Source: Natronohydrobacter sp.
Lineage (GTDB): Bacteria; Pseudomonadota; Alphaproteobacteria; Rhodobacterales; Rhodobacteraceae
Direction of reading: 5' to 3'
Length of the DNA: 56,436 bases
NCBI GenBank assembly: GCA_020832555.1
Contig: JAFIEM010000009.1
Span: forward strand, 1 to 56,436
Below are positions 1 to 56,436 of this stretch, piece after piece. The notes below the pieces were generated by a model. That model was given only the letters and a program-made list of their open reading frames with translations, was not told where the DNA came from and made no database searches. Each line of letters opens with the position of its first letter. The first letter of the stretch is position 1. A program made the translations under genes and the position numbers.

Positions 1-37
1 CCGCTGTCTTACCGTGAGCGCTGCCCTTTTAAACGCA

Positions 38-63
38 AAACGCGCCCCCGGTTGGGGGCGCGC
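38..63 (-). terminator. Rho-independent terminator of petABC
   Basis: Read on the minus strand, a G+C-rich stem (arms 42–49 and 54–61, loop GGTT) is followed by TTTT and a T-rich stretch. It lies just past the petC stop, so it should end the bc1 transcript. A hairpin of very similar sequence occurs at 45483–45510. Confidence 0.8.
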
Positions 64-88
64 TTTCCAATCCAGATTTCGAACCAGA

Positions 89-880
89 TCAGTCTTTCTT
101 GGCTGCCGCCTTGATGGGTGCCCAAAGCTGCTTGTTGGTCAGATAGAGCAATGCTGCCAGAACCGACAGGAAGATCACGCCCACGAAGCCCGCGCGCTTG
201 CGCTCCATCATCTTGGGCTCGGCGGTCCACATCAGGAAAGCCGCGACATCCTTGGCCATCTGCTCTTCCGTGGCGGGTGTGCCGTCGGCATAGACCACCA
301 TATCATCGAACAGCACCGGGTTCATCGAGACCCAGCCATCATAGGCCTTGTTGTAATAGAAGGTCGATCCGGCCTGGAACTCTTCCTCGCCCGTATAGCC
401 CAGCAGGAAGGACGCGATATACTCCGCCCCGCCAAGACCACGGAAAAGCTGGTTGATCCCCAGACCATAAGGGCCTTCAAAGCCCACGCGGGCCTTCGCC
501 ATCAGGCTCAGATCCGGTGCGCCCTCGAAGCCCGATTCGGGGAAATGGTCGGGGCCGGTCGCGGTGCGCCAGTCGCGCAGCTCATTGTCCCAGACTTCAT
601 ACATTTCCGCAAAAGCGCGCATCTGGTCTTCGGGCAGCGCCGGTCCATTGCGGTCGCTCAGCGTGCGGAAGGGCACGAATTGCAGCCCGTGGCAGGACGC
701 GCAGACCTCGTGATAGACCTGCAACCCGCGCTGAAGCTGGTTGCGGTCATAGGTGCCGAAAGGGCCTTCAAACGAGAAGCGGAAATCGGTGATCTCGCCC
801 AATCCCCCGGCCGACATGGCCGGGGTAGCTGCGAGGGTTGCCGCCGTGAGTGCGGAAGCAGCGAGTTTTCTGAACATCAT
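89..880 (-). CDS. petC: Cytochrome c1 of the bc1 complex
   Basis: Membrane-anchored c-type haem subunit of ubiquinol–cytochrome c oxidoreductase; it passes electrons from the Rieske centre to soluble or membrane cytochrome c in the periplasm. The protein (263 aa from this start) has an N-terminal signal peptide ending near AMSAGG, a CASCH haem-attachment motif early in the mature part, and a C-terminal anchor ([16 protein letters not shown]) followed by a basic tail, as in bacterial cytochrome c1. Last gene of petABC. A GTG at 904 overlaps the petB stop, but AGGAGAG lies just before two consecutive ATGs at 880 and 877, which makes those the more likely starts; 877 is equally possible. Confidence 0.93.
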
Positions 881-900
881 GTCTCTCCTGTTTTCCGTGT

Positions 901-2253
901 TCACTCAGCCGGGATCGGCTCTGCCGAGGGGCCATCGCCGCCCGAGGATTTCTTCTTTAGGCTGGCCTTGAAGTCCTCCTCGATCGTCGCAGGCTGCGGC
1001 AGCGGCTTCTCGATCACGCCCAGCACCGGCAGGATGATCAGGAAATATGCGAACCAATAGGCCGTGCCGATCAGCGCGATGGTGGTGTAGATCCCTTCCG
1101 CAGGCATGGCGCCCGCCCACATCAGGACGAAGAAATCCACCACCAGAAGCCAGAACCACCATTTGAACATCGGGCGATACCGGCCCGAACGCACCGAGGA
1201 CGTATCCAGCCAGGGCACCAGCGCCATCACGAAGATCGACGCAAACATCGCCAGAACCCCGAAGAAGGCCGCGTCAATGATCCCGAAGGACAGCCAGTTG
1301 ACCGCGATCACGACCCAGACATCGGCAGTGAAGGCGCGCAGGATCGCATAGAAGGGCAGGAAGTACCATTCCGGAACAATATGCGACGGCGTGACCAGCG
1401 GGTTCGCCTCGATATAGTTGTCGGCATGGCCCAGATAGCCGGGCATGAAGCCCACCAGCGCCCAGAAACCGGCCAGGATCAGCGCCAGCGCGAACAGATC
1501 CTTGATCACGAAATAGGGCCAGAAGGGCAGGGTGTCTTTCGCAGCTTCTTCCTTGGACGTGCGACGCACATCCACCCCGGTCGGGTTGTTGTTGCCGGTG
1601 GTGTGGAAGGCCCAGACATGCAGGATCGTCAGACCCAGAATCACGAAGGGCAGCAGATAATGCAGCGAGAAGAAGCGCGTCAGCGTGGCGTTACCCACCG
1701 CGGGCCCGCCCAGCAGCCAGGTTTGCAGCGGCTCACCGATACCGGGGATCGCCCCGAACAGGCCGGTGATCACGGTCGCACCCCAGAAGGACATCTGACC
1801 CCAGGGCAACACATAGCCCATGAATGCCGTCGCCATCATCAGCAGGTAAATCAGCATCCCGATGATCCATGTGATCTCGCGCGGCGACTTGTAGCTGCCG
1901 TAATAGAGACCCCGGAAGATATGGATATAGACAGCGGCAAAGAACAGCATCGCGCCGTTCTGGTGCAGATAGCGCAGCATATGCCCGCCATTCACATTGC
2001 GCATGATATGCTCGACGCTGGCGAAGGCCATGCTCGCATCGGGGGTGTAATGCATCACCAGAACAATCCCGGTGACGATTTGCAGGATCAGACAGAACAT
2101 CAGCACGATGCCCCAGATCCACATCCAGTTCAGGTTCTTCGGCGTCGGAATCATGATCGTGTCATAGATCAGACCGACAATCGGCAGCCGGCGATGGACC
2201 CACTTTTCAGCGTTGGTCTTGGGCTCGTAATGATCGTGAGGAATACCAGACAT
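901..2253 (-). CDS. petB: Cytochrome b of the bc1 complex
   Basis: Integral membrane subunit holding the two b haems and the Qo and Qi quinone sites of the bc1 complex. The 450-aa product has the usual series of hydrophobic helices, conserved haem-ligand regions ([25 protein letters not shown] and [23 protein letters not shown]), and the Qo-site PEWY motif ([16 protein letters not shown]). The C-terminal extension beyond the last helix is short and charged. Second gene of the operon, 14 bp after petA; a GTG of the petC frame overlaps its stop. Function follows directly from family identity. Confidence 0.96.
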
Positions 2254-2267
2254 ATAACGCGCCTCCC

Positions 2268-2837
2268 TTAACCGAGCTGAATCGTGGTGTCGTCGACAAA
2301 GGCCGCGACCGGAATATGCATGTTCTCGGGCGCAGGACCGCGACGGATACGGCCCGCCGTGTCATAATGCGACCCGTGGCAGGGGCAGAACCAGGCGTCG
2401 AAATCGCCCGCGCCATTGCCCAGCGGCACGCAGCCCAGATGGGTGCACACGCCGATCATGACCAGCCATTCGCCTTCGTCGTCCAGCGTGCGGTTCTCGT
2501 CCAATGCGTCCGTGCCCGGCTTGTTGGGGTTGCGCGAGTCGCGGTCAATGCTCAGATCCGACAGGCTGACAGAACGGGCATCCTCGATCTCTTCGGCCGT
2601 GCGGCGACGGATGAAGACCGGTTTGCCGAGGAAGTTCACAGTCAACTGGCCGCCCGGCTCCAGCCCGGCGACATCGACAAAGATCGATGACAGCGCCTGA
2701 ACATCGGCCGAGGGATTCATCTGATTGACCAGCGGCCAGACAGCGGCGCCAGCCGTGACCACACCGGCACCGGCTGTGGCATAATAGATGAAATCCCTGC
2801 GGGTGGCGTCGTGGTCTTCAGTGTGGGACACGAGCAT
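2268..2837 (-). CDS. petA: Rieske iron–sulfur subunit of the bc1 complex
   Basis: Carries the [2Fe-2S] Rieske cluster that takes an electron from ubiquinol at Qo and hands it to cytochrome c1. The 189-aa protein starts with a Tat-type N-terminus ([11 protein letters not shown]) that stays as the membrane anchor, and has both cluster boxes, CTHLGC and CPCHGSHYD, giving two Cys and two His ligands. ATG at 2837 is preceded by AAAGGGAGA. First gene of petABC, so the operon promoter should lie in 2838–3033; I could not assign −35/−10 boxes there. Confidence 0.96.
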
Positions 2838-3033
2838 TCTCCCTTTTCAGTGGGTACGAGGCTGCAATTGGTGATCCGGCCACGGAAAACCGCAGCCTCT
2901 CAACGCGGGTATTTAGCGGGGAAAGCCATGCCCGTCTAGCCGCGAATCCGGGATAAGGTGTCGCAGTTCGCCATAAATTCCGCTGGTTTCAGCGTCTTTT
3001 GCCGCATTGCAGCGGCGTCAGCGCAAACAAGCG

Positions 3034-3657
3034 TCACGCAGCAGGGGGGCGGGTCTCGCGCAGGCTGTCGCGTGCGTCCATCTTTGCAAACCATGCCGCA
3101 AGGGCCGGGCGCGTCGCCCGCCAGTCCCGCACCCCGTGGCGCAGGTCCAGATAGCCCAGCGCACAGGCCAGCGCGATCTGCCCGATGCAGAGCGGCCCGG
3201 CCAGATAGGCCATCCATCGCTCTTCGATCACATCAAGACTGCGCGCAATCTTCGCCCATTGCCCCTCGACAAACGGCGCGAAACGGATCTCCTCAGGCCG
3301 CAGCCGCGCCTCATAGACCATCAGCAGCGCGGCATCGAGCACCCCGTCCGCAGTGGCTTCCAGCACCAGCGCATCCCAGCGCCGCGCGCCATCAGGGTAA
3401 AAGCCCGACCCGGCCCGCGCATCCAGATACTGACAGATCACCCGGCTGTCATAGAGCGCTGAGCCATCGCCCCGCGTCAATGTCGGCACCTTGCCCAGCG
3501 GATTGGCTGCAATCGGGGCCGCGCCCGCATCCAGCGGCGTGCCAGAGGAATTCTCGACTATCGTGATCTGGTCCAGAATCCCCGCCTCATGCGCCAGCAC
3601 CATCACCTTGCGGACATAGGGCGAACTATGGGTGTGATAAAGCGTCAGCCCGCTCAT
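3034..3657 (-). CDS. Glutathione S-transferase family protein
   Basis: Cytosolic GST-like protein of 207 aa. The N-terminal thioredoxin-like domain starts LYHTHSSPYVRKVMVLAHEAG, with the typical S-P-(Y/F)-x-R-K glutathione-site loop, followed by VPTL and the ALYDSRVICQYLD segment (position of the conserved E/D-S glutathione-binding pair). The remainder is the helical C-terminal domain. Its ATG overlaps the stop of the upstream small gene (ATGA), so the two are probably co-translated. Substrate unknown; conjugation of electrophiles or a stress role would be typical. Confidence 0.85.
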   Translation of the reverse strand: MSGLTLYHTHSSPYVRKVMVLAHEAGILDQITIVENSSGTPLDAGAAPIAANPLGKVPTLTRGDGSALYDSRVICQYLDARAGSGFYPDGARRWDALVLEATADGVLDAALLMVYEARLRPEEIRFAPFVEGQWAKIARSLDVIEERWMAYLAGPLCIGQIALACALGYLDLRHGVRDWRATRPALAAWFAKMDARDSLRETRPPAA

Positions 3658-3938
3658 ACGCGCCGCATCCGCAGCCGCCCCAAAGCGCTCGCGTCAATCT
3701 CGATCCCCGGCCCGTTGGTGCCCAGACGCACCACACGGCGAAAGCGCATCGCCCCGTTCACCTGCTCACGGTCGCGCGGCCGGTTTATGCTCAACCCCTC
3801 GGTCATCTCGTCGAAAGCATCCTCGACCTGCTGATCGGTGCGTCCCGGCTGGATCTGGCGCGCAAGCGCATAGCCTGCAAGCGCGACCGCACCATATTTC
3901 GCCGCCATCACGGCAATCGGGGCAAGGGGAAGGGCCAT
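3654..3938 (-). CDS. Small conserved protein with N-terminal hydrophobic segment
   Basis: Predicted 94-aa protein starting MALPLAPIAVMAAKYGAVALAGYALARQ; a longer in-frame start at 4001 exists but the upstream part looks non-conserved. Residues 5–24 form one hydrophobic segment, followed by an acidic stretch with VEDAFDEMTEGL and an Arg-rich tail that resembles a DNA- or membrane-associated basic end. I do not recognise a named family. It overlaps the GST start by ATGA and is likely co-transcribed with it. Confidence 0.65.
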   Translation of the reverse strand: MALPLAPIAVMAAKYGAVALAGYALARQIQPGRTDQQVEDAFDEMTEGLSINRPRDREQVNGAMRFRRVVRLGTNGPGIEIDASALGRLRMRRV

Positions 3939-4026
3939 ATTGTCTGCCTCGCGCAAGAGTTGAGTTCCACAAAGGATAGCAAAGCCCGGCCAATTGTCCA
4001 TTCACCTTTGCGCAGGGGCGCGCAGG

Positions 4027-5415
4027 TCACAAGGGCAGCGGCAGGTTCTCTCCCAGCGCGGCGGTCGGATCGACCGCAATGCGTGCGAGTGGCCAGACCA
4101 CGGTGATCTGCGCCCCGGTCAGTGCCTCCGGGTCGCGACCCTCCACGCCAGGCGCGTCCGCATTGCTGAAATCCAGCACCGCGCCCGAGCGTTCCAGCAG
4201 CGTCTTGGCAATGAACAACCCCAACCCCATGCCTTCATAGCCCGGACGCCGCGGCGTGCCCGTCGGATCGCGCCGCCGCCGGATGAAGGGCTCGCCGATA
4301 TAGCCGATGATCTGCGGCGGAAATCCCGCCCCGTCATCGCTGATGCGCAGGCTCAGATGTTTGTCACTCCAGCGCGCCTGCACCGAAACCTCGGCCTGCG
4401 CGAAATCGACCGCATTCTGGATCAGGTTGCGCAGCCCGTGGATGATCTCGGGGCGGCGCAGGATCACAGGTTGCTCCTCCGCTCCGCCCGGCCCCGGTGC
4501 AATGCGGAACTTCACCGTCTTGCCCCGCGCCAGATGCGGCTCGGCCGCCTCTTGCAGCACCGCCTCGACAGGGGCGCGGCGCAGATGCAGGTCATCCTTG
4601 CCCGCCCGCCCCATCGACCGCAGGATATCGCGGCACCGATCCGCCTGCTCGCGCAGGATGCGCGCATCCTCGGCCAGGTCGGGCCGGTCCTTGACCTCTT
4701 CCGCCAGTTCCGAGGCAATCAGCTTGATCGTGGCCAGCGGTGTGCCCAGCTCATGCGCCGCTGCCGCCACCACGCCGCCCAGATCGGTCAGTTTCTGCTC
4801 GCGCGAAAGCGCCATCTGCGCGGCCAGCAGCGCATTGGCCAGCGATGTGCCCTCGGCGGCCACCCGATGCGCATAAAAGGCCTGAAACAGAATCCCGATC
4901 ACGATGGCCGCCCAGAAACCGAAGGCAAACAAGGGCGGCACCGTCAGCACCGTGCCATCGGCAAAGCGTAACGGCTGGTGGCTGAAGGCGATCAGCGTCA
5001 CCAGCGCAATCGCGATCAAGGACAGGATCAGCGTCGAGCGCGGACGCAGCGCCATCGCCGACACCGCGACCGGCGCAAGGATCAGCAGACTGAACGGATT
5101 GGTGATCCCGCCAGTCAGATAAAGCAGACAGACCAGAAGCGCGATATCAAAGAGAAAGGTCAGAAAGGCCTCGGCCTCGGACAGCCGCTTGGTCTGGGGA
5201 AACAGCATCAGCGAGGACAGGATGGACAGCCCCGCAGCCCCCACGACCAGCCCCACCAACGCCACATCAAAGCGCAAACCGAAATGAAAATGCGCGACCA
5301 AAAGGGCCGCGACCTGCCCGCTCAGCGCCAGCAACCGCACATAGGTCATCGTGCGCAGCCGCACCCAGTCGCCGCGATGGTCCTGCGAGATTTCGCCGAA
5401 GGCAGGCATGGTCAT
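4027..5415 (-). CDS. regB: RegB/PrrB-type redox sensor histidine kinase
   Basis: Membrane sensor kinase of the RegB–RegA (PrrB–PrrA) global redox system, which controls photosynthesis, respiration, carbon and nitrogen fixation genes in related bacteria. The 462-aa protein has about six N-terminal membrane helices (to about residue 185), the RegB-specific quinone-loop motif GGITNPF at 102–108, the H-box HELGTPLAT with His221, a redox-box cysteine at 261 in ADRCRDI, then N-box (LRNLIQNAVDFA) and G-box (DDGAGFPP, GMGLGLFIAKTLLERSGA). All hallmark residues of RegB are present. It is divergent from senC–regA, the standard arrangement for this system. Alternative start at 5409. Confidence 0.95.
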   Translation of the reverse strand: MTMPAFGEISQDHRGDWVRLRTMTYVRLLALSGQVAALLVAHFHFGLRFDVALVGLVVGAAGLSILSSLMLFPQTKRLSEAEAFLTFLFDIALLVCLLYLTGGITNPFSLLILAPVAVSAMALRPRSTLILSLIAIALVTLIAFSHQPLRFADGTVLTVPPLFAFGFWAAIVIGILFQAFYAHRVAAEGTSLANALLAAQMALSREQKLTDLGGVVAAAAHELGTPLATIKLIASELAEEVKDRPDLAEDARILREQADRCRDILRSMGRAGKDDLHLRRAPVEAVLQEAAEPHLARGKTVKFRIAPGPGGAEEQPVILRRPEIIHGLRNLIQNAVDFAQAEVSVQARWSDKHLSLRISDDGAGFPPQIIGYIGEPFIRRRRDPTGTPRRPGYEGMGLGLFIAKTLLERSGAVLDFSNADAPGVEGRDPEALTGAQITVVWPLARIAVDPTAALGENLPLPL

Positions 5416-5483
5416 TCGCGTGGCACTCCGTCTGGCCCATAGGGACGAGTTGTCACAGTTGCGCTATACGGGATTGTTAGGGC

Positions 5484-5497
5484 GCGACCCTTGCGGC
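5484..5497. promoter_or_regulatory. Possible RegA-binding element in the regB/senC intergenic region
   Basis: The divergent intergenic region contains GCGAC-N4-GCGGC, resembling loosely the G+C-rich half-site pattern described for RegA/PrrA sites. The match is weak and such words are common in this genome, so this is only a candidate for autoregulation. Confidence 0.2.
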
Positions 5498-5532
5498 ATC
5501 AAGGCCGCATCTGCGCAACCGGTGAGAACAGC

Positions 5533-6153
5533 ATGATTCGGCTCTATTCAATTCTGGCGCTCGGCTTCATCGCGGCCCTTCTGGGGGGCTTGGGCTATAT
5601 GGTGTTTCAGGGTCAGCAATCGGGTGATTTCGCGCAATGCCGCGGCACCTCGATCTCTGGCGGGGCTGGGGCCATCGGTGGGCCGTTCGAACTGGTGGAT
5701 CACACAGGCCGCACCGTGACCGAGGCCGATTTCGCCGACCGCCCGGTGCTGCTCTATTTCGGCTATACCTTCTGCCCCGATGTCTGCCCACTGGATACCG
5801 CGCGCAATGCACAGGCCGTCGATCTGCTGGCCGAGCGCGGTCTGAACGTGACCCCGGTCTTCGTCTCGGTCGATCACGAGCGCGACACGCAAGAGGCGCT
5901 GGCCGAATTCGTCCGCTTCATGCACCCCGAGATGATCGGCCTGACCGGCACCGAAGAGCAGATCCTCAAGGCCGCGCAAGCCTATCGCGTCTATTTCGCG
6001 CGGCAGGAAAGCGATGACCGCTTCTTCCTGATCGACCATTCCACCTTCAGCTATTTCCTGCTGCCCGAACACGGTTTCGTCGATGTCATCCGCCGCGACC
6101 AGCCGCCCGAAGCGGTGGCCGACACGCTGGCCTGTTTCATCAACAACGCCTGA
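5533..6153 (+). CDS. senC: SenC/PrrC, Sco1-family copper chaperone
   Basis: Sco1-type protein used in copper delivery to cytochrome c oxidase and linked genetically to RegB signalling in Rhodobacter. 206 aa with one N-terminal membrane anchor (residues about 3–25) and a periplasmic thioredoxin-like domain. The copper ligands are visible: CPDVC (Cys81, Cys85) and His169 in DHSTFSYF. ATG at 5533 is preceded by GGTGAG; an upstream TTG in frame at 5491 lacks a ribosome site. First gene of senC–regA. Confidence 0.93.
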   Translation: MIRLYSILALGFIAALLGGLGYMVFQGQQSGDFAQCRGTSISGGAGAIGGPFELVDHTGRTVTEADFADRPVLLYFGYTFCPDVCPLDTARNAQAVDLLAERGLNVTPVFVSVDHERDTQEALAEFVRFMHPEMIGLTGTEEQILKAAQAYRVYFARQESDDRFFLIDHSTFSYFLLPEHGFVDVIRRDQPPEAVADTLACFINNA

Positions 6154-6219
6154 GACGAATGTCAAATTGACCTTTGCCGCATCGCGCTCTACCTATCAGA
6201 CATGAAAGAGAGTGCGCAG

Positions 6220-6777
6220 ATGGACACCGAACCGCTTCCCGATCTTGGCCCTGACCCCTCGCTCCTGCTGGTCGATGATGACGAGGTGTTTCTCAAACGC
6301 CTCGCCCGCGCAATGGAACGGCGCGGATTTTCAGTGGAAACCGCGTCCTCGGTCACAGCCGGCAATGCCATCGCCAAGGCCCGCCCGCCCGCCTATGCCG
6401 TAATCGACCTGCGGCTCGAAGATGGCAACGGGCTGGATGTTGTCGAAACCCTGCGCGCGGCGCGCGAAGATGCCCGCATCGTGGTGCTGACCGGATATGG
6501 CGCGATTGCAACTGCCGTGGCCGCGGTGAAGATCGGAGCCACCGACTATATCTCGAAACCCGCCGATGCCGAGGATGTGGTGCGCGCGCTGCTCTCGAAT
6601 GACGCTGACGCGCTGCCAGAGCCACCCGAAAACCCGATGTCCGCCGACCGCGTGCGTTGGGAACATATCCAGCGCGTGTTCGAGCAATGCGACCGCAACG
6701 TATCCGAGACCGCGCGCCGCCTGTCGATGCACCGCCGCACGCTGCAACGCATCCTCGCCAAACGCTCGCCGCGCTGA
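6220..6777 (+). CDS. regA: RegA/PrrA redox response regulator
   Basis: DNA-binding response regulator phosphorylated by RegB. 185 aa from the ATG at 6220, chosen because AAAGAGAG sits seven bases upstream and because it places the phospho-acceptor Asp at position 63, the number used for Rhodobacter RegA; an in-frame ATG at 6202 would add six residues. Receiver domain features: acidic pocket DDDE, VIDLRLEDGNGLD, LTGYGAIATA, K in ISKPAD. After a Pro-rich linker the Fis-type helix-turn-helix NVSETARRLSMHRRTLQRIL is the almost invariant RegA/ActR DNA-binding helix. Confidence 0.95.
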   Translation: MDTEPLPDLGPDPSLLLVDDDEVFLKRLARAMERRGFSVETASSVTAGNAIAKARPPAYAVIDLRLEDGNGLDVVETLRAAREDARIVVLTGYGAIATAVAAVKIGATDYISKPADAEDVVRALLSNDADALPEPPENPMSADRVRWEHIQRVFEQCDRNVSETARRLSMHRRTLQRILAKRSPR

Positions 6778-6786
6778 AGCCCGCCT

Positions 6787-7146
6787 ATGCGCCTGATCGC
6801 CCTGCCAGTCCTGCTCGTGCTCGCGGCCTGTGCCAGCCCGCAGCAATCCTGCATCCGTGCGGCTCAGGCCGATCTGCGGGCCATCGACGCACAGATTGCC
6901 GAAAGCGAGGACGCATTGCGGCGCGGCTACCGCGTGACGCAGGCGCGTGAGGGGCGCACCACGCTCAATATCTGCGCCTGGCCCCGCGATCCGGTGCTGT
7001 TCTGCACCACCCACACACCGGGCACCCGCGCGACGCGGACCGATGTGCTGCCCGCCGCCGAAGAAGCCCGCCTTCTGGAGTTGCGCCGCGAACGCGCACG
7101 GCTTGTCGCGGTGACAGCGGACCGGATCGCGGCCTGTCCCGCGTAA
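6787..7146 (+). CDS. Small predicted lipoprotein
   Basis: 119-aa protein with a short signal peptide and a lipobox LAAC (Cys15), so probably lipid-anchored at the inner or outer membrane. The mature part has a predicted coiled-coil-like helix (RAAQADLRAIDAQIAESEDALRRG), a central loop with two Cys (NICAWPRDPVLFCTT), a second helix (EEARLLELRRERARLV) and a final Cys near the end. Nine bases separate it from regA, where several Rhodobacter species carry hvrA/spb instead. I recognise no named domain; expression with senC–regA is an inference from spacing. Confidence 0.75.
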   Translation: MRLIALPVLLVLAACASPQQSCIRAAQADLRAIDAQIAESEDALRRGYRVTQAREGRTTLNICAWPRDPVLFCTTHTPGTRATRTDVLPAAEEARLLELRRERARLVAVTADRIAACPA

Positions 7147-7172
7147 GGTGCGTGCTGAGCACGCACCCTACC
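7143..7172. repeat. 30-bp palindromic intergenic element, copy 1
   Basis: Core GGTGCGTG ... CACGCACC with flanks GTAA and CTACC. It overlaps the stop of the lipoprotein gene and lies between two convergent genes. A second copy with two-sided base changes in loop and flanks is at 15326–15355, also between convergent genes. It can fold as a strong hairpin in either transcript and probably serves as a bidirectional terminator. Confidence 0.75.
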
Positions 7173-7179
7173 TGTCCCT

Positions 7180-7989
7180 TCAATGCGCAGGCACGGCCAC
7201 CGGGTCCAGAAGCGTGCGCCCGCCATCAATCGTGATGATCTGCCCGGTCATGAAAGCCGCCGCATCGGACGCCAGAAACTGCACCGCTTCCGCGGCTTCC
7301 GACGCCGCCCCGATCCGCCCCATGGGCGTCTGGCGCAGGATCATCTCGCGGTAATCGTCATGGGTTTGCATCTGATCCTTCAGATTGGCGCTCATCACCG
7401 AACCCAGCGCCACGCCATTGATACGGATACGGTGTTTCGCAAAGGCCACGGCCATCGAGCGCGTCATCTGGTCCAGCGCCGCCGAGGCAATCGAATAGGC
7501 CATCAGCTCAGGCTGTGTGCGCCGCGCCGCAATCGAGGACAGGTTGATGATCGAGCCGATGGCATTGCGCCGTTCATCCGAGCCCTCGGCCTGCGAAATC
7601 ATCCGCTTCGCCACCGCCTGCGACAATTTCAGACTGCTCAGCAGATTCTGCTGCAACGCGTCATGCACCGCATCGCTCTGGTCATCCAGCGGGTCCGACA
7701 CGATGCAGGAGCGCGTCGCATTCACCAGAATATCCACACTGTCATAGGCATCGACCGTTGCCGAGAGAAGATTGGCAACCGTCAGCCGCTCGCGCAGATC
7801 GCCGGCGAAGAAGGTTGCGTGCTCCTCTGGCCCCGAGAGCGTCGCCACCTCTGATTTCAGCTTGGATTCGTCGCGATCCGCCAGCACCACATTGGCACCC
7901 TGCGCCACGAAATGCCGCGCAATCGCCAGCCCCACGCCATTGGCGGCCCCGGTCACGATAGCGGTCTTGCCTGCGATGGAATAACTCAT
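7180..7989 (-). CDS. SDR-fold protein with degenerate active site
   Basis: 269-aa classical-type short-chain dehydrogenase fold. The cofactor site TGAANGVGLAIA is intact and NADRDES-type D (VVLADRDES) suggests NAD(H) preference. The Ser of the triad is present (INLSSIAARR), but the Tyr box reads YSIAS instead of YxxxK, so the catalytic Lys is Ser, and the usual NNAG reads VNAT. The C-terminus FMTGQIITIDGG is typical. It may bind nucleotide without classical dehydrogenase activity. Convergent with the upstream lipoprotein gene and followed on the same strand by no gene; the rsmC-like gene lies 11 bp upstream, so they may be co-transcribed. Confidence 0.85.
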   Translation of the reverse strand: MSYSIAGKTAIVTGAANGVGLAIARHFVAQGANVVLADRDESKLKSEVATLSGPEEHATFFAGDLRERLTVANLLSATVDAYDSVDILVNATRSCIVSDPLDDQSDAVHDALQQNLLSSLKLSQAVAKRMISQAEGSDERRNAIGSIINLSSIAARRTQPELMAYSIASAALDQMTRSMAVAFAKHRIRINGVALGSVMSANLKDQMQTHDDYREMILRQTPMGRIGAASEAAEAVQFLASDAAAFMTGQIITIDGGRTLLDPVAVPAH

Positions 7990-8000
7990 CTCGCCTGTCC

Positions 8001-9053
8001 TTACCTTCGGGTCCGGGTCACGGTTTGCGGGGATTTGCGCGGTCCACTGGCCTGCCAGACGCGGAACGCCGGTGTTTCGGCCAGCACATCGACCCGCGCG
8101 AACTGCCGCGCCAGAGCGTCAGCATAGGGCAGATGCCGATTGGCCACCATCCAGAGCGTGCCGCGCACCCCCAGCATCCGCGCGGCATTGGCGATAAAGG
8201 CCAGCCCCAGAGCCGGTTGCGGGCTGCGCCCGGTATGAAAGGGCGGGTTCATCACGATCCCGCCCAGGGACACAGGCAGCACGCAGCTTGTCGCGTCCGC
8301 CCAGTGAAACTGCGCCCGCGCATCCGCGATATTCCCGCGCGCCAGATCCAGCGCCTGCGCCTCGGCCTCGACCAGATGCATCTCGCCCACGCCCTTGCGC
8401 GCCAGACAGGCCGCCGACAGATACCCCCAGCCCGCGCCCAGATCGCCCATGCGCTCGGGCAGGGTCTCGGGCAGGGCGCGCGCCAGAAGCGCCGAACCGG
8501 GATCGACCCCATCGGCGGAAAACACCCCCGGCAGGGTCCGGAACGCCCCCAGATCAGGATCGGTGAGTGTCACCGCAACGGCCGCCCAGTCGCTGAAATC
8601 GACCTCTCCGGGCGCGAACCAGAACAACTTGCCATGCGCTTTCGACACCGGCTCCGCGACATCCACCCGCGCGCGCAGCGCTTTCAGTACGGCCTCGACC
8701 CCGTCGGTTTTCTGCCCGTCCACCAGCACCAGCCGCGCCCCCTGCGCGACAGCCTGCGCGATCAGCGCCAGTCCCTCGGCCTTGGCGCGCGGCAGGCAGA
8801 TCACTGCCACAGGTGCCGGGGCAGGGGCCGTGGCCACCTGCCAGCCCGCCAGCGCCAAAGCGTCATGATCCGGGCGAAACCCCTGCACCATCTGCACGCG
8901 GCCGGGGTCGAGCAACGAGAAATCCTCGCCCGCGCGCGGACGGTAGACGGCAATCGGCCCGTCGTCTGGCAGCACCAGCCCGGCCTCAAAGGCCAGTGCA
9001 AGCCGCGCCGCGCGCGGGGCGGGGTCATGATAGATCACGGTCATCGGGGTCAT
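8001..9053 (-). CDS. rsmC: RsmC-type class I methyltransferase
   Basis: SAM-dependent methyltransferase of 350 aa with the two-domain architecture of RsmC/RlmG enzymes that make m2G in rRNA. The N-terminal half is a degenerate Rossmann domain; the C-terminal half has motif I DLGAGWGYLSAACL, acidic motif II (HLVEAEAQALDLARGN) and the catalytic NPPF motif in IVMNPPFHTG, which marks N-methylation of a base exocyclic amine. The exact target (16S G1207 is usual for RsmC) cannot be fixed from sequence. It sits 15 bp after clpS on the same strand. Confidence 0.85.
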   Translation of the reverse strand: MTPMTVIYHDPAPRAARLALAFEAGLVLPDDGPIAVYRPRAGEDFSLLDPGRVQMVQGFRPDHDALALAGWQVATAPAPAPVAVICLPRAKAEGLALIAQAVAQGARLVLVDGQKTDGVEAVLKALRARVDVAEPVSKAHGKLFWFAPGEVDFSDWAAVAVTLTDPDLGAFRTLPGVFSADGVDPGSALLARALPETLPERMGDLGAGWGYLSAACLARKGVGEMHLVEAEAQALDLARGNIADARAQFHWADATSCVLPVSLGGIVMNPPFHTGRSPQPALGLAFIANAARMLGVRGTLWMVANRHLPYADALARQFARVDVLAETPAFRVWQASGPRKSPQTVTRTRR

Positions 9054-9068
9054 GGGAGGCGCTCGCGC

Positions 9069-9419
9069 CTATTCCTTTTCCAGCGTGCATTGCAGCGGAT
9101 GTTGATGGCGGCGCGCAAAATCCATCACCTGCGCGACCTTGGTTTCGGCGACCTCATACGAGAAGACGCCGACAACAGCCACCCCTTTCTTGTGCACCGT
9201 CAGCATGATGTCGAAGGCCATCGCATGCGACATGCCGAAAAACCGCTCCAGCACATGCACGACGAATTCCATCGGCGTGTAATCGTCATTCAGCAGCATC
9301 ACCTTGTACATCGGCGGGCGCTGCGTGCGGGTTTTGGTCTTGGTGACGACCGCGCCATCATTCTCCGGACCCTTGGGGTCACGGTCAGACAGGCTGGGTG
9401 CGGTCAGGATGCGTGTCAT
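9069..9419 (-). CDS. clpS: ATP-dependent Clp protease adaptor ClpS
   Basis: N-recognin adaptor that binds the ClpA N-domain and delivers N-degron substrates to ClpAP. From the ATG at 9419 it is 116 aa: a disordered charged N-terminal arm (needed to engage ClpA) then the core with [47 protein letters not shown] and the final CTLEKE. The N-degron pocket residues of the NDDYTP loop and the M/V helix are present. An in-frame ATG at 9452 would add eleven residues; neither has a strong ribosome site. Confidence 0.95.
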
Positions 9420-9523
9420 GGACTCGGTTTCTGCGGCTGGAACTGCAAGCATGTGTGCAATATAGCGTAACTCGCCCGCCTGAAAAGACCTGTCTGTACC
9501 CAGAAACCCGCGAAAGCCCGCCC

Positions 9524-10228
9524 ATGACCCGCATCACCACCATCGGCTTCGATGCAGATGACACGCTCTGGCACAATGAGCGCTTCTTTCGCATGACCCA
9601 GGACCATTTCGCGACCCTGCTGGCCGACTATACCGACCGCGACACGCTCATGGCCCGCCTCCTCGATGCCGAGCGGCGCAATCTGGGGCAGTACGGCTTC
9701 GGCGTGAAGGGCTTTGTCCTCTCGATGATCGAAACCGCCATCGAGGTGACGGAAGAGCGCGTGCCCGCAAGCGTCATCGCCGAACTGCTCGCCGCAGGGC
9801 AAGAGATGCTGCGCCACCCGATCGAATTGCTGCCCCATGCGCGCGACGCGATTGCGGCGCTTGCCCCCTCGCACCGGCTGGTGCTGATCACCAAGGGCGA
9901 TCTGCTGGACCAGGAACGCAAACTCGCGCAATCGGGTCTGGGCGAGATGTTCGATGCGGTCGAGATCGTCTCGGACAAGACCCCGCCCGTCTATGCCGGG
10001 ATCTTCGCGCGCCACGGCGAAGGGCCGGAGGCGGCGCTGATGGTGGGCAATTCCATGCGCTCGGACGTGATCCCGCCGATCATGGCGGGCGGCTGGGGCG
10101 TGCATGTGCCCCATGGGCTGGAATGGGAAATCGAACAGGCCGAAGCCCCGGTCGAGCATCCGCGCTTCCGCAAATTGACCGATCTGGGCGAATTGCCCGA
10201 CCTGATCGGCTGGATCGACGGCAGCTAA
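9524..10228 (+). CDS. HAD-superfamily hydrolase
   Basis: 234-aa haloacid dehalogenase-like phosphatase. Motif I is [10 protein letters not shown] (nucleophile and general acid Asp), motif II is VLITKG, the motif III Lys lies in EIVSDKTP, and motif IV is [13 protein letters not shown] (GNxxxSD). The helical cap between motifs I and II is consistent with subfamily I. Phosphatase substrate not predictable. Start chosen at the ATG preceding [12 protein letters not shown]; the upstream extension in the same frame lacks family features. Convergent with the transporter gene that follows. Confidence 0.88.
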
Positions 10229-10254
10229 GACGCGCAAGGGGAGTGCCGCAGCTT

Positions 10255-10280
10255 GGGACTGCCCGGTTCGGGGCAGTCCC
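10255..10280. terminator. Bidirectional hairpin between convergent genes
   Basis: GGGACTGCCC, loop GGTTCG, GGGCAGTCCC: a perfect 10-bp stem in the 70-bp gap between the HAD gene and the BCCT-type gene. No T-run follows on either side, so termination strength is uncertain. Confidence 0.6.
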
Positions 10281-10298
10281 GGCTTCGCAGCTTCCGCG

Positions 10299-11438
10299 CT
10301 ACAGACCAGCCAACCGCTGGCGGCGCATCACGATCAGCGCATAGGCCGCGGCATAGATCGCCACGACAACCAGCCCGACCCACTGGATCTCGAACGGGGT
10401 GAAGAAATAGGCCCCCACCAGCGCCAGTTGCAGCGTGAAATGCAGCGGGTAATAGCCGCGATCCCCCAGCGTGGCGCGGGTCCAGCCCAGATTGGCCGAA
10501 TAGAGCCGGATCAGACTGTCCAGCGAATTGATCACAAAGACGATCCCCACGCTGATCATGAACCAGTTCAGCCAGACCGGGATTTCAATCGTGTTCTGGT
10601 GATAGATGAACAGCACACTGAACCACAGACCGATAGGGATGGCGGGCAAAAACACCATGGCCAGCCCCAGTTGCCAGAGCGGCATCCGGCTGACAAAGCG
10701 CGCCACGAACTGCCCGATCATCAGGCTCCAGGCGAACCACCAGAAGAGATAGAATTCGTGGTAATCCGAAATCGGCGTGGCGAAACGCGGCAGATGCGCG
10801 AAATAGTTGCTCAGCAGACCCAGATTGACAAAGAGCGCATCGAATCCGATTCCACTATAGGCAAAGGCCACGACCGCCAGCGCCGTGAAAGCCAGCACGC
10901 CGAAACCATAGGTCGAGATGATGGCCAGCCATTTCATCACCCGCAGATCACCCGATGAGGTGACAGCAAAGGCAATCACCCCGATTGCGAGCAGCCAGAT
11001 CATTCCCTGCGACATATCGGGCGCATAGCCGGGCAGGTTGATCATGAACAGATAGCAGGTAAAGGCGCAGGTCGCGATGATCGTCAGATTGTAGACCCAT
11101 TTGATCACGCCGATCTCGAACAGCCTCAGGCGTGGCTCCAGCGCGACGAAATAGACGGTCGTCACGAAATACATCAGCCAGACCAGCGGCCCCCACATGC
11201 CGAACTCGATGGCCAGCGCATTGGAGAAATCATAGACCGGATCGCCCTCATAGACCGGGAACTCGGACAGGGGCAGCATCACCAGACCCATATCCAGACC
11301 CGCCGTGAACAACAGCGCGATCAGCGTCAGCAGCCCAACAGGCGTGTCTCCCTGCACCTCCAGTCGCGGCCATCGCAGTAAAACCAGCAGCGCGCAGGCC
11401 AGAACGCTGAGATAGGCAATGGTTATGATCAATGTCAT
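10299..11438 (-). CDS. Reduced BCCT-type membrane transporter
   Basis: 379-aa polytopic membrane protein, about ten hydrophobic segments. It matches the betaine/choline/carnitine transporter fold along most of its length: FTAGLDMGLVMLPLSEF corresponds to the GxGxG region, SSGDLRVMKWLAIISTYGFGVLAF to the ISGVxxGIQxLSN helix, and FYLFWWFAWSLMIGQFVARF to the family signature FYWxWWxxWSPFVGxFIARI. It is over 100 residues shorter than usual BCCT proteins, begins within what would be the third or fourth helix, and lacks the WSP of the signature (WSL) and the GMGIG motif (DMG instead). Substrate and even transport activity are open. A BetI-like palindrome lies about 120 bp upstream. Confidence 0.75.
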   Translation of the reverse strand: MTLIITIAYLSVLACALLVLLRWPRLEVQGDTPVGLLTLIALLFTAGLDMGLVMLPLSEFPVYEGDPVYDFSNALAIEFGMWGPLVWLMYFVTTVYFVALEPRLRLFEIGVIKWVYNLTIIATCAFTCYLFMINLPGYAPDMSQGMIWLLAIGVIAFAVTSSGDLRVMKWLAIISTYGFGVLAFTALAVVAFAYSGIGFDALFVNLGLLSNYFAHLPRFATPISDYHEFYLFWWFAWSLMIGQFVARFVSRMPLWQLGLAMVFLPAIPIGLWFSVLFIYHQNTIEIPVWLNWFMISVGIVFVINSLDSLIRLYSANLGWTRATLGDRGYYPLHFTLQLALVGAYFFTPFEIQWVGLVVVAIYAAAYALIVMRRQRLAGL

Positions 11439-11894
11439 CCGGGTCTCCTCCCCATCGAATTCATCTGTTCAGGCATTTCTTTGCCTGTTGGTCATCACCC
11501 TTGTCGCACCGGCCGATATCGGCCCTCCTCCACCATGCGCCTGCCGGGTGTTTAAGTTGATTGATTGATCAATCAATAAAAATCAACCTTTTTCTGACTG
11601 ACCGCAACACCGCCACCATGCATGCCGTAGAACAGGCCCTTCCGGCACATCCTCCGTAACCGGTCAGGGCTGCGACTCAGCGCGCGGGCATCTTGCGGCG
11701 CTTGCGTCAACTGCCGCCGTGCGTATCTGGTGGTCAGCCCGCAGGATCAACGCTAGAACTTGCGCCAAACCGCATGAAGAAACCTCTAAAACTCGCTGAA
11801 AATTCATGCTTTTCCTAAAGGGTCTCTCATGCTACCTTACGGTTGAGCAGTTGACCCGCACCAAAAAACCAGCGGGCAAGGACAGAGGCACGGA
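11439..11894. other. Divergent intergenic region (456 bp)
   Basis: No gene found. It separates the minus-strand BCCT-type gene from the plus-strand D,D-carboxypeptidase gene. The only clear signal is the palindrome at 11560–11577. The last 100 bases before the carboxypeptidase are A+T-richer and likely hold its promoter, but I cannot place the boxes with confidence. Confidence 0.6.
11560..11577. promoter_or_regulatory. 18-bp perfect palindrome, BetI-like operator candidate
   Basis: ATTGATTGATCAATCAAT is an exact inverted repeat. It resembles TTGATTGA/TCAATCAA words bound by TetR-family BetI repressors of choline–betaine genes. It lies 122 bp upstream of the BCCT-type start. The TTGAT and ATCAA words in it are six bases apart, which excludes an Fnr box (four). 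Confidence 0.6.
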
Positions 11895-14021
11895 ATGCAG
11901 GCGCACCCCATGCGAGCGATTCGCCATGCCTTGGCGATATTTGTGATGTTCTGCGCAGTGGCCCTTGCAGGCACGGCGCAGGCGGCACCCTATGCGGCCT
12001 TCGTGATGGACGCCCGCAATGGCGAAGTGATCTTCGCGCGCAACCATGACACGAAACTCCACCCCGCCTCGCTGACCAAGATGATGACGCTCTATGTCGC
12101 CTTCGAGGCGATCAAGCATGGCGAAGTCACGCTCGACACGCAATTCACCGTCAGCCGCCGGGCCACAGGCACCCCTTGCGTTTGCCTTGGCTTGCGTCCC
12201 GGTCAGCGTATCTCGCTGCGCTATCTGCTGCGCGCCGCCGCCCTGCGCTCGGCCAATGATGCCAGCGTCGTCATCGCCGAAGGCATTTCCGGCTCGGTCG
12301 AGGCTTTCGCCGAACGCATGACCCGCACCGCCCGCGCGATGGGCATGTCGAACACGACCTTCCGCAACCCCCACGGTCTGACGCAGGCGGGGCATCTGTC
12401 GACCGCGCGCGACATGAGCATCCTAGGGCGCCAGCTCTATTTCGACTATCCGCAATATTACAACATGTTCTCCCGCCGCAGCGACGATGCGGGCGTCGCC
12501 CATGTGCCCAACACCAACCGCCGGTTTCTGGACGCCTATCAGGGCGCTGATGGCATCAAGACCGGCTTCACGAATGCCGCAGGGTTCAACCTGACCGCCT
12601 CGGCCAAGCGCGGTGGCAAGCATATCATCGCAACCATGTTCGGCGGCACCTCGGCAGCGGCACGCAATTCCCATGTCGCGGAACTCATGGATATCGGTTT
12701 CAGCCGCGCGCCCAACCGTGTGGCCACCCGCGCGCCACGCACACCGGGCTATCAGGGACGCGGTGCCGTGGCCGTGGCCGCCGCGCCTGCCCCTTCCAGC
12801 TCGAATGTCAACGCCAATGCCAGCCACGCCGAAACCGGCGGGGCGGCCAAGACCATCCGCCTGCAGATGGCAGTGCGCAAAAGCCCGCGTCCGGCCCCGC
12901 GCCCGGTGCGCGCGCCCGCAGAAGAATTGCTGCTCGCGGTGCGCGAAAGCGTCGATACGACCGTGGCCGCTCTGGCCGTATCCGAGCCAGAAGCCCCACA
13001 AGCGCCCGAAGTGCTTCCGGTCACACCCCCGCCCCGCGAAACCGCAGCGCTGCCCACGCCAGAGCCAACCGCTGAACAGCAACTCGACCTTGCCATGGCC
13101 GCAGGCTTCTCCGTGGTCGCGCCGGAAGAGCTCGCCGCGATCGCTGAGCCTGACGAGGCCGCAACCGAGACCACTGCCGAAGCCGCAGTCGAAACCGTCG
13201 CAGAGGCCATTGCCGAGGCCCTCGCCGAGACTGACGCCACACCTGCCACGGAACCTGCTTTCGAACCAGCGACGGAACTCGCCCGCGTGACGCCCATGCC
13301 GCGCCCCGACACCCTGACCCCGCCACCGGGTGCGCTCGCTGAATCACCCGCTGCGCCGGAGACCGTGATCGCGCAGGCCTCACCTGAAGCGCCCAAAGTC
13401 TCGGACACGGAAACCACGCTGGCCCTGGCGCAAGCCACGGACGCCGCAACCAGCGACGCAACCGCCGCCGACGAAGAGATGACCTGGATCGGGTCCGCCG
13501 AAACGATCCTTGGCGAGCCGCAGCCTGGCGAGACACATATCGACCTTGCGACCCCGCTCGAAGACGGGCCTGATCCCGAAAACACGACTGAACTGGCACA
13601 AGTGCTGCCCGCCAGCCTGTCGGTTCCCGCCGAGAAACCCGCAGCCCCGGCGGCCAATCCCGGCATCATCCTGACCAGCAAGGACTTGGCGACCCCGGAC
13701 AGTGCCGAACGTCAGGCCATCGCCGCTGTGGTTGAAGCCCATGTCGACAGCGCCGGGCGTGTCATCAGCCTCTCGACCTCGGATGGCGGGCGGCTCTGGG
13801 GCGTGTCACTGGGTCAGTTCAATTCCCGCGCCGCCGCCGAGCGCAGCCTGATCACGGTCAAGATGGCCGAAGCCGCGTCCCTCGGGAATGGTGTCAGCCG
13901 CATCCGCCAGACCAGCGGGCGGTTCGAGGCCAGTTTCGCAGGCCTCACCCAATCTGAGGCCGAACGCGCCTGCCTGCGGCTGTCGGCGCGGGCGATGGAT
14001 TGCGCAGTGGCGCATCCCTGA
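11895..14021 (+). CDS. D-alanyl-D-alanine carboxypeptidase with C-terminal SPOR domain
   Basis: Secreted low-molecular-mass penicillin-binding protein that trims the terminal D-Ala of peptidoglycan stem peptides. 708 aa: signal peptide to about residue 30 (GTAQAA), then an S11 (DacA-type) domain with SxxK at 59–62 (SLTK), SxN at 119–121 (SAN) and KTG at 222–224. Residues about 300–620 are an unusually long Ala/Glu/Pro/Thr-rich linker without globular features; a SPOR-like domain (GRLWGVSLGQFNSRAAAERSL to the end) follows and should target the enzyme to denuded glycan at the septum. ATG at 11895 follows AGAGG. The linker makes it much longer than ordinary carboxypeptidases (about 400 aa). Confidence 0.92.
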   Translation: MQAHPMRAIRHALAIFVMFCAVALAGTAQAAPYAAFVMDARNGEVIFARNHDTKLHPASLTKMMTLYVAFEAIKHGEVTLDTQFTVSRRATGTPCVCLGLRPGQRISLRYLLRAAALRSANDASVVIAEGISGSVEAFAERMTRTARAMGMSNTTFRNPHGLTQAGHLSTARDMSILGRQLYFDYPQYYNMFSRRSDDAGVAHVPNTNRRFLDAYQGADGIKTGFTNAAGFNLTASAKRGGKHIIATMFGGTSAAARNSHVAELMDIGFSRAPNRVATRAPRTPGYQGRGAVAVAAAPAPSSSNVNANASHAETGGAAKTIRLQMAVRKSPRPAPRPVRAPAEELLLAVRESVDTTVAALAVSEPEAPQAPEVLPVTPPPRETAALPTPEPTAEQQLDLAMAAGFSVVAPEELAAIAEPDEAATETTAEAAVETVAEAIAEALAETDATPATEPAFEPATELARVTPMPRPDTLTPPPGALAESPAAPETVIAQASPEAPKVSDTETTLALAQATDAATSDATAADEEMTWIGSAETILGEPQPGETHIDLATPLEDGPDPENTTELAQVLPASLSVPAEKPAAPAANPGIILTSKDLATPDSAERQAIAAVVEAHVDSAGRVISLSTSDGGRLWGVSLGQFNSRAAAERSLITVKMAEAASLGNGVSRIRQTSGRFEASFAGLTQSEAERACLRLSARAMDCAVAHP

Positions 14022-14063
14022 AAGCGATAGCCAGAGCGGGGGCAGTCGCGCTATCACCGCGCC

Positions 14064-15317
14064 ATGCCTGCACTCTGTCGTGACTGCCTGACCCAATTTC
14101 CCGCCGGGCCGCGTTGCCCCGCCTGCCACTCGCCCCGCGTTGTGGCAGATAGCGAACTCTTTGACCTGTCCATCGCGCATATGGATTGCGACGCCTTCTA
14201 TGCCAGCGTCGAGAAACGCGACAACCCGGACCTGCGCGACAAGCCGGTGATCGTGGGCGGCGGGCGTCGCGGCGTGGTCACGACCGCCTGCTATATCGCG
14301 CGCATCCATGGTGTGCGATCCGCCATGCCCATGTTCAAGGCGCTGCAACTCTGCCCCGAAGCCGTGGTGGTGAAACCCCGCTTCGAGGCCTATGTCGCCG
14401 CCTCGCGCGAGATCCGCGCGATGATGGAAGAAATGACCCCGGCCATCGAACCCCTCTCGCTGGACGAGGCCTTTCTGGATCTTTCCGGCACCGCGCGCCT
14501 GCACCATGCGCCCCCCGCCGTGATGCTGGCACGGCTGGTGCAGCGGATGGAGCGCGAATTGCGGCTTTCCGGCTCGGTGGGACTGTCGCATAACAAGTTT
14601 CTGGCCAAGATCGCCTCGGATCTCGACAAACCGCGCGGGTTTTCCGTCATAAACCGTGCAGGCACAGCCGCCTTTCTGCAGGGCAAGCCGGTCAGCCTGA
14701 TCTGGGGCGTGGGCGCGGCGAGCCGCGCGCATCTGGAAGCCGCAGGCATCCGCGTGATCGATGATCTGCTGCGCTGGGACCAGTCCGAACTGGTGGCGCG
14801 GTTCGGCAGCATGGGCACGCGGCTCTGGCATCTGGCGCGGGGACAGGACACGCGCCCTGTGGCCCCGGACCGTAGCGTGAAATCCATCTCGAAGGAAACC
14901 ACCTTCAATTCGGATCTGACGGAGCCGGATCTGCTCGAAGGTCATCTGTGGCGCCTTGCAGATCAGGTTTCTGCACGGGCCAAGGCCAAGGGGCTTGCAG
15001 GGCGGGTTGTGACGCTGAAACTCAAGCGCGGCGATCATCGCATCCTGACCCGCCGCCGTGCGCTCGATGCGCCGACGGCCCTTGCGGATGTGATCTGGCG
15101 CAGCGCGCAACCGCTTCTGGTGCAGTCCATGCCCTCCGCACCGTTCCGATTGATCGGCGTGGGTCTTTCGGAACTCAGCGCTGAATCCGGTCCCGGCTAT
15201 AGCCCCGATCTGCTCGACCCGCAGGCTGCGCGCCGGGCCGAGGCCGAACAGGCGATGGACCGCCTGCGCGCCCGCTTTGGCCCCGATGCCGTAATCAAGG
15301 GCCGCGCGCTGCGCTGA
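14064..15317 (+). CDS. dinB: DNA polymerase IV (DinB) with N-terminal zinc-ribbon-like Cys4 motif
   Basis: Y-family translesion polymerase. 417 aa. The palm begins IAHMDCDAFYASVEKRDNP with the first metal Asp (Asp41) and steric-gate Tyr/Phe region; the second catalytic pair is in SLDEAFLDLSG; SVGLSHNKFLAKIASDLDKPRG, the HhH-like VSLIWGVG stretch and the little-finger domain (SKETTFNSDL...) follow. Unlike E. coli DinB it carries about 25 extra N-terminal residues with CRDC-N9-CPAC, a possible zinc ribbon. There is no clear ribosome site before 14064, so translation may be leaderless or start downstream. No C-terminal clamp motif recognised with confidence. Confidence 0.93.
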   Translation: MPALCRDCLTQFPAGPRCPACHSPRVVADSELFDLSIAHMDCDAFYASVEKRDNPDLRDKPVIVGGGRRGVVTTACYIARIHGVRSAMPMFKALQLCPEAVVVKPRFEAYVAASREIRAMMEEMTPAIEPLSLDEAFLDLSGTARLHHAPPAVMLARLVQRMERELRLSGSVGLSHNKFLAKIASDLDKPRGFSVINRAGTAAFLQGKPVSLIWGVGAASRAHLEAAGIRVIDDLLRWDQSELVARFGSMGTRLWHLARGQDTRPVAPDRSVKSISKETTFNSDLTEPDLLEGHLWRLADQVSARAKAKGLAGRVVTLKLKRGDHRILTRRRALDAPTALADVIWRSAQPLLVQSMPSAPFRLIGVGLSELSAESGPGYSPDLLDPQAARRAEAEQAMDRLRARFGPDAVIKGRALR

Positions 15318-15325
15318 GCGGGGGC

Positions 15326-15355
15326 GTAGGGTGCGTGGTCACCACGCACCTTACC
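15326..15355. repeat. 30-bp palindromic intergenic element, copy 2
   Basis: Second copy of the element at 7143–7172: GTAGGGTGCGTGG then TCACCACGCACCTTACC. Stem changes are compensatory (GCTGAGC becomes GGTCACC), keeping the fold. It lies between convergent dinB and amtB. Confidence 0.75.
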
Positions 15356-15382
15356 TGCGCCACACAGCTTGCGCCCAATAGC

Positions 15383-15408
15383 AAAAGGCCCCGCGCGCGC
15401 GGGGCCTT
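15383..15408 (-). terminator. Rho-independent terminator of glnK–amtB
   Basis: AAGGCCCCGC ... GCGGGGCCTT stem with a TTTT tail when read on the minus strand, 24 bp past the amtB stop. It can also act for dinB on the plus strand. Confidence 0.8.
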
Positions 15409-15431
15409 CCGATACTCTGTCCAGAGGCAGA

Positions 15432-16793
<1,362 letters not shown>

Positions 16794-16830
16794 CAGCATT
16801 TGTCCTTCTTGAGTTTGTCCCGCCAGGGTT

Positions 16831-17169
16831 TCAGAGCGCGTCATCACCGGTTTCCCCCGTCCGCACGCGCGTCGCCGCTTCCAGATCCAGCACGAAGATC
16901 TTGCCGTCACCGATCTTGTCGGTGCGCGCCGTCTTCTGCAGGGTTTCGACCACCTGATCGACCATCGCATCCGACACGCCGATCTCCAGCCGCAGCTTGG
17001 GCACGAAGTTCACCGCATATTCTGCGCCACGATAGATCTCGGTATGGCCGGACTGTGCACCGAACCCCTTGATTTCAGTGACCATCATTCCGCGTACCCC
17101 GATGGCAGTCAGGGCTTCGCGGACTTCCTCGAGCTTGAACGGTTTAATTGCCGCTATGATGTATTTCAC
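16831..17169 (-). CDS. glnK: PII signalling protein GlnK
   Basis: 112-aa trimeric PII protein that binds ATP/ADP and 2-oxoglutarate and blocks AmtB when nitrogen is plentiful. Starts MKYIIAAIKPFKLEEVREAL; T-loop RGAEYAVNFVPK contains the uridylylation Tyr51; B-loop TARTDKIGDGKIFV and C-loop with Arg residues (TRVRTGETGDDAL) are complete. Pairing with amtB identifies it as GlnK rather than GlnB. Confidence 0.95.
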   Translation of the reverse strand: MKYIIAAIKPFKLEEVREALTAIGVRGMMVTEIKGFGAQSGHTEIYRGAEYAVNFVPKLRLEIGVSDAMVDQVVETLQKTARTDKIGDGKIFVLDLEAATRVRTGETGDDAL

Positions 17170-17474
17170 AGGTTGTCCCCTTTCTTCAGAGCGAGAGTCA
17201 TCTCAGACCGCACGCCGTCATCAGGGGTTTCCTGCGCGAGAGTCTCAATCTTTTGCCGCAGCGCGGCAGGGCGCTGACGCGAGAATCGAAAAATATGTGC
17301 ACAAAATTAAGTCAGTGCCTAATTAATGGGCAAAAATGGGACCGGGATGGTGAGTCTTCTGCGTTACAACTTCTCGCGAAGTCGGTGGTATTCTCTCGCC
17401 TGCAATGTCATTTACGACCAAGACGCATTACAACGGTTGCATAACGCGATGCAGGCAATTTTCAGGACCGAGAC
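17170..17474. other. Divergent promoter region of glnK and the PBP1A gene (305 bp)
   Basis: No gene. An A+T-rich centre (17285–17330) contains GCAC-N12-GTGC at 17299–17318, reminiscent of NtrC half-sites but with the wrong spacing. No sigma54 −24/−12 pair was found on the minus strand. The glnK promoter is expected here. Confidence 0.5.
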
Positions 17475-19643
17475 ATGAGCAGGACAGGTGGAAACGGGCG
17501 CAGGCTTGTGGCGGACCGGCGCGCGACGCCGCCCGCAAAGGCGAAAGCCGCAACGCCGAAGCCCAGCAGCCGCAAGCGCGGAGCCGCGAAGGTGCGCCGC
17601 GGCAATATCTTCGTGCGTCTGATCACAGGTCTGGTGTCCTTCATCTGGCGGATCATCTGGGGCGTGACATGGCGCCTTGGTGCGACGGTCGCGACAATCG
17701 TGGCCCTGGCCACGGCCTATTTCTACAGCACCCTGCCACCGCTCGACGATCTTCTGGATGCCCGCGCGCGCGGCTCCGTCACCATGATGGACGCCGATGG
17801 CAGCGTCTTCGCATGGCGCGGCGAAACCTTCGGAGGCGCGATCACAGCGCAGACCGTCTCGCCGCATCTGCGCAACGCCATCATCGCGGTCGAGGACCGG
17901 CGCTTCTATTCGCATTTCGGTCTCAGCCCGCGCGGCATTGCCGGTGCGATCCGCTCGAACATGCAATCCGGGCGCAGCGCCTTTTCGGGCGCAGGCGGCT
18001 CCACCATCACGCAGCAGGTCGCGAAACTCCTGTGCCTTGGCGTGCCGTTCGATGCCGCCCAATGGCCCTCGGAATCCGCCTATGAAGATGACTGCCGTCG
18101 CGGCACGGTCTGGCGCAAGATCAAGGAAGTGCCCTATGCCTTCGCGCTGGAAGCGAAATTCAGCAAGGACGAGATCCTCACGATCTACATGAACCGCGCC
18201 TTCCTCGGCGCGGGCGCACGCGGGTTCGAAGCTGCCGCACAGCGCTATTTCGGGCGCAGCGCCGCCGAAGTCGGCCCCGCCGAGGCCGCGATGCTGGCAG
18301 GGCTTCTGCCTGCCCCCTCGCTGCTGGCCCCGACCCGCAATCTGGAACGCGCACAGGCGCGGGCCAATGTGGTGATCACGCTGATGGCGGAACAGGGCTA
18401 TCTCAGCGACTATGAAGTGGCCGAAGCCCGGTCCTACCCCGCCACTCTCTCGCGGCAGGCCGAGGCGCAGCGCGGCATCCATTTCGCCGACTGGCTCATG
18501 CAGTCCGGCCCGTCTTACCTGACGCGCAACACCACCGAAGACGTGATCATGCGCACCACCTTCAACCCGCGCATCCAGACCGCAATCGAGGATGCCGTGG
18601 CAGAGGTGTTCAGCAATCGCGTGCGCGAAGGCTCGCAGGCCGAGGTCGCGGTGGTCGTCATGTCCGCCGACGGGGCTGTGCGCGGCATGGTGGGCGGGCG
18701 CTCGCCCTCGGTGGGGGGCTTCAACCGCGCCACACAAGCCATGCGCCAAACCGGATCCTCGTTCAAACCTTTCCTCTTTGCCGCCGCGCTGGAAAACGGG
18801 TTCGAACCCTTCGATATCGTCGAGGATGCACCGCTCACGATCAACATTCCCGGCTCCGGCCCCTGGTCGCCGCGCAATTACGACAACCGCTTCCACGGTT
18901 TCGTCACCCTGACCGAAGCGCTGGCGAAATCCCACAACACCCCCGCCGTGCGCATTTCCGAAGCGATGGGCCGCGCCCGCGTGCGCGAAGTCGCCAATAA
19001 ATTCGGCCTGCACAGCGACCTTGCCGAAGGCCCCGCGCTCGCGCTGGGCGCGTCCGAGGCCAATCTGCTGGAAATGACCGCCGCCTATGCGGGCATTCTG
19101 AACGGCGGCAGCGCCGTGCGCCCCTATGGCATTGAACAACTCTCGCTGCTGGGCGACCCGACGCCTTTGTTCGGGGCCTCAAGCGGGATCGGCGAGCGCG
19201 TGATCTCGGAACGCTCGGCGCAGGTTCTGACCTGGATGATGACCCGCGTCGTGGCCGAGGGCACCGGCACCCGCGCGCGCCTGCCGGGCTGGCAGGTCGC
19301 GGCCAAGACCGGCACCACACAGGCCGCGCGCGATGCCTGGTTCATCGGCTTCACGGCGGATTATGTCGCGGGCGTCTGGATGGGCTATGACGACAACTCG
19401 CCCCTGACCGGCGTCACCGGCGGCGGCCTGCCCGCCGAAATCTGGCGCGAGACGATGGAGCGCGTGCATCGCGGCCTCTCGCCCCGGCCCCTGCCGATGA
19501 TCGAACCCGAACGCCCGGTTCTGGAACCGCCCCGGACCGAGGCCCCGGTCCAACCCGTCCCGCAAGCCCCGGCGGCACAGGGCGGCGGGTCGCTCGACGA
19601 CGCGATCCGCGGGATTCTGGGCTCGATTTTTGGCGGGAACTGA
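17475..19643 (+). CDS. Penicillin-binding protein 1A, bifunctional
   Basis: Class A PBP of 722 aa that polymerises and crosslinks peptidoglycan. Basic cytoplasmic tail (1–45), one membrane anchor (about 48–82), GT51 transglycosylase domain with EDRRFYSHFGLSPRG (catalytic Glu), GGSTITQQ and YMNRAFLGAGARGFEAAA, then a transpeptidase domain with SxxK in TGSSFKPF, SHN in AKSHNTP and KTGTT near residue 613. A short Pro-rich tail ends LDDAIRGILGSIFGGN, which may be an amphipathic membrane helix. An insertion with Cys residues in the transglycosylase (LCLGVPF ... YEDDCRR) is seen in alphaproteobacterial homologues. Preceded by AGGACCGAG. Confidence 0.93.
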   Translation: MSRTGGNGRRLVADRRATPPAKAKAATPKPSSRKRGAAKVRRGNIFVRLITGLVSFIWRIIWGVTWRLGATVATIVALATAYFYSTLPPLDDLLDARARGSVTMMDADGSVFAWRGETFGGAITAQTVSPHLRNAIIAVEDRRFYSHFGLSPRGIAGAIRSNMQSGRSAFSGAGGSTITQQVAKLLCLGVPFDAAQWPSESAYEDDCRRGTVWRKIKEVPYAFALEAKFSKDEILTIYMNRAFLGAGARGFEAAAQRYFGRSAAEVGPAEAAMLAGLLPAPSLLAPTRNLERAQARANVVITLMAEQGYLSDYEVAEARSYPATLSRQAEAQRGIHFADWLMQSGPSYLTRNTTEDVIMRTTFNPRIQTAIEDAVAEVFSNRVREGSQAEVAVVVMSADGAVRGMVGGRSPSVGGFNRATQAMRQTGSSFKPFLFAAALENGFEPFDIVEDAPLTINIPGSGPWSPRNYDNRFHGFVTLTEALAKSHNTPAVRISEAMGRARVREVANKFGLHSDLAEGPALALGASEANLLEMTAAYAGILNGGSAVRPYGIEQLSLLGDPTPLFGASSGIGERVISERSAQVLTWMMTRVVAEGTGTRARLPGWQVAAKTGTTQAARDAWFIGFTADYVAGVWMGYDDNSPLTGVTGGGLPAEIWRETMERVHRGLSPRPLPMIEPERPVLEPPRTEAPVQPVPQAPAAQGGGSLDDAIRGILGSIFGGN

Positions 19644-19729
19644 GGGTTCGGCGCGAAGGCCGGAAGCTGTAAAAACATCAAAAGCCCACTGCGACACGCC
19701 AATCCATCCAGCTTGTCATCGGAGGCTAG

Positions 19730-19756
19730 ATGCCCGATAGTGAGATTGAAGCTTAG
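19730..19756 (+). CDS. Possible 8-codon upstream ORF
   Basis: MPDSEIEA and a TAG, preceded by GGAGG four bases upstream, ending 17 bases before the GTG of the next gene. Both elements are well formed, but ORFs this short also arise by chance; expression is unproven. Confidence 0.3.
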   Translation: MPDSEIEA

Positions 19757-19773
19757 GCCGGTAGGAGGGATAC

Positions 19774-20757
19774 GTGAAATCGGACTTCACGCTGAGCCGA
19801 CCATTAGCTGTCTTTCGTCCTCGATTTCGGCGGCTTCTGTCAGGGAAATACTCATCGGGCGACATAACCGATTTATTCCGATTCTTGCGCTCTACGGCTG
19901 ACCGAGAATCGGTGGTCCGCGAAATCGGCGACTTGATTGCTCACCCCGAGGAGCGTGATAAAGGTCGATCTGTTTCTCGCTTACAAGACACTTTAGCAGC
20001 GAAAGCTTGGGTTGTTCGGATAATGAACGACGGTGCGCCGTCTATGAATGGTGATTGGATCGCAGCATTGCAGCGAAACTTGCGAGGGATGAATGATGAA
20101 GTGTTGAACGCTTACGCACAAATTCCATTGCCGTCGCATTTTCCCGAGCCACCGCGATTCACGAATTACAGTCAGCTATGTCAAGAGGCGAACGCAGCGA
20201 TAAGGCGCTTAAGGAAACAAAAAGACGGCACTTATTCCTTCAACGTTAAGTCTCAATTTGTCGATCGAGATCGATCTGTACTTCTATTTTTGAATGATAG
20301 GCATCCGATTACTCACACTGCGTTCGAAATGGCGGAACTAATGAGCGACCTATGGATGACGCTATTGAAAAGCGGATTGGCCACAGAAAATGATAGTGAT
20401 GCAGTTGCCCGCTTGGAGGCTCCGATTGGAGCGTTCATTATCTCACAGCTGCACCGCTCAACGATCAAGTCGGGTGGGAACGAATACCATCTGAAAGCAA
20501 ATCGAAGTGGCCCAACACCTCCAAATCCTCCTGATAACCCGCACCCGGTACAATACGGAAGTGTGTGGGTTTTTGCTGAGATTGCCAGCGTACCGAGGAA
20601 CCAGCAGAAAGATTTGGGTGACTCTGGATTAGTCTTTTGTGTTTACGGACGCAATGAGAATTACTGTGAGCGCGCTCTACTTGACAAAGGCGACTGGAGT
20701 GGACTCACGTTGGAGCTTTCCGAATGTGGTAAACTAACATTTGTGGAAGACCAATAG
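19774..20757 (+). CDS. Hypothetical protein in a low-G+C insert
   Basis: 327-aa protein from a GTG with a strong AGGAGG five bases upstream. Sampled blocks have 40–53% G+C, against clearly G+C-richer flanks, and codon choice differs (many A/T third positions), suggesting recent acquisition. No signal peptide or membrane segment. The N-terminal third is helical and charged (STADRESVVREIGDLIAHPEERDKGR), a phrase I associate with uncharacterised proteobacterial proteins of mobile regions. A Pro-rich loop (SGPTPPNPPDNPHP) separates a middle helical region from a C-terminal part rich in beta-type residues. I do not recognise a fold or function. It has no partner gene on its strand. Confidence 0.7.
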   Translation: MKSDFTLSRPLAVFRPRFRRLLSGKYSSGDITDLFRFLRSTADRESVVREIGDLIAHPEERDKGRSVSRLQDTLAAKAWVVRIMNDGAPSMNGDWIAALQRNLRGMNDEVLNAYAQIPLPSHFPEPPRFTNYSQLCQEANAAIRRLRKQKDGTYSFNVKSQFVDRDRSVLLFLNDRHPITHTAFEMAELMSDLWMTLLKSGLATENDSDAVARLEAPIGAFIISQLHRSTIKSGGNEYHLKANRSGPTPPNPPDNPHPVQYGSVWVFAEIASVPRNQQKDLGDSGLVFCVYGRNENYCERALLDKGDWSGLTLELSECGKLTFVEDQ

Positions 20758-21017
20758 CGCATTGTTGCACCACCGATGACACGACTTTGGGCATCAGGGA
20801 TTGCTATGTCGGCGCAATCTGTTCCGCAAGCCGTTTGGGCGCGATAAAGGCATGGCGCACTCAATGAATAGACCAAAAAAACGACCAACGGAGATTCTGA
20901 CAAGTTTGGGCGTGTCGACTGTCAGAAGATTTCCGCAATCTCACGACAGCCGCCCGCCGACCCCGAAGGCACCAAGCAGAAGGCCACCGCTTGTCAAGCG
21001 GCGAGCACCCGCACCTC
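20758..21017. other. Gene-free stretch at the edge of the low-G+C insert
   Basis: 260 bp between the 327-aa gene and the convergent zinc-ribbon gene. The segment 20755–20860 (starting GCGCATTGTTGCACCACCG) has the look of an insertion-sequence end or relic but I cannot match it to a family and see no inverted-repeat partner. No supported ORF. Confidence 0.4.
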
Positions 21018-21806
21018 TTACCGCCCCAGCAGCCCCGCAACCGTGCCGCGCAGACCATCCACCGCCCCGACATATCCCTCGGCCACAGGGGCAAGCGCAG
21101 GCACCGCGCCTCCGACCATCGGGGCGACAAGGTAGAGCGCCACAAGGATCACCGCCACTGCCAGCGGCAGGGTCAGGCCCCGGATGAAACTGCTGTTGCG
21201 CTCGGCACTCGTCGGCGGCACGGCCACGGTCTCGGTCGCGCTGCCCCCGCGCCCCCGCCCGCCCTTGATCGGCTCCAGCGAGGCGCTGATATCCTCGATA
21301 TCCGGAAAAGGCTGCGCCTTGGCCTCCGGGGCTTGCGTGGTCTTGGGGGCTTCCGTGGCACTGTCGTCGCTGGTCTTGCTGGGCCAGGGCGCGGGGCCGG
21401 AAAGCCCCAGATCGGGTTGCGTTTCCAGCCCGACCGCGTCCCGCGCGCGCTGTTCGGCCTCGAACGCGGCCTCTTCGCGCAGGATATCCAGAATGGTCTC
21501 ATCCACCGGCTTGGGTTTCAGATCCCCCGCGATGGCCGCACCCTCCGCGCTGTCGTCACCGTCACCGTCGTCGGCGGCATCGGGCGAAGCCGCGCTCTCA
21601 GGTTCAGGCTCTGGCTCAAGCTCAGGTTCCACCTCTGCGTCAGGCGCCACCGGGGCGGGTTCGGGATTGCGCAGCATCAGCGCAGCGGGATGATCCTGAA
21701 ACCAGACTGTCCCGCAGGCCGAGCATTGCACCTCGCGCCCCTCCTCGGGCAGCAGGTCATCGTCGATTTCATACTGAGCTTTGCAACTCGGACAGGTAAT
21801 GCGCAT
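21018..21806 (-). CDS. Zinc-ribbon (MJ0042-type) membrane protein
   Basis: 262-aa protein with an N-terminal zinc ribbon CPSCKAQYEIDDDLLPEEGREVQCSAC (two CxxC pairs), a long acidic Pro/Ala/Glu-rich disordered stretch, a stretch FPDIEDISASLEPI, and a single C-terminal membrane segment (LPLAVAVILVALYLVAPMV, about residues 205–225) with a short tail. This is the usual architecture of alphaproteobacterial MJ0042-finger proteins next to ftsEX; function unknown. A GTG at 21809 precedes the ATG; AAGG spacing favours the ATG. Divergent from ftsE. Confidence 0.8.
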   Translation of the reverse strand: MRITCPSCKAQYEIDDDLLPEEGREVQCSACGTVWFQDHPAALMLRNPEPAPVAPDAEVEPELEPEPEPESAASPDAADDGDGDDSAEGAAIAGDLKPKPVDETILDILREEAAFEAEQRARDAVGLETQPDLGLSGPAPWPSKTSDDSATEAPKTTQAPEAKAQPFPDIEDISASLEPIKGGRGRGGSATETVAVPPTSAERNSSFIRGLTLPLAVAVILVALYLVAPMVGGAVPALAPVAEGYVGAVDGLRGTVAGLLGR

Positions 21807-21967
21807 CACGGAACCTTGCTCGAAGCCTCAAACGGGCATTGGCCTTGATTTACAGATGTTGTAGCAAGCATGAACGCAAACGCCAAGTTTATTAGAGTGT
21901 CTGTTCAAGGAACGGAAACAATGGTCAGACCGATCCGGCACCGCCTGCCCCCGCAAAGGACGCCGCG

Positions 21968-22639
21968 ATGATCGTGTTCGAGGATGTCGCGCATGATTAT
22001 GGCGGGGGACCGCTGTTTCGGGACGTGACCGTGCGGCTGGAACAGGGCAGTTTCCATTTCCTGACCGGCCCATCGGGCGCGGGCAAAAGCACCTTTCTCA
22101 AGCTCTGCTACGGCGAATTGCTGCCAAGCTCCGGCAAGGTCACGCTGCTGAACCGCGACCTGCGCGAGATGACCCGCGACCAACTGGCCGAAACCCGCGA
22201 ACGCATCGGCGTGGTCCATCAGGATTGCCAGTTTCTCGATCACCTGACCGTCGAGCAGAATGTCGGCCTGCCGCTGACCGCGACCGACCGCCCGCTGCGC
22301 GAGAGTGATGTGAGTGACCTTTTGGGCTGGGTGGGGCTGGGCGCGCGCGCCGATGCCCTGCCGCCCACGCTTTCAGGCGGCGAACGCCAGCGCGCGGCAC
22401 TTGCGCGCGCCATCATCGGCGCGCCGAATGTTCTGATCGCGGATGAACCGACCGGAAATCTGGACTGGGAGATGTCGCAGCGCCTGATGATGCTGCTGAT
22501 CGAACTCAATCGCATGGGAACGGCTGTCCTGATCGCAACCCATGACCTGAACCTGATCCGTTTCGCGAAAGCGCAGGTGCAGGCGCGGGTGATGCGCATA
22601 TCAGGGCGCAAGCTGCAACTGGCGGGGGCGGAACTGTGA
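21968..22639 (+). CDS. ftsE: Cell-division ATP-binding protein FtsE
   Basis: ATPase partner of FtsX; the complex drives peptidoglycan hydrolases at the division site. 223 aa with Walker A GPSGAGKST, Q-loop (VVHQDCQFLDHLTV), ABC signature LSGGERQRAALARA, Walker B VLIADEPTGNLD and H-loop IATHDLN. ATG follows AAGGA seven bases upstream. Stop overlaps the ftsX GTG. Confidence 0.94.
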   Translation: MIVFEDVAHDYGGGPLFRDVTVRLEQGSFHFLTGPSGAGKSTFLKLCYGELLPSSGKVTLLNRDLREMTRDQLAETRERIGVVHQDCQFLDHLTVEQNVGLPLTATDRPLRESDVSDLLGWVGLGARADALPPTLSGGERQRAALARAIIGAPNVLIADEPTGNLDWEMSQRLMMLLIELNRMGTAVLIATHDLNLIRFAKAQVQARVMRISGRKLQLAGAEL

Positions 22640-23508
22640 GCGCGCGCGCCATCTCCAGCCTTGTCGTGCCCGGTCGCGGCCAGAGCGTCTGGCTGGTCAC
22701 GCTCTCCTCCGCCGCGATGGCCTTTCTCGCGGTCTTCGCGCTGGCGCTTTCCGTCACTTCTGCCCGACTGGCCGCCACATGGTCCGATGCGCTGGCGCAG
22801 ACCGCGACCGTGCGCATTTCGGCCCCGCCCGAGGAAATGGACAGCCAGACCGCGCTGGTGCTCGACGTGCTGCGCACCACCCCCGGCATTGCCGAAGCGC
22901 GCGTCATGGTGCCCGACGAACAGGCCGCGCTGCTGGAAGCCTGGCTTGGCCCTGACCTGCCGCTTGATGCGCTGCCGCTGCCGCGCCTGATCGAGCTGAC
23001 CGAGACGCCAGAGGGCCCCGACCGTCAGGGCCTGCGCCTGCGTCTGGCCGCCGAAGCGCCCGGCGCGATCTATGACGACCACACCCGCTGGCGCAGACCG
23101 CTGGTGCAGGCCGCCACCCGCCTGCAAAGCTTCGCGCTGGTCTCGCTTGTGCTGATCGGGGCCGTAACCGCCGCGATGATCGCGCTGGCCGCCAGTGCTG
23201 CGCTGTCCTCCAACGGACAGGTGATCCGCGTCTTGCGGCTGGTCGGCGCGCGTGACCGCTTCATTGCGCTCGCCTTCGTACGCCGGATCTCGCGCCGCGC
23301 GCTTTATGGTGCCGCAGCGGGAACCGCCGTGGCGATGCTGGCCCTGCTCGCATTGCCACAGGCCGGCAGCGCAGTGCCGGTGCTGGCAGGGCTTGGCTTT
23401 CAGGGCTGGACATGGGCCTTGCCACTGGCCATCCCGCCGCTGACGGCGATCCTCGCCTGGGCCGCCAGCATGGCCACTGCCTTCCGCGTTCTCAGAGGAG
23501 TGACCTGA
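22636..23508 (+). CDS. ftsX: Cell-division protein FtsX
   Basis: Four-helix membrane subunit of FtsEX. 290 aa starting at a GTG that overlaps the end of ftsE. First helix about residues 20–45, then a large periplasmic loop with VRISAPPEEMDSQTALVLDVLRTTPGIAEARVM, and three helices from about residue 165. The loop VLRLVGARDRFIALAFVRR is the conserved coupling region. Final codons overlap plsC (TGATG). Confidence 0.92.
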   Translation: MSARAISSLVVPGRGQSVWLVTLSSAAMAFLAVFALALSVTSARLAATWSDALAQTATVRISAPPEEMDSQTALVLDVLRTTPGIAEARVMVPDEQAALLEAWLGPDLPLDALPLPRLIELTETPEGPDRQGLRLRLAAEAPGAIYDDHTRWRRPLVQAATRLQSFALVSLVLIGAVTAAMIALAASAALSSNGQVIRVLRLVGARDRFIALAFVRRISRRALYGAAAGTAVAMLALLALPQAGSAVPVLAGLGFQGWTWALPLAIPPLTAILAWAASMATAFRVLRGVT

Positions 23509-24248
23509 TGCGATACGCCCTGCAATGGCTGCGCTCGGTGGTGTTCATCGGGCAGATGTATGTCGCGATGCTGGTCGTCGGCGTGGTCTATCTGCCCTAT
23601 GCGCTGTGGCACCGAGATGGCGCGCTGCGGGCCTGTCAGGATTATTGCCGCTATGTCTGCTGGTCCGCCGCATGGATGGTTGGGCTGCGCAGCGAAGTGC
23701 GCGGCCCGGTTCCCTCCGGTGGCGTCCTGATCGCGGCGAAACATCAGTCCTTCCTCGATATCATCATGATCTTCGGCGCGCTGCCGCGCGGGCGGTTCAT
23801 CATGAAGAAACAACTCGTCTGGGCCCCGATCCTTGGCTGGTACGGGCTGCGCATCGGCTGTGTGCCGGTGGATCGCGGCAAGCGTGGTCAGGCGATCAAG
23901 GCGATGGTCGCGCGCGTCAAGGCTGGCAAGCAGGAACCGGGGCAGTTGATCATCTACCCGCAGGGCACCCGCGTCGCGCCCGGTGTGGTCAAACCCTACA
24001 AGGCGGGCACAGCGGCGCTCTATCAGGAGCTTGGTCAGGATTGTGTGCCGGTGGCGACCAATGTCGGCATGTTCTGGCCGCGCCACAGCCTCTATCGCAA
24101 GCCGGGGCTGGCGGTGGTCGAATTCCTGCCCACCATCCCCGCCGGACGCGAGCCACGCGCCTTTCTGGCGGAATTGGAGCAAGTGGTTGAAGAGGCATCG
24201 GACAAGCTGATGGCAGAGGCGGCAGAGCAGTTGGGGCAGGGGAAGTAG
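23508..24248 (+). CDS. plsC: 1-acyl-sn-glycerol-3-phosphate acyltransferase
   Basis: Membrane-bound acyltransferase converting lysophosphatidate to phosphatidate. 246 aa: N-terminal membrane segment, catalytic HxxxxD as KHQSFLD, substrate motifs GRFIMKKQLVWAPILGWYG and the PQGTR block. Translationally coupled to ftsX; the ftsE–ftsX–plsC cluster is common in this order. Confidence 0.93.
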   Translation: MRYALQWLRSVVFIGQMYVAMLVVGVVYLPYALWHRDGALRACQDYCRYVCWSAAWMVGLRSEVRGPVPSGGVLIAAKHQSFLDIIMIFGALPRGRFIMKKQLVWAPILGWYGLRIGCVPVDRGKRGQAIKAMVARVKAGKQEPGQLIIYPQGTRVAPGVVKPYKAGTAALYQELGQDCVPVATNVGMFWPRHSLYRKPGLAVVEFLPTIPAGREPRAFLAELEQVVEEASDKLMAEAAEQLGQGK

Positions 24249-24304
24249 GGGGGCGTGGTGCGTCGAGAAGAGCCCTTTGCTACCAAAGCCATCCACGGTA
24301 TCAC

Positions 24305-24334
24305 ACAAGCACAAGCACAAGCACAAGCACAAGC
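24305..24334. repeat. Hexanucleotide tandem repeat, ACAAGC x5
   Basis: Five exact ACAAGC units ten bases upstream of the ribosome site of the 69-aa gene. A length-variable tract here could change promoter or leader geometry. Confidence 0.9.
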
Positions 24335-24355
24335 ACGACCTCGAAGGAGCCTACT

Positions 24356-24565
24356 GTGTCGAAGCCAATGATAAATGGAGACCACACGTTCCGAACGACA
24401 GAGTCCTTTGACGGAATGATCCGTGGGAACGCTATTGTAAAGACAGGGGCGAACGTCGATTTTTCTGGAATGGTCGGAGGTGATTTGATTATTGAACGAG
24501 GAGCTACCGTCAAATTATCGGGCATGATAGGCGGGCAAATCGTCAACGATGGTAAGCTTCTTTGA
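24356..24565 (+). CDS. Small bactofilin-like beta-solenoid protein
   Basis: 69-aa protein from a GTG with AAGGAG six bases upstream. After a short lead it is built of 18-residue repeats: GMIRGNAIVKTGANVDFS, GMVGGDLIIERGATVKLS, then a truncated GMIGGQIVNDGKLL. Glycine and hydrophobic residues recur in register, the pattern of right-handed beta-helices such as bactofilins, but it is far shorter than a bactofilin. No signal peptide. A sampled block is 47% G+C, lower than neighbours. Function unknown; self-polymerisation is a guess from the repeat pattern. Confidence 0.65.
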   Translation: MSKPMINGDHTFRTTESFDGMIRGNAIVKTGANVDFSGMVGGDLIIERGATVKLSGMIGGQIVNDGKLL

Positions 24566-24632
24566 AAGGTTTTGACCTGCTCACCTGTGAGGTGACGCTT
24601 GGTCCGCTTAGCCGCCCGTCACGACTGCCCCC

Positions 24633-25916
24633 TCACTTCCGCCCAACACCCGCCACATAGGTCTGCACCACCGCGCGGTCGCAGCCCATCACCTGCAGCG
24701 TGAATAACTCATCCATCAGCCCCCGCGCCCGCGCCATGCGCAGCGCCATCGCGGGCGTGGCCTGCGCATCCAGTACCACCAGATCCGCCTCGCTTCCCAC
24801 CTCCAGCGTGCCGATGCGCCCCTCCAGCCCCAGCGCCACGGCATTGCCGCGCGTGATCCAGTGAAAGGCGCGGTAGGGGTGCATGCGCTGGCCCTGCAAT
24901 TGCAGCACCTTATAGCCCTCGGCCAGCGTCGTGAGCATGGAATAGCTGGTCCCGCCGCCGATATCCGTGGCGATCCCGTTCACCAGCCCCGCAGCCCGCA
25001 GCTTCGCGTCATTGAACAGCCCCGACCCCAGATAGAGATTCGAGGTCGGGCAAAACACCGGTTTCGCCCCTGCCTCTGCCAGCGCACCGATTTCGCGGTC
25101 GTTCAGGTGGATCGCATGGCCCAGCAGCGTATTCTCGCGCAACAACCCGTAGCGCGCATAGATATCGGTGTAATCCACCGCATCCGGGTATAGCTCGCAG
25201 GACAAAGCGATTTCGGCGTGGTTCTCGCTCAGATGGGTCTGGATGTGGCAGTCCGGGTGCTCTGCCGCCAAAGCCTGCGTCGCGTCCATCTGCGCGGGGC
25301 TAGAGGTGATCGCGAAACGCGGTGTGATCACATAGCCCAGCCGCCCCTTGCCATGCCAGCGCGCGATCAGCGCCTTCGTGTCATCATAGCCCGATTGCGC
25401 CGTGTCGCGCAGACCATCAGGCGCGTTGCGGTCCATCATCACCTTGCCGGTCAACAGCCGCATGTTGCGCGCCAGCGCTTCGGCGAACAATGCCTCTGCC
25501 GAAGCTGCATGGACCGAAGCATAAGCCACCGCCGTTGTCGTGCCATGCGCGGTCAGCAGGTCCAGAAACGCCCGCGCCATGACCGCGCAGAATGCCGGGT
25601 CGCTGTAGCGGGTTTCTTCGGGGAAAGTGTAGTCATTCAGCCAGTCCAGAAGCTGCGCCGCCCAGCTTGCGATCACCTGCGTTTGCGGGAAATGCAGATG
25701 CGTGTCGATGAACCCCGGCATCACAAGATGCGGGCGGTGGTCGATCACTTCGGCCCCGGCCGCGTCGAGAGTGGTAAATTCATCGAACGCCTTGATAATC
25801 CCGTCTTCAATCAAGAGCCCGCCATCTTCGATATAGCGGAAGCTGTCCGTGTCCTCGGGGGTCTGGGGTTCGCGCAAGAAGCTGAGCAACCGCGCGCGGA
25901 TGATTTTTCGTTCCAT
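24633..25916 (-). CDS. guaD: Guanine deaminase
   Basis: Zinc amidohydrolase that converts guanine to xanthine, feeding the xanthine dehydrogenase encoded upstream. 427 aa from the ATG before ERKIIRAR. Metal ligands: HLHFPQ motif (GFIDTHLHFPQTQ), further His in QTHLSENHAE and HAIHLND, and the Asp in TDIGGGTSYSML. Last gene of the xdhA–xdhB–xdhC–guaD run; 11 bp after xdhC. Confidence 0.93.
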   Translation of the reverse strand: MERKIIRARLLSFLREPQTPEDTDSFRYIEDGGLLIEDGIIKAFDEFTTLDAAGAEVIDHRPHLVMPGFIDTHLHFPQTQVIASWAAQLLDWLNDYTFPEETRYSDPAFCAVMARAFLDLLTAHGTTTAVAYASVHAASAEALFAEALARNMRLLTGKVMMDRNAPDGLRDTAQSGYDDTKALIARWHGKGRLGYVITPRFAITSSPAQMDATQALAAEHPDCHIQTHLSENHAEIALSCELYPDAVDYTDIYARYGLLRENTLLGHAIHLNDREIGALAEAGAKPVFCPTSNLYLGSGLFNDAKLRAAGLVNGIATDIGGGTSYSMLTTLAEGYKVLQLQGQRMHPYRAFHWITRGNAVALGLEGRIGTLEVGSEADLVVLDAQATPAMALRMARARGLMDELFTLQVMGCDRAVVQTYVAGVGRK

Positions 25917-25927
25917 GAAAAACGCTT

Positions 25928-26767
25928 TCAGTTTCGGGCGGTCTTGCCCGAGGTTGGATTTGTGCAAGATGTTCGATTTGTGCAAGCCGCATCTGCAAAG
26001 GCCGCATGGATTTCCTGCGCGGTCATCAGCGCGATAATCTCGGGCCGTTTGTCGCCCAGACCCGCCGCGCCGATGGGGCAGACCAGTTGCGCACTTGGCA
26101 CATCGCCGGTCTCGCGCGCGAAGCGTTTGAACCGTGATTTCTTGGTTTCCGACCCGATCAGCCCGACATAGGCGGCATCGCCGCGCCGCAGCGCGGCCAG
26201 TGTCAGCAGGAAATCCAGCCCGTGATCATGGGTTGTGATCACATAGGCGCTGGCGGGCGGTGCCTCTGCGATATCGGCTTCCGGCAGCGGCGTCAGGCGG
26301 GTCTCGACCCCTTGGGGCGCAAGCGCCAGTTCCTCGGCGCGGGTATCGACCAGCACCACGCGCCAGGGCAGGGTCAGCGCGACCCGCGCAAGCGCCCGTC
26401 CGACATGGCCCGCGCCAAGGATCAGCAGATGGGGCAGGGCGATATCCTCCAGCCGCTGCAGATGCGCGGCGCGCTGGCTTTCGCCAAGGCGCAGGAATTC
26501 AACAGTAATCCGTCCGCCGCAGCATTGCCCGATCTCTGGCCCCAGCGCGATCTCGATACGCGCGCGCATCTCGCCCGCGGCCAGCATCTCGCGGGCGCGC
26601 TGGATGGCATGCCACTCGGCCTGCCCGCCGCCAATCGTGCCGGACAGCGCGCTTGCGGTCACATACATCCCGGCGCCCACCTCGCGCGGACTGGAGCCTT
26701 TGACCTTTGTGATCACAGCATGGATCACCGCCGCGCTGCCGGTCAGAACGTCGCGCGCGCCAATCAT
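25928..26767 (-). CDS. xdhC: Xanthine dehydrogenase accessory protein XdhC
   Basis: Chaperone that binds and sulfurates the molybdenum cofactor and inserts it into XdhB. 279 aa from the ATG that overlaps the xdhB stop (ATGA); the longer frame to 26959 is out-of-frame translation of xdhB. Features: N-terminal XdhC domain (AVIHAVITKVKGSSPREVGAGMYVT), conserved CCGG (GQCCGGRITVEF), and a C-terminal Rossmann-like domain with LLILGAGHVGRALA. Confidence 0.92.
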   Translation of the reverse strand: MIGARDVLTGSAAVIHAVITKVKGSSPREVGAGMYVTASALSGTIGGGQAEWHAIQRAREMLAAGEMRARIEIALGPEIGQCCGGRITVEFLRLGESQRAAHLQRLEDIALPHLLILGAGHVGRALARVALTLPWRVVLVDTRAEELALAPQGVETRLTPLPEADIAEAPPASAYVITTHDHGLDFLLTLAALRRGDAAYVGLIGSETKKSRFKRFARETGDVPSAQLVCPIGAAGLGDKRPEIIALMTAQEIHAAFADAACTNRTSCTNPTSGKTARN

Positions 26768-29073
26768 CTGCGCAGCCGCTCGACGGCCATCAGGACGCGC
26801 TCGGGCGTGGCAGGGGCTTCCAGACGCGGGCATTCGCGGTAGTCCGCGACCGAGGCCACGGCCATGCCGATGGCCTCGAACACGCAGATCGGCAGCATGA
26901 AAGGCGGCTCGCCCACGGCTTTCGAGCGTTTGATCGTGGGTTTGGTATTCTCGGACCACTCGGCCAGCTTGACGTTGAAGATCTTTGGCCGGTCAGAGGC
27001 GAGCGGGATCTTGTAGGTCGATGGTGCGTGGGTCTTGAGTATGCCCTTGTTATCCCATACCAATTCCTCGGACGTAAGCCACCCCATCCCCTGCACAAAG
27101 GCCCCTTCGACCTGACCCAGATCCAGAACCGGGTTCAGCGAACGGCCCACATCATGCAGCACATCCACCCGGTCCACGCGGGTTTCGCCGGTCAAAGTGT
27201 CGATGCTGACCTCGGCGCAGGCGGCACCATAGGAGTAGTAATAGAAGGGCTGGCCACGACCGGTCGCGCGGTCCCAGTGGATTTCGGGCGTCTTGTAGAA
27301 GCCCGCCGCCGACAATTGCACCCGCGCCACATAGGCGGCACGGATGAAATCGTTGAAGGGGATCATCTGCGTCCCGACCGCCACCCGACCGGGCAGGAAT
27401 TGCACGGTTTCAGGCGCGACATTCCAGTGCTCAGCAGCAAATGCCACGAGCCGGGCCTTGATCTGCTCGCAGGCATCCAGCGCGGCCATGCCATTGAGGT
27501 CGCTGCCGGAACTGGCCGCTGTGGCAGAGGTGTTGGGCACCTTTTCCGTGGTCGTCTTGGTGATCTTGATACGGTCGATATCGCATTGGAACGCCTCGGC
27601 CACGACCTGCGCGACCTTGGTATACAGCCCCTGACCCATCTCGGTGCCACCATGGTTCAGGTGGATCGAGCCGTCGCTATAGACATGCACCAGGGCACCG
27701 GCCTGATTGTACCAGGTCGCGGTGAAGCTGATCCCGAACTTGACCGGCGTCAGCGCGATACCCTTGCGGATGATCCCATTTTTCTCGTTGAACTCCAGCA
27801 CCTTGCGGCGGCGGGCCTGATACCCGGCGCTCGTCTCCAGCTCATCCACCAGACGGTTCAGGATATTGTCCGTGACCTGCTGGTGATAGGGGGTGATGTC
27901 GCAGCCCTCGCGGTAGAAATTCGCGCGGCGGATTTCCAGCGGATCGCGGCCCAGCGCATAGGCTACTTCCTCGATCATGCGTTCGGCGGCGATCACGCCT
28001 TGCGGGCCACCAAAGCCGCGAAAAGCGGTGTTGCTGACCGTGTTGGTCTTGAGCGGGCGCGAGCGCAGCCGCACATCGGGGTAGAAATAGGCATTATCCG
28101 CATGGAACAGCGCGCGGTCGGTGACGGGGCCGGACAGGTCCGAGGACCAGCCACAGCGCGCGGCAAAGACGCCATCCACGGCCAGAATCCGGCCCTGATC
28201 GTCAAAGCCCAGATCATAGTCGATACGGAAATCATGCCGTTTGCCGGTGATTTCCATATCCTGATCACGGTCGGGGCGCAGCTTGACCGCGCGGCCCAGC
28301 TTCTTCGCGGCAATCGCCGCCAGCGCGCAGAAGAGGTTCATCTGCGTCTCCTTGCCGCCAAAGCCTCCGCCCATGCGCCGGACATTGACCACAACGGCAT
28401 TGGCAGGCACGCCAAGCGCATGGGCGACCATATGCTGCGCCTCGGACGGGTGCTGGGTCGAGGAGAACACCACGATCTCATCATCCTCGCCCGGAATGGC
28501 CATTGCGATATGGCCTTCGAGATACATGTGATCCTGTCCACCGACGCGCATCCGGCCCTTGATCCGGTGCGGGGCGGTTTCCAGTACGGTCATGGGGTCG
28601 CCGCGTTGCAGGGTCAGGGGCGCGGTCACATCGGGATAGCCTGCGGCCTCTGCACCGTCGATATCGGTGACATGGGGCAGGGCTTCGGTTTCAAACTGCG
28701 CAAGCGTGCAGGCGCGGCGGGCCTGATCGCGGGTTTCGGCCACGACCGCGAATACCGGCTGGCCGTGATACTGGATCAGCTCATCGGTCAGGATCGGTTC
28801 GTCATGCAGGCCCGTAGGCGAGACATCGTTTTCGCCGGGAATGTCGCGGGCGGTCAGCACGGCGACCACACCGGGAGCCTGCGCCACGGCAGAGAGATCG
28901 AGCGCCGTGATGCGGCCATGCGCAATGGGGGCACCGCCGATATAGGCATGCAGCGTGCCCGCCGGTTCGGCAATGTCGTCGGTATATTCGGCGCGGCCGG
29001 TGACATGCTTGATCGCACTGTCATGGATCAGGTTGTCATGGGCGGCACCACGGATGCGAGGTTCGTCTTTCAT
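26764..29073 (-). CDS. xdhB: Xanthine dehydrogenase, molybdopterin-binding subunit
   Basis: Large catalytic subunit (769 aa) carrying the molybdenum cofactor; oxidises hypoxanthine and xanthine to urate. N-terminal hammerhead domain (HVTGRAEYTDDI), then MoCo domains: NVRRMGGGFGGKETQ (cofactor Gln loop), FRGFGGPQG (substrate Arg), GTEMGQGLYTKVAQ and the catalytic Glu region SKAVGEPPFML. ATGA overlap with both neighbours indicates tight coupling in xdhABC. Confidence 0.95.
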   Translation of the reverse strand: MKDEPRIRGAAHDNLIHDSAIKHVTGRAEYTDDIAEPAGTLHAYIGGAPIAHGRITALDLSAVAQAPGVVAVLTARDIPGENDVSPTGLHDEPILTDELIQYHGQPVFAVVAETRDQARRACTLAQFETEALPHVTDIDGAEAAGYPDVTAPLTLQRGDPMTVLETAPHRIKGRMRVGGQDHMYLEGHIAMAIPGEDDEIVVFSSTQHPSEAQHMVAHALGVPANAVVVNVRRMGGGFGGKETQMNLFCALAAIAAKKLGRAVKLRPDRDQDMEITGKRHDFRIDYDLGFDDQGRILAVDGVFAARCGWSSDLSGPVTDRALFHADNAYFYPDVRLRSRPLKTNTVSNTAFRGFGGPQGVIAAERMIEEVAYALGRDPLEIRRANFYREGCDITPYHQQVTDNILNRLVDELETSAGYQARRRKVLEFNEKNGIIRKGIALTPVKFGISFTATWYNQAGALVHVYSDGSIHLNHGGTEMGQGLYTKVAQVVAEAFQCDIDRIKITKTTTEKVPNTSATAASSGSDLNGMAALDACEQIKARLVAFAAEHWNVAPETVQFLPGRVAVGTQMIPFNDFIRAAYVARVQLSAAGFYKTPEIHWDRATGRGQPFYYYSYGAACAEVSIDTLTGETRVDRVDVLHDVGRSLNPVLDLGQVEGAFVQGMGWLTSEELVWDNKGILKTHAPSTYKIPLASDRPKIFNVKLAEWSENTKPTIKRSKAVGEPPFMLPICVFEAIGMAVASVADYRECPRLEAPATPERVLMAVERLRR

Positions 29074-30521
29074 ACTGCCTCCTCCAGCGTGGCGGTCGTG
29101 CCTTGGGTTTCATGCCAGAACCGGGTGAGCAGGTTCCGGGCGGCGGTCATGCGATAAGCGGCGCTGGCGCGCATGTCGGTCAGCGGTGTGAAGTCCTTTG
29201 CCAGCGCTTCTGCTGCCGCTTGCAGGGTTTCCAGCGTGAAGGGCTGGCCGGTCAGGGCGGCCTCAGTTTGGCTGGCGCGTTTGGGGGTTGCGGCCATGCC
29301 GCCAAATGCAAGGCGCGCGTCCGTGATCATGCCATCCGCGACAGTGATCGCGAAACCGGCGGCGACGGAAGAGATATCCTCATCCCGGCGTTTCGAGAGC
29401 TTGTAGGCGGCGTGCAATGTGTCGGGCGCGGCTTTCGGCAGCAGGATGGTTTCGACAAATTCACCGGGGCGGCGGTCCTGTTTGCCGTAATCGAGGAAGT
29501 AATCTTCCAAAGCGATTTCACGGCGGGTTGCGCCCTGACGCAGCACCAGACGCGCGCCCATCGCAATAAACGGGGGCGGGGTGTCGCCGATGGGCGAGCC
29601 ATTGGCGATATTTCCGCCGATTGTGCCCATGCTGCGCACCTGCCAACCGGCGATGCGGTCCCAGTAGCGGGCGAGATGCGGGTATTCTGCCAGCAGCGGC
29701 GCGCGGGCGCTCTCATAGCTGGCCAATGCGCCGATCTGCAGCGTGTCGCCGTGCAGGGTGGTCGCGCGCAATTCGTCCAGATGGCTGATGAACACCGCCA
29801 GCGGCAAGTCGCGCAGGAATTTCGTGATCCAGAGGCCGACATCGGTTGCGCCCGCGACGATGCGTGCATCGGGGTGTTCGGTCAGGATCGCGGCCAGATC
29901 ATCGACCGAGGCTGGAAGGATCGCGCGGCTGCCCGCCTTGGCGACCTCGACCCGCGTGCCATCCTGCCAGCCGCGCAGGGTGTCCGCGACCTCTGTGCGT
30001 TCTTCCAGCAGCGGGTCCGTCGTGCCATGATCGCCCATGCTGAGGGCGGCGCGGATGATCGGGGCATAGCCCGTGCAGCGGCAGAGATTGCCTTGTAACG
30101 CGCGCTCGACCTGTGCGCCGGTGGGGTGGGGCACCTCCATCCAGAGCGCATAGAGCGCCATGACGATGCCGGGCGTGCAGAAGCCGCATTGCGCGCCGTG
30201 ATGATCCACCATCGCCTGTTGCACCGGGTGCAAACCGCCATCCTGGCCACGCAGATGTTCGACGGTCACGACATGGCAGGTATCGACCGTGACCAAGGGG
30301 CGGATACAGGCATTGACCGGCTCATAGACCAGCCCATCGGCGCCCATGCGCCCCACCAGCACGGTGCAGGCGCCGCAATCGCCTTCGGCGCAGCCCTCTT
30401 TGGTGCCGCGCAGGCGCTGGTCAAGGCGCAGGTGATCGAGAAGCATGTCATTCGCCCCCAGATCACTCAGGGTGACGGGGCGATCATTCAGCAGGAAACG
30501 GATCATCCGGCGCGGTGCCAT
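29070..30521 (-). CDS. xdhA: Xanthine dehydrogenase, FAD and iron–sulfur subunit
   Basis: Small subunit (483 aa) that passes electrons from the MoCo to NAD+ through two [2Fe-2S] clusters and FAD. First cluster EGCAEGDCGACT with a further Cys, second cluster QCGFCTPG and LCRCTGY; FAD-binding motif IVAGATDVGLW and the CO-dehydrogenase flavoprotein C-terminal domain. ATG at 30521 follows GAGGAG six bases upstream. First gene of the operon, divergent from lysR. Confidence 0.95.
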   Translation of the reverse strand: MAPRRMIRFLLNDRPVTLSDLGANDMLLDHLRLDQRLRGTKEGCAEGDCGACTVLVGRMGADGLVYEPVNACIRPLVTVDTCHVVTVEHLRGQDGGLHPVQQAMVDHHGAQCGFCTPGIVMALYALWMEVPHPTGAQVERALQGNLCRCTGYAPIIRAALSMGDHGTTDPLLEERTEVADTLRGWQDGTRVEVAKAGSRAILPASVDDLAAILTEHPDARIVAGATDVGLWITKFLRDLPLAVFISHLDELRATTLHGDTLQIGALASYESARAPLLAEYPHLARYWDRIAGWQVRSMGTIGGNIANGSPIGDTPPPFIAMGARLVLRQGATRREIALEDYFLDYGKQDRRPGEFVETILLPKAAPDTLHAAYKLSKRRDEDISSVAAGFAITVADGMITDARLAFGGMAATPKRASQTEAALTGQPFTLETLQAAAEALAKDFTPLTDMRASAAYRMTAARNLLTRFWHETQGTTATLEEAV

Positions 30522-30556
30522 CGGGAACTCCTCGGGATTGCCTGGGCTAGTATAGC

Positions 30557-30579
30557 AAAATCTGCCGCAAGCTGATTTT
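30557..30579. promoter_or_regulatory. LysR-type operator candidate, AAAATC-N11-GATTTT
   Basis: Exact inverted repeat of six-base arms eleven bases apart in the 154-bp gap between divergent xdhA and lysR, 36 bp before the xdhA start. The form and place fit the box of the adjacent LysR-family regulator. Confidence 0.6.
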
Positions 30580-30675
30580 CAATGCCAGATGAAATAAAGC
30601 CATAGTGTTTCAACAGATCATTGGTAATCTTGCCGCGATCCTGTGCATAATCAGGAGCGCGGAGGAGGGGCTGTC

Positions 30676-31587
30676 ATGTCTTATCTGGAATCGCTGCGGG
30701 TCTTTGTGCGGGTGTCGGAACTGGGGTCCATCACCTCGGGGGGGCGCGATCTGCGGCTGACGCCTGCGGTGGCCAGCAAGCGGATCAAGGAGTTGGAGGC
30801 CCGGCTGGGCGTGCGGCTGTTCAACCGCACCACGCGCAAGCTGACCCAGACCGAGATCGGGCGGGATTTCTACGACCATGCGCGGCGGGTGATTTCGGCG
30901 CTGGACGATGCCGAGGCGGCGGTGGCGGGCCTGTCGGGACGTCCGCGCGGCACGATCCGGCTGACGGCCCCGATTGGCGTGGGGCGGCGCGTCATCGCAC
31001 CGCTGGCGCAGGAATTCACCCAGGAATTTCCCGAGATCCGGCTGAATCTGCGACTGTCGGACCGGCGGGTGGATATTCTGGAAGATCAGATCGACATGGC
31101 CTTCGTGCTGGGCGATCTGCCCGAATCCTCGTTGAAACAGCGCAAGATACTGGATGCGCCGCGCGCCCTGGCGGCCAGTCCTGACTATCTGGCGCGGCGC
31201 GGTGTGCCAGACCTGCCCGAAGATCTGAAGGCGCATGATTGCCTGCTTTTGCGCTATCCGCGCTCGCCCGAATATTTCTGGACATTGCAGACCTCTGAGG
31301 GGCCGCTGCGGCTGGATCTGACCGGGCCGCTGGATTGTGACGAGGCGGGGGTGCTGGTCGACTGGGCGCTGTCCGGGGCCGGGATCGTCAATCGCCCGCG
31401 CTTTGAACTGGCCCCGCATCTGGCGGCCGGAACGCTGGTCGAGGTGCTGCCCGAGACCCCGCCCCAGCCTGCGATTCTGGCCTGCCTCTATCCGCATCGC
31501 CGCCAGCAAGACCCGAAAATCCGGCTTTTCGCGGATTACATGATTCGCCATATGCGGGCGCGACTGAGCCGCGAGATGCGGAGCTAA
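30676..31587 (+). CDS. LysR-family transcriptional regulator
   Basis: 303-aa LTTR with N-terminal winged helix-turn-helix (LESLRVFVRVSELGSITSGGRDLRLTPAVASKRIKELEARLGVRLFNRTTRKL) and a LysR substrate domain (GTIRLTAPIGVGRRVIAPL...). ATG at 30676 is preceded by GGAGGAGGGG; the in-frame start at 30643 is less likely. Divergent from xdhABC–guaD, so the likely regulon is purine catabolism, with a purine or purine-derived inducer. This is inference from position. Confidence 0.9.
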   Translation: MSYLESLRVFVRVSELGSITSGGRDLRLTPAVASKRIKELEARLGVRLFNRTTRKLTQTEIGRDFYDHARRVISALDDAEAAVAGLSGRPRGTIRLTAPIGVGRRVIAPLAQEFTQEFPEIRLNLRLSDRRVDILEDQIDMAFVLGDLPESSLKQRKILDAPRALAASPDYLARRGVPDLPEDLKAHDCLLLRYPRSPEYFWTLQTSEGPLRLDLTGPLDCDEAGVLVDWALSGAGIVNRPRFELAPHLAAGTLVEVLPETPPQPAILACLYPHRRQQDPKIRLFADYMIRHMRARLSREMRS

Positions 31588-31588
31588 A

Positions 31589-31635
31589 GCATGTTGCTCA
31601 GAAGTGGTTTCCGGTTCTGAGCACCTCGAACATGC
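31589..31635. repeat. Nested palindromic intergenic element
   Basis: GCATGTT at 31589–31595 pairs with AACATGC at 31629–31635; inside it GCTCAGAA pairs with TTCTGAGC around the loop GTGGTTTCCGG. The design resembles abundant palindromic intergenic repeats of alphaproteobacteria. It starts two bases after the lysR stop. No T-run follows. Confidence 0.7.
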
Positions 31636-31820
31636 GAATTCAGAAGGATAGAGGGCATGGCGCGCATGCAATGAGCGCAACGCCCTCTAGCGCGCGGACC
31701 GGGTTTTCCCGAACCTGTCGTTTCTGTGCTGCAATGCGGCGCAACAGGGGCGGAAGCCCGGAGCGGGCCGTGAGACCGATAGGACGCCCAAGCGCGCAAC
31801 CTGTCGGAAGGAACGGACCG

Positions 31821-33080
31821 ATGATCAAGGTATTTTCCGGCGTATGGCCTTTGATGCTGGGCATCCTGCTGATCATGCTGGGCAATGGCATGCATTTCAC
31901 CCTGATCGGTCTGCGCGGCGGGATCGAGGGGTTTTCAGCGGCGGAACTGGCGGTCGTGACCTCGGCCTATTTCCTTGGCTTCCTGTCCGGGGCGCGATTC
32001 ACGCCTGTCATGATCCGCAGTGTCGGGCATGTGCGCGTCTTTGCGGCGCTGGGCAGTTTCATGTCTGCCGGGCTGATCGCCTTTCCGGTGCTGACCGAGC
32101 CCTGGGCCTGGACGATCCTGCGTGTGCTGATCGGGTTCTGCATGTCGGGGATTTATGTGGCCGCTGAAAGCTGGCTGAACAACGCGGCGACGAATGAGAC
32201 GCGCGGCAAGGTTCTGTCGGCCTATATGATTGCGCAGACGCTGGGGATTATCGGCGCGCAGGGATTGCTGACGCTGGGCGATGCGGCAAGTTCGGTGCTC
32301 TTCATCTGCGCCTCGATCCTTGTCTCGATCTCTTTCGCGCCGATCCTGCTCTCGGCCACGCCCGTTCCGGCGGCAGAGGTCACACGGGCGATGCCCTTGC
32401 GCAAACTCTTTACCGGGTCGCCTTTGGGGACTGTGGGGATTTTCCTGCTGGGCAGTGTCTATGCGACGCAATCGGGCATGGGCGCGGTGTTCGGCACGCA
32501 GATCGGCATGAGTGCCGCACAGATCGCGCTCTTTGTCGCGATGCTGTTCGCCGGGGCGCTGGTCCTGCAATATCCGATTGGCTGGCTGTCGGATCGGATG
32601 GACCGGCGCAAGCTGATTTTCGGGGCCTCGGTCGTGGGCATGGTGTTTTGCGCGCTGGGCTGGGTGACGGCCGGAGGGGTCGAATTTCTGATGGTTTCAG
32701 CCTTTTTCGCGGGCGGTGTGACAACCCCGCTATATGCGCTGTTTCTGGCCTATACCAATGACACGCTGGCGGCAGAGGATATGCCAGCGGCCTCGGGCGG
32801 GCTGATCTTCACCTTCGGGCTGGGGGCAATTCTTGGCCCGCTGGTGACAGGCTGGGCGATGCAGGGTTTCGGCCCGTTTTCCTTCTGGCTGGTCCTGAGC
32901 GTGAGTTTCGCCGCAATCGCGCTTTATGCGCTTTACCGGATGACCCAGCGCGCCGCGGTGCCTGCGGCAGAGACCGACAGCTATCTGAGTGTCTTGCCCA
33001 CAGCCTCGCCTGTCGCGGTCGAAGCTGCGGCGATCTGGTCTGCCGAACTGGCCGAAAGCGAGCGCGACGCTGCGACATGA
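31821..33080 (+). CDS. MFS transporter
   Basis: 419-aa major facilitator with twelve predicted helices and the A-like motif between helices 2 and 3 (GFLSGARFTPVMIRSVGHVRVFAALG) and a second one in the C half (GWLSDRMDRRKLIFGAS). ATG at 31821 is preceded by GGAAGGAACGG. The C-terminal tail after helix 12 (about 45 residues) is soluble and poorly conserved in appearance. Substrate unknown; position downstream of the purine genes is not by itself informative because a 233-bp gap and a palindrome intervene. Confidence 0.85.
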   Translation: MIKVFSGVWPLMLGILLIMLGNGMHFTLIGLRGGIEGFSAAELAVVTSAYFLGFLSGARFTPVMIRSVGHVRVFAALGSFMSAGLIAFPVLTEPWAWTILRVLIGFCMSGIYVAAESWLNNAATNETRGKVLSAYMIAQTLGIIGAQGLLTLGDAASSVLFICASILVSISFAPILLSATPVPAAEVTRAMPLRKLFTGSPLGTVGIFLLGSVYATQSGMGAVFGTQIGMSAAQIALFVAMLFAGALVLQYPIGWLSDRMDRRKLIFGASVVGMVFCALGWVTAGGVEFLMVSAFFAGGVTTPLYALFLAYTNDTLAAEDMPAASGGLIFTFGLGAILGPLVTGWAMQGFGPFSFWLVLSVSFAAIALYALYRMTQRAAVPAAETDSYLSVLPTASPVAVEAAAIWSAELAESERDAAT

Positions 33081-33132
33081 CCTGTTGTCCCGCGCGCGGA
33101 TGCCGTGGTCTGCGAAACGCGCGCCGGGGGGG

Positions 33133-35586
33133 CTATACGATGTCGATATAGTCCGGCAGTCGGCCAATGTCGGTCAGATCTGCAAGGGTAATCCTGTCGC
33201 CATCGCCGAAATCCAGAATGATCCGGCCATTCGAAACCCTTCCGTAAGCCTCGACCACTTCCTCTGCGGTCAGGCCGCCGCCCCAGAGGTTTTCGTCGAG
33301 TTGCAGACGGTCATTGTCCGAGAAGGTGAAATCCTCGATCAGCAGGCGCTCGTGGCCTTCGTTGAAGATGAATACATCCGCCCCCGGCCCGCCGCGCAGC
33401 GTATCATTGCCGGGACCGCCCGAGAGCACATCATCGCCGCGCCCGCCATGGATGTAATCATTTCCGGCCCCACCGAAGATCGTGTCATTATCATCCATGC
33501 CCCAGATCACGTCATTGCCGGGGCCGCCGATGATCAGGTCATCGCCCATGCCGCCGAAGATCGTGTTATTGCCGCCGCCGCCAAAGATCGTGTCATTGCC
33601 ACGCCCGCCGCCAAGGCGGTCACTGCGCGGCCCGCCCACGATCAGGTCATCGCCTTGCATTCCCCAAAGCGCATTGTTGCCTGCATTGCCGAAGATCGTG
33701 TCATTGCCTGTGCCCCCATAGATCGTGTCATTGCCGGTGCCGCCTACCAGCAGATCATTTCCCGGCCCGCCGCCGAAACGGTTATTGCCGGAACTGCCGA
33801 AGATCGTGTCATTGCCGTCCTCGCCCCACATGCGGTCATTGCCAGGGCCGCCCACGATCAGGTCATGGCCATCGCCTCCGAAGATGGTGTCATGTCCCGC
33901 GCCGCCGAACAGCGTGTCATTGCCCCGCCCGCCCCGGATCAGGTCCGCGCCATTGCCACCATAGATAAAGTCACGGCCATTCCCGCCGGTCAGCGTGTCG
34001 CGCCCGTCGGTGCCGATGATCCAGCGCCCGGGCACGGCTTCGCGCGCGGGGGGCGCAGGCTCGACTGGCATCAGCGGGGGGGCGGGCCACGGATAGAGCG
34101 GAGAGCCGATCGGCTCGGAGCGGGGGGGGATTTCTTCGAGTTGGATGGGCAGTGAATCCGGGCCCGGCAACCCGCCGGGAAAGACATCCTCGATGCTGAG
34201 GGATCTGCCGTTATGCGAATTGAGGATGATCGTGACCCCGCGATAGGTCATGATGATTCCGGTTTCGGTGGTCGTGAACTGCAGCTGATCGACGCTGCGC
34301 AGCATCGGCAGGTCGGTCAGATCGAGCATGTCCTGACCGGCGCGGAAATCGGTGATCCGGACGGTGCTGCTATTGGCGCGGATGACGAATGTATCGGCCC
34401 CCGATCCCCCGGTCATGGTGGTGCGACCCGGACCCGAAATCAGCGTATCATGCCCGCCGCCCCCGATCAGCGTGTCATTGTCGCTGCCGCCGATCAGGAC
34501 ATCATGACCACTGGTGCCGCTCAGGCTTTCGGCCCTGGTCTCGGATGCGCTGCGCACAACGCCCATATTCGCAAGATCGACCGTGAAATGCGTGACGCCT
34601 TCGGAGTTCTGCGCCCCGATCATGACATGCAGGGTATTGCCATCGACGAAACTCGTGATGGTCTGCGGTGTATGCAGACCGCCGCCCGCGCCATCGGGCC
34701 ATGTTTCCATATGGATCAACTGCCCGTCGGGCAGCAGGCGGAACATGCTGACCCCGTGATCCGCGCCCACGGCAAAGACGAAGACATGATCGCCATGCTG
34801 CGCGATGGACAGATCCTGCACATTGGCGAATCGCGTGCTGGCCGTGTCGATGATATGCTGTATGGCGTCGAGTGACCCGTCGGGGTTCAGCCGCAGCACG
34901 CTGATGCTGGACCCGGCCGAGGAGGCGACCAGCAGATAGGTCTGACCCTGGACCGTGACCATTTCCATCGCACTGGGGGCGGCGATCCCGAGCCCGTTTT
35001 CCGCGCCAAGTGACCCGGTTTCGACCCAGCGGCCGCTATTCGTCTGGCGATAGACTGTTACCTGTTCGTCCAGCGCCCCGAGCGCGACGGTATAGGTGCG
35101 CCCCTCCAGCGTGATCTGATAGACGGCAACAGTCGTGTCATACCAGTCGGCCTGCGGCAGATGCCCGGTTGGCAGGTCCGAAAGTTTGGTCTGGCTGAAA
35201 AGCGCGCCCTCGGCACCCGCCAGATGCGCGGCCTCGATATCGGCCATGCTGACATGACGCACCGGACCCAGGCTGCCATCGGGATTAAGCCTGACCCCGG
35301 TCATGGTATTGGCCGTTGCGCCGAAGAAGATGATCGTCTGACCGTTGATTTCGGCGGCCGTGATCTCGAACCCGGTGCGCAGTTGCAGCGTGTCGGGAAT
35401 GACAAAACTGCCGGTCAGGCTGAGCGTGCCATCCGCTCCGATACGATAGACGGAAATCCCGCCATAAGTCCCTGTTGTGACAACCAGAAATGTGCCCTGC
35501 GCTGTTGTCACCAACAGGCTGTCACTGATCCCCAGATCCAAGAATTCCGTACCACTGCGATAGACGCCACCCAGATTGAGCCACAT
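33133..35586 (-). CDS. RTX-type calcium-binding protein with N-terminal propeller-like region
   Basis: 817-aa acidic protein, probably exported by a type I system. Residues 1–360 are a repetitive all-beta region with blades ending in DGSL/ADG (YRIGADGTLSLTGS, LNPDGSLGPVRHVS, LLPDGQLIHMETW), likely a beta-propeller. A short RTX block (GTSGHDVLIGGSDNDTLIGGGGHDTL) and a DFRAGQDMLDLTDL element follow, then a Pro-rich linker (about 470–520) and a long RTX array with GGxGxD nonapeptides. The C-terminus (EDFTFSDNDRLQLDENLW ... YIDIV) is like type I secretion signals. AAGGG precedes ATG 35586; an upstream ATG (35619) lacks a site. Divergent from a glycosyltransferase in a surface-polysaccharide region. 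Lactonase, adhesin or sensor roles are possible. Confidence 0.85.
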   Translation of the reverse strand: MWLNLGGVYRSGTEFLDLGISDSLLVTTAQGTFLVVTTGTYGGISVYRIGADGTLSLTGSFVIPDTLQLRTGFEITAAEINGQTIIFFGATANTMTGVRLNPDGSLGPVRHVSMADIEAAHLAGAEGALFSQTKLSDLPTGHLPQADWYDTTVAVYQITLEGRTYTVALGALDEQVTVYRQTNSGRWVETGSLGAENGLGIAAPSAMEMVTVQGQTYLLVASSAGSSISVLRLNPDGSLDAIQHIIDTASTRFANVQDLSIAQHGDHVFVFAVGADHGVSMFRLLPDGQLIHMETWPDGAGGGLHTPQTITSFVDGNTLHVMIGAQNSEGVTHFTVDLANMGVVRSASETRAESLSGTSGHDVLIGGSDNDTLIGGGGHDTLISGPGRTTMTGGSGADTFVIRANSSTVRITDFRAGQDMLDLTDLPMLRSVDQLQFTTTETGIIMTYRGVTIILNSHNGRSLSIEDVFPGGLPGPDSLPIQLEEIPPRSEPIGSPLYPWPAPPLMPVEPAPPAREAVPGRWIIGTDGRDTLTGGNGRDFIYGGNGADLIRGGRGNDTLFGGAGHDTIFGGDGHDLIVGGPGNDRMWGEDGNDTIFGSSGNNRFGGGPGNDLLVGGTGNDTIYGGTGNDTIFGNAGNNALWGMQGDDLIVGGPRSDRLGGGRGNDTIFGGGGNNTIFGGMGDDLIIGGPGNDVIWGMDDNDTIFGGAGNDYIHGGRGDDVLSGGPGNDTLRGGPGADVFIFNEGHERLLIEDFTFSDNDRLQLDENLWGGGLTAEEVVEAYGRVSNGRIILDFGDGDRITLADLTDIGRLPDYIDIV
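33436..33867 (-). repeat. Four tandem 108-bp units encoding a 36-residue super-repeat
   Basis: Within the RTX array, four consecutive 36-residue units align without gaps, each made of four nonapeptides: (H/D/N)DL(I/L)(V/I)GG.., then a unit with W or Y, then the near-invariant NDTIFG, then NN.FGG or its variants. The first begins HDLIVGG, the last ends HGGRG. Confidence 0.8.
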
Positions 35587-35745
35587 ATCCACACCCTTGA
35601 TTCCACCACCAGCGAGCATGCAGGCAGACCCATGCAGGTCAGGCGGCAGGAGTCTGGCGAAATCTGGGCGTTTCTGTCGAATACAATCGAAGTGCGAGAG
35701 GTCTGATTAACCCTGGGTTAGAGCTTTCATGCTTCACTCGGTGAT

Positions 35746-36792
35746 ATGAACATTCAAGCAACACCCCGCATCTTTCAGCATGGCACGCTGATGCACACGA
35801 CAGGACCGGACGGCGCTGCCGATCCTGACCGGAGCGCGGGACGTGTCGTCGCGGTGATCACCACGCATAACCGGCTTGGGCAGTTGCGCCGGACATTGGT
35901 GCAGCTTCTGGCGACACCAGTGCTGCATCTGGCGGCGATCGTGGTGGTGGACAATGCCTCTGATGACGGGACAGCGGCGTTTCTGGGCAGTATCTGTGAT
36001 CCGCGCCTGCATGTCCTGCGGCTGCCGCGCAATAGCGGTGGGGCGGGCGGCTTTGCTGCAGGTCTGGATCATGCCCGCGCGCGATTCGATCCTGACTGGT
36101 ATCTGATCATGGATGATGATGCCCGGCCCATGCCCGATGCGCTGGCGCGCTTTCATGGCAGCGATCTGCGCGGCTGCGATGCCGTGGCCAGTGCGGTCTA
36201 TGATCCGGCGGGCAGGATTTGTGATATCAACCGACCGACCCATGATCCTTTTGCCTCGCTCGTGAAATTCCTGCGCACTGTGCGGGCGGGACGCGAGGGG
36301 TTTCACCTGGCGCCGAAAGACTACGCAGGATGCGCGCCTGTGGCGATTGACGGGGCGTCTTTCGTGGGGCTGTTCCTGTCGCGGCGTGGGCTGGCACTGG
36401 GCGGGCTGCCGGATGCGCGGCTGTTCGTCTATGGGGACGATGCGCTGCAGACATTGCGGCTGTCGCGGGCGGGGGGGCGGATCGTCTTTTTGCCGCAAGT
36501 GCGGTTCGAGCATGATCACCCCTCGGCAGAGAACGCCCAGATCGGCAAACCGATGTGGAAGGTCTATTACCAGCATCGCAATGCGCTGATCCTGTATCGC
36601 CATGCGGCAGGCTGGCTGTTCTGGCCCATCTGCCTGCTGGTCATCCCGCGCTGGGCCTTGCGGATTCGCGCTTATCCGGGGCAGCGCCAAAGGTTCATGG
36701 CGCTGTTTCTACGCGGTGTCTGGCATGGATTGCGGCGCAAAACCTGCACGGCGCATGACACGGTTCTGAAATGGGCGGGTGGCCTGCGCTGA
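35746..36792 (+). CDS. Glycosyltransferase family 2, GlfT2-like
   Basis: 348-aa GT-A glycosyltransferase. Nucleotide-sugar motifs: VVAVITTHNRLGQLRRTL, VVVDNASDDGT, RNSGGAGGFAAGL (a hallmark of galactofuranosyl-/rhamnosyl-type GT2 enzymes), and the metal-binding MDDDARP. A C-terminal amphipathic/hydrophobic helix (LFWPICLLVIPRWALR) suggests membrane association. ATG at 35746 or 35791. Part of the surface polysaccharide region; donor sugar not known. Confidence 0.88.
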   Translation: MNIQATPRIFQHGTLMHTTGPDGAADPDRSAGRVVAVITTHNRLGQLRRTLVQLLATPVLHLAAIVVVDNASDDGTAAFLGSICDPRLHVLRLPRNSGGAGGFAAGLDHARARFDPDWYLIMDDDARPMPDALARFHGSDLRGCDAVASAVYDPAGRICDINRPTHDPFASLVKFLRTVRAGREGFHLAPKDYAGCAPVAIDGASFVGLFLSRRGLALGGLPDARLFVYGDDALQTLRLSRAGGRIVFLPQVRFEHDHPSAENAQIGKPMWKVYYQHRNALILYRHAAGWLFWPICLLVIPRWALRIRAYPGQRQRFMALFLRGVWHGLRRKTCTAHDTVLKWAGGLR

Positions 36793-37443
36793 GCCTTGTG
36801 TGCCATCTGGCCGCTCTGGGCCGCGTGCGTGCCGCATCGCATCATCTCCCTACAGGCGGTGGCTGAACCCGATGAGGTGCAGAGAACAGAGGCCGCCCAT
36901 ATTGCCGGACGGGTGCGCGCGGGATCGGTTGAATGCCATGCTGCCCGGTCTCTGTCACGCAGGGCCGTGCCAGCGCGGGCGAGGCACCACATCGTCCGGG
37001 GACAGGTGAAACAGGGCGTTTGTCCTGTCATTCGGTGAATGCCATGCGAAGCCATGACTGTCCGGGTGCGCGGTTCGTGAAGCGATCAGCTTGCGCCCGG
37101 GCGTGGCAGGTCCGGATTTGCGCCGGCGGCAGCAACGGCGCTTTCGGGAGCGTCCAGCCGCGCGCGACAGGGCAAGCCAGGCTTGCGACAACGCCTGTGC
37201 GATGTGCAAAGGCGTGTTCCCGAGTGCAAAGGCGTGTTACTGTCCGGTTGCACCAGCCGGACTGTCCGTTTCTGCGCGAAGGTTTCGCAGGCGATGAACG
37301 GTCCAGCGACAGGCGGTCTCTGCTCGGGCAGGGCGGCGGCGCAGGGTGTCGCCTCTGACACGTCCTGATCCATCAAACCCACCGCGACCCGCTTGCAGTC
37401 GACCTGCGCGCTTCCAGAATGGTGTCATATCACCGCGCCCGCG
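36793..37443. other. 651-bp gene-poor interval
   Basis: No supported gene on either strand; ORFs here have no family features. It holds a 15-bp direct repeat GTGCAAAGGCGTGTT at 37204–37218 and 37224–37238 and repeated short words (GAATGCCATGC twice, GACTGTCCG twice). It separates convergent glycosyltransferase and kpsM genes and may be decayed coding sequence. Confidence 0.5.
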
Positions 37444-38235
37444 CTATTTCTGTCGTGCAATCAGGTCACGGTGATAGAGATGCATCAGCATGATCCCCAG
37501 CACCAGCGGCACCAGACACCACAGCCCGATATAGACCAGCGAGACATAATCGGGCCGGTAGACCGGATAAAACGCGGCGCGCATGAGACCCGTCAGATGC
37601 AACAGCGGATTATACCATAGCACGCCTTGTGCGGCGCGCGGCATATCCTCGAACAGCAGGATCACGCCCGAGATCAGGAATAGCGGCGCGGTCAGGATCG
37701 TCCAGATCTGTTGCCACATCTCGAATCGGTGAAACAGGTAGCAGTTGAGCATACCTATCGACAGCCCCAGCGCCGCGCCCAGACCCCAGGCCAGCAACAG
37801 AAGCGGCCAGTCGATGAAGGTCTGCACCCCGTCATAGAGGAAAATGCCAGCGATAATCACAATCGCGACCCCGGTGACGACCAGCCCGTTCAGCACGAAT
37901 CGCGCCAGCACCGCGTCGATCCAGGCCACGCGCGGATAAAGCAGCAGGCTGCGCGAATAGCCCAGCGCATGACCGGTCGCCGCGCCCAGCACGGTGAACT
38001 GCCGCACCATCAGGAAGCCGGTGGCCTTGAACAGCAGGAATGATGTGCCGAGCGAGGGGGTTTTCTGAAGCAGGGCAAAGGCATAGGCCAGCATCACGAT
38101 CACGCCCAACGGGTGCAGAAGCGCCCAGAGATAGCCCCCTGGCGTGCGTCCGTAGCGGCTGGCCATTTCGCGCAGTATCAGCGCCGTGACCGAGCGCAGG
38201 GCTGTCGCGCGCCACAGGATGGATTGGTCTGTCAT
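37444..38235 (-). CDS. Capsule/polysaccharide ABC transporter permease, KpsM-type
   Basis: 263-aa ABC-2 membrane subunit with six helices that with a KpsT-type ATPase exports polysaccharide across the inner membrane. Features: RSVTALILREMASRYGRTPGGYLWALLHPLGV (cytoplasmic gate helix), LRYxxx-like interior, and C-terminal YNPLLHLTGLMRAAFYPVYRPDYVSL (family signature NPxxHxxExxR-like). ATG at 38235 has AGGAGA ten bases upstream; the ATG at 38256 does not. Divergent from the KpsE-type gene, so the exporter is split across two transcription units. Confidence 0.9.
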   Translation of the reverse strand: MTDQSILWRATALRSVTALILREMASRYGRTPGGYLWALLHPLGVIVMLAYAFALLQKTPSLGTSFLLFKATGFLMVRQFTVLGAATGHALGYSRSLLLYPRVAWIDAVLARFVLNGLVVTGVAIVIIAGIFLYDGVQTFIDWPLLLLAWGLGAALGLSIGMLNCYLFHRFEMWQQIWTILTAPLFLISGVILLFEDMPRAAQGVLWYNPLLHLTGLMRAAFYPVYRPDYVSLVYIGLWCLVPLVLGIMLMHLYHRDLIARQK

Positions 38236-38344
38236 CGGTCGGTTCTCTCCTGACATGCTTACCGAGTCTTAACCTGAATTTGCTAGCCAAGGCTTAACGC
38301 AACCGGATGTGAATTCCTCGCATCCCCGCGAGAAAGGCCGTCGT

Positions 38345-39601
38345 ATGTCTGCACTTGTTTCCGAGCGTCCGCACCGTCAGGTTCCCGCGCGGCCAGCCCC
38401 CAAGGATGACAAACCTGCGCGCTTGCGCGACTGGACCGGCCCCGCGCCGCAGCAGGCCGCACCCTATATTGCGCCGCCTGTCATCACCGCCACCGGCGCG
38501 CGGGGGGCGCGCGCGCTGATGCGGTCTTTCCTGCTGGTCGTGCTGCTGCCCTGCCTGCTGGCTGCGGCCTATCTGTTTTTTGCCGCGCAGGATCGCTATG
38601 CCTCGCAGGCCGGGTTCACCATCCGGCAGGAAGAAGGGGGCGCGGCCTCGGACCTGCTGGGGGGGATGTCGCAGCTTCTGGGGGGAGGGGGCGCAGGCCA
38701 TGCCGATCTGCTGTTCGAATATCTGCGCAGTCAGGATCTGGTCTTGCGGCTGGAGGACCGGTTCGGCCTGCGCGCGCATTATGCCCGGACCTGGGAGCGC
38801 GATCCGCTGTTTTCGCTGCCGCCAGAGGGATCGGTCGATCAGTTGACCCGATTCTGGCAACAGGTGCTGCGCGTGTCATTTGATCGCAATACCGGTCTGT
38901 TATTGCTGGATATTCGTGCCAATGACCCGGAATTTGCCCGCACCCTGGCCCGCGCCGTGGTGGAAGAAAGCGAGCGCATGATCAACCAGTTGAACGCGCA
39001 GGCCCGGCGCGACCGGATGCAGATGGCCAGCGCCGATCTGATGGCGGCAGAAGCGCGGTTGCGCGCCGCGCGCGAAGCCCTGGCCACGTTTCGCGCGACC
39101 ACGCAGATGGTTGACCCTGACGCCGATATTCAGGGGCGGATGGGGGTTCTGAACAACCTGCAACAGCAACTGGCGCAGGGGTTGGTCGAACATGATCTGC
39201 TGGCCATGATCACGGACCCCAATGACCCGCGCCTGCGGCAGGCGCAGCGCCGGATAGAGGTGATTCGCGCCCGCATCAGTGAGGAGCGCCAGACCTTTGC
39301 CCATGAAGATACCACTGTGGCAGAGACGGATTACCCGCGCCTGATCGCGCGCTACGAGAGCCTGCGCGCGGAACAGGAGATGGCCGAACAAGGGTATGCC
39401 GCCGCGATCCGGGCGCATGACATGGCGCGCACCCATGCCGAACGCCAGAGCCTGTATCTGGCGCTGTTCATTCCGCCGACGCTCTCGGAAGAGCCGGGCC
39501 ATCCGCGCCGCGCGCTTCTCTTGGGCCTGACGGCGCTGTTTGCCCTGCTGATCTGGGCCTTTGGCGTGCTGGCCTGGCAATCGCTGCGCGACCGGAACTG
39601 A
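38345..39601 (+). CDS. KpsE/Wzz-type capsule export inner-membrane protein
   Basis: Polysaccharide co-polymerase (PCP-3) that spans the periplasm and joins the inner-membrane ABC exporter to the outer-membrane channel. 418 aa: Pro-rich cytoplasmic tail (1–57), helix 1 (59–80), a long periplasmic coiled-coil-rich part (RDRMQMASADLMAAEARLRAAREALATFRA), and helix 2 near the C-terminus (ALLLGLTALFALLIWAFGVLAW). Conserved elements DRYASQAGFTIR and PTLSEEPGHPRRA. AAAGG precedes ATG 38345. Followed after 11 bp by the ATPase gene. Confidence 0.9.
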   Translation: MSALVSERPHRQVPARPAPKDDKPARLRDWTGPAPQQAAPYIAPPVITATGARGARALMRSFLLVVLLPCLLAAAYLFFAAQDRYASQAGFTIRQEEGGAASDLLGGMSQLLGGGGAGHADLLFEYLRSQDLVLRLEDRFGLRAHYARTWERDPLFSLPPEGSVDQLTRFWQQVLRVSFDRNTGLLLLDIRANDPEFARTLARAVVEESERMINQLNAQARRDRMQMASADLMAAEARLRAAREALATFRATTQMVDPDADIQGRMGVLNNLQQQLAQGLVEHDLLAMITDPNDPRLRQAQRRIEVIRARISEERQTFAHEDTTVAETDYPRLIARYESLRAEQEMAEQGYAAAIRAHDMARTHAERQSLYLALFIPPTLSEEPGHPRRALLLGLTALFALLIWAFGVLAWQSLRDRN

Positions 39602-39612
39602 GGGGGCGGGGG

Positions 39613-40284
39613 ATGCAGACGATCCTGAGTTTTGAGAATCTGGTCAAGGGCTTCTGGGTCGATGGCGCATGGCGTCCGGTGATCCGGGGGCTGACACTCT
39701 CGCTGCCGCGCGGGCGCGCGCTGGCGCTTCTGGGGCGCAACGGGGCGGGCAAGACCACGCTGATGGATCTGGTTGCGGGCAATCTGCGCCCTGATCAGGG
39801 GCGCATCCTGCGCGGGGGCGAGGTGTCGTTTCCGGTCGGATTCTCGGCCGGATTTCACCGCGACCTGAGCGGGGCGCAAAATATCCGATTTCTGGCGCGG
39901 GTTTACGGTGTGGACCCCGAAGCGCTGGTCGATTTCGTCGCGGATTTCGCCGAGCTGGGCGCGCAGTTTCACCATCCGCTGCGCACCTATTCGGCAGGGA
40001 TGCGCGCGCGGCTGGGCTTCGGGGCCTCGATGGGGCTGCCGTTTGATCTGTATCTGATCGACGAGGCGACCTCTGTCGGGGATGCGCGTTTCAAGCAGAA
40101 GAGCAAGTCGCTGTTCCGCGCCCGGATGAAACAGGCGAGCGGGATCATGGTCAGCCATAACATGCAGGAATTGCGCAAGTTCTGCGATGCGGGGCTGGTG
40201 CTGCATGAGGGCCAGCTCTGGTATTTCGACCGGATCGAGGAGGCCATCGCGCTGCATCAGGAGCTTTCATATGTCACAACGTGA
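39613..40284 (+). CDS. Capsule ABC transporter ATP-binding protein, KpsT-type
   Basis: 223-aa ATPase of a polysaccharide exporter. Walker A GRNGAGKTTL, KpsT-type SFPVGFSAGFHRDLSGAQNI region, signature LRTYSAGMRARLGFGASM, Walker B YLIDEATSVGD and the switch His in MVSHNMQE. Between the KpsE-type and glycosyltransferase genes; ATP hydrolysis drives export of the linked polymer. Confidence 0.93.
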   Translation: MQTILSFENLVKGFWVDGAWRPVIRGLTLSLPRGRALALLGRNGAGKTTLMDLVAGNLRPDQGRILRGGEVSFPVGFSAGFHRDLSGAQNIRFLARVYGVDPEALVDFVADFAELGAQFHHPLRTYSAGMRARLGFGASMGLPFDLYLIDEATSVGDARFKQKSKSLFRARMKQASGIMVSHNMQELRKFCDAGLVLHEGQLWYFDRIEEAIALHQELSYVTT

Positions 40285-40305
40285 TCCTGCGCCGGGGGCA
40301 CCGCG

Positions 40306-41910
40306 ATGAAAGTGCTGCACTACTATTGGGCTGACCCTGACGATCCGGCAGCGCGCGGGGGCGGGGTGCGGATCTATCTGCGCGCGCTCCTGGCGGCGCA
40401 GCGGGACCTTCCGGGCTGGGAGGTGCGCACGCTTGCCGCAGGCTTGGCGCATGATCTGCGTGGCACGGGACCGCGTTGGCGAAAGCGGCGCGCGGGGCAT
40501 TATGAGATCGTCAATTCCGCCTGTCTTGCGCCGTCCCATGCGGGTTTCGCAACCGCTGCGCAACTGTGCGATGCCGAGACCGAGGCCGCTTTTGTCCGGT
40601 TCCTGCAGGAGACCGGCCCCTATGATGTGGTGCATTTCCATTCGCTTGAAGGGCTTCCCGCAGGGGTGCTGGCGCAGATGCGGCAGATGCCGGATACGCG
40701 GGTGGTGCTGAGCCTGCACAATTATCACCCCTTCTGTCCGCAGGTGAATCTCTGGCAGCGTGAGGATCGGCATTGCGCCGATTTCGATCAGGGCCGCGCC
40801 TGCACCAGCTGCCTGCCAGTCGTGCCGAACCCGCGCTTGCTACGGCGCATCTACGGGGTGGAAACCCTGCTCGCCCGCTTCGGCATGGGGCCGGGCACGG
40901 GGGTGTTTCGCCGGGTCTGGCAACCGCTGATGCAGGGCAGCTGGCAGATCGTGAAACGCCTGCGATATCGCCCGGCCATGAAGACACCGCCCGATCGGCA
41001 TGCATCAGCGCGGTTTCGCGCGCGCCGCGAGCAGATGGTGTCCCTGATCAATACGCATTGCGACCGGGTGCTGGCAGTTTCGCGGCGCACGGGGGGGCTG
41101 GCGCTGGGCTTCGGACTGCATGCCGTCCAGACCTGCCAGATCGGTACGGAACATGCCGCATACTGGGCCAGCACGCGCCCGCGCCCCTTGCCTGCACAGC
41201 CGTCGCCGGACCGCCCGCTGCGACTGGCCTATCTGGGCTATATGCGCCGTGACAAGGGGTTCGATTTCCTGTTGGACGCGCTGGAGGAACTGCCGAAGGA
41301 TGACGCCGCGCGGCTGCATCTGACGCTTGCCGCGCGTGCCGGGACCGGGGCGCAGATGGCACGCATCGCGGCGCTGCGCCCGCACCTTGCGGGGTTGGAC
41401 TGGCATGATGGTTATGCGCGCAGCGATCTGAAGGCGATTCTGGCGCAGGTCGATTGCGGGATTGTGCCACCGCTTTGGGAAGATAACCTGCCGCAAGTGG
41501 CGCTGGAAATGCACTGCCGGCATATTCCGCTGCTGACCTCTGACCGGGGGGGGGCGCAGGAACTGGGTGGCACATCCGATCTGACATTTCCGGCGGGCGA
41601 TATACCGGCCTTTGTGGCGCTGATCGCGCGACTGCTGCGCGGCAAGGTTGATCCGGGCGCCTATTGGGCGGGCGCTCTGGTGCCGCGCGATATGTCTGCC
41701 CATGCGCAGGAATTATGCGACATCTATGCCGATATCATGAAGGATGAGAATGAAAGCCCTGATTCACATCGGAATTCCGAAATCCGGCACCTCGTCGATC
41801 CAGGCCTATCTGGGCCTGAACCGCGATGCTCTGGCGGCGCAGGGGCTGCTTTATGCGCCGTTCAACCCGCAATTCGGCAGCCAGTTCGAATTCGCAGTCA
41901 CCGCGCTTGA
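40306..41910 (+). CDS. Glycosyltransferase family 4
   Basis: GT-B glycosyltransferase. Starts MKVLHYYWADPDDPAARGGGVRIYLRALLAA (acceptor domain with the GG loop), contains a Cys-rich insert (ACTSCLP near residue 165) and the C-terminal donor domain LRLAYLGYMRRDKGFDFLLDALEEL ... GIVPPLWEDNLPQVALEMHCRHIPLLTSDRGGAQELGG. The GT4 homology ends about residue 479 (DIYADIMKDE). The remaining 55 residues are an alternative-frame reading of the next gene, whose ATG (41744) lies in ATGA; a one-base change upstream would restore an overlapping stop. The true protein may therefore be about 479 aa. Confidence 0.85.
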   Translation: MKVLHYYWADPDDPAARGGGVRIYLRALLAAQRDLPGWEVRTLAAGLAHDLRGTGPRWRKRRAGHYEIVNSACLAPSHAGFATAAQLCDAETEAAFVRFLQETGPYDVVHFHSLEGLPAGVLAQMRQMPDTRVVLSLHNYHPFCPQVNLWQREDRHCADFDQGRACTSCLPVVPNPRLLRRIYGVETLLARFGMGPGTGVFRRVWQPLMQGSWQIVKRLRYRPAMKTPPDRHASARFRARREQMVSLINTHCDRVLAVSRRTGGLALGFGLHAVQTCQIGTEHAAYWASTRPRPLPAQPSPDRPLRLAYLGYMRRDKGFDFLLDALEELPKDDAARLHLTLAARAGTGAQMARIAALRPHLAGLDWHDGYARSDLKAILAQVDCGIVPPLWEDNLPQVALEMHCRHIPLLTSDRGGAQELGGTSDLTFPAGDIPAFVALIARLLRGKVDPGAYWAGALVPRDMSAHAQELCDIYADIMKDENESPDSHRNSEIRHLVDPGLSGPEPRCSGGAGAALCAVQPAIRQPVRIRSHRA

Positions 41911-42673
41911 GGCATGTGGCGCGAGTATCGGGCCGGAACTGGAGCGCCGCCGTCTGGGATTCGCCGACCGTGCCGACCAGCGCGCCTATGTCGCGGCCTA
42001 TCGCGCGTTTCTTGACCAGGTATTGGCCGGGGCGGGTGCCCTGCGGTTCATCGGGTCGAGTGAGCATATCCATGCCTGGCTGGCGACGCCTGAACAAATC
42101 GCCGCGCTGGACCGGTTTCTTTGCGCGCGGTTCAGCGAGGTGCGCTATCTGCTGTATCTGCGCCCACAGGATGAGCTGATCCTGTCGAGCTATTCCGAGG
42201 CCGTGCGCCGTGGCGAGGGACAGGATTTCGAGACCTATCTGGCGCGGCATATGCGGCTGAGTCACTGGTCGCGGTTGAAGCTCTGGCATCATGTCATTGG
42301 CCGGGCGCGGTTGGAACTGCGCCTGACCAGCCCTGATGCGTTGGCAGAAGGGGATTTGCTGAGTGATTTCTGCAAGGCAGCGCAGATCGACGAAAGCGGG
42401 CTGATCCGTCCGCCGCGTGTGAATGAAGCGCTGAGCGCTGCGGAAATCGCGCTGCGACGGCGGTTGAATCGGGTATTGCCGGTGCTGGGGCGGGACGGGC
42501 AGTTACACCCGCTATACCGGATGGCATTGCATCGCTTGGGGCCGCTGATCCGGGGGCGGGCGGGGCGGCTGGCACTGTCGCAGGCGCAGCGTGCGGAAAT
42601 TATGGCGCGAAATCAGATGGATAATGAGAAAATCCGCAAGCGGTATTTTCCTGAGCGTCAAGTGCTGTTCTAG
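41744..42673 (+). CDS. Sulfotransferase-like P-loop protein
   Basis: 309-aa cytosolic protein with the 5'-phosphosulfate-loop motif of PAPS-dependent sulfotransferases near its start (IGIPKSGTSSIQ) and the downstream block RYLLYLRPQDELILSSYSEAVRRGEG (3'-phosphate Arg/Ser region). C-terminal part charged. It lies in the capsule cluster directly after a glycosyltransferase, so sulfation of the surface glycan is a plausible role. ATG at 41744; ATG at 41750 is equivalent. Convergent, with 4-bp overlap, to the next gene. Confidence 0.8.
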   Translation: MRMKALIHIGIPKSGTSSIQAYLGLNRDALAAQGLLYAPFNPQFGSQFEFAVTALEACGASIGPELERRRLGFADRADQRAYVAAYRAFLDQVLAGAGALRFIGSSEHIHAWLATPEQIAALDRFLCARFSEVRYLLYLRPQDELILSSYSEAVRRGEGQDFETYLARHMRLSHWSRLKLWHHVIGRARLELRLTSPDALAEGDLLSDFCKAAQIDESGLIRPPRVNEALSAAEIALRRRLNRVLPVLGRDGQLHPLYRMALHRLGPLIRGRAGRLALSQAQRAEIMARNQMDNEKIRKRYFPERQVLF

Positions 42674-44358
42674 ACACGTCTGCCACCGAGACAGGCGTGC
42701 AGGATCGGCCCGATCTCGGGTCCGCAAACTGGCGGCGGCAGGCCTGCGCGGCGGCGGGCCAGTCCGGCCATCAGGGCAATGCGCAGCCTGCGCAGGCGGG
42801 TGGGGGCGCAGGCCATATGGATCTGCGCCAGATGCGCGAATGCTGCGGCGCGGGCAGAGGGTGGCAGGGGGCAGAGGGTTGCGGGTGCTTCGGCGAGGCT
42901 GCGGGCCAGTGTGAGAAGCGGGATGACCGGGCGCGCTGCAAGGGTCAGGGCGGGGTCTGGCCCGATCCGGGTCACGCTGTGCAGCAGGGCGGACAGGTAG
43001 AGTGCCGCCACGAGATCGGGCAGGCGGCGCAGGTCGTCTGGCAATTCATGCAGGGCAGACCGGCGCAGCACCAGCATTGCGGGGTCAGGAGCGGCGTGGA
43101 GTTGGGTCGGAGGCATGGAAGCTGCGTTCAACTGCTGCACCCCGCTATCGTGACGCGCAGAGGCGATCACGCCATCCGCCTGATCCGCATGACCGGCTTC
43201 CAGACAGCGCAGCGCCCAGTCCGGGGCGGGGCAGTCGCCTGCACGTAGCACGGCAATCCATTGGCCTGACTGGGTGTCCTCGCGGGTCAGCAGGGCGTCG
43301 ATGGCCTGACCCGTCGTCAGGACGTGGCGTTCCCAGACCGGCAGCTGTTGCGCATCAAGTGCTTGCAGGGTCGGCCCGGCATCCGTGCCGGGGGGGGCGA
43401 GGATCAGGGTGCTCAGGCGCATCCTCGGGTCGAGGCGGGGCGCGGGCGTGGGGGCGATGTCCTGCGTGCCGGCCCGGTCCCAGACCAGCCCTGCCTCTGC
43501 CATAAGGTGGGCGGCTTCGGTCACGAAACCGGTTTTCAGGTCATCAGGGGCGGGTGGTTCCAGCCGTTCATGGATCAGCCGCGTGGCCAGTTGCGACAGG
43601 CCCTGATCGGTGTGGCGCAAGGGGCTGGCGCGGGCGATCCGGGCGACCTCTCGCAGGCGGTCGAGTTGCTGGAAGATCGCACGGTCCGCGCGGTCGGTGA
43701 TCTGGCCCGCCCGCCCGCGCCGGTAGTCATAGAGTGGCTGCGGCAGATAGCGGATGCGCCCGGATTTGCAGGCAAGGGTCCAGAAAAACGGGTGATCTTC
43801 ATAGAGTGCGCCGGGGATGAAGCGGGTCGTTTCGATAAAGTCGCGGCGATAGAGCTTGTTCCAGGCAGAGGGAAAGAGACGCGCAATCTCGCGGGCGTCG
43901 GTCAGGTCGATCCAGCGCGCGCGGTCGTTTTCCAGCTTTGCGCCATGGATGGCGGGGTGATCGACGCGGCGCCCATCGGGCCAGACAAGGGTGACGGCGC
44001 AGGCCGTCCAGTCAGCGCCGCTTTGGATCAGCGCGTTGTAATGTGCGCTCAGGAAACCAGGCGCGAACTGGTCGTCCCCGTCCAGAAATCCGATGACCGC
44101 GGCGCGTGCCGCCTCGATCCCGGTATTGCGCGCGGCGGACAGACCCTGATGCGGCTGGCGGATTACCCTGAAGCGCGGGTCATCCGCTATGGCCTGCCGG
44201 ATCGCCGTGAGGCTGTCATCGGTCGAGCCGTCATCGATGACCAGCGCTTCGAAATCGGTGAAATCCTGCGTCGTGAGCGAGGCAATGGCCGCGCCGATCT
44301 CAGCGGCGAGGTTGTGGCAGGGCAGGATGATGCTGATGGCCGGGGGTGATGCTGTCAT
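42670..44358 (-). CDS. Glycosyltransferase family 2 with long C-terminal extension
   Basis: 562 aa. N-terminal GT-A domain (ISIILPCHNLAAEI, LVIDDGSTDDS, NTGIEAARAAVIGFLDGDDQF, ALYEDHPFFW) typical of WcaA/EpsJ-type enzymes up to about residue 265. The second half (from about 290) has repeated motifs of another GT-A-like domain (LILAPPGTDAGPTL..., IAVLRAGDCPAPDWALRCLEAG), perhaps a degenerate second transferase domain. Convergent with the sulfotransferase-like gene. Likely capsule or glycan side-chain assembly. Confidence 0.85.
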   Translation of the reverse strand: MTASPPAISIILPCHNLAAEIGAAIASLTTQDFTDFEALVIDDGSTDDSLTAIRQAIADDPRFRVIRQPHQGLSAARNTGIEAARAAVIGFLDGDDQFAPGFLSAHYNALIQSGADWTACAVTLVWPDGRRVDHPAIHGAKLENDRARWIDLTDAREIARLFPSAWNKLYRRDFIETTRFIPGALYEDHPFFWTLACKSGRIRYLPQPLYDYRRGRAGQITDRADRAIFQQLDRLREVARIARASPLRHTDQGLSQLATRLIHERLEPPAPDDLKTGFVTEAAHLMAEAGLVWDRAGTQDIAPTPAPRLDPRMRLSTLILAPPGTDAGPTLQALDAQQLPVWERHVLTTGQAIDALLTREDTQSGQWIAVLRAGDCPAPDWALRCLEAGHADQADGVIASARHDSGVQQLNAASMPPTQLHAAPDPAMLVLRRSALHELPDDLRRLPDLVAALYLSALLHSVTRIGPDPALTLAARPVIPLLTLARSLAEAPATLCPLPPSARAAAFAHLAQIHMACAPTRLRRLRIALMAGLARRRAGLPPPVCGPEIGPILHACLGGRRV

Positions 44359-44373
44359 CCCCGCGCCCGGTGC

Positions 44374-44778
<405 letters not shown>

Positions 44779-44821
44779 TCACCGCAGATTGGTCATTCAC
44801 CGGTCCCTTTTTCGCCGGATT

Positions 44822-44839
44822 CCCGCAGCATGGTGCGGG
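44822..44839. other. Hairpin immediately before a possible ATG
   Basis: CCCGCA, loop, TGCGGG ends one base before the ATG at 44841; it makes that start doubtful and could belong to the promoter or leader of the small secreted protein gene. Confidence 0.4.
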
Positions 44840-44876
44840 CATGAGCAAGATAGTTTCCCAAACAGGCAGGCATGAC

Positions 44877-45323
44877 ATGGCAGGACCGGACCGAAGCCGC
44901 ATGGCGCGTGCAACTGGCCTTGCGCTGGCGGCAATCTTCTTTGCCGCCACTGCGCAGGCTGATGCAAACGCGGTCAGCCGCGCCCGAATTGATCTGGCAA
45001 GCGTCGCGCTTGCCGCGCCCGATGCGCGCCAGTGCTGGGCGCGTTATGCAAACGGTTCTGGGCAAACGCGGGGCGGCGTGATCGAGGAAGTGGCGTTTCG
45101 CGTGCCATGTCCCGAGGTGATGGGGCAGGCGTTCATGGAAACGCTGCAGCGCGCGCTGATGGCGCGGGGGTTTCTTGAAGGGCCGGTGACGGGCATGGCG
45201 GATACGCAGACCCGCGCCGCCGTACAGGCGTTTCAGCGCGCGAATGGGTTCAACAGCCCGATTCTGACACTGGAAACCGCGCAGCGGCTCGGGCTGGTCG
45301 CGATCGAGGTGACGCGCAACTGA
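44877..45323 (+). CDS. Small secreted protein with peptidoglycan-binding-like domain
   Basis: 148-aa protein (160 if the ATG at 44841 is used). Signal peptide RATGLALAAIFFAATAQADA, a central segment with two Cys (ARQCWARYAN ... FRVPCPEV) and a C-terminal PG_binding_1-like repeat (LQRALMARGFLEGPVTGMADTQTRAAVQAFQRANGF), which binds peptidoglycan in known proteins. The likely location is the periplasm. Start choice uncertain: AGGCAGG lies about eight bases before 44877. Confidence 0.75.
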   Translation: MAGPDRSRMARATGLALAAIFFAATAQADANAVSRARIDLASVALAAPDARQCWARYANGSGQTRGGVIEEVAFRVPCPEVMGQAFMETLQRALMARGFLEGPVTGMADTQTRAAVQAFQRANGFNSPILTLETAQRLGLVAIEVTRN

Positions 45324-45482
45324 TATCCGGGAGGGTGCGCGCGCCTGATATGTCAGAAGCGCCCGCTCATGGCCCACCCGCCCGCCCATGCCATTCGCGG
45401 GCGCTGCCCGGCAAAGCCGGGCGTGAGAGGCTTTGAACGGGCGCTGAGGTTTTGCTCCGTGGTATTCCGGGTAGAAATGCAG

Positions 45483-45510
45483 ACGCGCGCCCGGTTGGGG
45501 CGCGCGTTTT
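45483..45510 (+). terminator. Rho-independent terminator
   Basis: ACGCGCGCCC, loop GGTTG, GGGCGCGCGT, then TTT. Ends the small secreted protein gene on the plus strand, in the gap to the convergent degP. Confidence 0.8.
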
Positions 45511-45534
45511 CAATTGTTGCGAAAGGAGGGCGGA

Positions 45535-47004
45535 TCAGAGGCCAAGGGCCACGAAACGCGGATCCCCGCCCCGGCGCAGCAGGATCAGGAGCGAGCGGCG
45601 GCCCGCTTCGCGGGCTTCCTCGGCGCGGGCTTCGATATCCGCGACGGTCGCCACCGGCTGCTGGTTGGCTTCGGTGATCAGATCGCCGACCTCGATGCCT
45701 TTGCGAGCGGCGTCGCTGTCTTCCTCGACCTGACGCACGACAAGGCCGTTCATGCCCGGCGCGAGGTTCATCTCCTCACGCAGCGCGTCACTCAGCGGCT
45801 GCAGTTCCATCCCGAGGAAAGAGGACGGCTCTGGCGGGGTTGCCGCACTCGGCGCAGGGGCCAGAGAGCCTGCGGCTTCGGCCAGTTCGCGCTGACCGAG
45901 CACTACGCTCAGGGTGATCTCTTCGCCGCCACGGAACACGATGACATCCACATCCACGCCGACACCGGCATCGGCCACGCGCCGCACCAGCATCCGCGTG
46001 TCGCGCACCGGACCACCGTCGAAACGCAGGATCACATCACCTGCCTGCATCCCGGCATCGCGCGAGGGGCCTTCCATGACATCTGTGACCATGGCCCCCT
46101 CGGCGCGCTCAAGCCCGATGGCTTCGGCCATTTCCTCGGTCACGTCCTGAATGCGCACACCCAGCCAGCCGCGCCGGGTCGAGCCATAGGTCAGAAGCTG
46201 GTCCACGACATTCGTCGCCACTTCGGAGGACATGGCAAAGCCGATCCCGATCGAGCCGCCGGTGGGCGACAGGATCGCCGTGTTCACGCCGATCACTTCA
46301 CCTGCCATGTTGAACAGCGGGCCGCCGGAATTGCCGCGGTTGATGGCGGCGTCGGTCTGGATGTAATCGTCGAAATTGCCTTGCAGCGCGCGACCACGGG
46401 CCGAGATGATCCCGGCGCTGACCGAGAAGCCCTGTCCCAGGGGGTTGCCGACCGCGATAACCCAGTCACCGACGCGCGCGGCCTCGGAATCGCCCCATGG
46501 TACATGCGGCAGCGGGCTGTCATGAGTGACTTTCAGCAGCGCAATATCGGTGGCGGGATCGGTGCCGATCAGTTCGGCCTGCAGTTCCAGACCGGAATAG
46601 AATTCGATGCGGATTTCATCCGCGCCCTCGATGACGTGGTTATTGGTCACGATGAACCCGTCTTCCGAGATCACGAACCCCGAGCCCAGCGCCTGATTGC
46701 GGCGTGGCCGGTTGGGGCGCTCACCTTGCGGTCCGTCAAAGAAATCGCGGAAGAAATCTTCGAAAGGCGAGCCTTCGGGCAGGCGGGGGCCGCCGTCAAG
46801 CCGAGCGGCGACGGTGGTTGTGGTCGTGATGTTCACCACGGCCGGGCTGACGCGTTCGGCCAGATCGGCGAAGCTTTCGGGACGCGCGGGTTGCGCCTGT
46901 GCAACTGTCACCAGCGCAAAGGCAAATGCGAGTGCCAGGCCCATGACCCGCATGATCTGCGCGACATCGGGGCGGGGATGCCGCATGGAAATGGCATAAG
47001 ACAT
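45535..47004 (-). CDS. DegP/DegQ-type periplasmic serine protease
   Basis: Secreted trypsin-like protease and chaperone of the cell envelope. 489 aa: signal peptide (to about AQAQPARPES), protease domain with His in TNNHVIEGAD, Asp in DIALLKV and Ser in GNSGGP, then two PDZ domains (LGVRIQDVTEEMAEAIGL; second near the C-terminus with GDLITEANQQPV). ATG 47004 follows AGGAGAG. It is downstream of hflKC on the same strand, a frequent envelope-quality-control neighbourhood. Confidence 0.93.
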   Translation of the reverse strand: MSYAISMRHPRPDVAQIMRVMGLALAFAFALVTVAQAQPARPESFADLAERVSPAVVNITTTTTVAARLDGGPRLPEGSPFEDFFRDFFDGPQGERPNRPRRNQALGSGFVISEDGFIVTNNHVIEGADEIRIEFYSGLELQAELIGTDPATDIALLKVTHDSPLPHVPWGDSEAARVGDWVIAVGNPLGQGFSVSAGIISARGRALQGNFDDYIQTDAAINRGNSGGPLFNMAGEVIGVNTAILSPTGGSIGIGFAMSSEVATNVVDQLLTYGSTRRGWLGVRIQDVTEEMAEAIGLERAEGAMVTDVMEGPSRDAGMQAGDVILRFDGGPVRDTRMLVRRVADAGVGVDVDVIVFRGGEEITLSVVLGQRELAEAAGSLAPAPSAATPPEPSSFLGMELQPLSDALREEMNLAPGMNGLVVRQVEEDSDAARKGIEVGDLITEANQQPVATVADIEARAEEAREAGRRSLLILLRRGGDPRFVALGL

Positions 47005-47144
47005 TTCTGTTCTCTCCTGTTCATGGTGGCCCGCGGGGCGGGCACAGCCCTTATGTGCCCAATCTATGCGCGCCTTGGTCAAACGCAATTTGTGAAACAC
47101 AGTCTCAACCAGACGTGAAACGCTGTCATCGCGGTTTTCTGGCT

Positions 47145-47348
47145 TCAGGGGCTGCCGAGCATCCGCGCGAGCGTGATCAGCAGCACGCCCGCGACCAGTG
47201 CAAGAACCCCGATCAGGCGGCGGGCGTCAATGGGCATCTCGGCCAGCATCCGCAGGATATCGTCCAGACGACGAGGGGCCAGTGCAAAGACCAGCCCCTC
47301 GAATATCAGCACCAGCCCAAGGGCCAGAATGATGGTTTGCGCGCTCAC
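47145..47348 (-). CDS. YjeT-like (DUF2065) small membrane protein
   Basis: 67 aa with two membrane segments (ILALGLVLIFEGLVFAL and RLIGVLALVAGVLLITLARML) and the APRRLDDILRMLAEMP linker, the pattern of the DUF2065/YjeT family next to hflC. Function unknown. Directly abuts hflC. Confidence 0.85.
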   Translation of the reverse strand: MSAQTIILALGLVLIFEGLVFALAPRRLDDILRMLAEMPIDARRLIGVLALVAGVLLITLARMLGSP

Positions 47349-48353
47349 CTAGTTGCCAATGATCGCTTCCAGTTCGCGCACCGCGTCAGGTTCTGACGAA
47401 TCCGGCTCGGGCGCGCGTTGAAGCAGCATATCCGGGTCTTCGGCCAGTCGCTGCGCGGCATCGCGGACCGAGGCCAGCACATCGTCGCCGATCCCGTCAG
47501 AGCGCAGGAAGGCGAAGAATTCGCTGTCCGGGCGCAGCACCATCGTTGCGTTATCCCCGCGCAGCGCGCGCTCATAGCTTTGCATCGAGCGGGTGAAAGC
47601 GAAGAATTCGGGGTCAAGGTTGAAGGCTTCGGCATAGACGCGGTTGCGTTCTGCGTCAGCTTCACCCCGGATGATCTCTGCTTCGCGGCGCGAGGCCGAG
47701 ACCAGTTCGATCACCGTCCGGTCGGCCAGCGCGCGCACGCGCTGCGCGGCCTCATTCCCGCGCGCACGCTCGTCGGCGGCTTCGCGTTCACGTTCGGCGC
47801 GCATCCGGGCGAAGGTCGCTTCAAGGTTCTCGCGCGGCAGGTCGGTGCGGGTCAGGCGCACGTCGATCACCTCGATCCCCAGCGTCAGCGCCTCGCGCCG
47901 CGCCAGTTCGCGGATGCGGTTCATCAGCGCGGTCCGGTCTTCGGACAACACAGTGGTCGAGGGGACCGAACCCAGCACTTCGCGGATGGCGGCATTCATG
48001 ATGCGGTCCATCCGGCCCTGTGCAGCGCGCACCCCGTCCACCCCCACGGCTTCGCGGAAGCGACGCACATCGGCCAGACGCCAGCGCAGGAAGGCGTCAA
48101 CCACAAGGCGACGGTCATCGAGCGGCGTGACTTCGAGCGGCTGGGTCTGAAGGCCCAGAATCCGCGCGTCATAGCGCACCACTTCCTGAATGAAGGGGAT
48201 CTTGAAGCCCAGACCCGGTTCGGTGATTTCCTGTTTCACCTGACCGAATTGCAGCACCAGAACGTTTTCGCGCTCATCCACGATGAAGAGTGCCGAGAAA
48301 GCAGTGACGACGGCCACCACGAGCACAGGCAGAAGAAAACCTGCTTTTTTCAT
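47349..48353 (-). CDS. hflC: HflC, modulator of FtsH
   Basis: SPFH/prohibitin-family subunit of the HflKC complex that surrounds FtsH in the inner membrane. 334 aa: N-terminal anchor (FLLPVLVVAVVTAFSALFIV), SPFH domain (ENVLVLQFGQVKQEITEPGLGFKIPF), coiled-coil EREAADERARGNEAAQRVRALAD, and C-terminal region with LRSDGIGDDVLASV. Starts at the ATG overlapping the hflK stop. Confidence 0.94.
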   Translation of the reverse strand: MKKAGFLLPVLVVAVVTAFSALFIVDERENVLVLQFGQVKQEITEPGLGFKIPFIQEVVRYDARILGLQTQPLEVTPLDDRRLVVDAFLRWRLADVRRFREAVGVDGVRAAQGRMDRIMNAAIREVLGSVPSTTVLSEDRTALMNRIRELARREALTLGIEVIDVRLTRTDLPRENLEATFARMRAEREREAADERARGNEAAQRVRALADRTVIELVSASRREAEIIRGEADAERNRVYAEAFNLDPEFFAFTRSMQSYERALRGDNATMVLRPDSEFFAFLRSDGIGDDVLASVRDAAQRLAEDPDMLLQRAPEPDSSEPDAVRELEAIIGN

Positions 48354-49480
48354 CAGTTGGCCCCCCGCTGGCGTTGCAGTTGATCGAGCGGCAGGAAGGG
48401 CAGGACGCCACTGCTGCCCCCTTCACCGGTCGCGGTTACATTGTCGAGAATGGTCAGGTTCATGCCGCCCAGCACCTTCTCCATGGTTTCCAGATACATC
48501 CGGCGGCGGGTCACTTCCGGCGCGTTCACATATTCGGAATAGACCGAGACGAAGCGCGCGGCTTCACCTTGGGCATTGTTGACGACTTCAGCGCGGTAGG
48601 CTTCGGCTTCCTCCTGAAGCTGGGCGGCCTGACCACGGGCTTGCGCCAGAACGCGGTTCGCATAGGCGTCAGCTTCGCGTTCCAGTCGGTCACGTTCCTG
48701 ACGCGCGGTCTGCACGTCGCGGAAAGCGTTGATCACCTGTTCGGGCGGATCAGCCTTGTCGAAGTTGACCCGGATCACGTTGATGCCCGACTCGTAGCTG
48801 TCGAGCAATTCCTGCACAGCGGCGCGCAGGTCAGCCGCAATGGCACCACGATCCCGGTTGAGAATCGGGGAAAGTTCGGTCCGGGCGATAATGTCGCGCA
48901 TCGCGGATTCGGATGCGGCGCGCACGGTTTCGCGCGGGTCAGCCAGATTGAACAGCAGGCGCGCCGGATCGGTCACGTTCCAGACCACCTGAAACTCGAT
49001 ATCGACCACGGCTTCGTCGCGGGTCAGCATCAGGCCAGTATCAAGCGCCGAACGGCCAGTGCCGACTTCGGTCACGCGTTCCGTTGTCACCTGCACCACC
49101 TCATGCGACACCACAGGCCAGGGCGCGAAGTTCAGACCGGGATTGCCGGTCTTGTAATACTGGCCGAACAGCAGTTCGACCGAGCGCTCTTCGGGGCGCA
49201 CGGTGTAGAAGGATGCAAAAGCCCACATCGCCACCAGAGCGACCAGACCCAGCAGGACGCCGCGCTTGGAAAAGCCCGGACCACCCGTGCCACGGCCATT
49301 CTGGCCGCCGCCGCCGCCGCCCATCAGGACGCGGAGTTGTTCCTGGCCCTTTTTGACGATCTCGTCGATTTCAGGGATCTGGGATTGTCCGTCTCCGCGA
49401 TTCCCCCCACCACTTCCCCGGTTGCCACCGCCGCGATTACCGCCGCCGCCGCCCCAGGGTCCGCCATTGTTGCCAGACAT
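48353..49480 (-). CDS. hflK: HflK, modulator of FtsH
   Basis: Partner of HflC, 375 aa. Gly/Asn-rich cytoplasmic N-terminus (MSGNNGGPWGGGGGNRGGG), membrane anchor (GVLLGLVALVAMWAFASFYTV), SPFH domain (EERSVELLFGQYYKTGNPGLNF), coiled coil (ERDRLEREADAYANRVLAQARGQAAQLQEEAEA). ATG 49480 was chosen over an upstream in-frame start because the family begins with the Gly-rich tract and GGAGA lies before it. ATGA overlap with hflC. Confidence 0.94.
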   Translation of the reverse strand: MSGNNGGPWGGGGGNRGGGNRGSGGGNRGDGQSQIPEIDEIVKKGQEQLRVLMGGGGGGQNGRGTGGPGFSKRGVLLGLVALVAMWAFASFYTVRPEERSVELLFGQYYKTGNPGLNFAPWPVVSHEVVQVTTERVTEVGTGRSALDTGLMLTRDEAVVDIEFQVVWNVTDPARLLFNLADPRETVRAASESAMRDIIARTELSPILNRDRGAIAADLRAAVQELLDSYESGINVIRVNFDKADPPEQVINAFRDVQTARQERDRLEREADAYANRVLAQARGQAAQLQEEAEAYRAEVVNNAQGEAARFVSVYSEYVNAPEVTRRRMYLETMEKVLGGMNLTILDNVTATGEGGSSGVLPFLPLDQLQRQRGAN

Positions 49481-49546
49481 CCGGTCTCCATCCTTGTTAT
49501 CGTCATTTGCTCTCAAAATTGGGCCTTGGCCCGTCGAAATCAACCC

Positions 49547-50911
49547 TTATCCGTCATGGGTGCGGGTGACTGTCCGCATTGTGACCAGCTCCTCGGCCAT
49601 GGTCGGATGCACCGCCAGCGTGCGGTCGAAATCTGCCTTGGTTGCGCCCATCGCAATCGCGACCGCCGCAAGCTGGATCATTTCGCCCGACTGATCCGCG
49701 ACGATATGACACCCTAGCACCTTCTCGGTCCTGGCGCACACGATCAGTTTCATCAAGACCCGTTCGGCGCGCCCGATGAAGGCGGTGCGCATCGGGCGGA
49801 AGGCGGTGGCATAGACATGCACTGGCCCTGCTGCGCGGGCGTCTTCCTCGCTCAGCCCGACAGTGCCGAATTCAGGCTGGGTGAATACGGCCGTCGGGAT
49901 CAGGCTGTGATCGAATGTCGTCGGTTTGCCGCCGAAGATCGTATCGGCAAAGGCATGGCCTTCGCGGATCGCGACCGGGGTCAGATTCGCGCGATCCGTC
50001 ACATCACCCACGGCAAAGATCGACGGGATCGCGGTCTGGCTGTAGTCATCGACCGGGATCGCGCCATTGGGCTTCAGGTCTATCCCCAGAGCCTCCAGCC
50101 CCAGACCTGCCGTGTTGGGTTTGCGCCCGGTCGCAAAAAGGATCGCGTCATAGCGGGCATCATGGCCGGTGGTGGCCTTGACCAGATAGCCGGTGCCGTC
50201 GCGGGTGATGTCCTTGACATCGGTGCCCAGATGCAGCTTCACACCGTTTTCGCACATCTGATCGGCGATATGGCCGCGCGCTTCCTCGTCAAAGCCGCGC
50301 AGGATCTGCGCGCCGCGATAGAATTGCGTGGTTTTCACACCCAGCCCGTTGAAAATGCAGGAAAATTCCGACGCGATATAGCCACCACCCACGATCAGGA
50401 TCGAGCCGGGCAGCGCGTCCATCCCGAACACCTCGTTTGAGGTCATCGCCCCCAGCCCCTGCCATTTTTCCGGCACCACGGGCCAGCCCCCGGTCGCGAT
50501 CAGGATATGTTTGGCGCTGACGGTCTGGCCATCCGCAAGGCGGACCTCATGCGGGCCGTCAACTGTCGCGCGGCAATCATGGATGGTGACGCCCGCACGG
50601 TCCAACCCGCTGCGATAAGCGGCCTCCAGGCGCGACAATTCGCTTTCCAGCCGTGTGCGGAAGGCGGGCCAGTCGAAATCGCCGATCTGGGCGTCCCAGC
50701 CGTAATCCTGTGCTTCGGCCACCGCACCGGGAAAGCTGGACGCAAAGACCATCAGTTTCTTGGGCACACAGCCGCGAATGACGCAGGTGCCGCCCATGCG
50801 TGATTCCTCGGCCAGTGCGACGCGCGCGCCATATTGGCTGGCTGCGATCCGCGCTGCGCGCACGCCGCCCGAGCCACCGCCAATCACGAAAAGATCGAAA
50901 TCAAACGCCAT
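49547..50911 (-). CDS. gor: Glutathione-disulfide reductase
   Basis: FAD- and NADPH-dependent enzyme that keeps glutathione reduced in the cytosol. 454 aa: FAD-binding GGGSGGVRAARIAA, redox disulfide GGTCVIRGCVPKK, NADPH domain GGGYIASEF, and the C-terminal HPTMAEELVTMR with the active-site His–Glu. The CxxxxC spacing with ..IRGCVPKK is that of glutathione reductases. ATG 50911 selected; GAGGG precedes it. Confidence 0.93.
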   Translation of the reverse strand: MAFDFDLFVIGGGSGGVRAARIAASQYGARVALAEESRMGGTCVIRGCVPKKLMVFASSFPGAVAEAQDYGWDAQIGDFDWPAFRTRLESELSRLEAAYRSGLDRAGVTIHDCRATVDGPHEVRLADGQTVSAKHILIATGGWPVVPEKWQGLGAMTSNEVFGMDALPGSILIVGGGYIASEFSCIFNGLGVKTTQFYRGAQILRGFDEEARGHIADQMCENGVKLHLGTDVKDITRDGTGYLVKATTGHDARYDAILFATGRKPNTAGLGLEALGIDLKPNGAIPVDDYSQTAIPSIFAVGDVTDRANLTPVAIREGHAFADTIFGGKPTTFDHSLIPTAVFTQPEFGTVGLSEEDARAAGPVHVYATAFRPMRTAFIGRAERVLMKLIVCARTEKVLGCHIVADQSGEMIQLAAVAIAMGATKADFDRTLAVHPTMAEELVTMRTVTRTHDG

Positions 50912-50918
50912 GCTGCCC

Positions 50919-51707
50919 TCAGAGGTCCATGAAAATGTTGCGGGCCTCATCCAGATCGACCTGTCTTATGCTGGATTCCGGCGTGCCCGTGGTCAGGTCG
51001 CGCAATTCAACCGTGCCATTGGCATGGCCGATCACCACCTGATCGGCGATATCGACGAACAGCCCGTTTTCGACCACGCCCGGCACCTGATTGAGCACCA
51101 ACGAAAGCTGCCGCGCATTGCCGATCCGCCCCAGCGCAAGATCCAGGATGTAATTCCCCTCATCCGTGACATAGGGTTGGGTGCCATTCATGCGCAGGCT
51201 GGACTGGCGGCCCATCACATCCATCGAGGCGAGCACTTCCTCGACCAGCGCCTTGGTGGCGGGCCAGCCGAAAGGGATCACCTCGATCGGCAGGGGGAAG
51301 GCGCCGAGCGTTTTGACTTCCTTGGCCGCATCCGTGATCACGATCATCTGGTCCGAGGCCGTGGCCACGATCTTTTCCTGCAAAAGCGCGCCGCCGCCGC
51401 CCTTGATCAGCGTCAGTTCCGCGTCGAATTCGTCCGCGCCGTCAATGGTCAGATCGAGCCAGCGCGCTTCATCAAGCGAGACCACATTGATTCCCACTTC
51501 GCGGGCAAGCTGCGCCGTGCGGGCCGAGGTCGGCACGGCAATGATGCGCAAGCCGTCCTGCCGGACCCGCGCGCCCAGACGGCGCACCATCCATGCGGCG
51601 GTCGAGCCCGTGCCCAGGCCCACGCGCATCCCGTCCTGAACGAATTCGGCGGCGCAATGGGCGCTTGCGTATTTGGCGCGGTCGATGGGGGTCAAGTCAC
51701 TGGTCAT
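50919..51707 (-). CDS. rpiA: Ribose-5-phosphate isomerase A
   Basis: Interconverts ribose-5-phosphate and ribulose-5-phosphate in the pentose phosphate and Calvin pathways. 262 aa, family RpiA: GLGTGSTAAWMVRRLG, DGADEFD (catalytic Asp), KGGGGALLQEKIV (catalytic Glu region). 8 bp upstream of gor on the same strand. Confidence 0.95.
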   Translation of the reverse strand: MTSDLTPIDRAKYASAHCAAEFVQDGMRVGLGTGSTAAWMVRRLGARVRQDGLRIIAVPTSARTAQLAREVGINVVSLDEARWLDLTIDGADEFDAELTLIKGGGGALLQEKIVATASDQMIVITDAAKEVKTLGAFPLPIEVIPFGWPATKALVEEVLASMDVMGRQSSLRMNGTQPYVTDEGNYILDLALGRIGNARQLSLVLNQVPGVVENGLFVDIADQVVIGHANGTVELRDLTTGTPESSIRQVDLDEARNIFMDL

Positions 51708-51788
51708 CGCAGGCCCTTTGTCTGGCTCGCGCGTGTTATAGGCGGAGTCTGCCCTTGGACGAAAGGCGAAAAACAGAAGAAACCTGCC

Positions 51789-52166
51789 TCAGCGCTGGAT
51801 CGAGGCCAGGTAGGCGTCCAGTGCGATGATCTTTTCGGGCAGGGGGCGGGACAAGCCGGAGGGCGTTTGCACGCGCATCAGCCGCCCGGTCAGCAGATCG
51901 CCGAAATTCGGCATTTCCGCCCCGGCATAGGCGGTCTGGCCCTGCGCATAGCCATCGAGCTTGTCGAGAATAAGCATCCGCGGGTAGGTTCCGCCCGCCC
52001 GCGCCGTGATCTGCGTCAGGTCAGGCACCTGCGCGCCGCCGCGCGCGTCGGCACCGTGACAGGCCGCGCAATTCTGGACATAGAGCGCGCGCCCGGCCTG
52101 TGGGCTTGTCCAGGGGGAACAGCCCGCGAGAGCGGCGGCAAGGGAAAGGGGAAGAACAGTTCGCAT
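51789..52166 (-). CDS. Lipid-anchored cytochrome c
   Basis: 125-aa class I cytochrome c with lipobox LAGC (Cys15), one haem site CAACHGADARGG and a Met ligand in AEMPNFGDLL. It is therefore an inner-membrane-tethered periplasmic electron carrier. Partners unknown. Convergent arrangement is absent; it heads the minus-strand series before rpiA, with an 81-bp gap. Confidence 0.88.
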   Translation of the reverse strand: MRTVLPLSLAAALAGCSPWTSPQAGRALYVQNCAACHGADARGGAQVPDLTQITARAGGTYPRMLILDKLDGYAQGQTAYAGAEMPNFGDLLTGRLMRVQTPSGLSRPLPEKIIALDAYLASIQR

Positions 52167-52300
52167 CTGCGCACAGTGCCGCAGAAAATCACGCCTGCCA
52201 AGGGGGCAGGTCTTGTTTGACCGCCCGCATGTCGCAAGATGGATGGTGTTTGCGCGCGACAGACCTAGATTAGGCCCAGCGAACAGGGAAGGGACCGCGC

Positions 52301-53671
52301 ATGTTTCTGTCGGTTTTCGAGATATTCAAGGTGGGGATCGGACCGTCCTCGTCGCATACAATGGGGCCGATGGTGGCGGCGGCGCGGTTTCTGGACCATC
52401 TGCGCGGGCTTTCATTCCGCGTGGCGGGACTGCGGGCGTCGCTGCATGGTTCGCTGGCCTTTACCGGGGTCGGTCACGCCACGGATCGCGCGGTGATCCT
52501 TGGGCTCGCGGGCTTCACGCCCGACGCCTATGATGCCGAGCGCGCCGAGGCGATGCTGGCGCAGATCGAGGCCGAGGGCCGTGTCAGTGTCGCAGGTCTG
52601 GGCGATCTGCGCTTCGCGCCCAAGACCGACCTGATCTTTGATTACGGTCCGGCTCTGCCCGGCCACGCCAATGGCATGCGGTTGATGGGGCTGGACGCGC
52701 AGGGCGATGTGATCGCGCAGGAAACCTATTATTCCATTGGCGGCGGTTTTGTCGTGACCGAGGCCGAACTGGGCCGCGAACCTGTCCAGTCCGGCCCGGC
52801 CATCCCTTATCCGTTCGACGCTGCGGCACAGATGTTGGACATGGCGCGCGCAAGCGGCAAGAGCATTGCGCAGATGAAACGCGCCAATGAACTGGCGCGG
52901 ATGGGGCCGGGAACGCTCGATCAGGGTCTGATGCGGCTGTGGCAGGTGATGCGCGACTGTATCGACCGGGGGTTGGTCACGGATGGGGTGCTGCCCGGCG
53001 GGCTGAAGGTCAAACGCCGCGCGAAAGCGATCCGCGAGGCGCTGGAGCGCGAGGCGGGCCTAAACCTGACAGCACCGCATGTGATCAATGACTGGATCAG
53101 CACTTATGCGATGGCGGTGAACGAAGAAAACGCGGCAGGCGGGCAGGTCGTGACGGCCCCCACCAATGGCGCGGCGGGCGTGGTGCCCGCTACGATCCGC
53201 TACTGGCTGGACCATGTGCCGGGCGCACGCGAGTCGCAGGTGGGCGAGTTCCTGCTGACGGCTGCGGCGATTGGCGGGCTGGTCAAGCACAATGCCTCGA
53301 TCTCTGGCGCGGAATGTGGCTGTCAGGCGGAAGTGGGGTCCGCAGCCGCGATGGCGGCGGCAGGGCTGGCGGCCGTGCTGGGCGGCACGCCCGAACAAGT
53401 GGAAAACGCAGCCGAAATCGCGCTGGAACATCACCTTGGCATGACCTGCGACCCGGTGAAAGGGCTGGTGCAGGTGCCCTGCATCGAGCGCAACGGGCTG
53501 GGGGCGATCAAGGCCGTGTCGGCAGCATCCCTCGCGCTGCGCGGCGATGGTACGCATTTCATGCCGCTCGACAATTGCATCGAGGCGATGCGCCAGACCG
53601 GGGCGGATATGTCCGAGAAATACAAGGAAACCGCGCTGGGCGGGCTGGCGGTGAATGTGCCGAATTGCTGA
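52301..53671 (+). CDS. sdaA: L-serine ammonia-lyase
   Basis: Iron–sulfur L-serine dehydratase that converts serine to pyruvate and ammonia. 456 aa, single-chain type: beta domain at the N-terminus ([19 protein letters not shown]) fused to the alpha domain with [4Fe-4S] Cys ligands in [11 protein letters not shown] and [15 protein letters not shown], followed by [14 protein letters not shown] with the C-terminal Cys that occupies the active site in the family. All ligands are present. Upstream of cutA with a 75-bp gap. Confidence 0.94.
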
Positions 53672-53746
53672 GGCTTTGACGCAGGTCATGGAAGCCACAG
53701 CCCGGCGCTGGCATTCTGCATGGATCAGACCAGAGGGAGCCCGCGC

Positions 53747-54079
53747 ATGGAGTGCTTTGAAGTCGAAGTCACCTGCCCTGACAAGGATAGCGCCCGCGCG
53801 ATTGCGACGGCCTGCCTGAAAGCGCGTCTGGTCGCTTGTGCCAATCTTCTGCCCAAGGTCGAGAGCCTGTTCTGCTGGCAGGGCCAGATTGATTCCGAAA
53901 GTGAAATCCTGTTGCGCCTGAAAACACCTGCGCGGAATTTCGATGCCACCTGCGAGGTGATCCGCGCCCATCACCCCTACGCGATACCCGCGATCGTGGC
54001 GCTGCCGGTGCTGGCGATGGGGCCGGGCGTGGCCGGTTGGATCGCGTCCGAGACTCAGGACGCGAAAATCTGTGACTGA
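53747..54079 (+). CDS. cutA: Divalent-ion tolerance protein CutA
   Basis: Small trimeric alpha/beta protein (110 aa) of the CutA family, related in fold to PII. Signature parts: EVEVTCPDKDSARAIATACLKARLVACANLLPKVESLFCWQGQID and RAHHPYAIPAIVALPV. Precise role unclear despite the name. ATG 53747 follows AGAGGGA; ATG 53720 is the alternative. Its 3' end overlaps the convergent VOC gene by 25 bp. Confidence 0.93.
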   Translation: MECFEVEVTCPDKDSARAIATACLKARLVACANLLPKVESLFCWQGQIDSESEILLRLKTPARNFDATCEVIRAHHPYAIPAIVALPVLAMGPGVAGWIASETQDAKICD

Positions 54080-54468
54080 TCCGCGAAGCCCTTGACCTCG
54101 ATCGGATTGCCGGACGGGTCGCGGAAGAACATTGTCCATTGCTCGCCCGGCTGGCCCTTGAAGCGCAGGTTCGGCGGCAGCACAAAGTTGGCACCAGCGG
54201 CTTGCAACCGTTCCGCAAGGGCCTGAAAGCGCGCGAGATCCAGCACCAGCCCGAAATGCGGCATCGGCACCATGTGATCCCCCACCTTGCCGGTCGGTGC
54301 ATTGGCGAAGGGCTCGCCCAGATGCAGGCTGATCTGATGGCCGAAGAAATCGAAATCGACCCAGGTCTCGGTACTGCGCCCCTCGCGACAGCCCAGCACA
54401 CCGCCATAGAAGGCGCGCGCCTCGTCCAGATCACGGACATGATAGGCGAAATGAAATGGCATCAGCAT
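54055..54468 (-). CDS. VOC-superfamily (glyoxalase-like) protein
   Basis: 137-aa vicinal-oxygen-chelate protein with two beta-alpha-beta-beta-beta modules: FHFAYHVRDLDEARAFYGGVLGCREG and HFGLVLDLARFQALAERLQAAGANF, ending FFRDPSGNPIEVKGF with the metal-ligand Glu. Such proteins act as dioxygenases, glyoxalases or resistance proteins; the substrate is not clear. ATG 54468 has GAGGAG eight bases upstream; a long N-terminal ORF extension to 54762 is not supported. Confidence 0.85.
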   Translation of the reverse strand: MLMPFHFAYHVRDLDEARAFYGGVLGCREGRSTETWVDFDFFGHQISLHLGEPFANAPTGKVGDHMVPMPHFGLVLDLARFQALAERLQAAGANFVLPPNLRFKGQPGEQWTMFFRDPSGNPIEVKGFADQSQIFAS

Positions 54469-54519
54469 CGGACAAACTCCTCTTTCCCTTTCAGTCTTGC
54501 AAAAATATCCGCGGGGATT

Positions 54520-54545
54520 GTCAAGGGGGGTGCACCCCCCTTGAC
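54520..54545. repeat. 26-bp perfect palindrome
   Basis: GTCAAGGGGGGTG followed by its exact reverse complement, 52 bp upstream of the VOC start. No T-run. Purpose unknown; either operator or repeated intergenic element. Confidence 0.7.
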
Positions 54546-54598
54546 GCACCTTTCGGCCCTGCGGACGCACTGAGAGCCGACAGTCCCCAGCGCCCCAC

Positions 54599-54627
54599 TG
54601 GACGCCCAAATGATAGCCCCCTATAAG
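54599..54627 (+). promoter_or_regulatory. Sigma70-like promoter for the ileS leader
   Basis: TGGACG (54599–54604), a 17-base spacer, then TATAAG (54622–54627). Four of six and five of six matches to the consensus boxes with ideal spacing. The expected start point, about seven bases past the −10, is the A of the ATG at 54634. Confidence 0.65.
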
Positions 54628-54633
54628 GCGCGC

Positions 54634-54681
54634 ATGTCTGGCTTTATGATCATTCTGCGAATTAGCGACCCGGCACTCTGA
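54634..54681 (+). CDS. Putative Ile-rich leader peptide of ileS
   Basis: 15 codons, MSGFMIILRISDPAL, with adjacent Ile codons at positions 6–7 and another at 10, then TGA. No ribosome site precedes it and the predicted transcript begins at its AUG, so translation would be leaderless, as known for the trp leader of Sinorhizobium. The stop lies in the loop of the hairpin at 54669–54699, a layout typical of ribosome-mediated attenuators. Inferred to sense charged tRNA-Ile and adjust ileS expression; not shown experimentally. Confidence 0.6.
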   Translation: MSGFMIILRISDPAL

Positions 54682-54699
54682 CGCGCCCGGAGTGCCGGG
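54669..54699 (+). promoter_or_regulatory. Leader hairpin of ileS
   Basis: CCCGGCACTC (54669–54678) pairs exactly with GAGTGCCGGG (54690–54699). The left arm is the end of the leader-peptide coding sequence; the loop contains its stop codon. A second stem, TTGGCG at 54706–54711 with CGCCAA at 54732–54737, ends directly before the ATG at 54738. No T-run follows, so the mechanism may be translational or Rho-linked. Confidence 0.6.
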
Positions 54700-54749
54700 C
54701 CAGCCTTGGCGCCAGCCCCCTCTCTTGAATTCGCCAAATGAGACCGGAT

Positions 54750-56436
54750 ATGACCGAGACACCTGACTATAAAGACACTGTTTTTCTGCCCCGCACCGAG
54801 TTCCCGATGCGCGCGGGCCTGCCTGCGCGCGAACCTGAATGGCTGGCCCGATGGGCGCGGATCGGGATCTATGACCGTCTGCGCGCGACTGCCGGGGATC
54901 GCCGCCCCTTCATCCTGCATGACGGCCCCCCTTACGCCAACGGCCATCTGCATATCGGCCATGCGCTGAACAAGGTGCTGAAGGACTTCATCACCCGCAG
55001 CCAGCAGATGCTGGGGCGCGACGCGCGCTATGTGCCGGGCTGGGATTGCCACGGCCTGCCCATCGAATGGAAGATCGAGGAACAATACCGCGCCAAGGGT
55101 CTGGACAAGGACGCGGTGGATATCGTCGATTTCCGCCAGGAATGCCGCCGCTTCGCCGAAGGCTGGATCGATGTGCAGCGCGAGGAATTCAAGCGTCTGG
55201 GCATCACCGGGAAATGGGACAAGCCTTACCTCACGATGGATTACCACGCCGAAGCGGTGATCGCGGATGAGTTCATGAAACTCGTGATGAACGGGTCTTT
55301 GTATCAAGGCTCCAAGCCCGTGATGTGGTCGCCCGTGGAGAAAACCGCGCTGGCCGAGGCGGAGGTCGAGTATCACGAGCATACGAGCCACACGATCTGG
55401 GTGAAATTCCCGGTCACGTTGTTCGGGGATGCGGCGTCGGATTTGAGTATTTTTGGCAAGATGAAGCCTGTGTCGGTGGTGATCTGGACCACGACCCCCT
55501 GGACCATCCCTCAAAACCGCGCGGTCTGTTTCGGGCCAGAGATCGCTTACGGGCTGTATGAAGTGTCTGAGGTGTTGGAGGGCGGCAAGGAAGAGGTCGG
55601 CGCGCTTGTCGTTCTGGCAGACGCTTTGGCCGAAAGCGCGCTGGTCGCGGCGAAAGTGAAGGCCGAGCGCACGCGCGATGTGTCCGCCTCCGAACTGGGC
55701 GCGCTGACCCTTGCCCATCCCTTCCGCGGCGTCGAAGGCGCGCTGGGCGAATGGGATTTCGACGTGCCCATGCTGCCCGGCGACCATGTCACCGATGACG
55801 CAGGCACGGGCTTTGTCCACACCGCCCCCAGCCACGGCGATGACGACTACCAGATTGGGCTGAAACACGGCCTGCCGATGACCTATAATGTGCTGGAAGA
55901 TGGCAGCTACCGCGCCGATCTGCCGCTGTTCGGGGGCGAGGTGATCATCAAGCCCGATGGCAAGGAAGGCGGCGCGAATGTCGCCGTGATCAAGCAACTG
56001 GCCTATGCAGGCGCGCTTTTCGCCAAGGGCAAGCTGCGCCATTCCTACCCGCATAGCTGGCGGTCGAAAGCGCCGCTGATCTATCGCAACACGCCACAGT
56101 GGTTCGCGGCCATCGACAAGCCGCTGGACGACGGGATGGGCGCGCATGGCGATACGATCCGGGCACGCGCGCTGGAGAGCATCGACAGATTGGTGAAATG
56201 GACGCCGCAAACCGGGCGCAACCGGCTCTATTCGATGATCGAGGCGCGGCCCGACTGGGTGCTCTCGCGCCAGCGCGCCTGGGGTGTGCCGCTGACCTGT
56301 TTCGTGAAAAAGGGTGCGAAGCCGAGTGATCCGGATTTCCTGTTGCGCGATGCGGAGGTCAACGCGCGGATCAGGGCGGCCTTCGAGGCGGAAGGCGCAG
56401 ATGTCTGGTATGTGCAAGGATTCAAGGAACGCATCC
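54750..56436 (+). CDS. ileS: Isoleucyl-tRNA synthetase (5' part; continues past the window)
   Basis: Class I aminoacyl-tRNA synthetase charging tRNA-Ile. About 562 of a usual 950–1000 codons are in view and the frame stays open to the end. Seen: HIGH-type motif HLHIGH (residues 66–71) after DGPPYANG, GWDCHGLPIE, the start of the editing domain (VVIWTTTPWTIPQN, and GTGFVHTAPSHGDDDY), and DWVLSRQRAWGVPL with the zinc-independent catalytic core. The KMSKS motif lies outside the window. Two starts possible, ATG 54738 or 54750, neither with a clear ribosome site. Likely under attenuation by the preceding leader. Confidence 0.95.
   Translation, partial: MTETPDYKDTVFLPRTEFPMRAGLPAREPEWLARWARIGIYDRLRATAGDRRPFILHDGPPYANGHLHIGHALNKVLKDFITRSQQMLGRDARYVPGWDCHGLPIEWKIEEQYRAKGLDKDAVDIVDFRQECRRFAEGWIDVQREEFKRLGITGKWDKPYLTMDYHAEAVIADEFMKLVMNGSLYQGSKPVMWSPVEKTALAEAEVEYHEHTSHTIWVKFPVTLFGDAASDLSIFGKMKPVSVVIWTTTPWTIPQNRAVCFGPEIAYGLYEVSEVLEGGKEEVGALVVLADALAESALVAAKVKAERTRDVSASELGALTLAHPFRGVEGALGEWDFDVPMLPGDHVTDDAGTGFVHTAPSHGDDDYQIGLKHGLPMTYNVLEDGSYRADLPLFGGEVIIKPDGKEGGANVAVIKQLAYAGALFAKGKLRHSYPHSWRSKAPLIYRNTPQWFAAIDKPLDDGMGAHGDTIRARALESIDRLVKWTPQTGRNRLYSMIEARPDWVLSRQRAWGVPLTCFVKKGAKPSDPDFLLRDAEVNARIRAAFEAEGADVWYVQGFKERI

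Follow-up and report, generated by a model that had tools for sequence, protein, structure and literature searches.

The window analyzed in this study, a stretch of 56,436 nucleotides, ends within ileS, the gene encoding isoleucyl-tRNA synthetase (54750-56436, plus strand, 3' end outside the window). The encoded protein matched NCBIfam TIGR00392 with an E value of 2.5e-145 and 485.8 bits. This score is under the whole-protein cut-off (621.4), and the ORF is truncated by the window end. The start of ileS is likely 54750, with the in-frame ATG at 54738 as the alternative, because relatives align from the former ATG. Judged by eye, neighboring ORFs resemble genes for a glutathione reductase-like protein (49547-50950), rpiA (50919-51707), L-serine dehydratase (52301-53671), and a CutA-like protein (53720-54079). 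A perfect palindrome, TCAAGGGGGGTGCACCCCCCTTGA, occupies 54521-54544 between a minus-strand glyoxalase-like gene (also assigned by eye) and the ileS promoter. It has no second exact copy in the window and is also found in seven other ileS loci, two of which are the same contig.

The region directly ahead of ileS contained a compact leader on the plus strand. The -35 element TGGACG (54599-54604) and the -10 element TATAAG (54622-54627), read directly, are separated by the 17-nt spacer given in the preliminary description, and six bases lie between TATAAG and the leader ATG at 54634, in agreement with its placement of that codon. A transcript with its +1 at 54634, as expected from the -10 spacing, would be leaderless and would open with an ORF of 15 codons, MSGFMIILRISDPAL and a stop (54634-54681). 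As had been described, this ORF holds the Ile-Ile codons ATC ATT (54649-54654), part of the leader's Ile enrichment, and a third Ile codon, ATT at 54661-54663. The latter lies in the heptamer CGA-ATT-A (54658-54664), composed of a rare Arg codon, the putative sensor Ile codon, and A, which was brought out by the open upstream scans reported below. The hairpin SL1 (54669-54699) begins 35 nt from the expected +1, and its arms, CCCGGCACTC (54669-54678) and GAGTGCCGGG (54690-54699), form 10 bp with zero mismatch around a loop that begins with the leader stop TGA (54679-54681), confirming the perfect hairpin first described. In isolation, SL1 folds with -23.5 kcal/mol and two extra pairs inside the loop, and the fold of 54634-54760 has a z value of -3.2. 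A T-run 3' of SL1 is absent in the window, as previously noticed. A sigma-70 consensus scan reported no site at the leader promoter, because the scan requires T at -10 position 6, and TATAAG has no T there. Rfam gave no match in 50000-56436 of the window up to E 1 or in 10 related loci up to E 0.1; with no such match and only 35 nt before SL1, the Stem I, specifier loop, and antiterminator of a T-box were not found.

The distribution of the leader was examined with an IleS N-terminus search of 60 genomes, 59 of which had a match, some solely to other synthetases; in named genome contigs, the best 80 of 589 matches were retained. Among 111 loci, 90 carried CGAATTA followed 2-6 nt on by an SL1-like foot, no more than 600 nt from ileS. 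A covariance model (R1), seeded with 39 leaders including the window's own, gave a single strong match in the window's genome (E 5e-12, the runner-up having 3.5). At E 0.01, R1 matched 184 of the 199 family genomes (one match in 177, two in 7, and none in 15), a count in which part of the seed sequences had been drawn from these same genomes. It also matched 73 of 289 class genomes at E 0.05 and 32 of 199 phylum genomes, all 32 of which belong to the class. We read 100 of 120 stretches (60 of 80 from the family and 40 of 40 from the class). ileS lay downstream in all 32 family loci inspected (L115-L145, L150) and in 24 of the 66 class loci read (including L150), but not in the other 42; because the model that found them had been trained on CGAATTA, the class rows carry a selection bias. 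The leader MKFNKQIIIRIINPTSL is kept before ileS in L163, a locus of a small genome (about 1.1 Mb). By the R1 matches, the leader is widespread, and the module occurs in many Alphaproteobacteria.

Statistics on the leader ORF were taken from 171 distinct leaders in 181 loci, every one selected for CGAATTA. An in-frame ATG within 75 nt occurred in the CGA-ATT frame in 168 of the 171 leaders, against 16 and 18 for the other two frames. In the 153 leaders with a TA-type -10 box, 28.5% of the codons lying between ATG and CGA encoded Ile (367 of 1289), compared with 4.7% in ileS ORFs (1656 of 34988), and this enrichment was concentrated at codons -1 to -3. On this comparison, the leader ORF is real, and its frame suggests that it is translated. 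The start codon, the frame, the Ile codons, and the stem, whose conservation in related Rhodobacterales the preliminary description had named as support, were all conserved. Additionally, 126 of 152 Rhodobacterales leaders (1.0 in shuffles) had a TATAA-like box 5-8 nt ahead of an in-frame ATG, at 6-7 nt in 121 of the 126, and the spacing to the -35 element was 17 nt in 120 of the 123 Rhodobacterales leaders in which such an element was matched. This promoter geometry fits a leaderless transcript. For Methylorubrum, a mapped start is reported 150 nt upstream of ileS with the -10 element TAGAAG (PMC9320726).

The stop codon lay inside SL1 in 181 of 186 ileS leaders; among leaders with AUU but a downstream gene other than ileS, the ORF extends beyond SL1 in 11 of 34, so the position of the stop is not essential. 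The codon after the sensor encoded Thr in 68, Ile in 52, Ser in 46, Met in 3, Arg in 1, and Asn in 1 of the 171 leaders; its first base, A, was fixed by selection in this set and was found unasked in the open scan. Since the residue varies while its first base stays A, the constraint appears to be at the level of RNA or codon context rather than of the peptide.

The open scans, before ileS and leuA, are free of the CGAATTA selection bias. For ileS, about 210 nt upstream of 109 distinct loci was scanned for CGA-NNN-A, candidates also requiring an ATG in frame, a stop no more than 75 nt away, and a hairpin. All 84 candidates had ATT as the free codon, and shuffles gave 0.4 candidates per set and none with ATT; the shuffles for the scans and for the spacing, pairing, and promoter tests preserve base composition only. 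Candidates were found in 69 of 71 Rhodobacterales loci and in 15 of 38 other ileS loci, leaving 23 of these 38 in which the scan found no CGA-NNN-A leader. The two Rhodobacterales loci missed, L045 (CGC-ATT-A) and L062 (CAG-ATT-A), have the same leader otherwise, and CGA is replaced by GCC in L150. When CGA alone was required, 84 of 85 candidates were CGA-ATT-A, and when ATT alone was required, CGA preceded it in 84 of 90 and A followed it in 86 of 90. In the ileS ORFs of Rhodobacterales, 212 of the 1656 Ile codons are ATT, and 48 of the 2192 Arg codons are CGA. A chance coincidence of ORF and hairpin, for which we found no supporting point, is a negligible prospect, being refuted by the 84 candidates against 0.4 in shuffles and by the model's matches in 184 of 199 family genomes.

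The identity of the sensor codon changed with the downstream gene. Among 62 class rows with CGA-NNN-A, 58 had AUU and four had CUU, and all four CUU rows were leaders of leuA. A search for leuA covered 115 class genomes, 32 of which had a match, and yielded 30 loci. The open scan before leuA found 22 CGA-NNN-A candidates in 16 of the 30 loci, with CUU in 22 of 22, and none in the other 14 loci; shuffles gave 0.2 candidates and zero CTT. With CGA alone required, CTT-A was present in 22 of 28 candidates; the ORFs of leuA at these loci use CTT for 38 of their 859 Leu codons. An example of the leuA leader peptides is MTIRTDTGLLGLRLIGPAS. In L308, L310, L312, L313, L321, and L324, a second CGACTTA, accompanied by a hairpin and an ATG in frame, was located closer to leuA, so that two consecutive modules may precede leuA in some cases. 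The change of codon before leuA shows that the sensor codon matters, and the codon after CGA, 8 nt from SL1, very probably senses charged tRNA.

The same comparison bears on two other explanations. CGANUUA could be a site bound or cut by a protein or RNase, with the ORF incidental or a vehicle for masking it, and the conservation of CGA and the following A at the nucleotide level, together with the UU common to the sensors, would suit such a site. We consider it improbable, because the variable base matches the amino acid served by the downstream gene (AUU for ileS, CUU for leuA), and the frame is conserved along with enriched neighboring Ile codons. Alternatively, the leader peptide might be trans-acting, a role reported for peTrpL of Sinorhizobium; Caulobacter ileS also has a leader CDS on record, and a peptide end, R-I-x-x-P-A, is recurrent among the leaders. 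This is highly unlikely, given that the residue after Ile is variable while its first base is A, and that Leu takes the place of Ile before leuA.

Sensors starting with C, G, or T were sought together with this hairpin by a pattern search of 192 class genomes, which gave 14 rows in 12 genomes, against 11 hits for the reversed-pattern control. Ten rows represented nine leuA loci with CUU, one was a non-leader (L346), and three came from two genomes of one genus. In L339 and L340, CUU and GUU modules stand in tandem in one ORF (MITKTSQRRLTDPAF...VRVTGPVP), with an ACT-like gene downstream. A wider search for GUU in 385 genomes gave 4 rows, against 12 reversed-control hits, and added a single place in a third genome, the non-leader L355, with two overlapping rows and no in-frame ATG. 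Sensors for Ile and Leu are therefore well supported by the comparison, and the Val sensor CGAGTTA is tentative because of the numbers of reversed-control hits in both searches.

A gene for a small ACT-like protein was present downstream in 27 of the 42 non-ileS class loci, as judged by a loose sequence motif that misses some visible by eye (e.g., L152 and L241). Three of these proteins gave weak Pfam matches, those to ACT having E 0.013 and 0.028, below the cut-offs, and the one compared with NCBIfam had no match. The protein follows an Ile module in L146, L239 (e.g., CFSIHAAAEPGVMPRVLELFAKRNLVP), L165, and others; in L155, the ACT-like gene is followed by the threonine dehydratase gene ilvA; and in L246, two CGAATTA heptamers occur serially in one leader (GRIIGRISNPVL), with an ACT-like gene downstream. 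The ACT-like protein is possibly a regulatory subunit for branched-chain synthesis.

SL1 also has the marks of a conserved structure. Two-sided changes were present in 5 of its 10 pairs among 39 sequences, a number reached by 3 of 500 shuffles; structures slid along the alignment had 2-4 such pairs, and only 31-49% of their cells were paired, compared with 94% for SL1. The z values of SL1, with means of -3.0 to -3.7, are inflated because the best hairpin per leader was taken. Between the C of CGA and the first pair of SL1, the distance is 11 nt in 22 of 23 leaders of the window's genus, 111 of 122 other Rhodobacterales leaders, 31 of 41 other ileS leaders, 25 of 34 leaders with AUU but not ileS, and 9 of 24 leuA leaders, so that the spacing is looser before leuA. 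A covariance model with the sensor codon and loop masked as N (R2) was rejected, since the window's own leader was unlisted up to E 10. The 12 R2 places read were mostly unrelated hairpins, with one leuA leader (L277) and one ileS leader already known (L281, the same as L258). In the R2-stage rows, preselected for at least 7 of 8 pairs and hence biased in the share paired, 4 pairs had two-sided changes, which does not exceed the shuffles (3.2; 176 of 500), although the number of such cells does (33 compared with 9.3).

The leader, its frame, the promoter geometry, the Ile codons, the sensor codon, the spacing, and SL1, as recovered by comparison, are consistent with a ribosome-mediated attenuator that would sense charged tRNA-Ile and raise ileS when it is short. 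We consider this reading probable; it was proposed in the preliminary description and is supported by the conservation and by the codon swap before leuA. The translation, the stalling, its sign, and the output we infer as follows. Transcription would begin at the AUG, and the ribosome would load on the 5' end, read the Ile-rich codons, and then wait at CGA-AUU. CGA is read by a tRNA with the anticodon ICG and NUU by G34 tRNAs, both by wobble, AUU forming G-U with the anticodon GAU. SL1 starts 8 nt past the first base of the sensor codon, and the front of a ribosome with this codon in its A site is expected about 8 nt downstream. With enough charged tRNA-Ile, the ribosome would reach the stop in SL1 and leave, SL1 would form, and less ileS would be made; when charged tRNA-Ile is scarce, a ribosome held on AUU would cover the CCCGG foot, SL1 would not form, and ileS would be expressed. 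By the same footprint estimate, a ribosome stalled earlier, on the Ile codons strongly enriched at -1 to -3, would fall short of SL1, so that SL1 could form under strong starvation.

The output of the proposed attenuator may differ among groups. A U-tract (at least four T in the 7 nt after SL1) was limited to 1 of 122 leaders in the family and 3 of 23 in the window's genus; elsewhere, it was present in 12 of 41 other ileS leaders, 4 of 33 leaders with AUU but not ileS, and 4 of 24 leuA leaders. Where the leader has a U-tract, intrinsic termination would be the output, and in the window's family, without one, Rho-dependent termination or an effect on ileS translation or stability would take its place. 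The preliminary description also had a second stem abutting the ileS start, which did not hold up: it comprises three pairs in the window fold and is missing from the consensus of 28 leaders of the genus. That consensus likewise lacks the second stem GGYG..CRCC found directly after SL1 in 124 Rhodobacterales leaders outside the window's genus (e.g., L040 and L046), in which the pair types at one position were C-G in 73, U-A in 34, and U-G in 4. A conserved antiterminator, formed by the right arm of SL1 and a downstream GGCG, was rejected, being at shuffle level outside the genus; the pairing of this arm with the downstream 40 nt was at shuffle level in four of five groups, with a weak signal (mean z -0.73) in the window's genus. 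In the window fold, GCGAAUU of the leader pairs with AAUUCGC at the ileS start, a pairing absent from most leaders. Helices of at least six Watson-Crick pairs between the element and downstream sequence occurred in 3 of 23 leaders of the genus (expected, 1.4), 9 of 122 of the family (4.0), 1 of 41 other ileS leaders (2.2), 3 of 34 leaders with AUU but not ileS (1.6), and 2 of 24 leuA leaders (1.4). The excess is small, and this pairing is rejected as a general mechanism.

With almost no U-tract, no conserved competing structure, and the expected effect of upstream stalls, the output in the window's family may be Rho-dependent or at ileS translation. An explanation that keeps the sensor and replaces hairpin termination, with the position of the ribosome setting Rho access, mRNA cleavage, or ileS initiation, is a serious contender, although we lean somewhat against it. 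The near lack of U-tracts in the family, the compensatory second stem outside the window's genus, and the leader ORFs that run past SL1 favor it, whereas the U-tracts of ileS leaders outside Rhodobacterales and the lack of clear conservation of the long-range pairing, which in the window fold would conceal the start of ileS, argue against it.

Like a classic attenuator, the ribosome-mediated attenuator proposed here has a short ORF enriched in codons for the amino acid under control. It would nevertheless not be of the classic trp type, although it would work like a ribosome-mediated one, because neither the paired antiterminator nor the U-tract was found. More broadly, the leaders may represent an ancestral alphaproteobacterial module in which CGA-[NUU]-A stands at a fixed distance from a single hairpin and senses one charged tRNA with no competing antiterminator. 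One base would retarget it among Ile, Leu, and Val (the last in one genus, in tandem), and the rare wobble-read pair of codons would provide a decoding delay. Our judgment on this broader proposal is evenly balanced.

Attenuation of a synthetase gene by a leader peptide sensing its own product is known from pheST of Escherichia coli, which uses tandem Phe codons and a classic terminator/antiterminator and is not leaderless. In Gram-positive bacteria, the T-box before ileS senses uncharged tRNA-Ile by direct tRNA binding, with no ORF. In Caulobacter crescentus, a leader CDS of ileS, CCNA_03934, has been named and served as a negative control in one overexpression plate assay, and a putative leader CDS is shown for trpS; for ilvBN, stalling at tandem Ile/Val codons blocks a rho-independent terminator hairpin (PMC4117421). 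In its accessible text, that account offers no mechanism, motif, or comparison for ileS (PMC4117421). An alphaproteobacterial leader CDS is common to both systems, and the logic proposed here, in which a stall blocks SL1, is the one stated there for ilvBN (PMC4117421); ilvBN has a rho-independent terminator, whereas leaders of the window's family are without a U-tract. The Caulobacter ileS leader is likely this module. In Sinorhizobium meliloti, the transcript of trpL (rnTrpL/peTrpL) opens with a short leaderless ORF (PMC10117765). The ORF before ileS is probably of this leaderless kind; trpL is concerned with Trp and a biosynthetic gene, and the present ORF with Ile and ileS. We know of no CGA-NUU-A module in trpL. 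In our searches of an open-access library, we found no account of the module or of attenuation of ileS in Alphaproteobacteria; a 1994 paper on ilvBN or a 2004 survey of proteobacterial attenuators could contain one.

If the proposed attenuator is correct, an essential synthetase would, in most members of the window's family and in some other Alphaproteobacteria, be run by a leaderless translation sensor, which would stand where Gram-positive bacteria have a T-box. As the module is small, has a single hairpin, and appears to be codon-swappable, the role of the rare Arg codon before the sensor would be directly testable.
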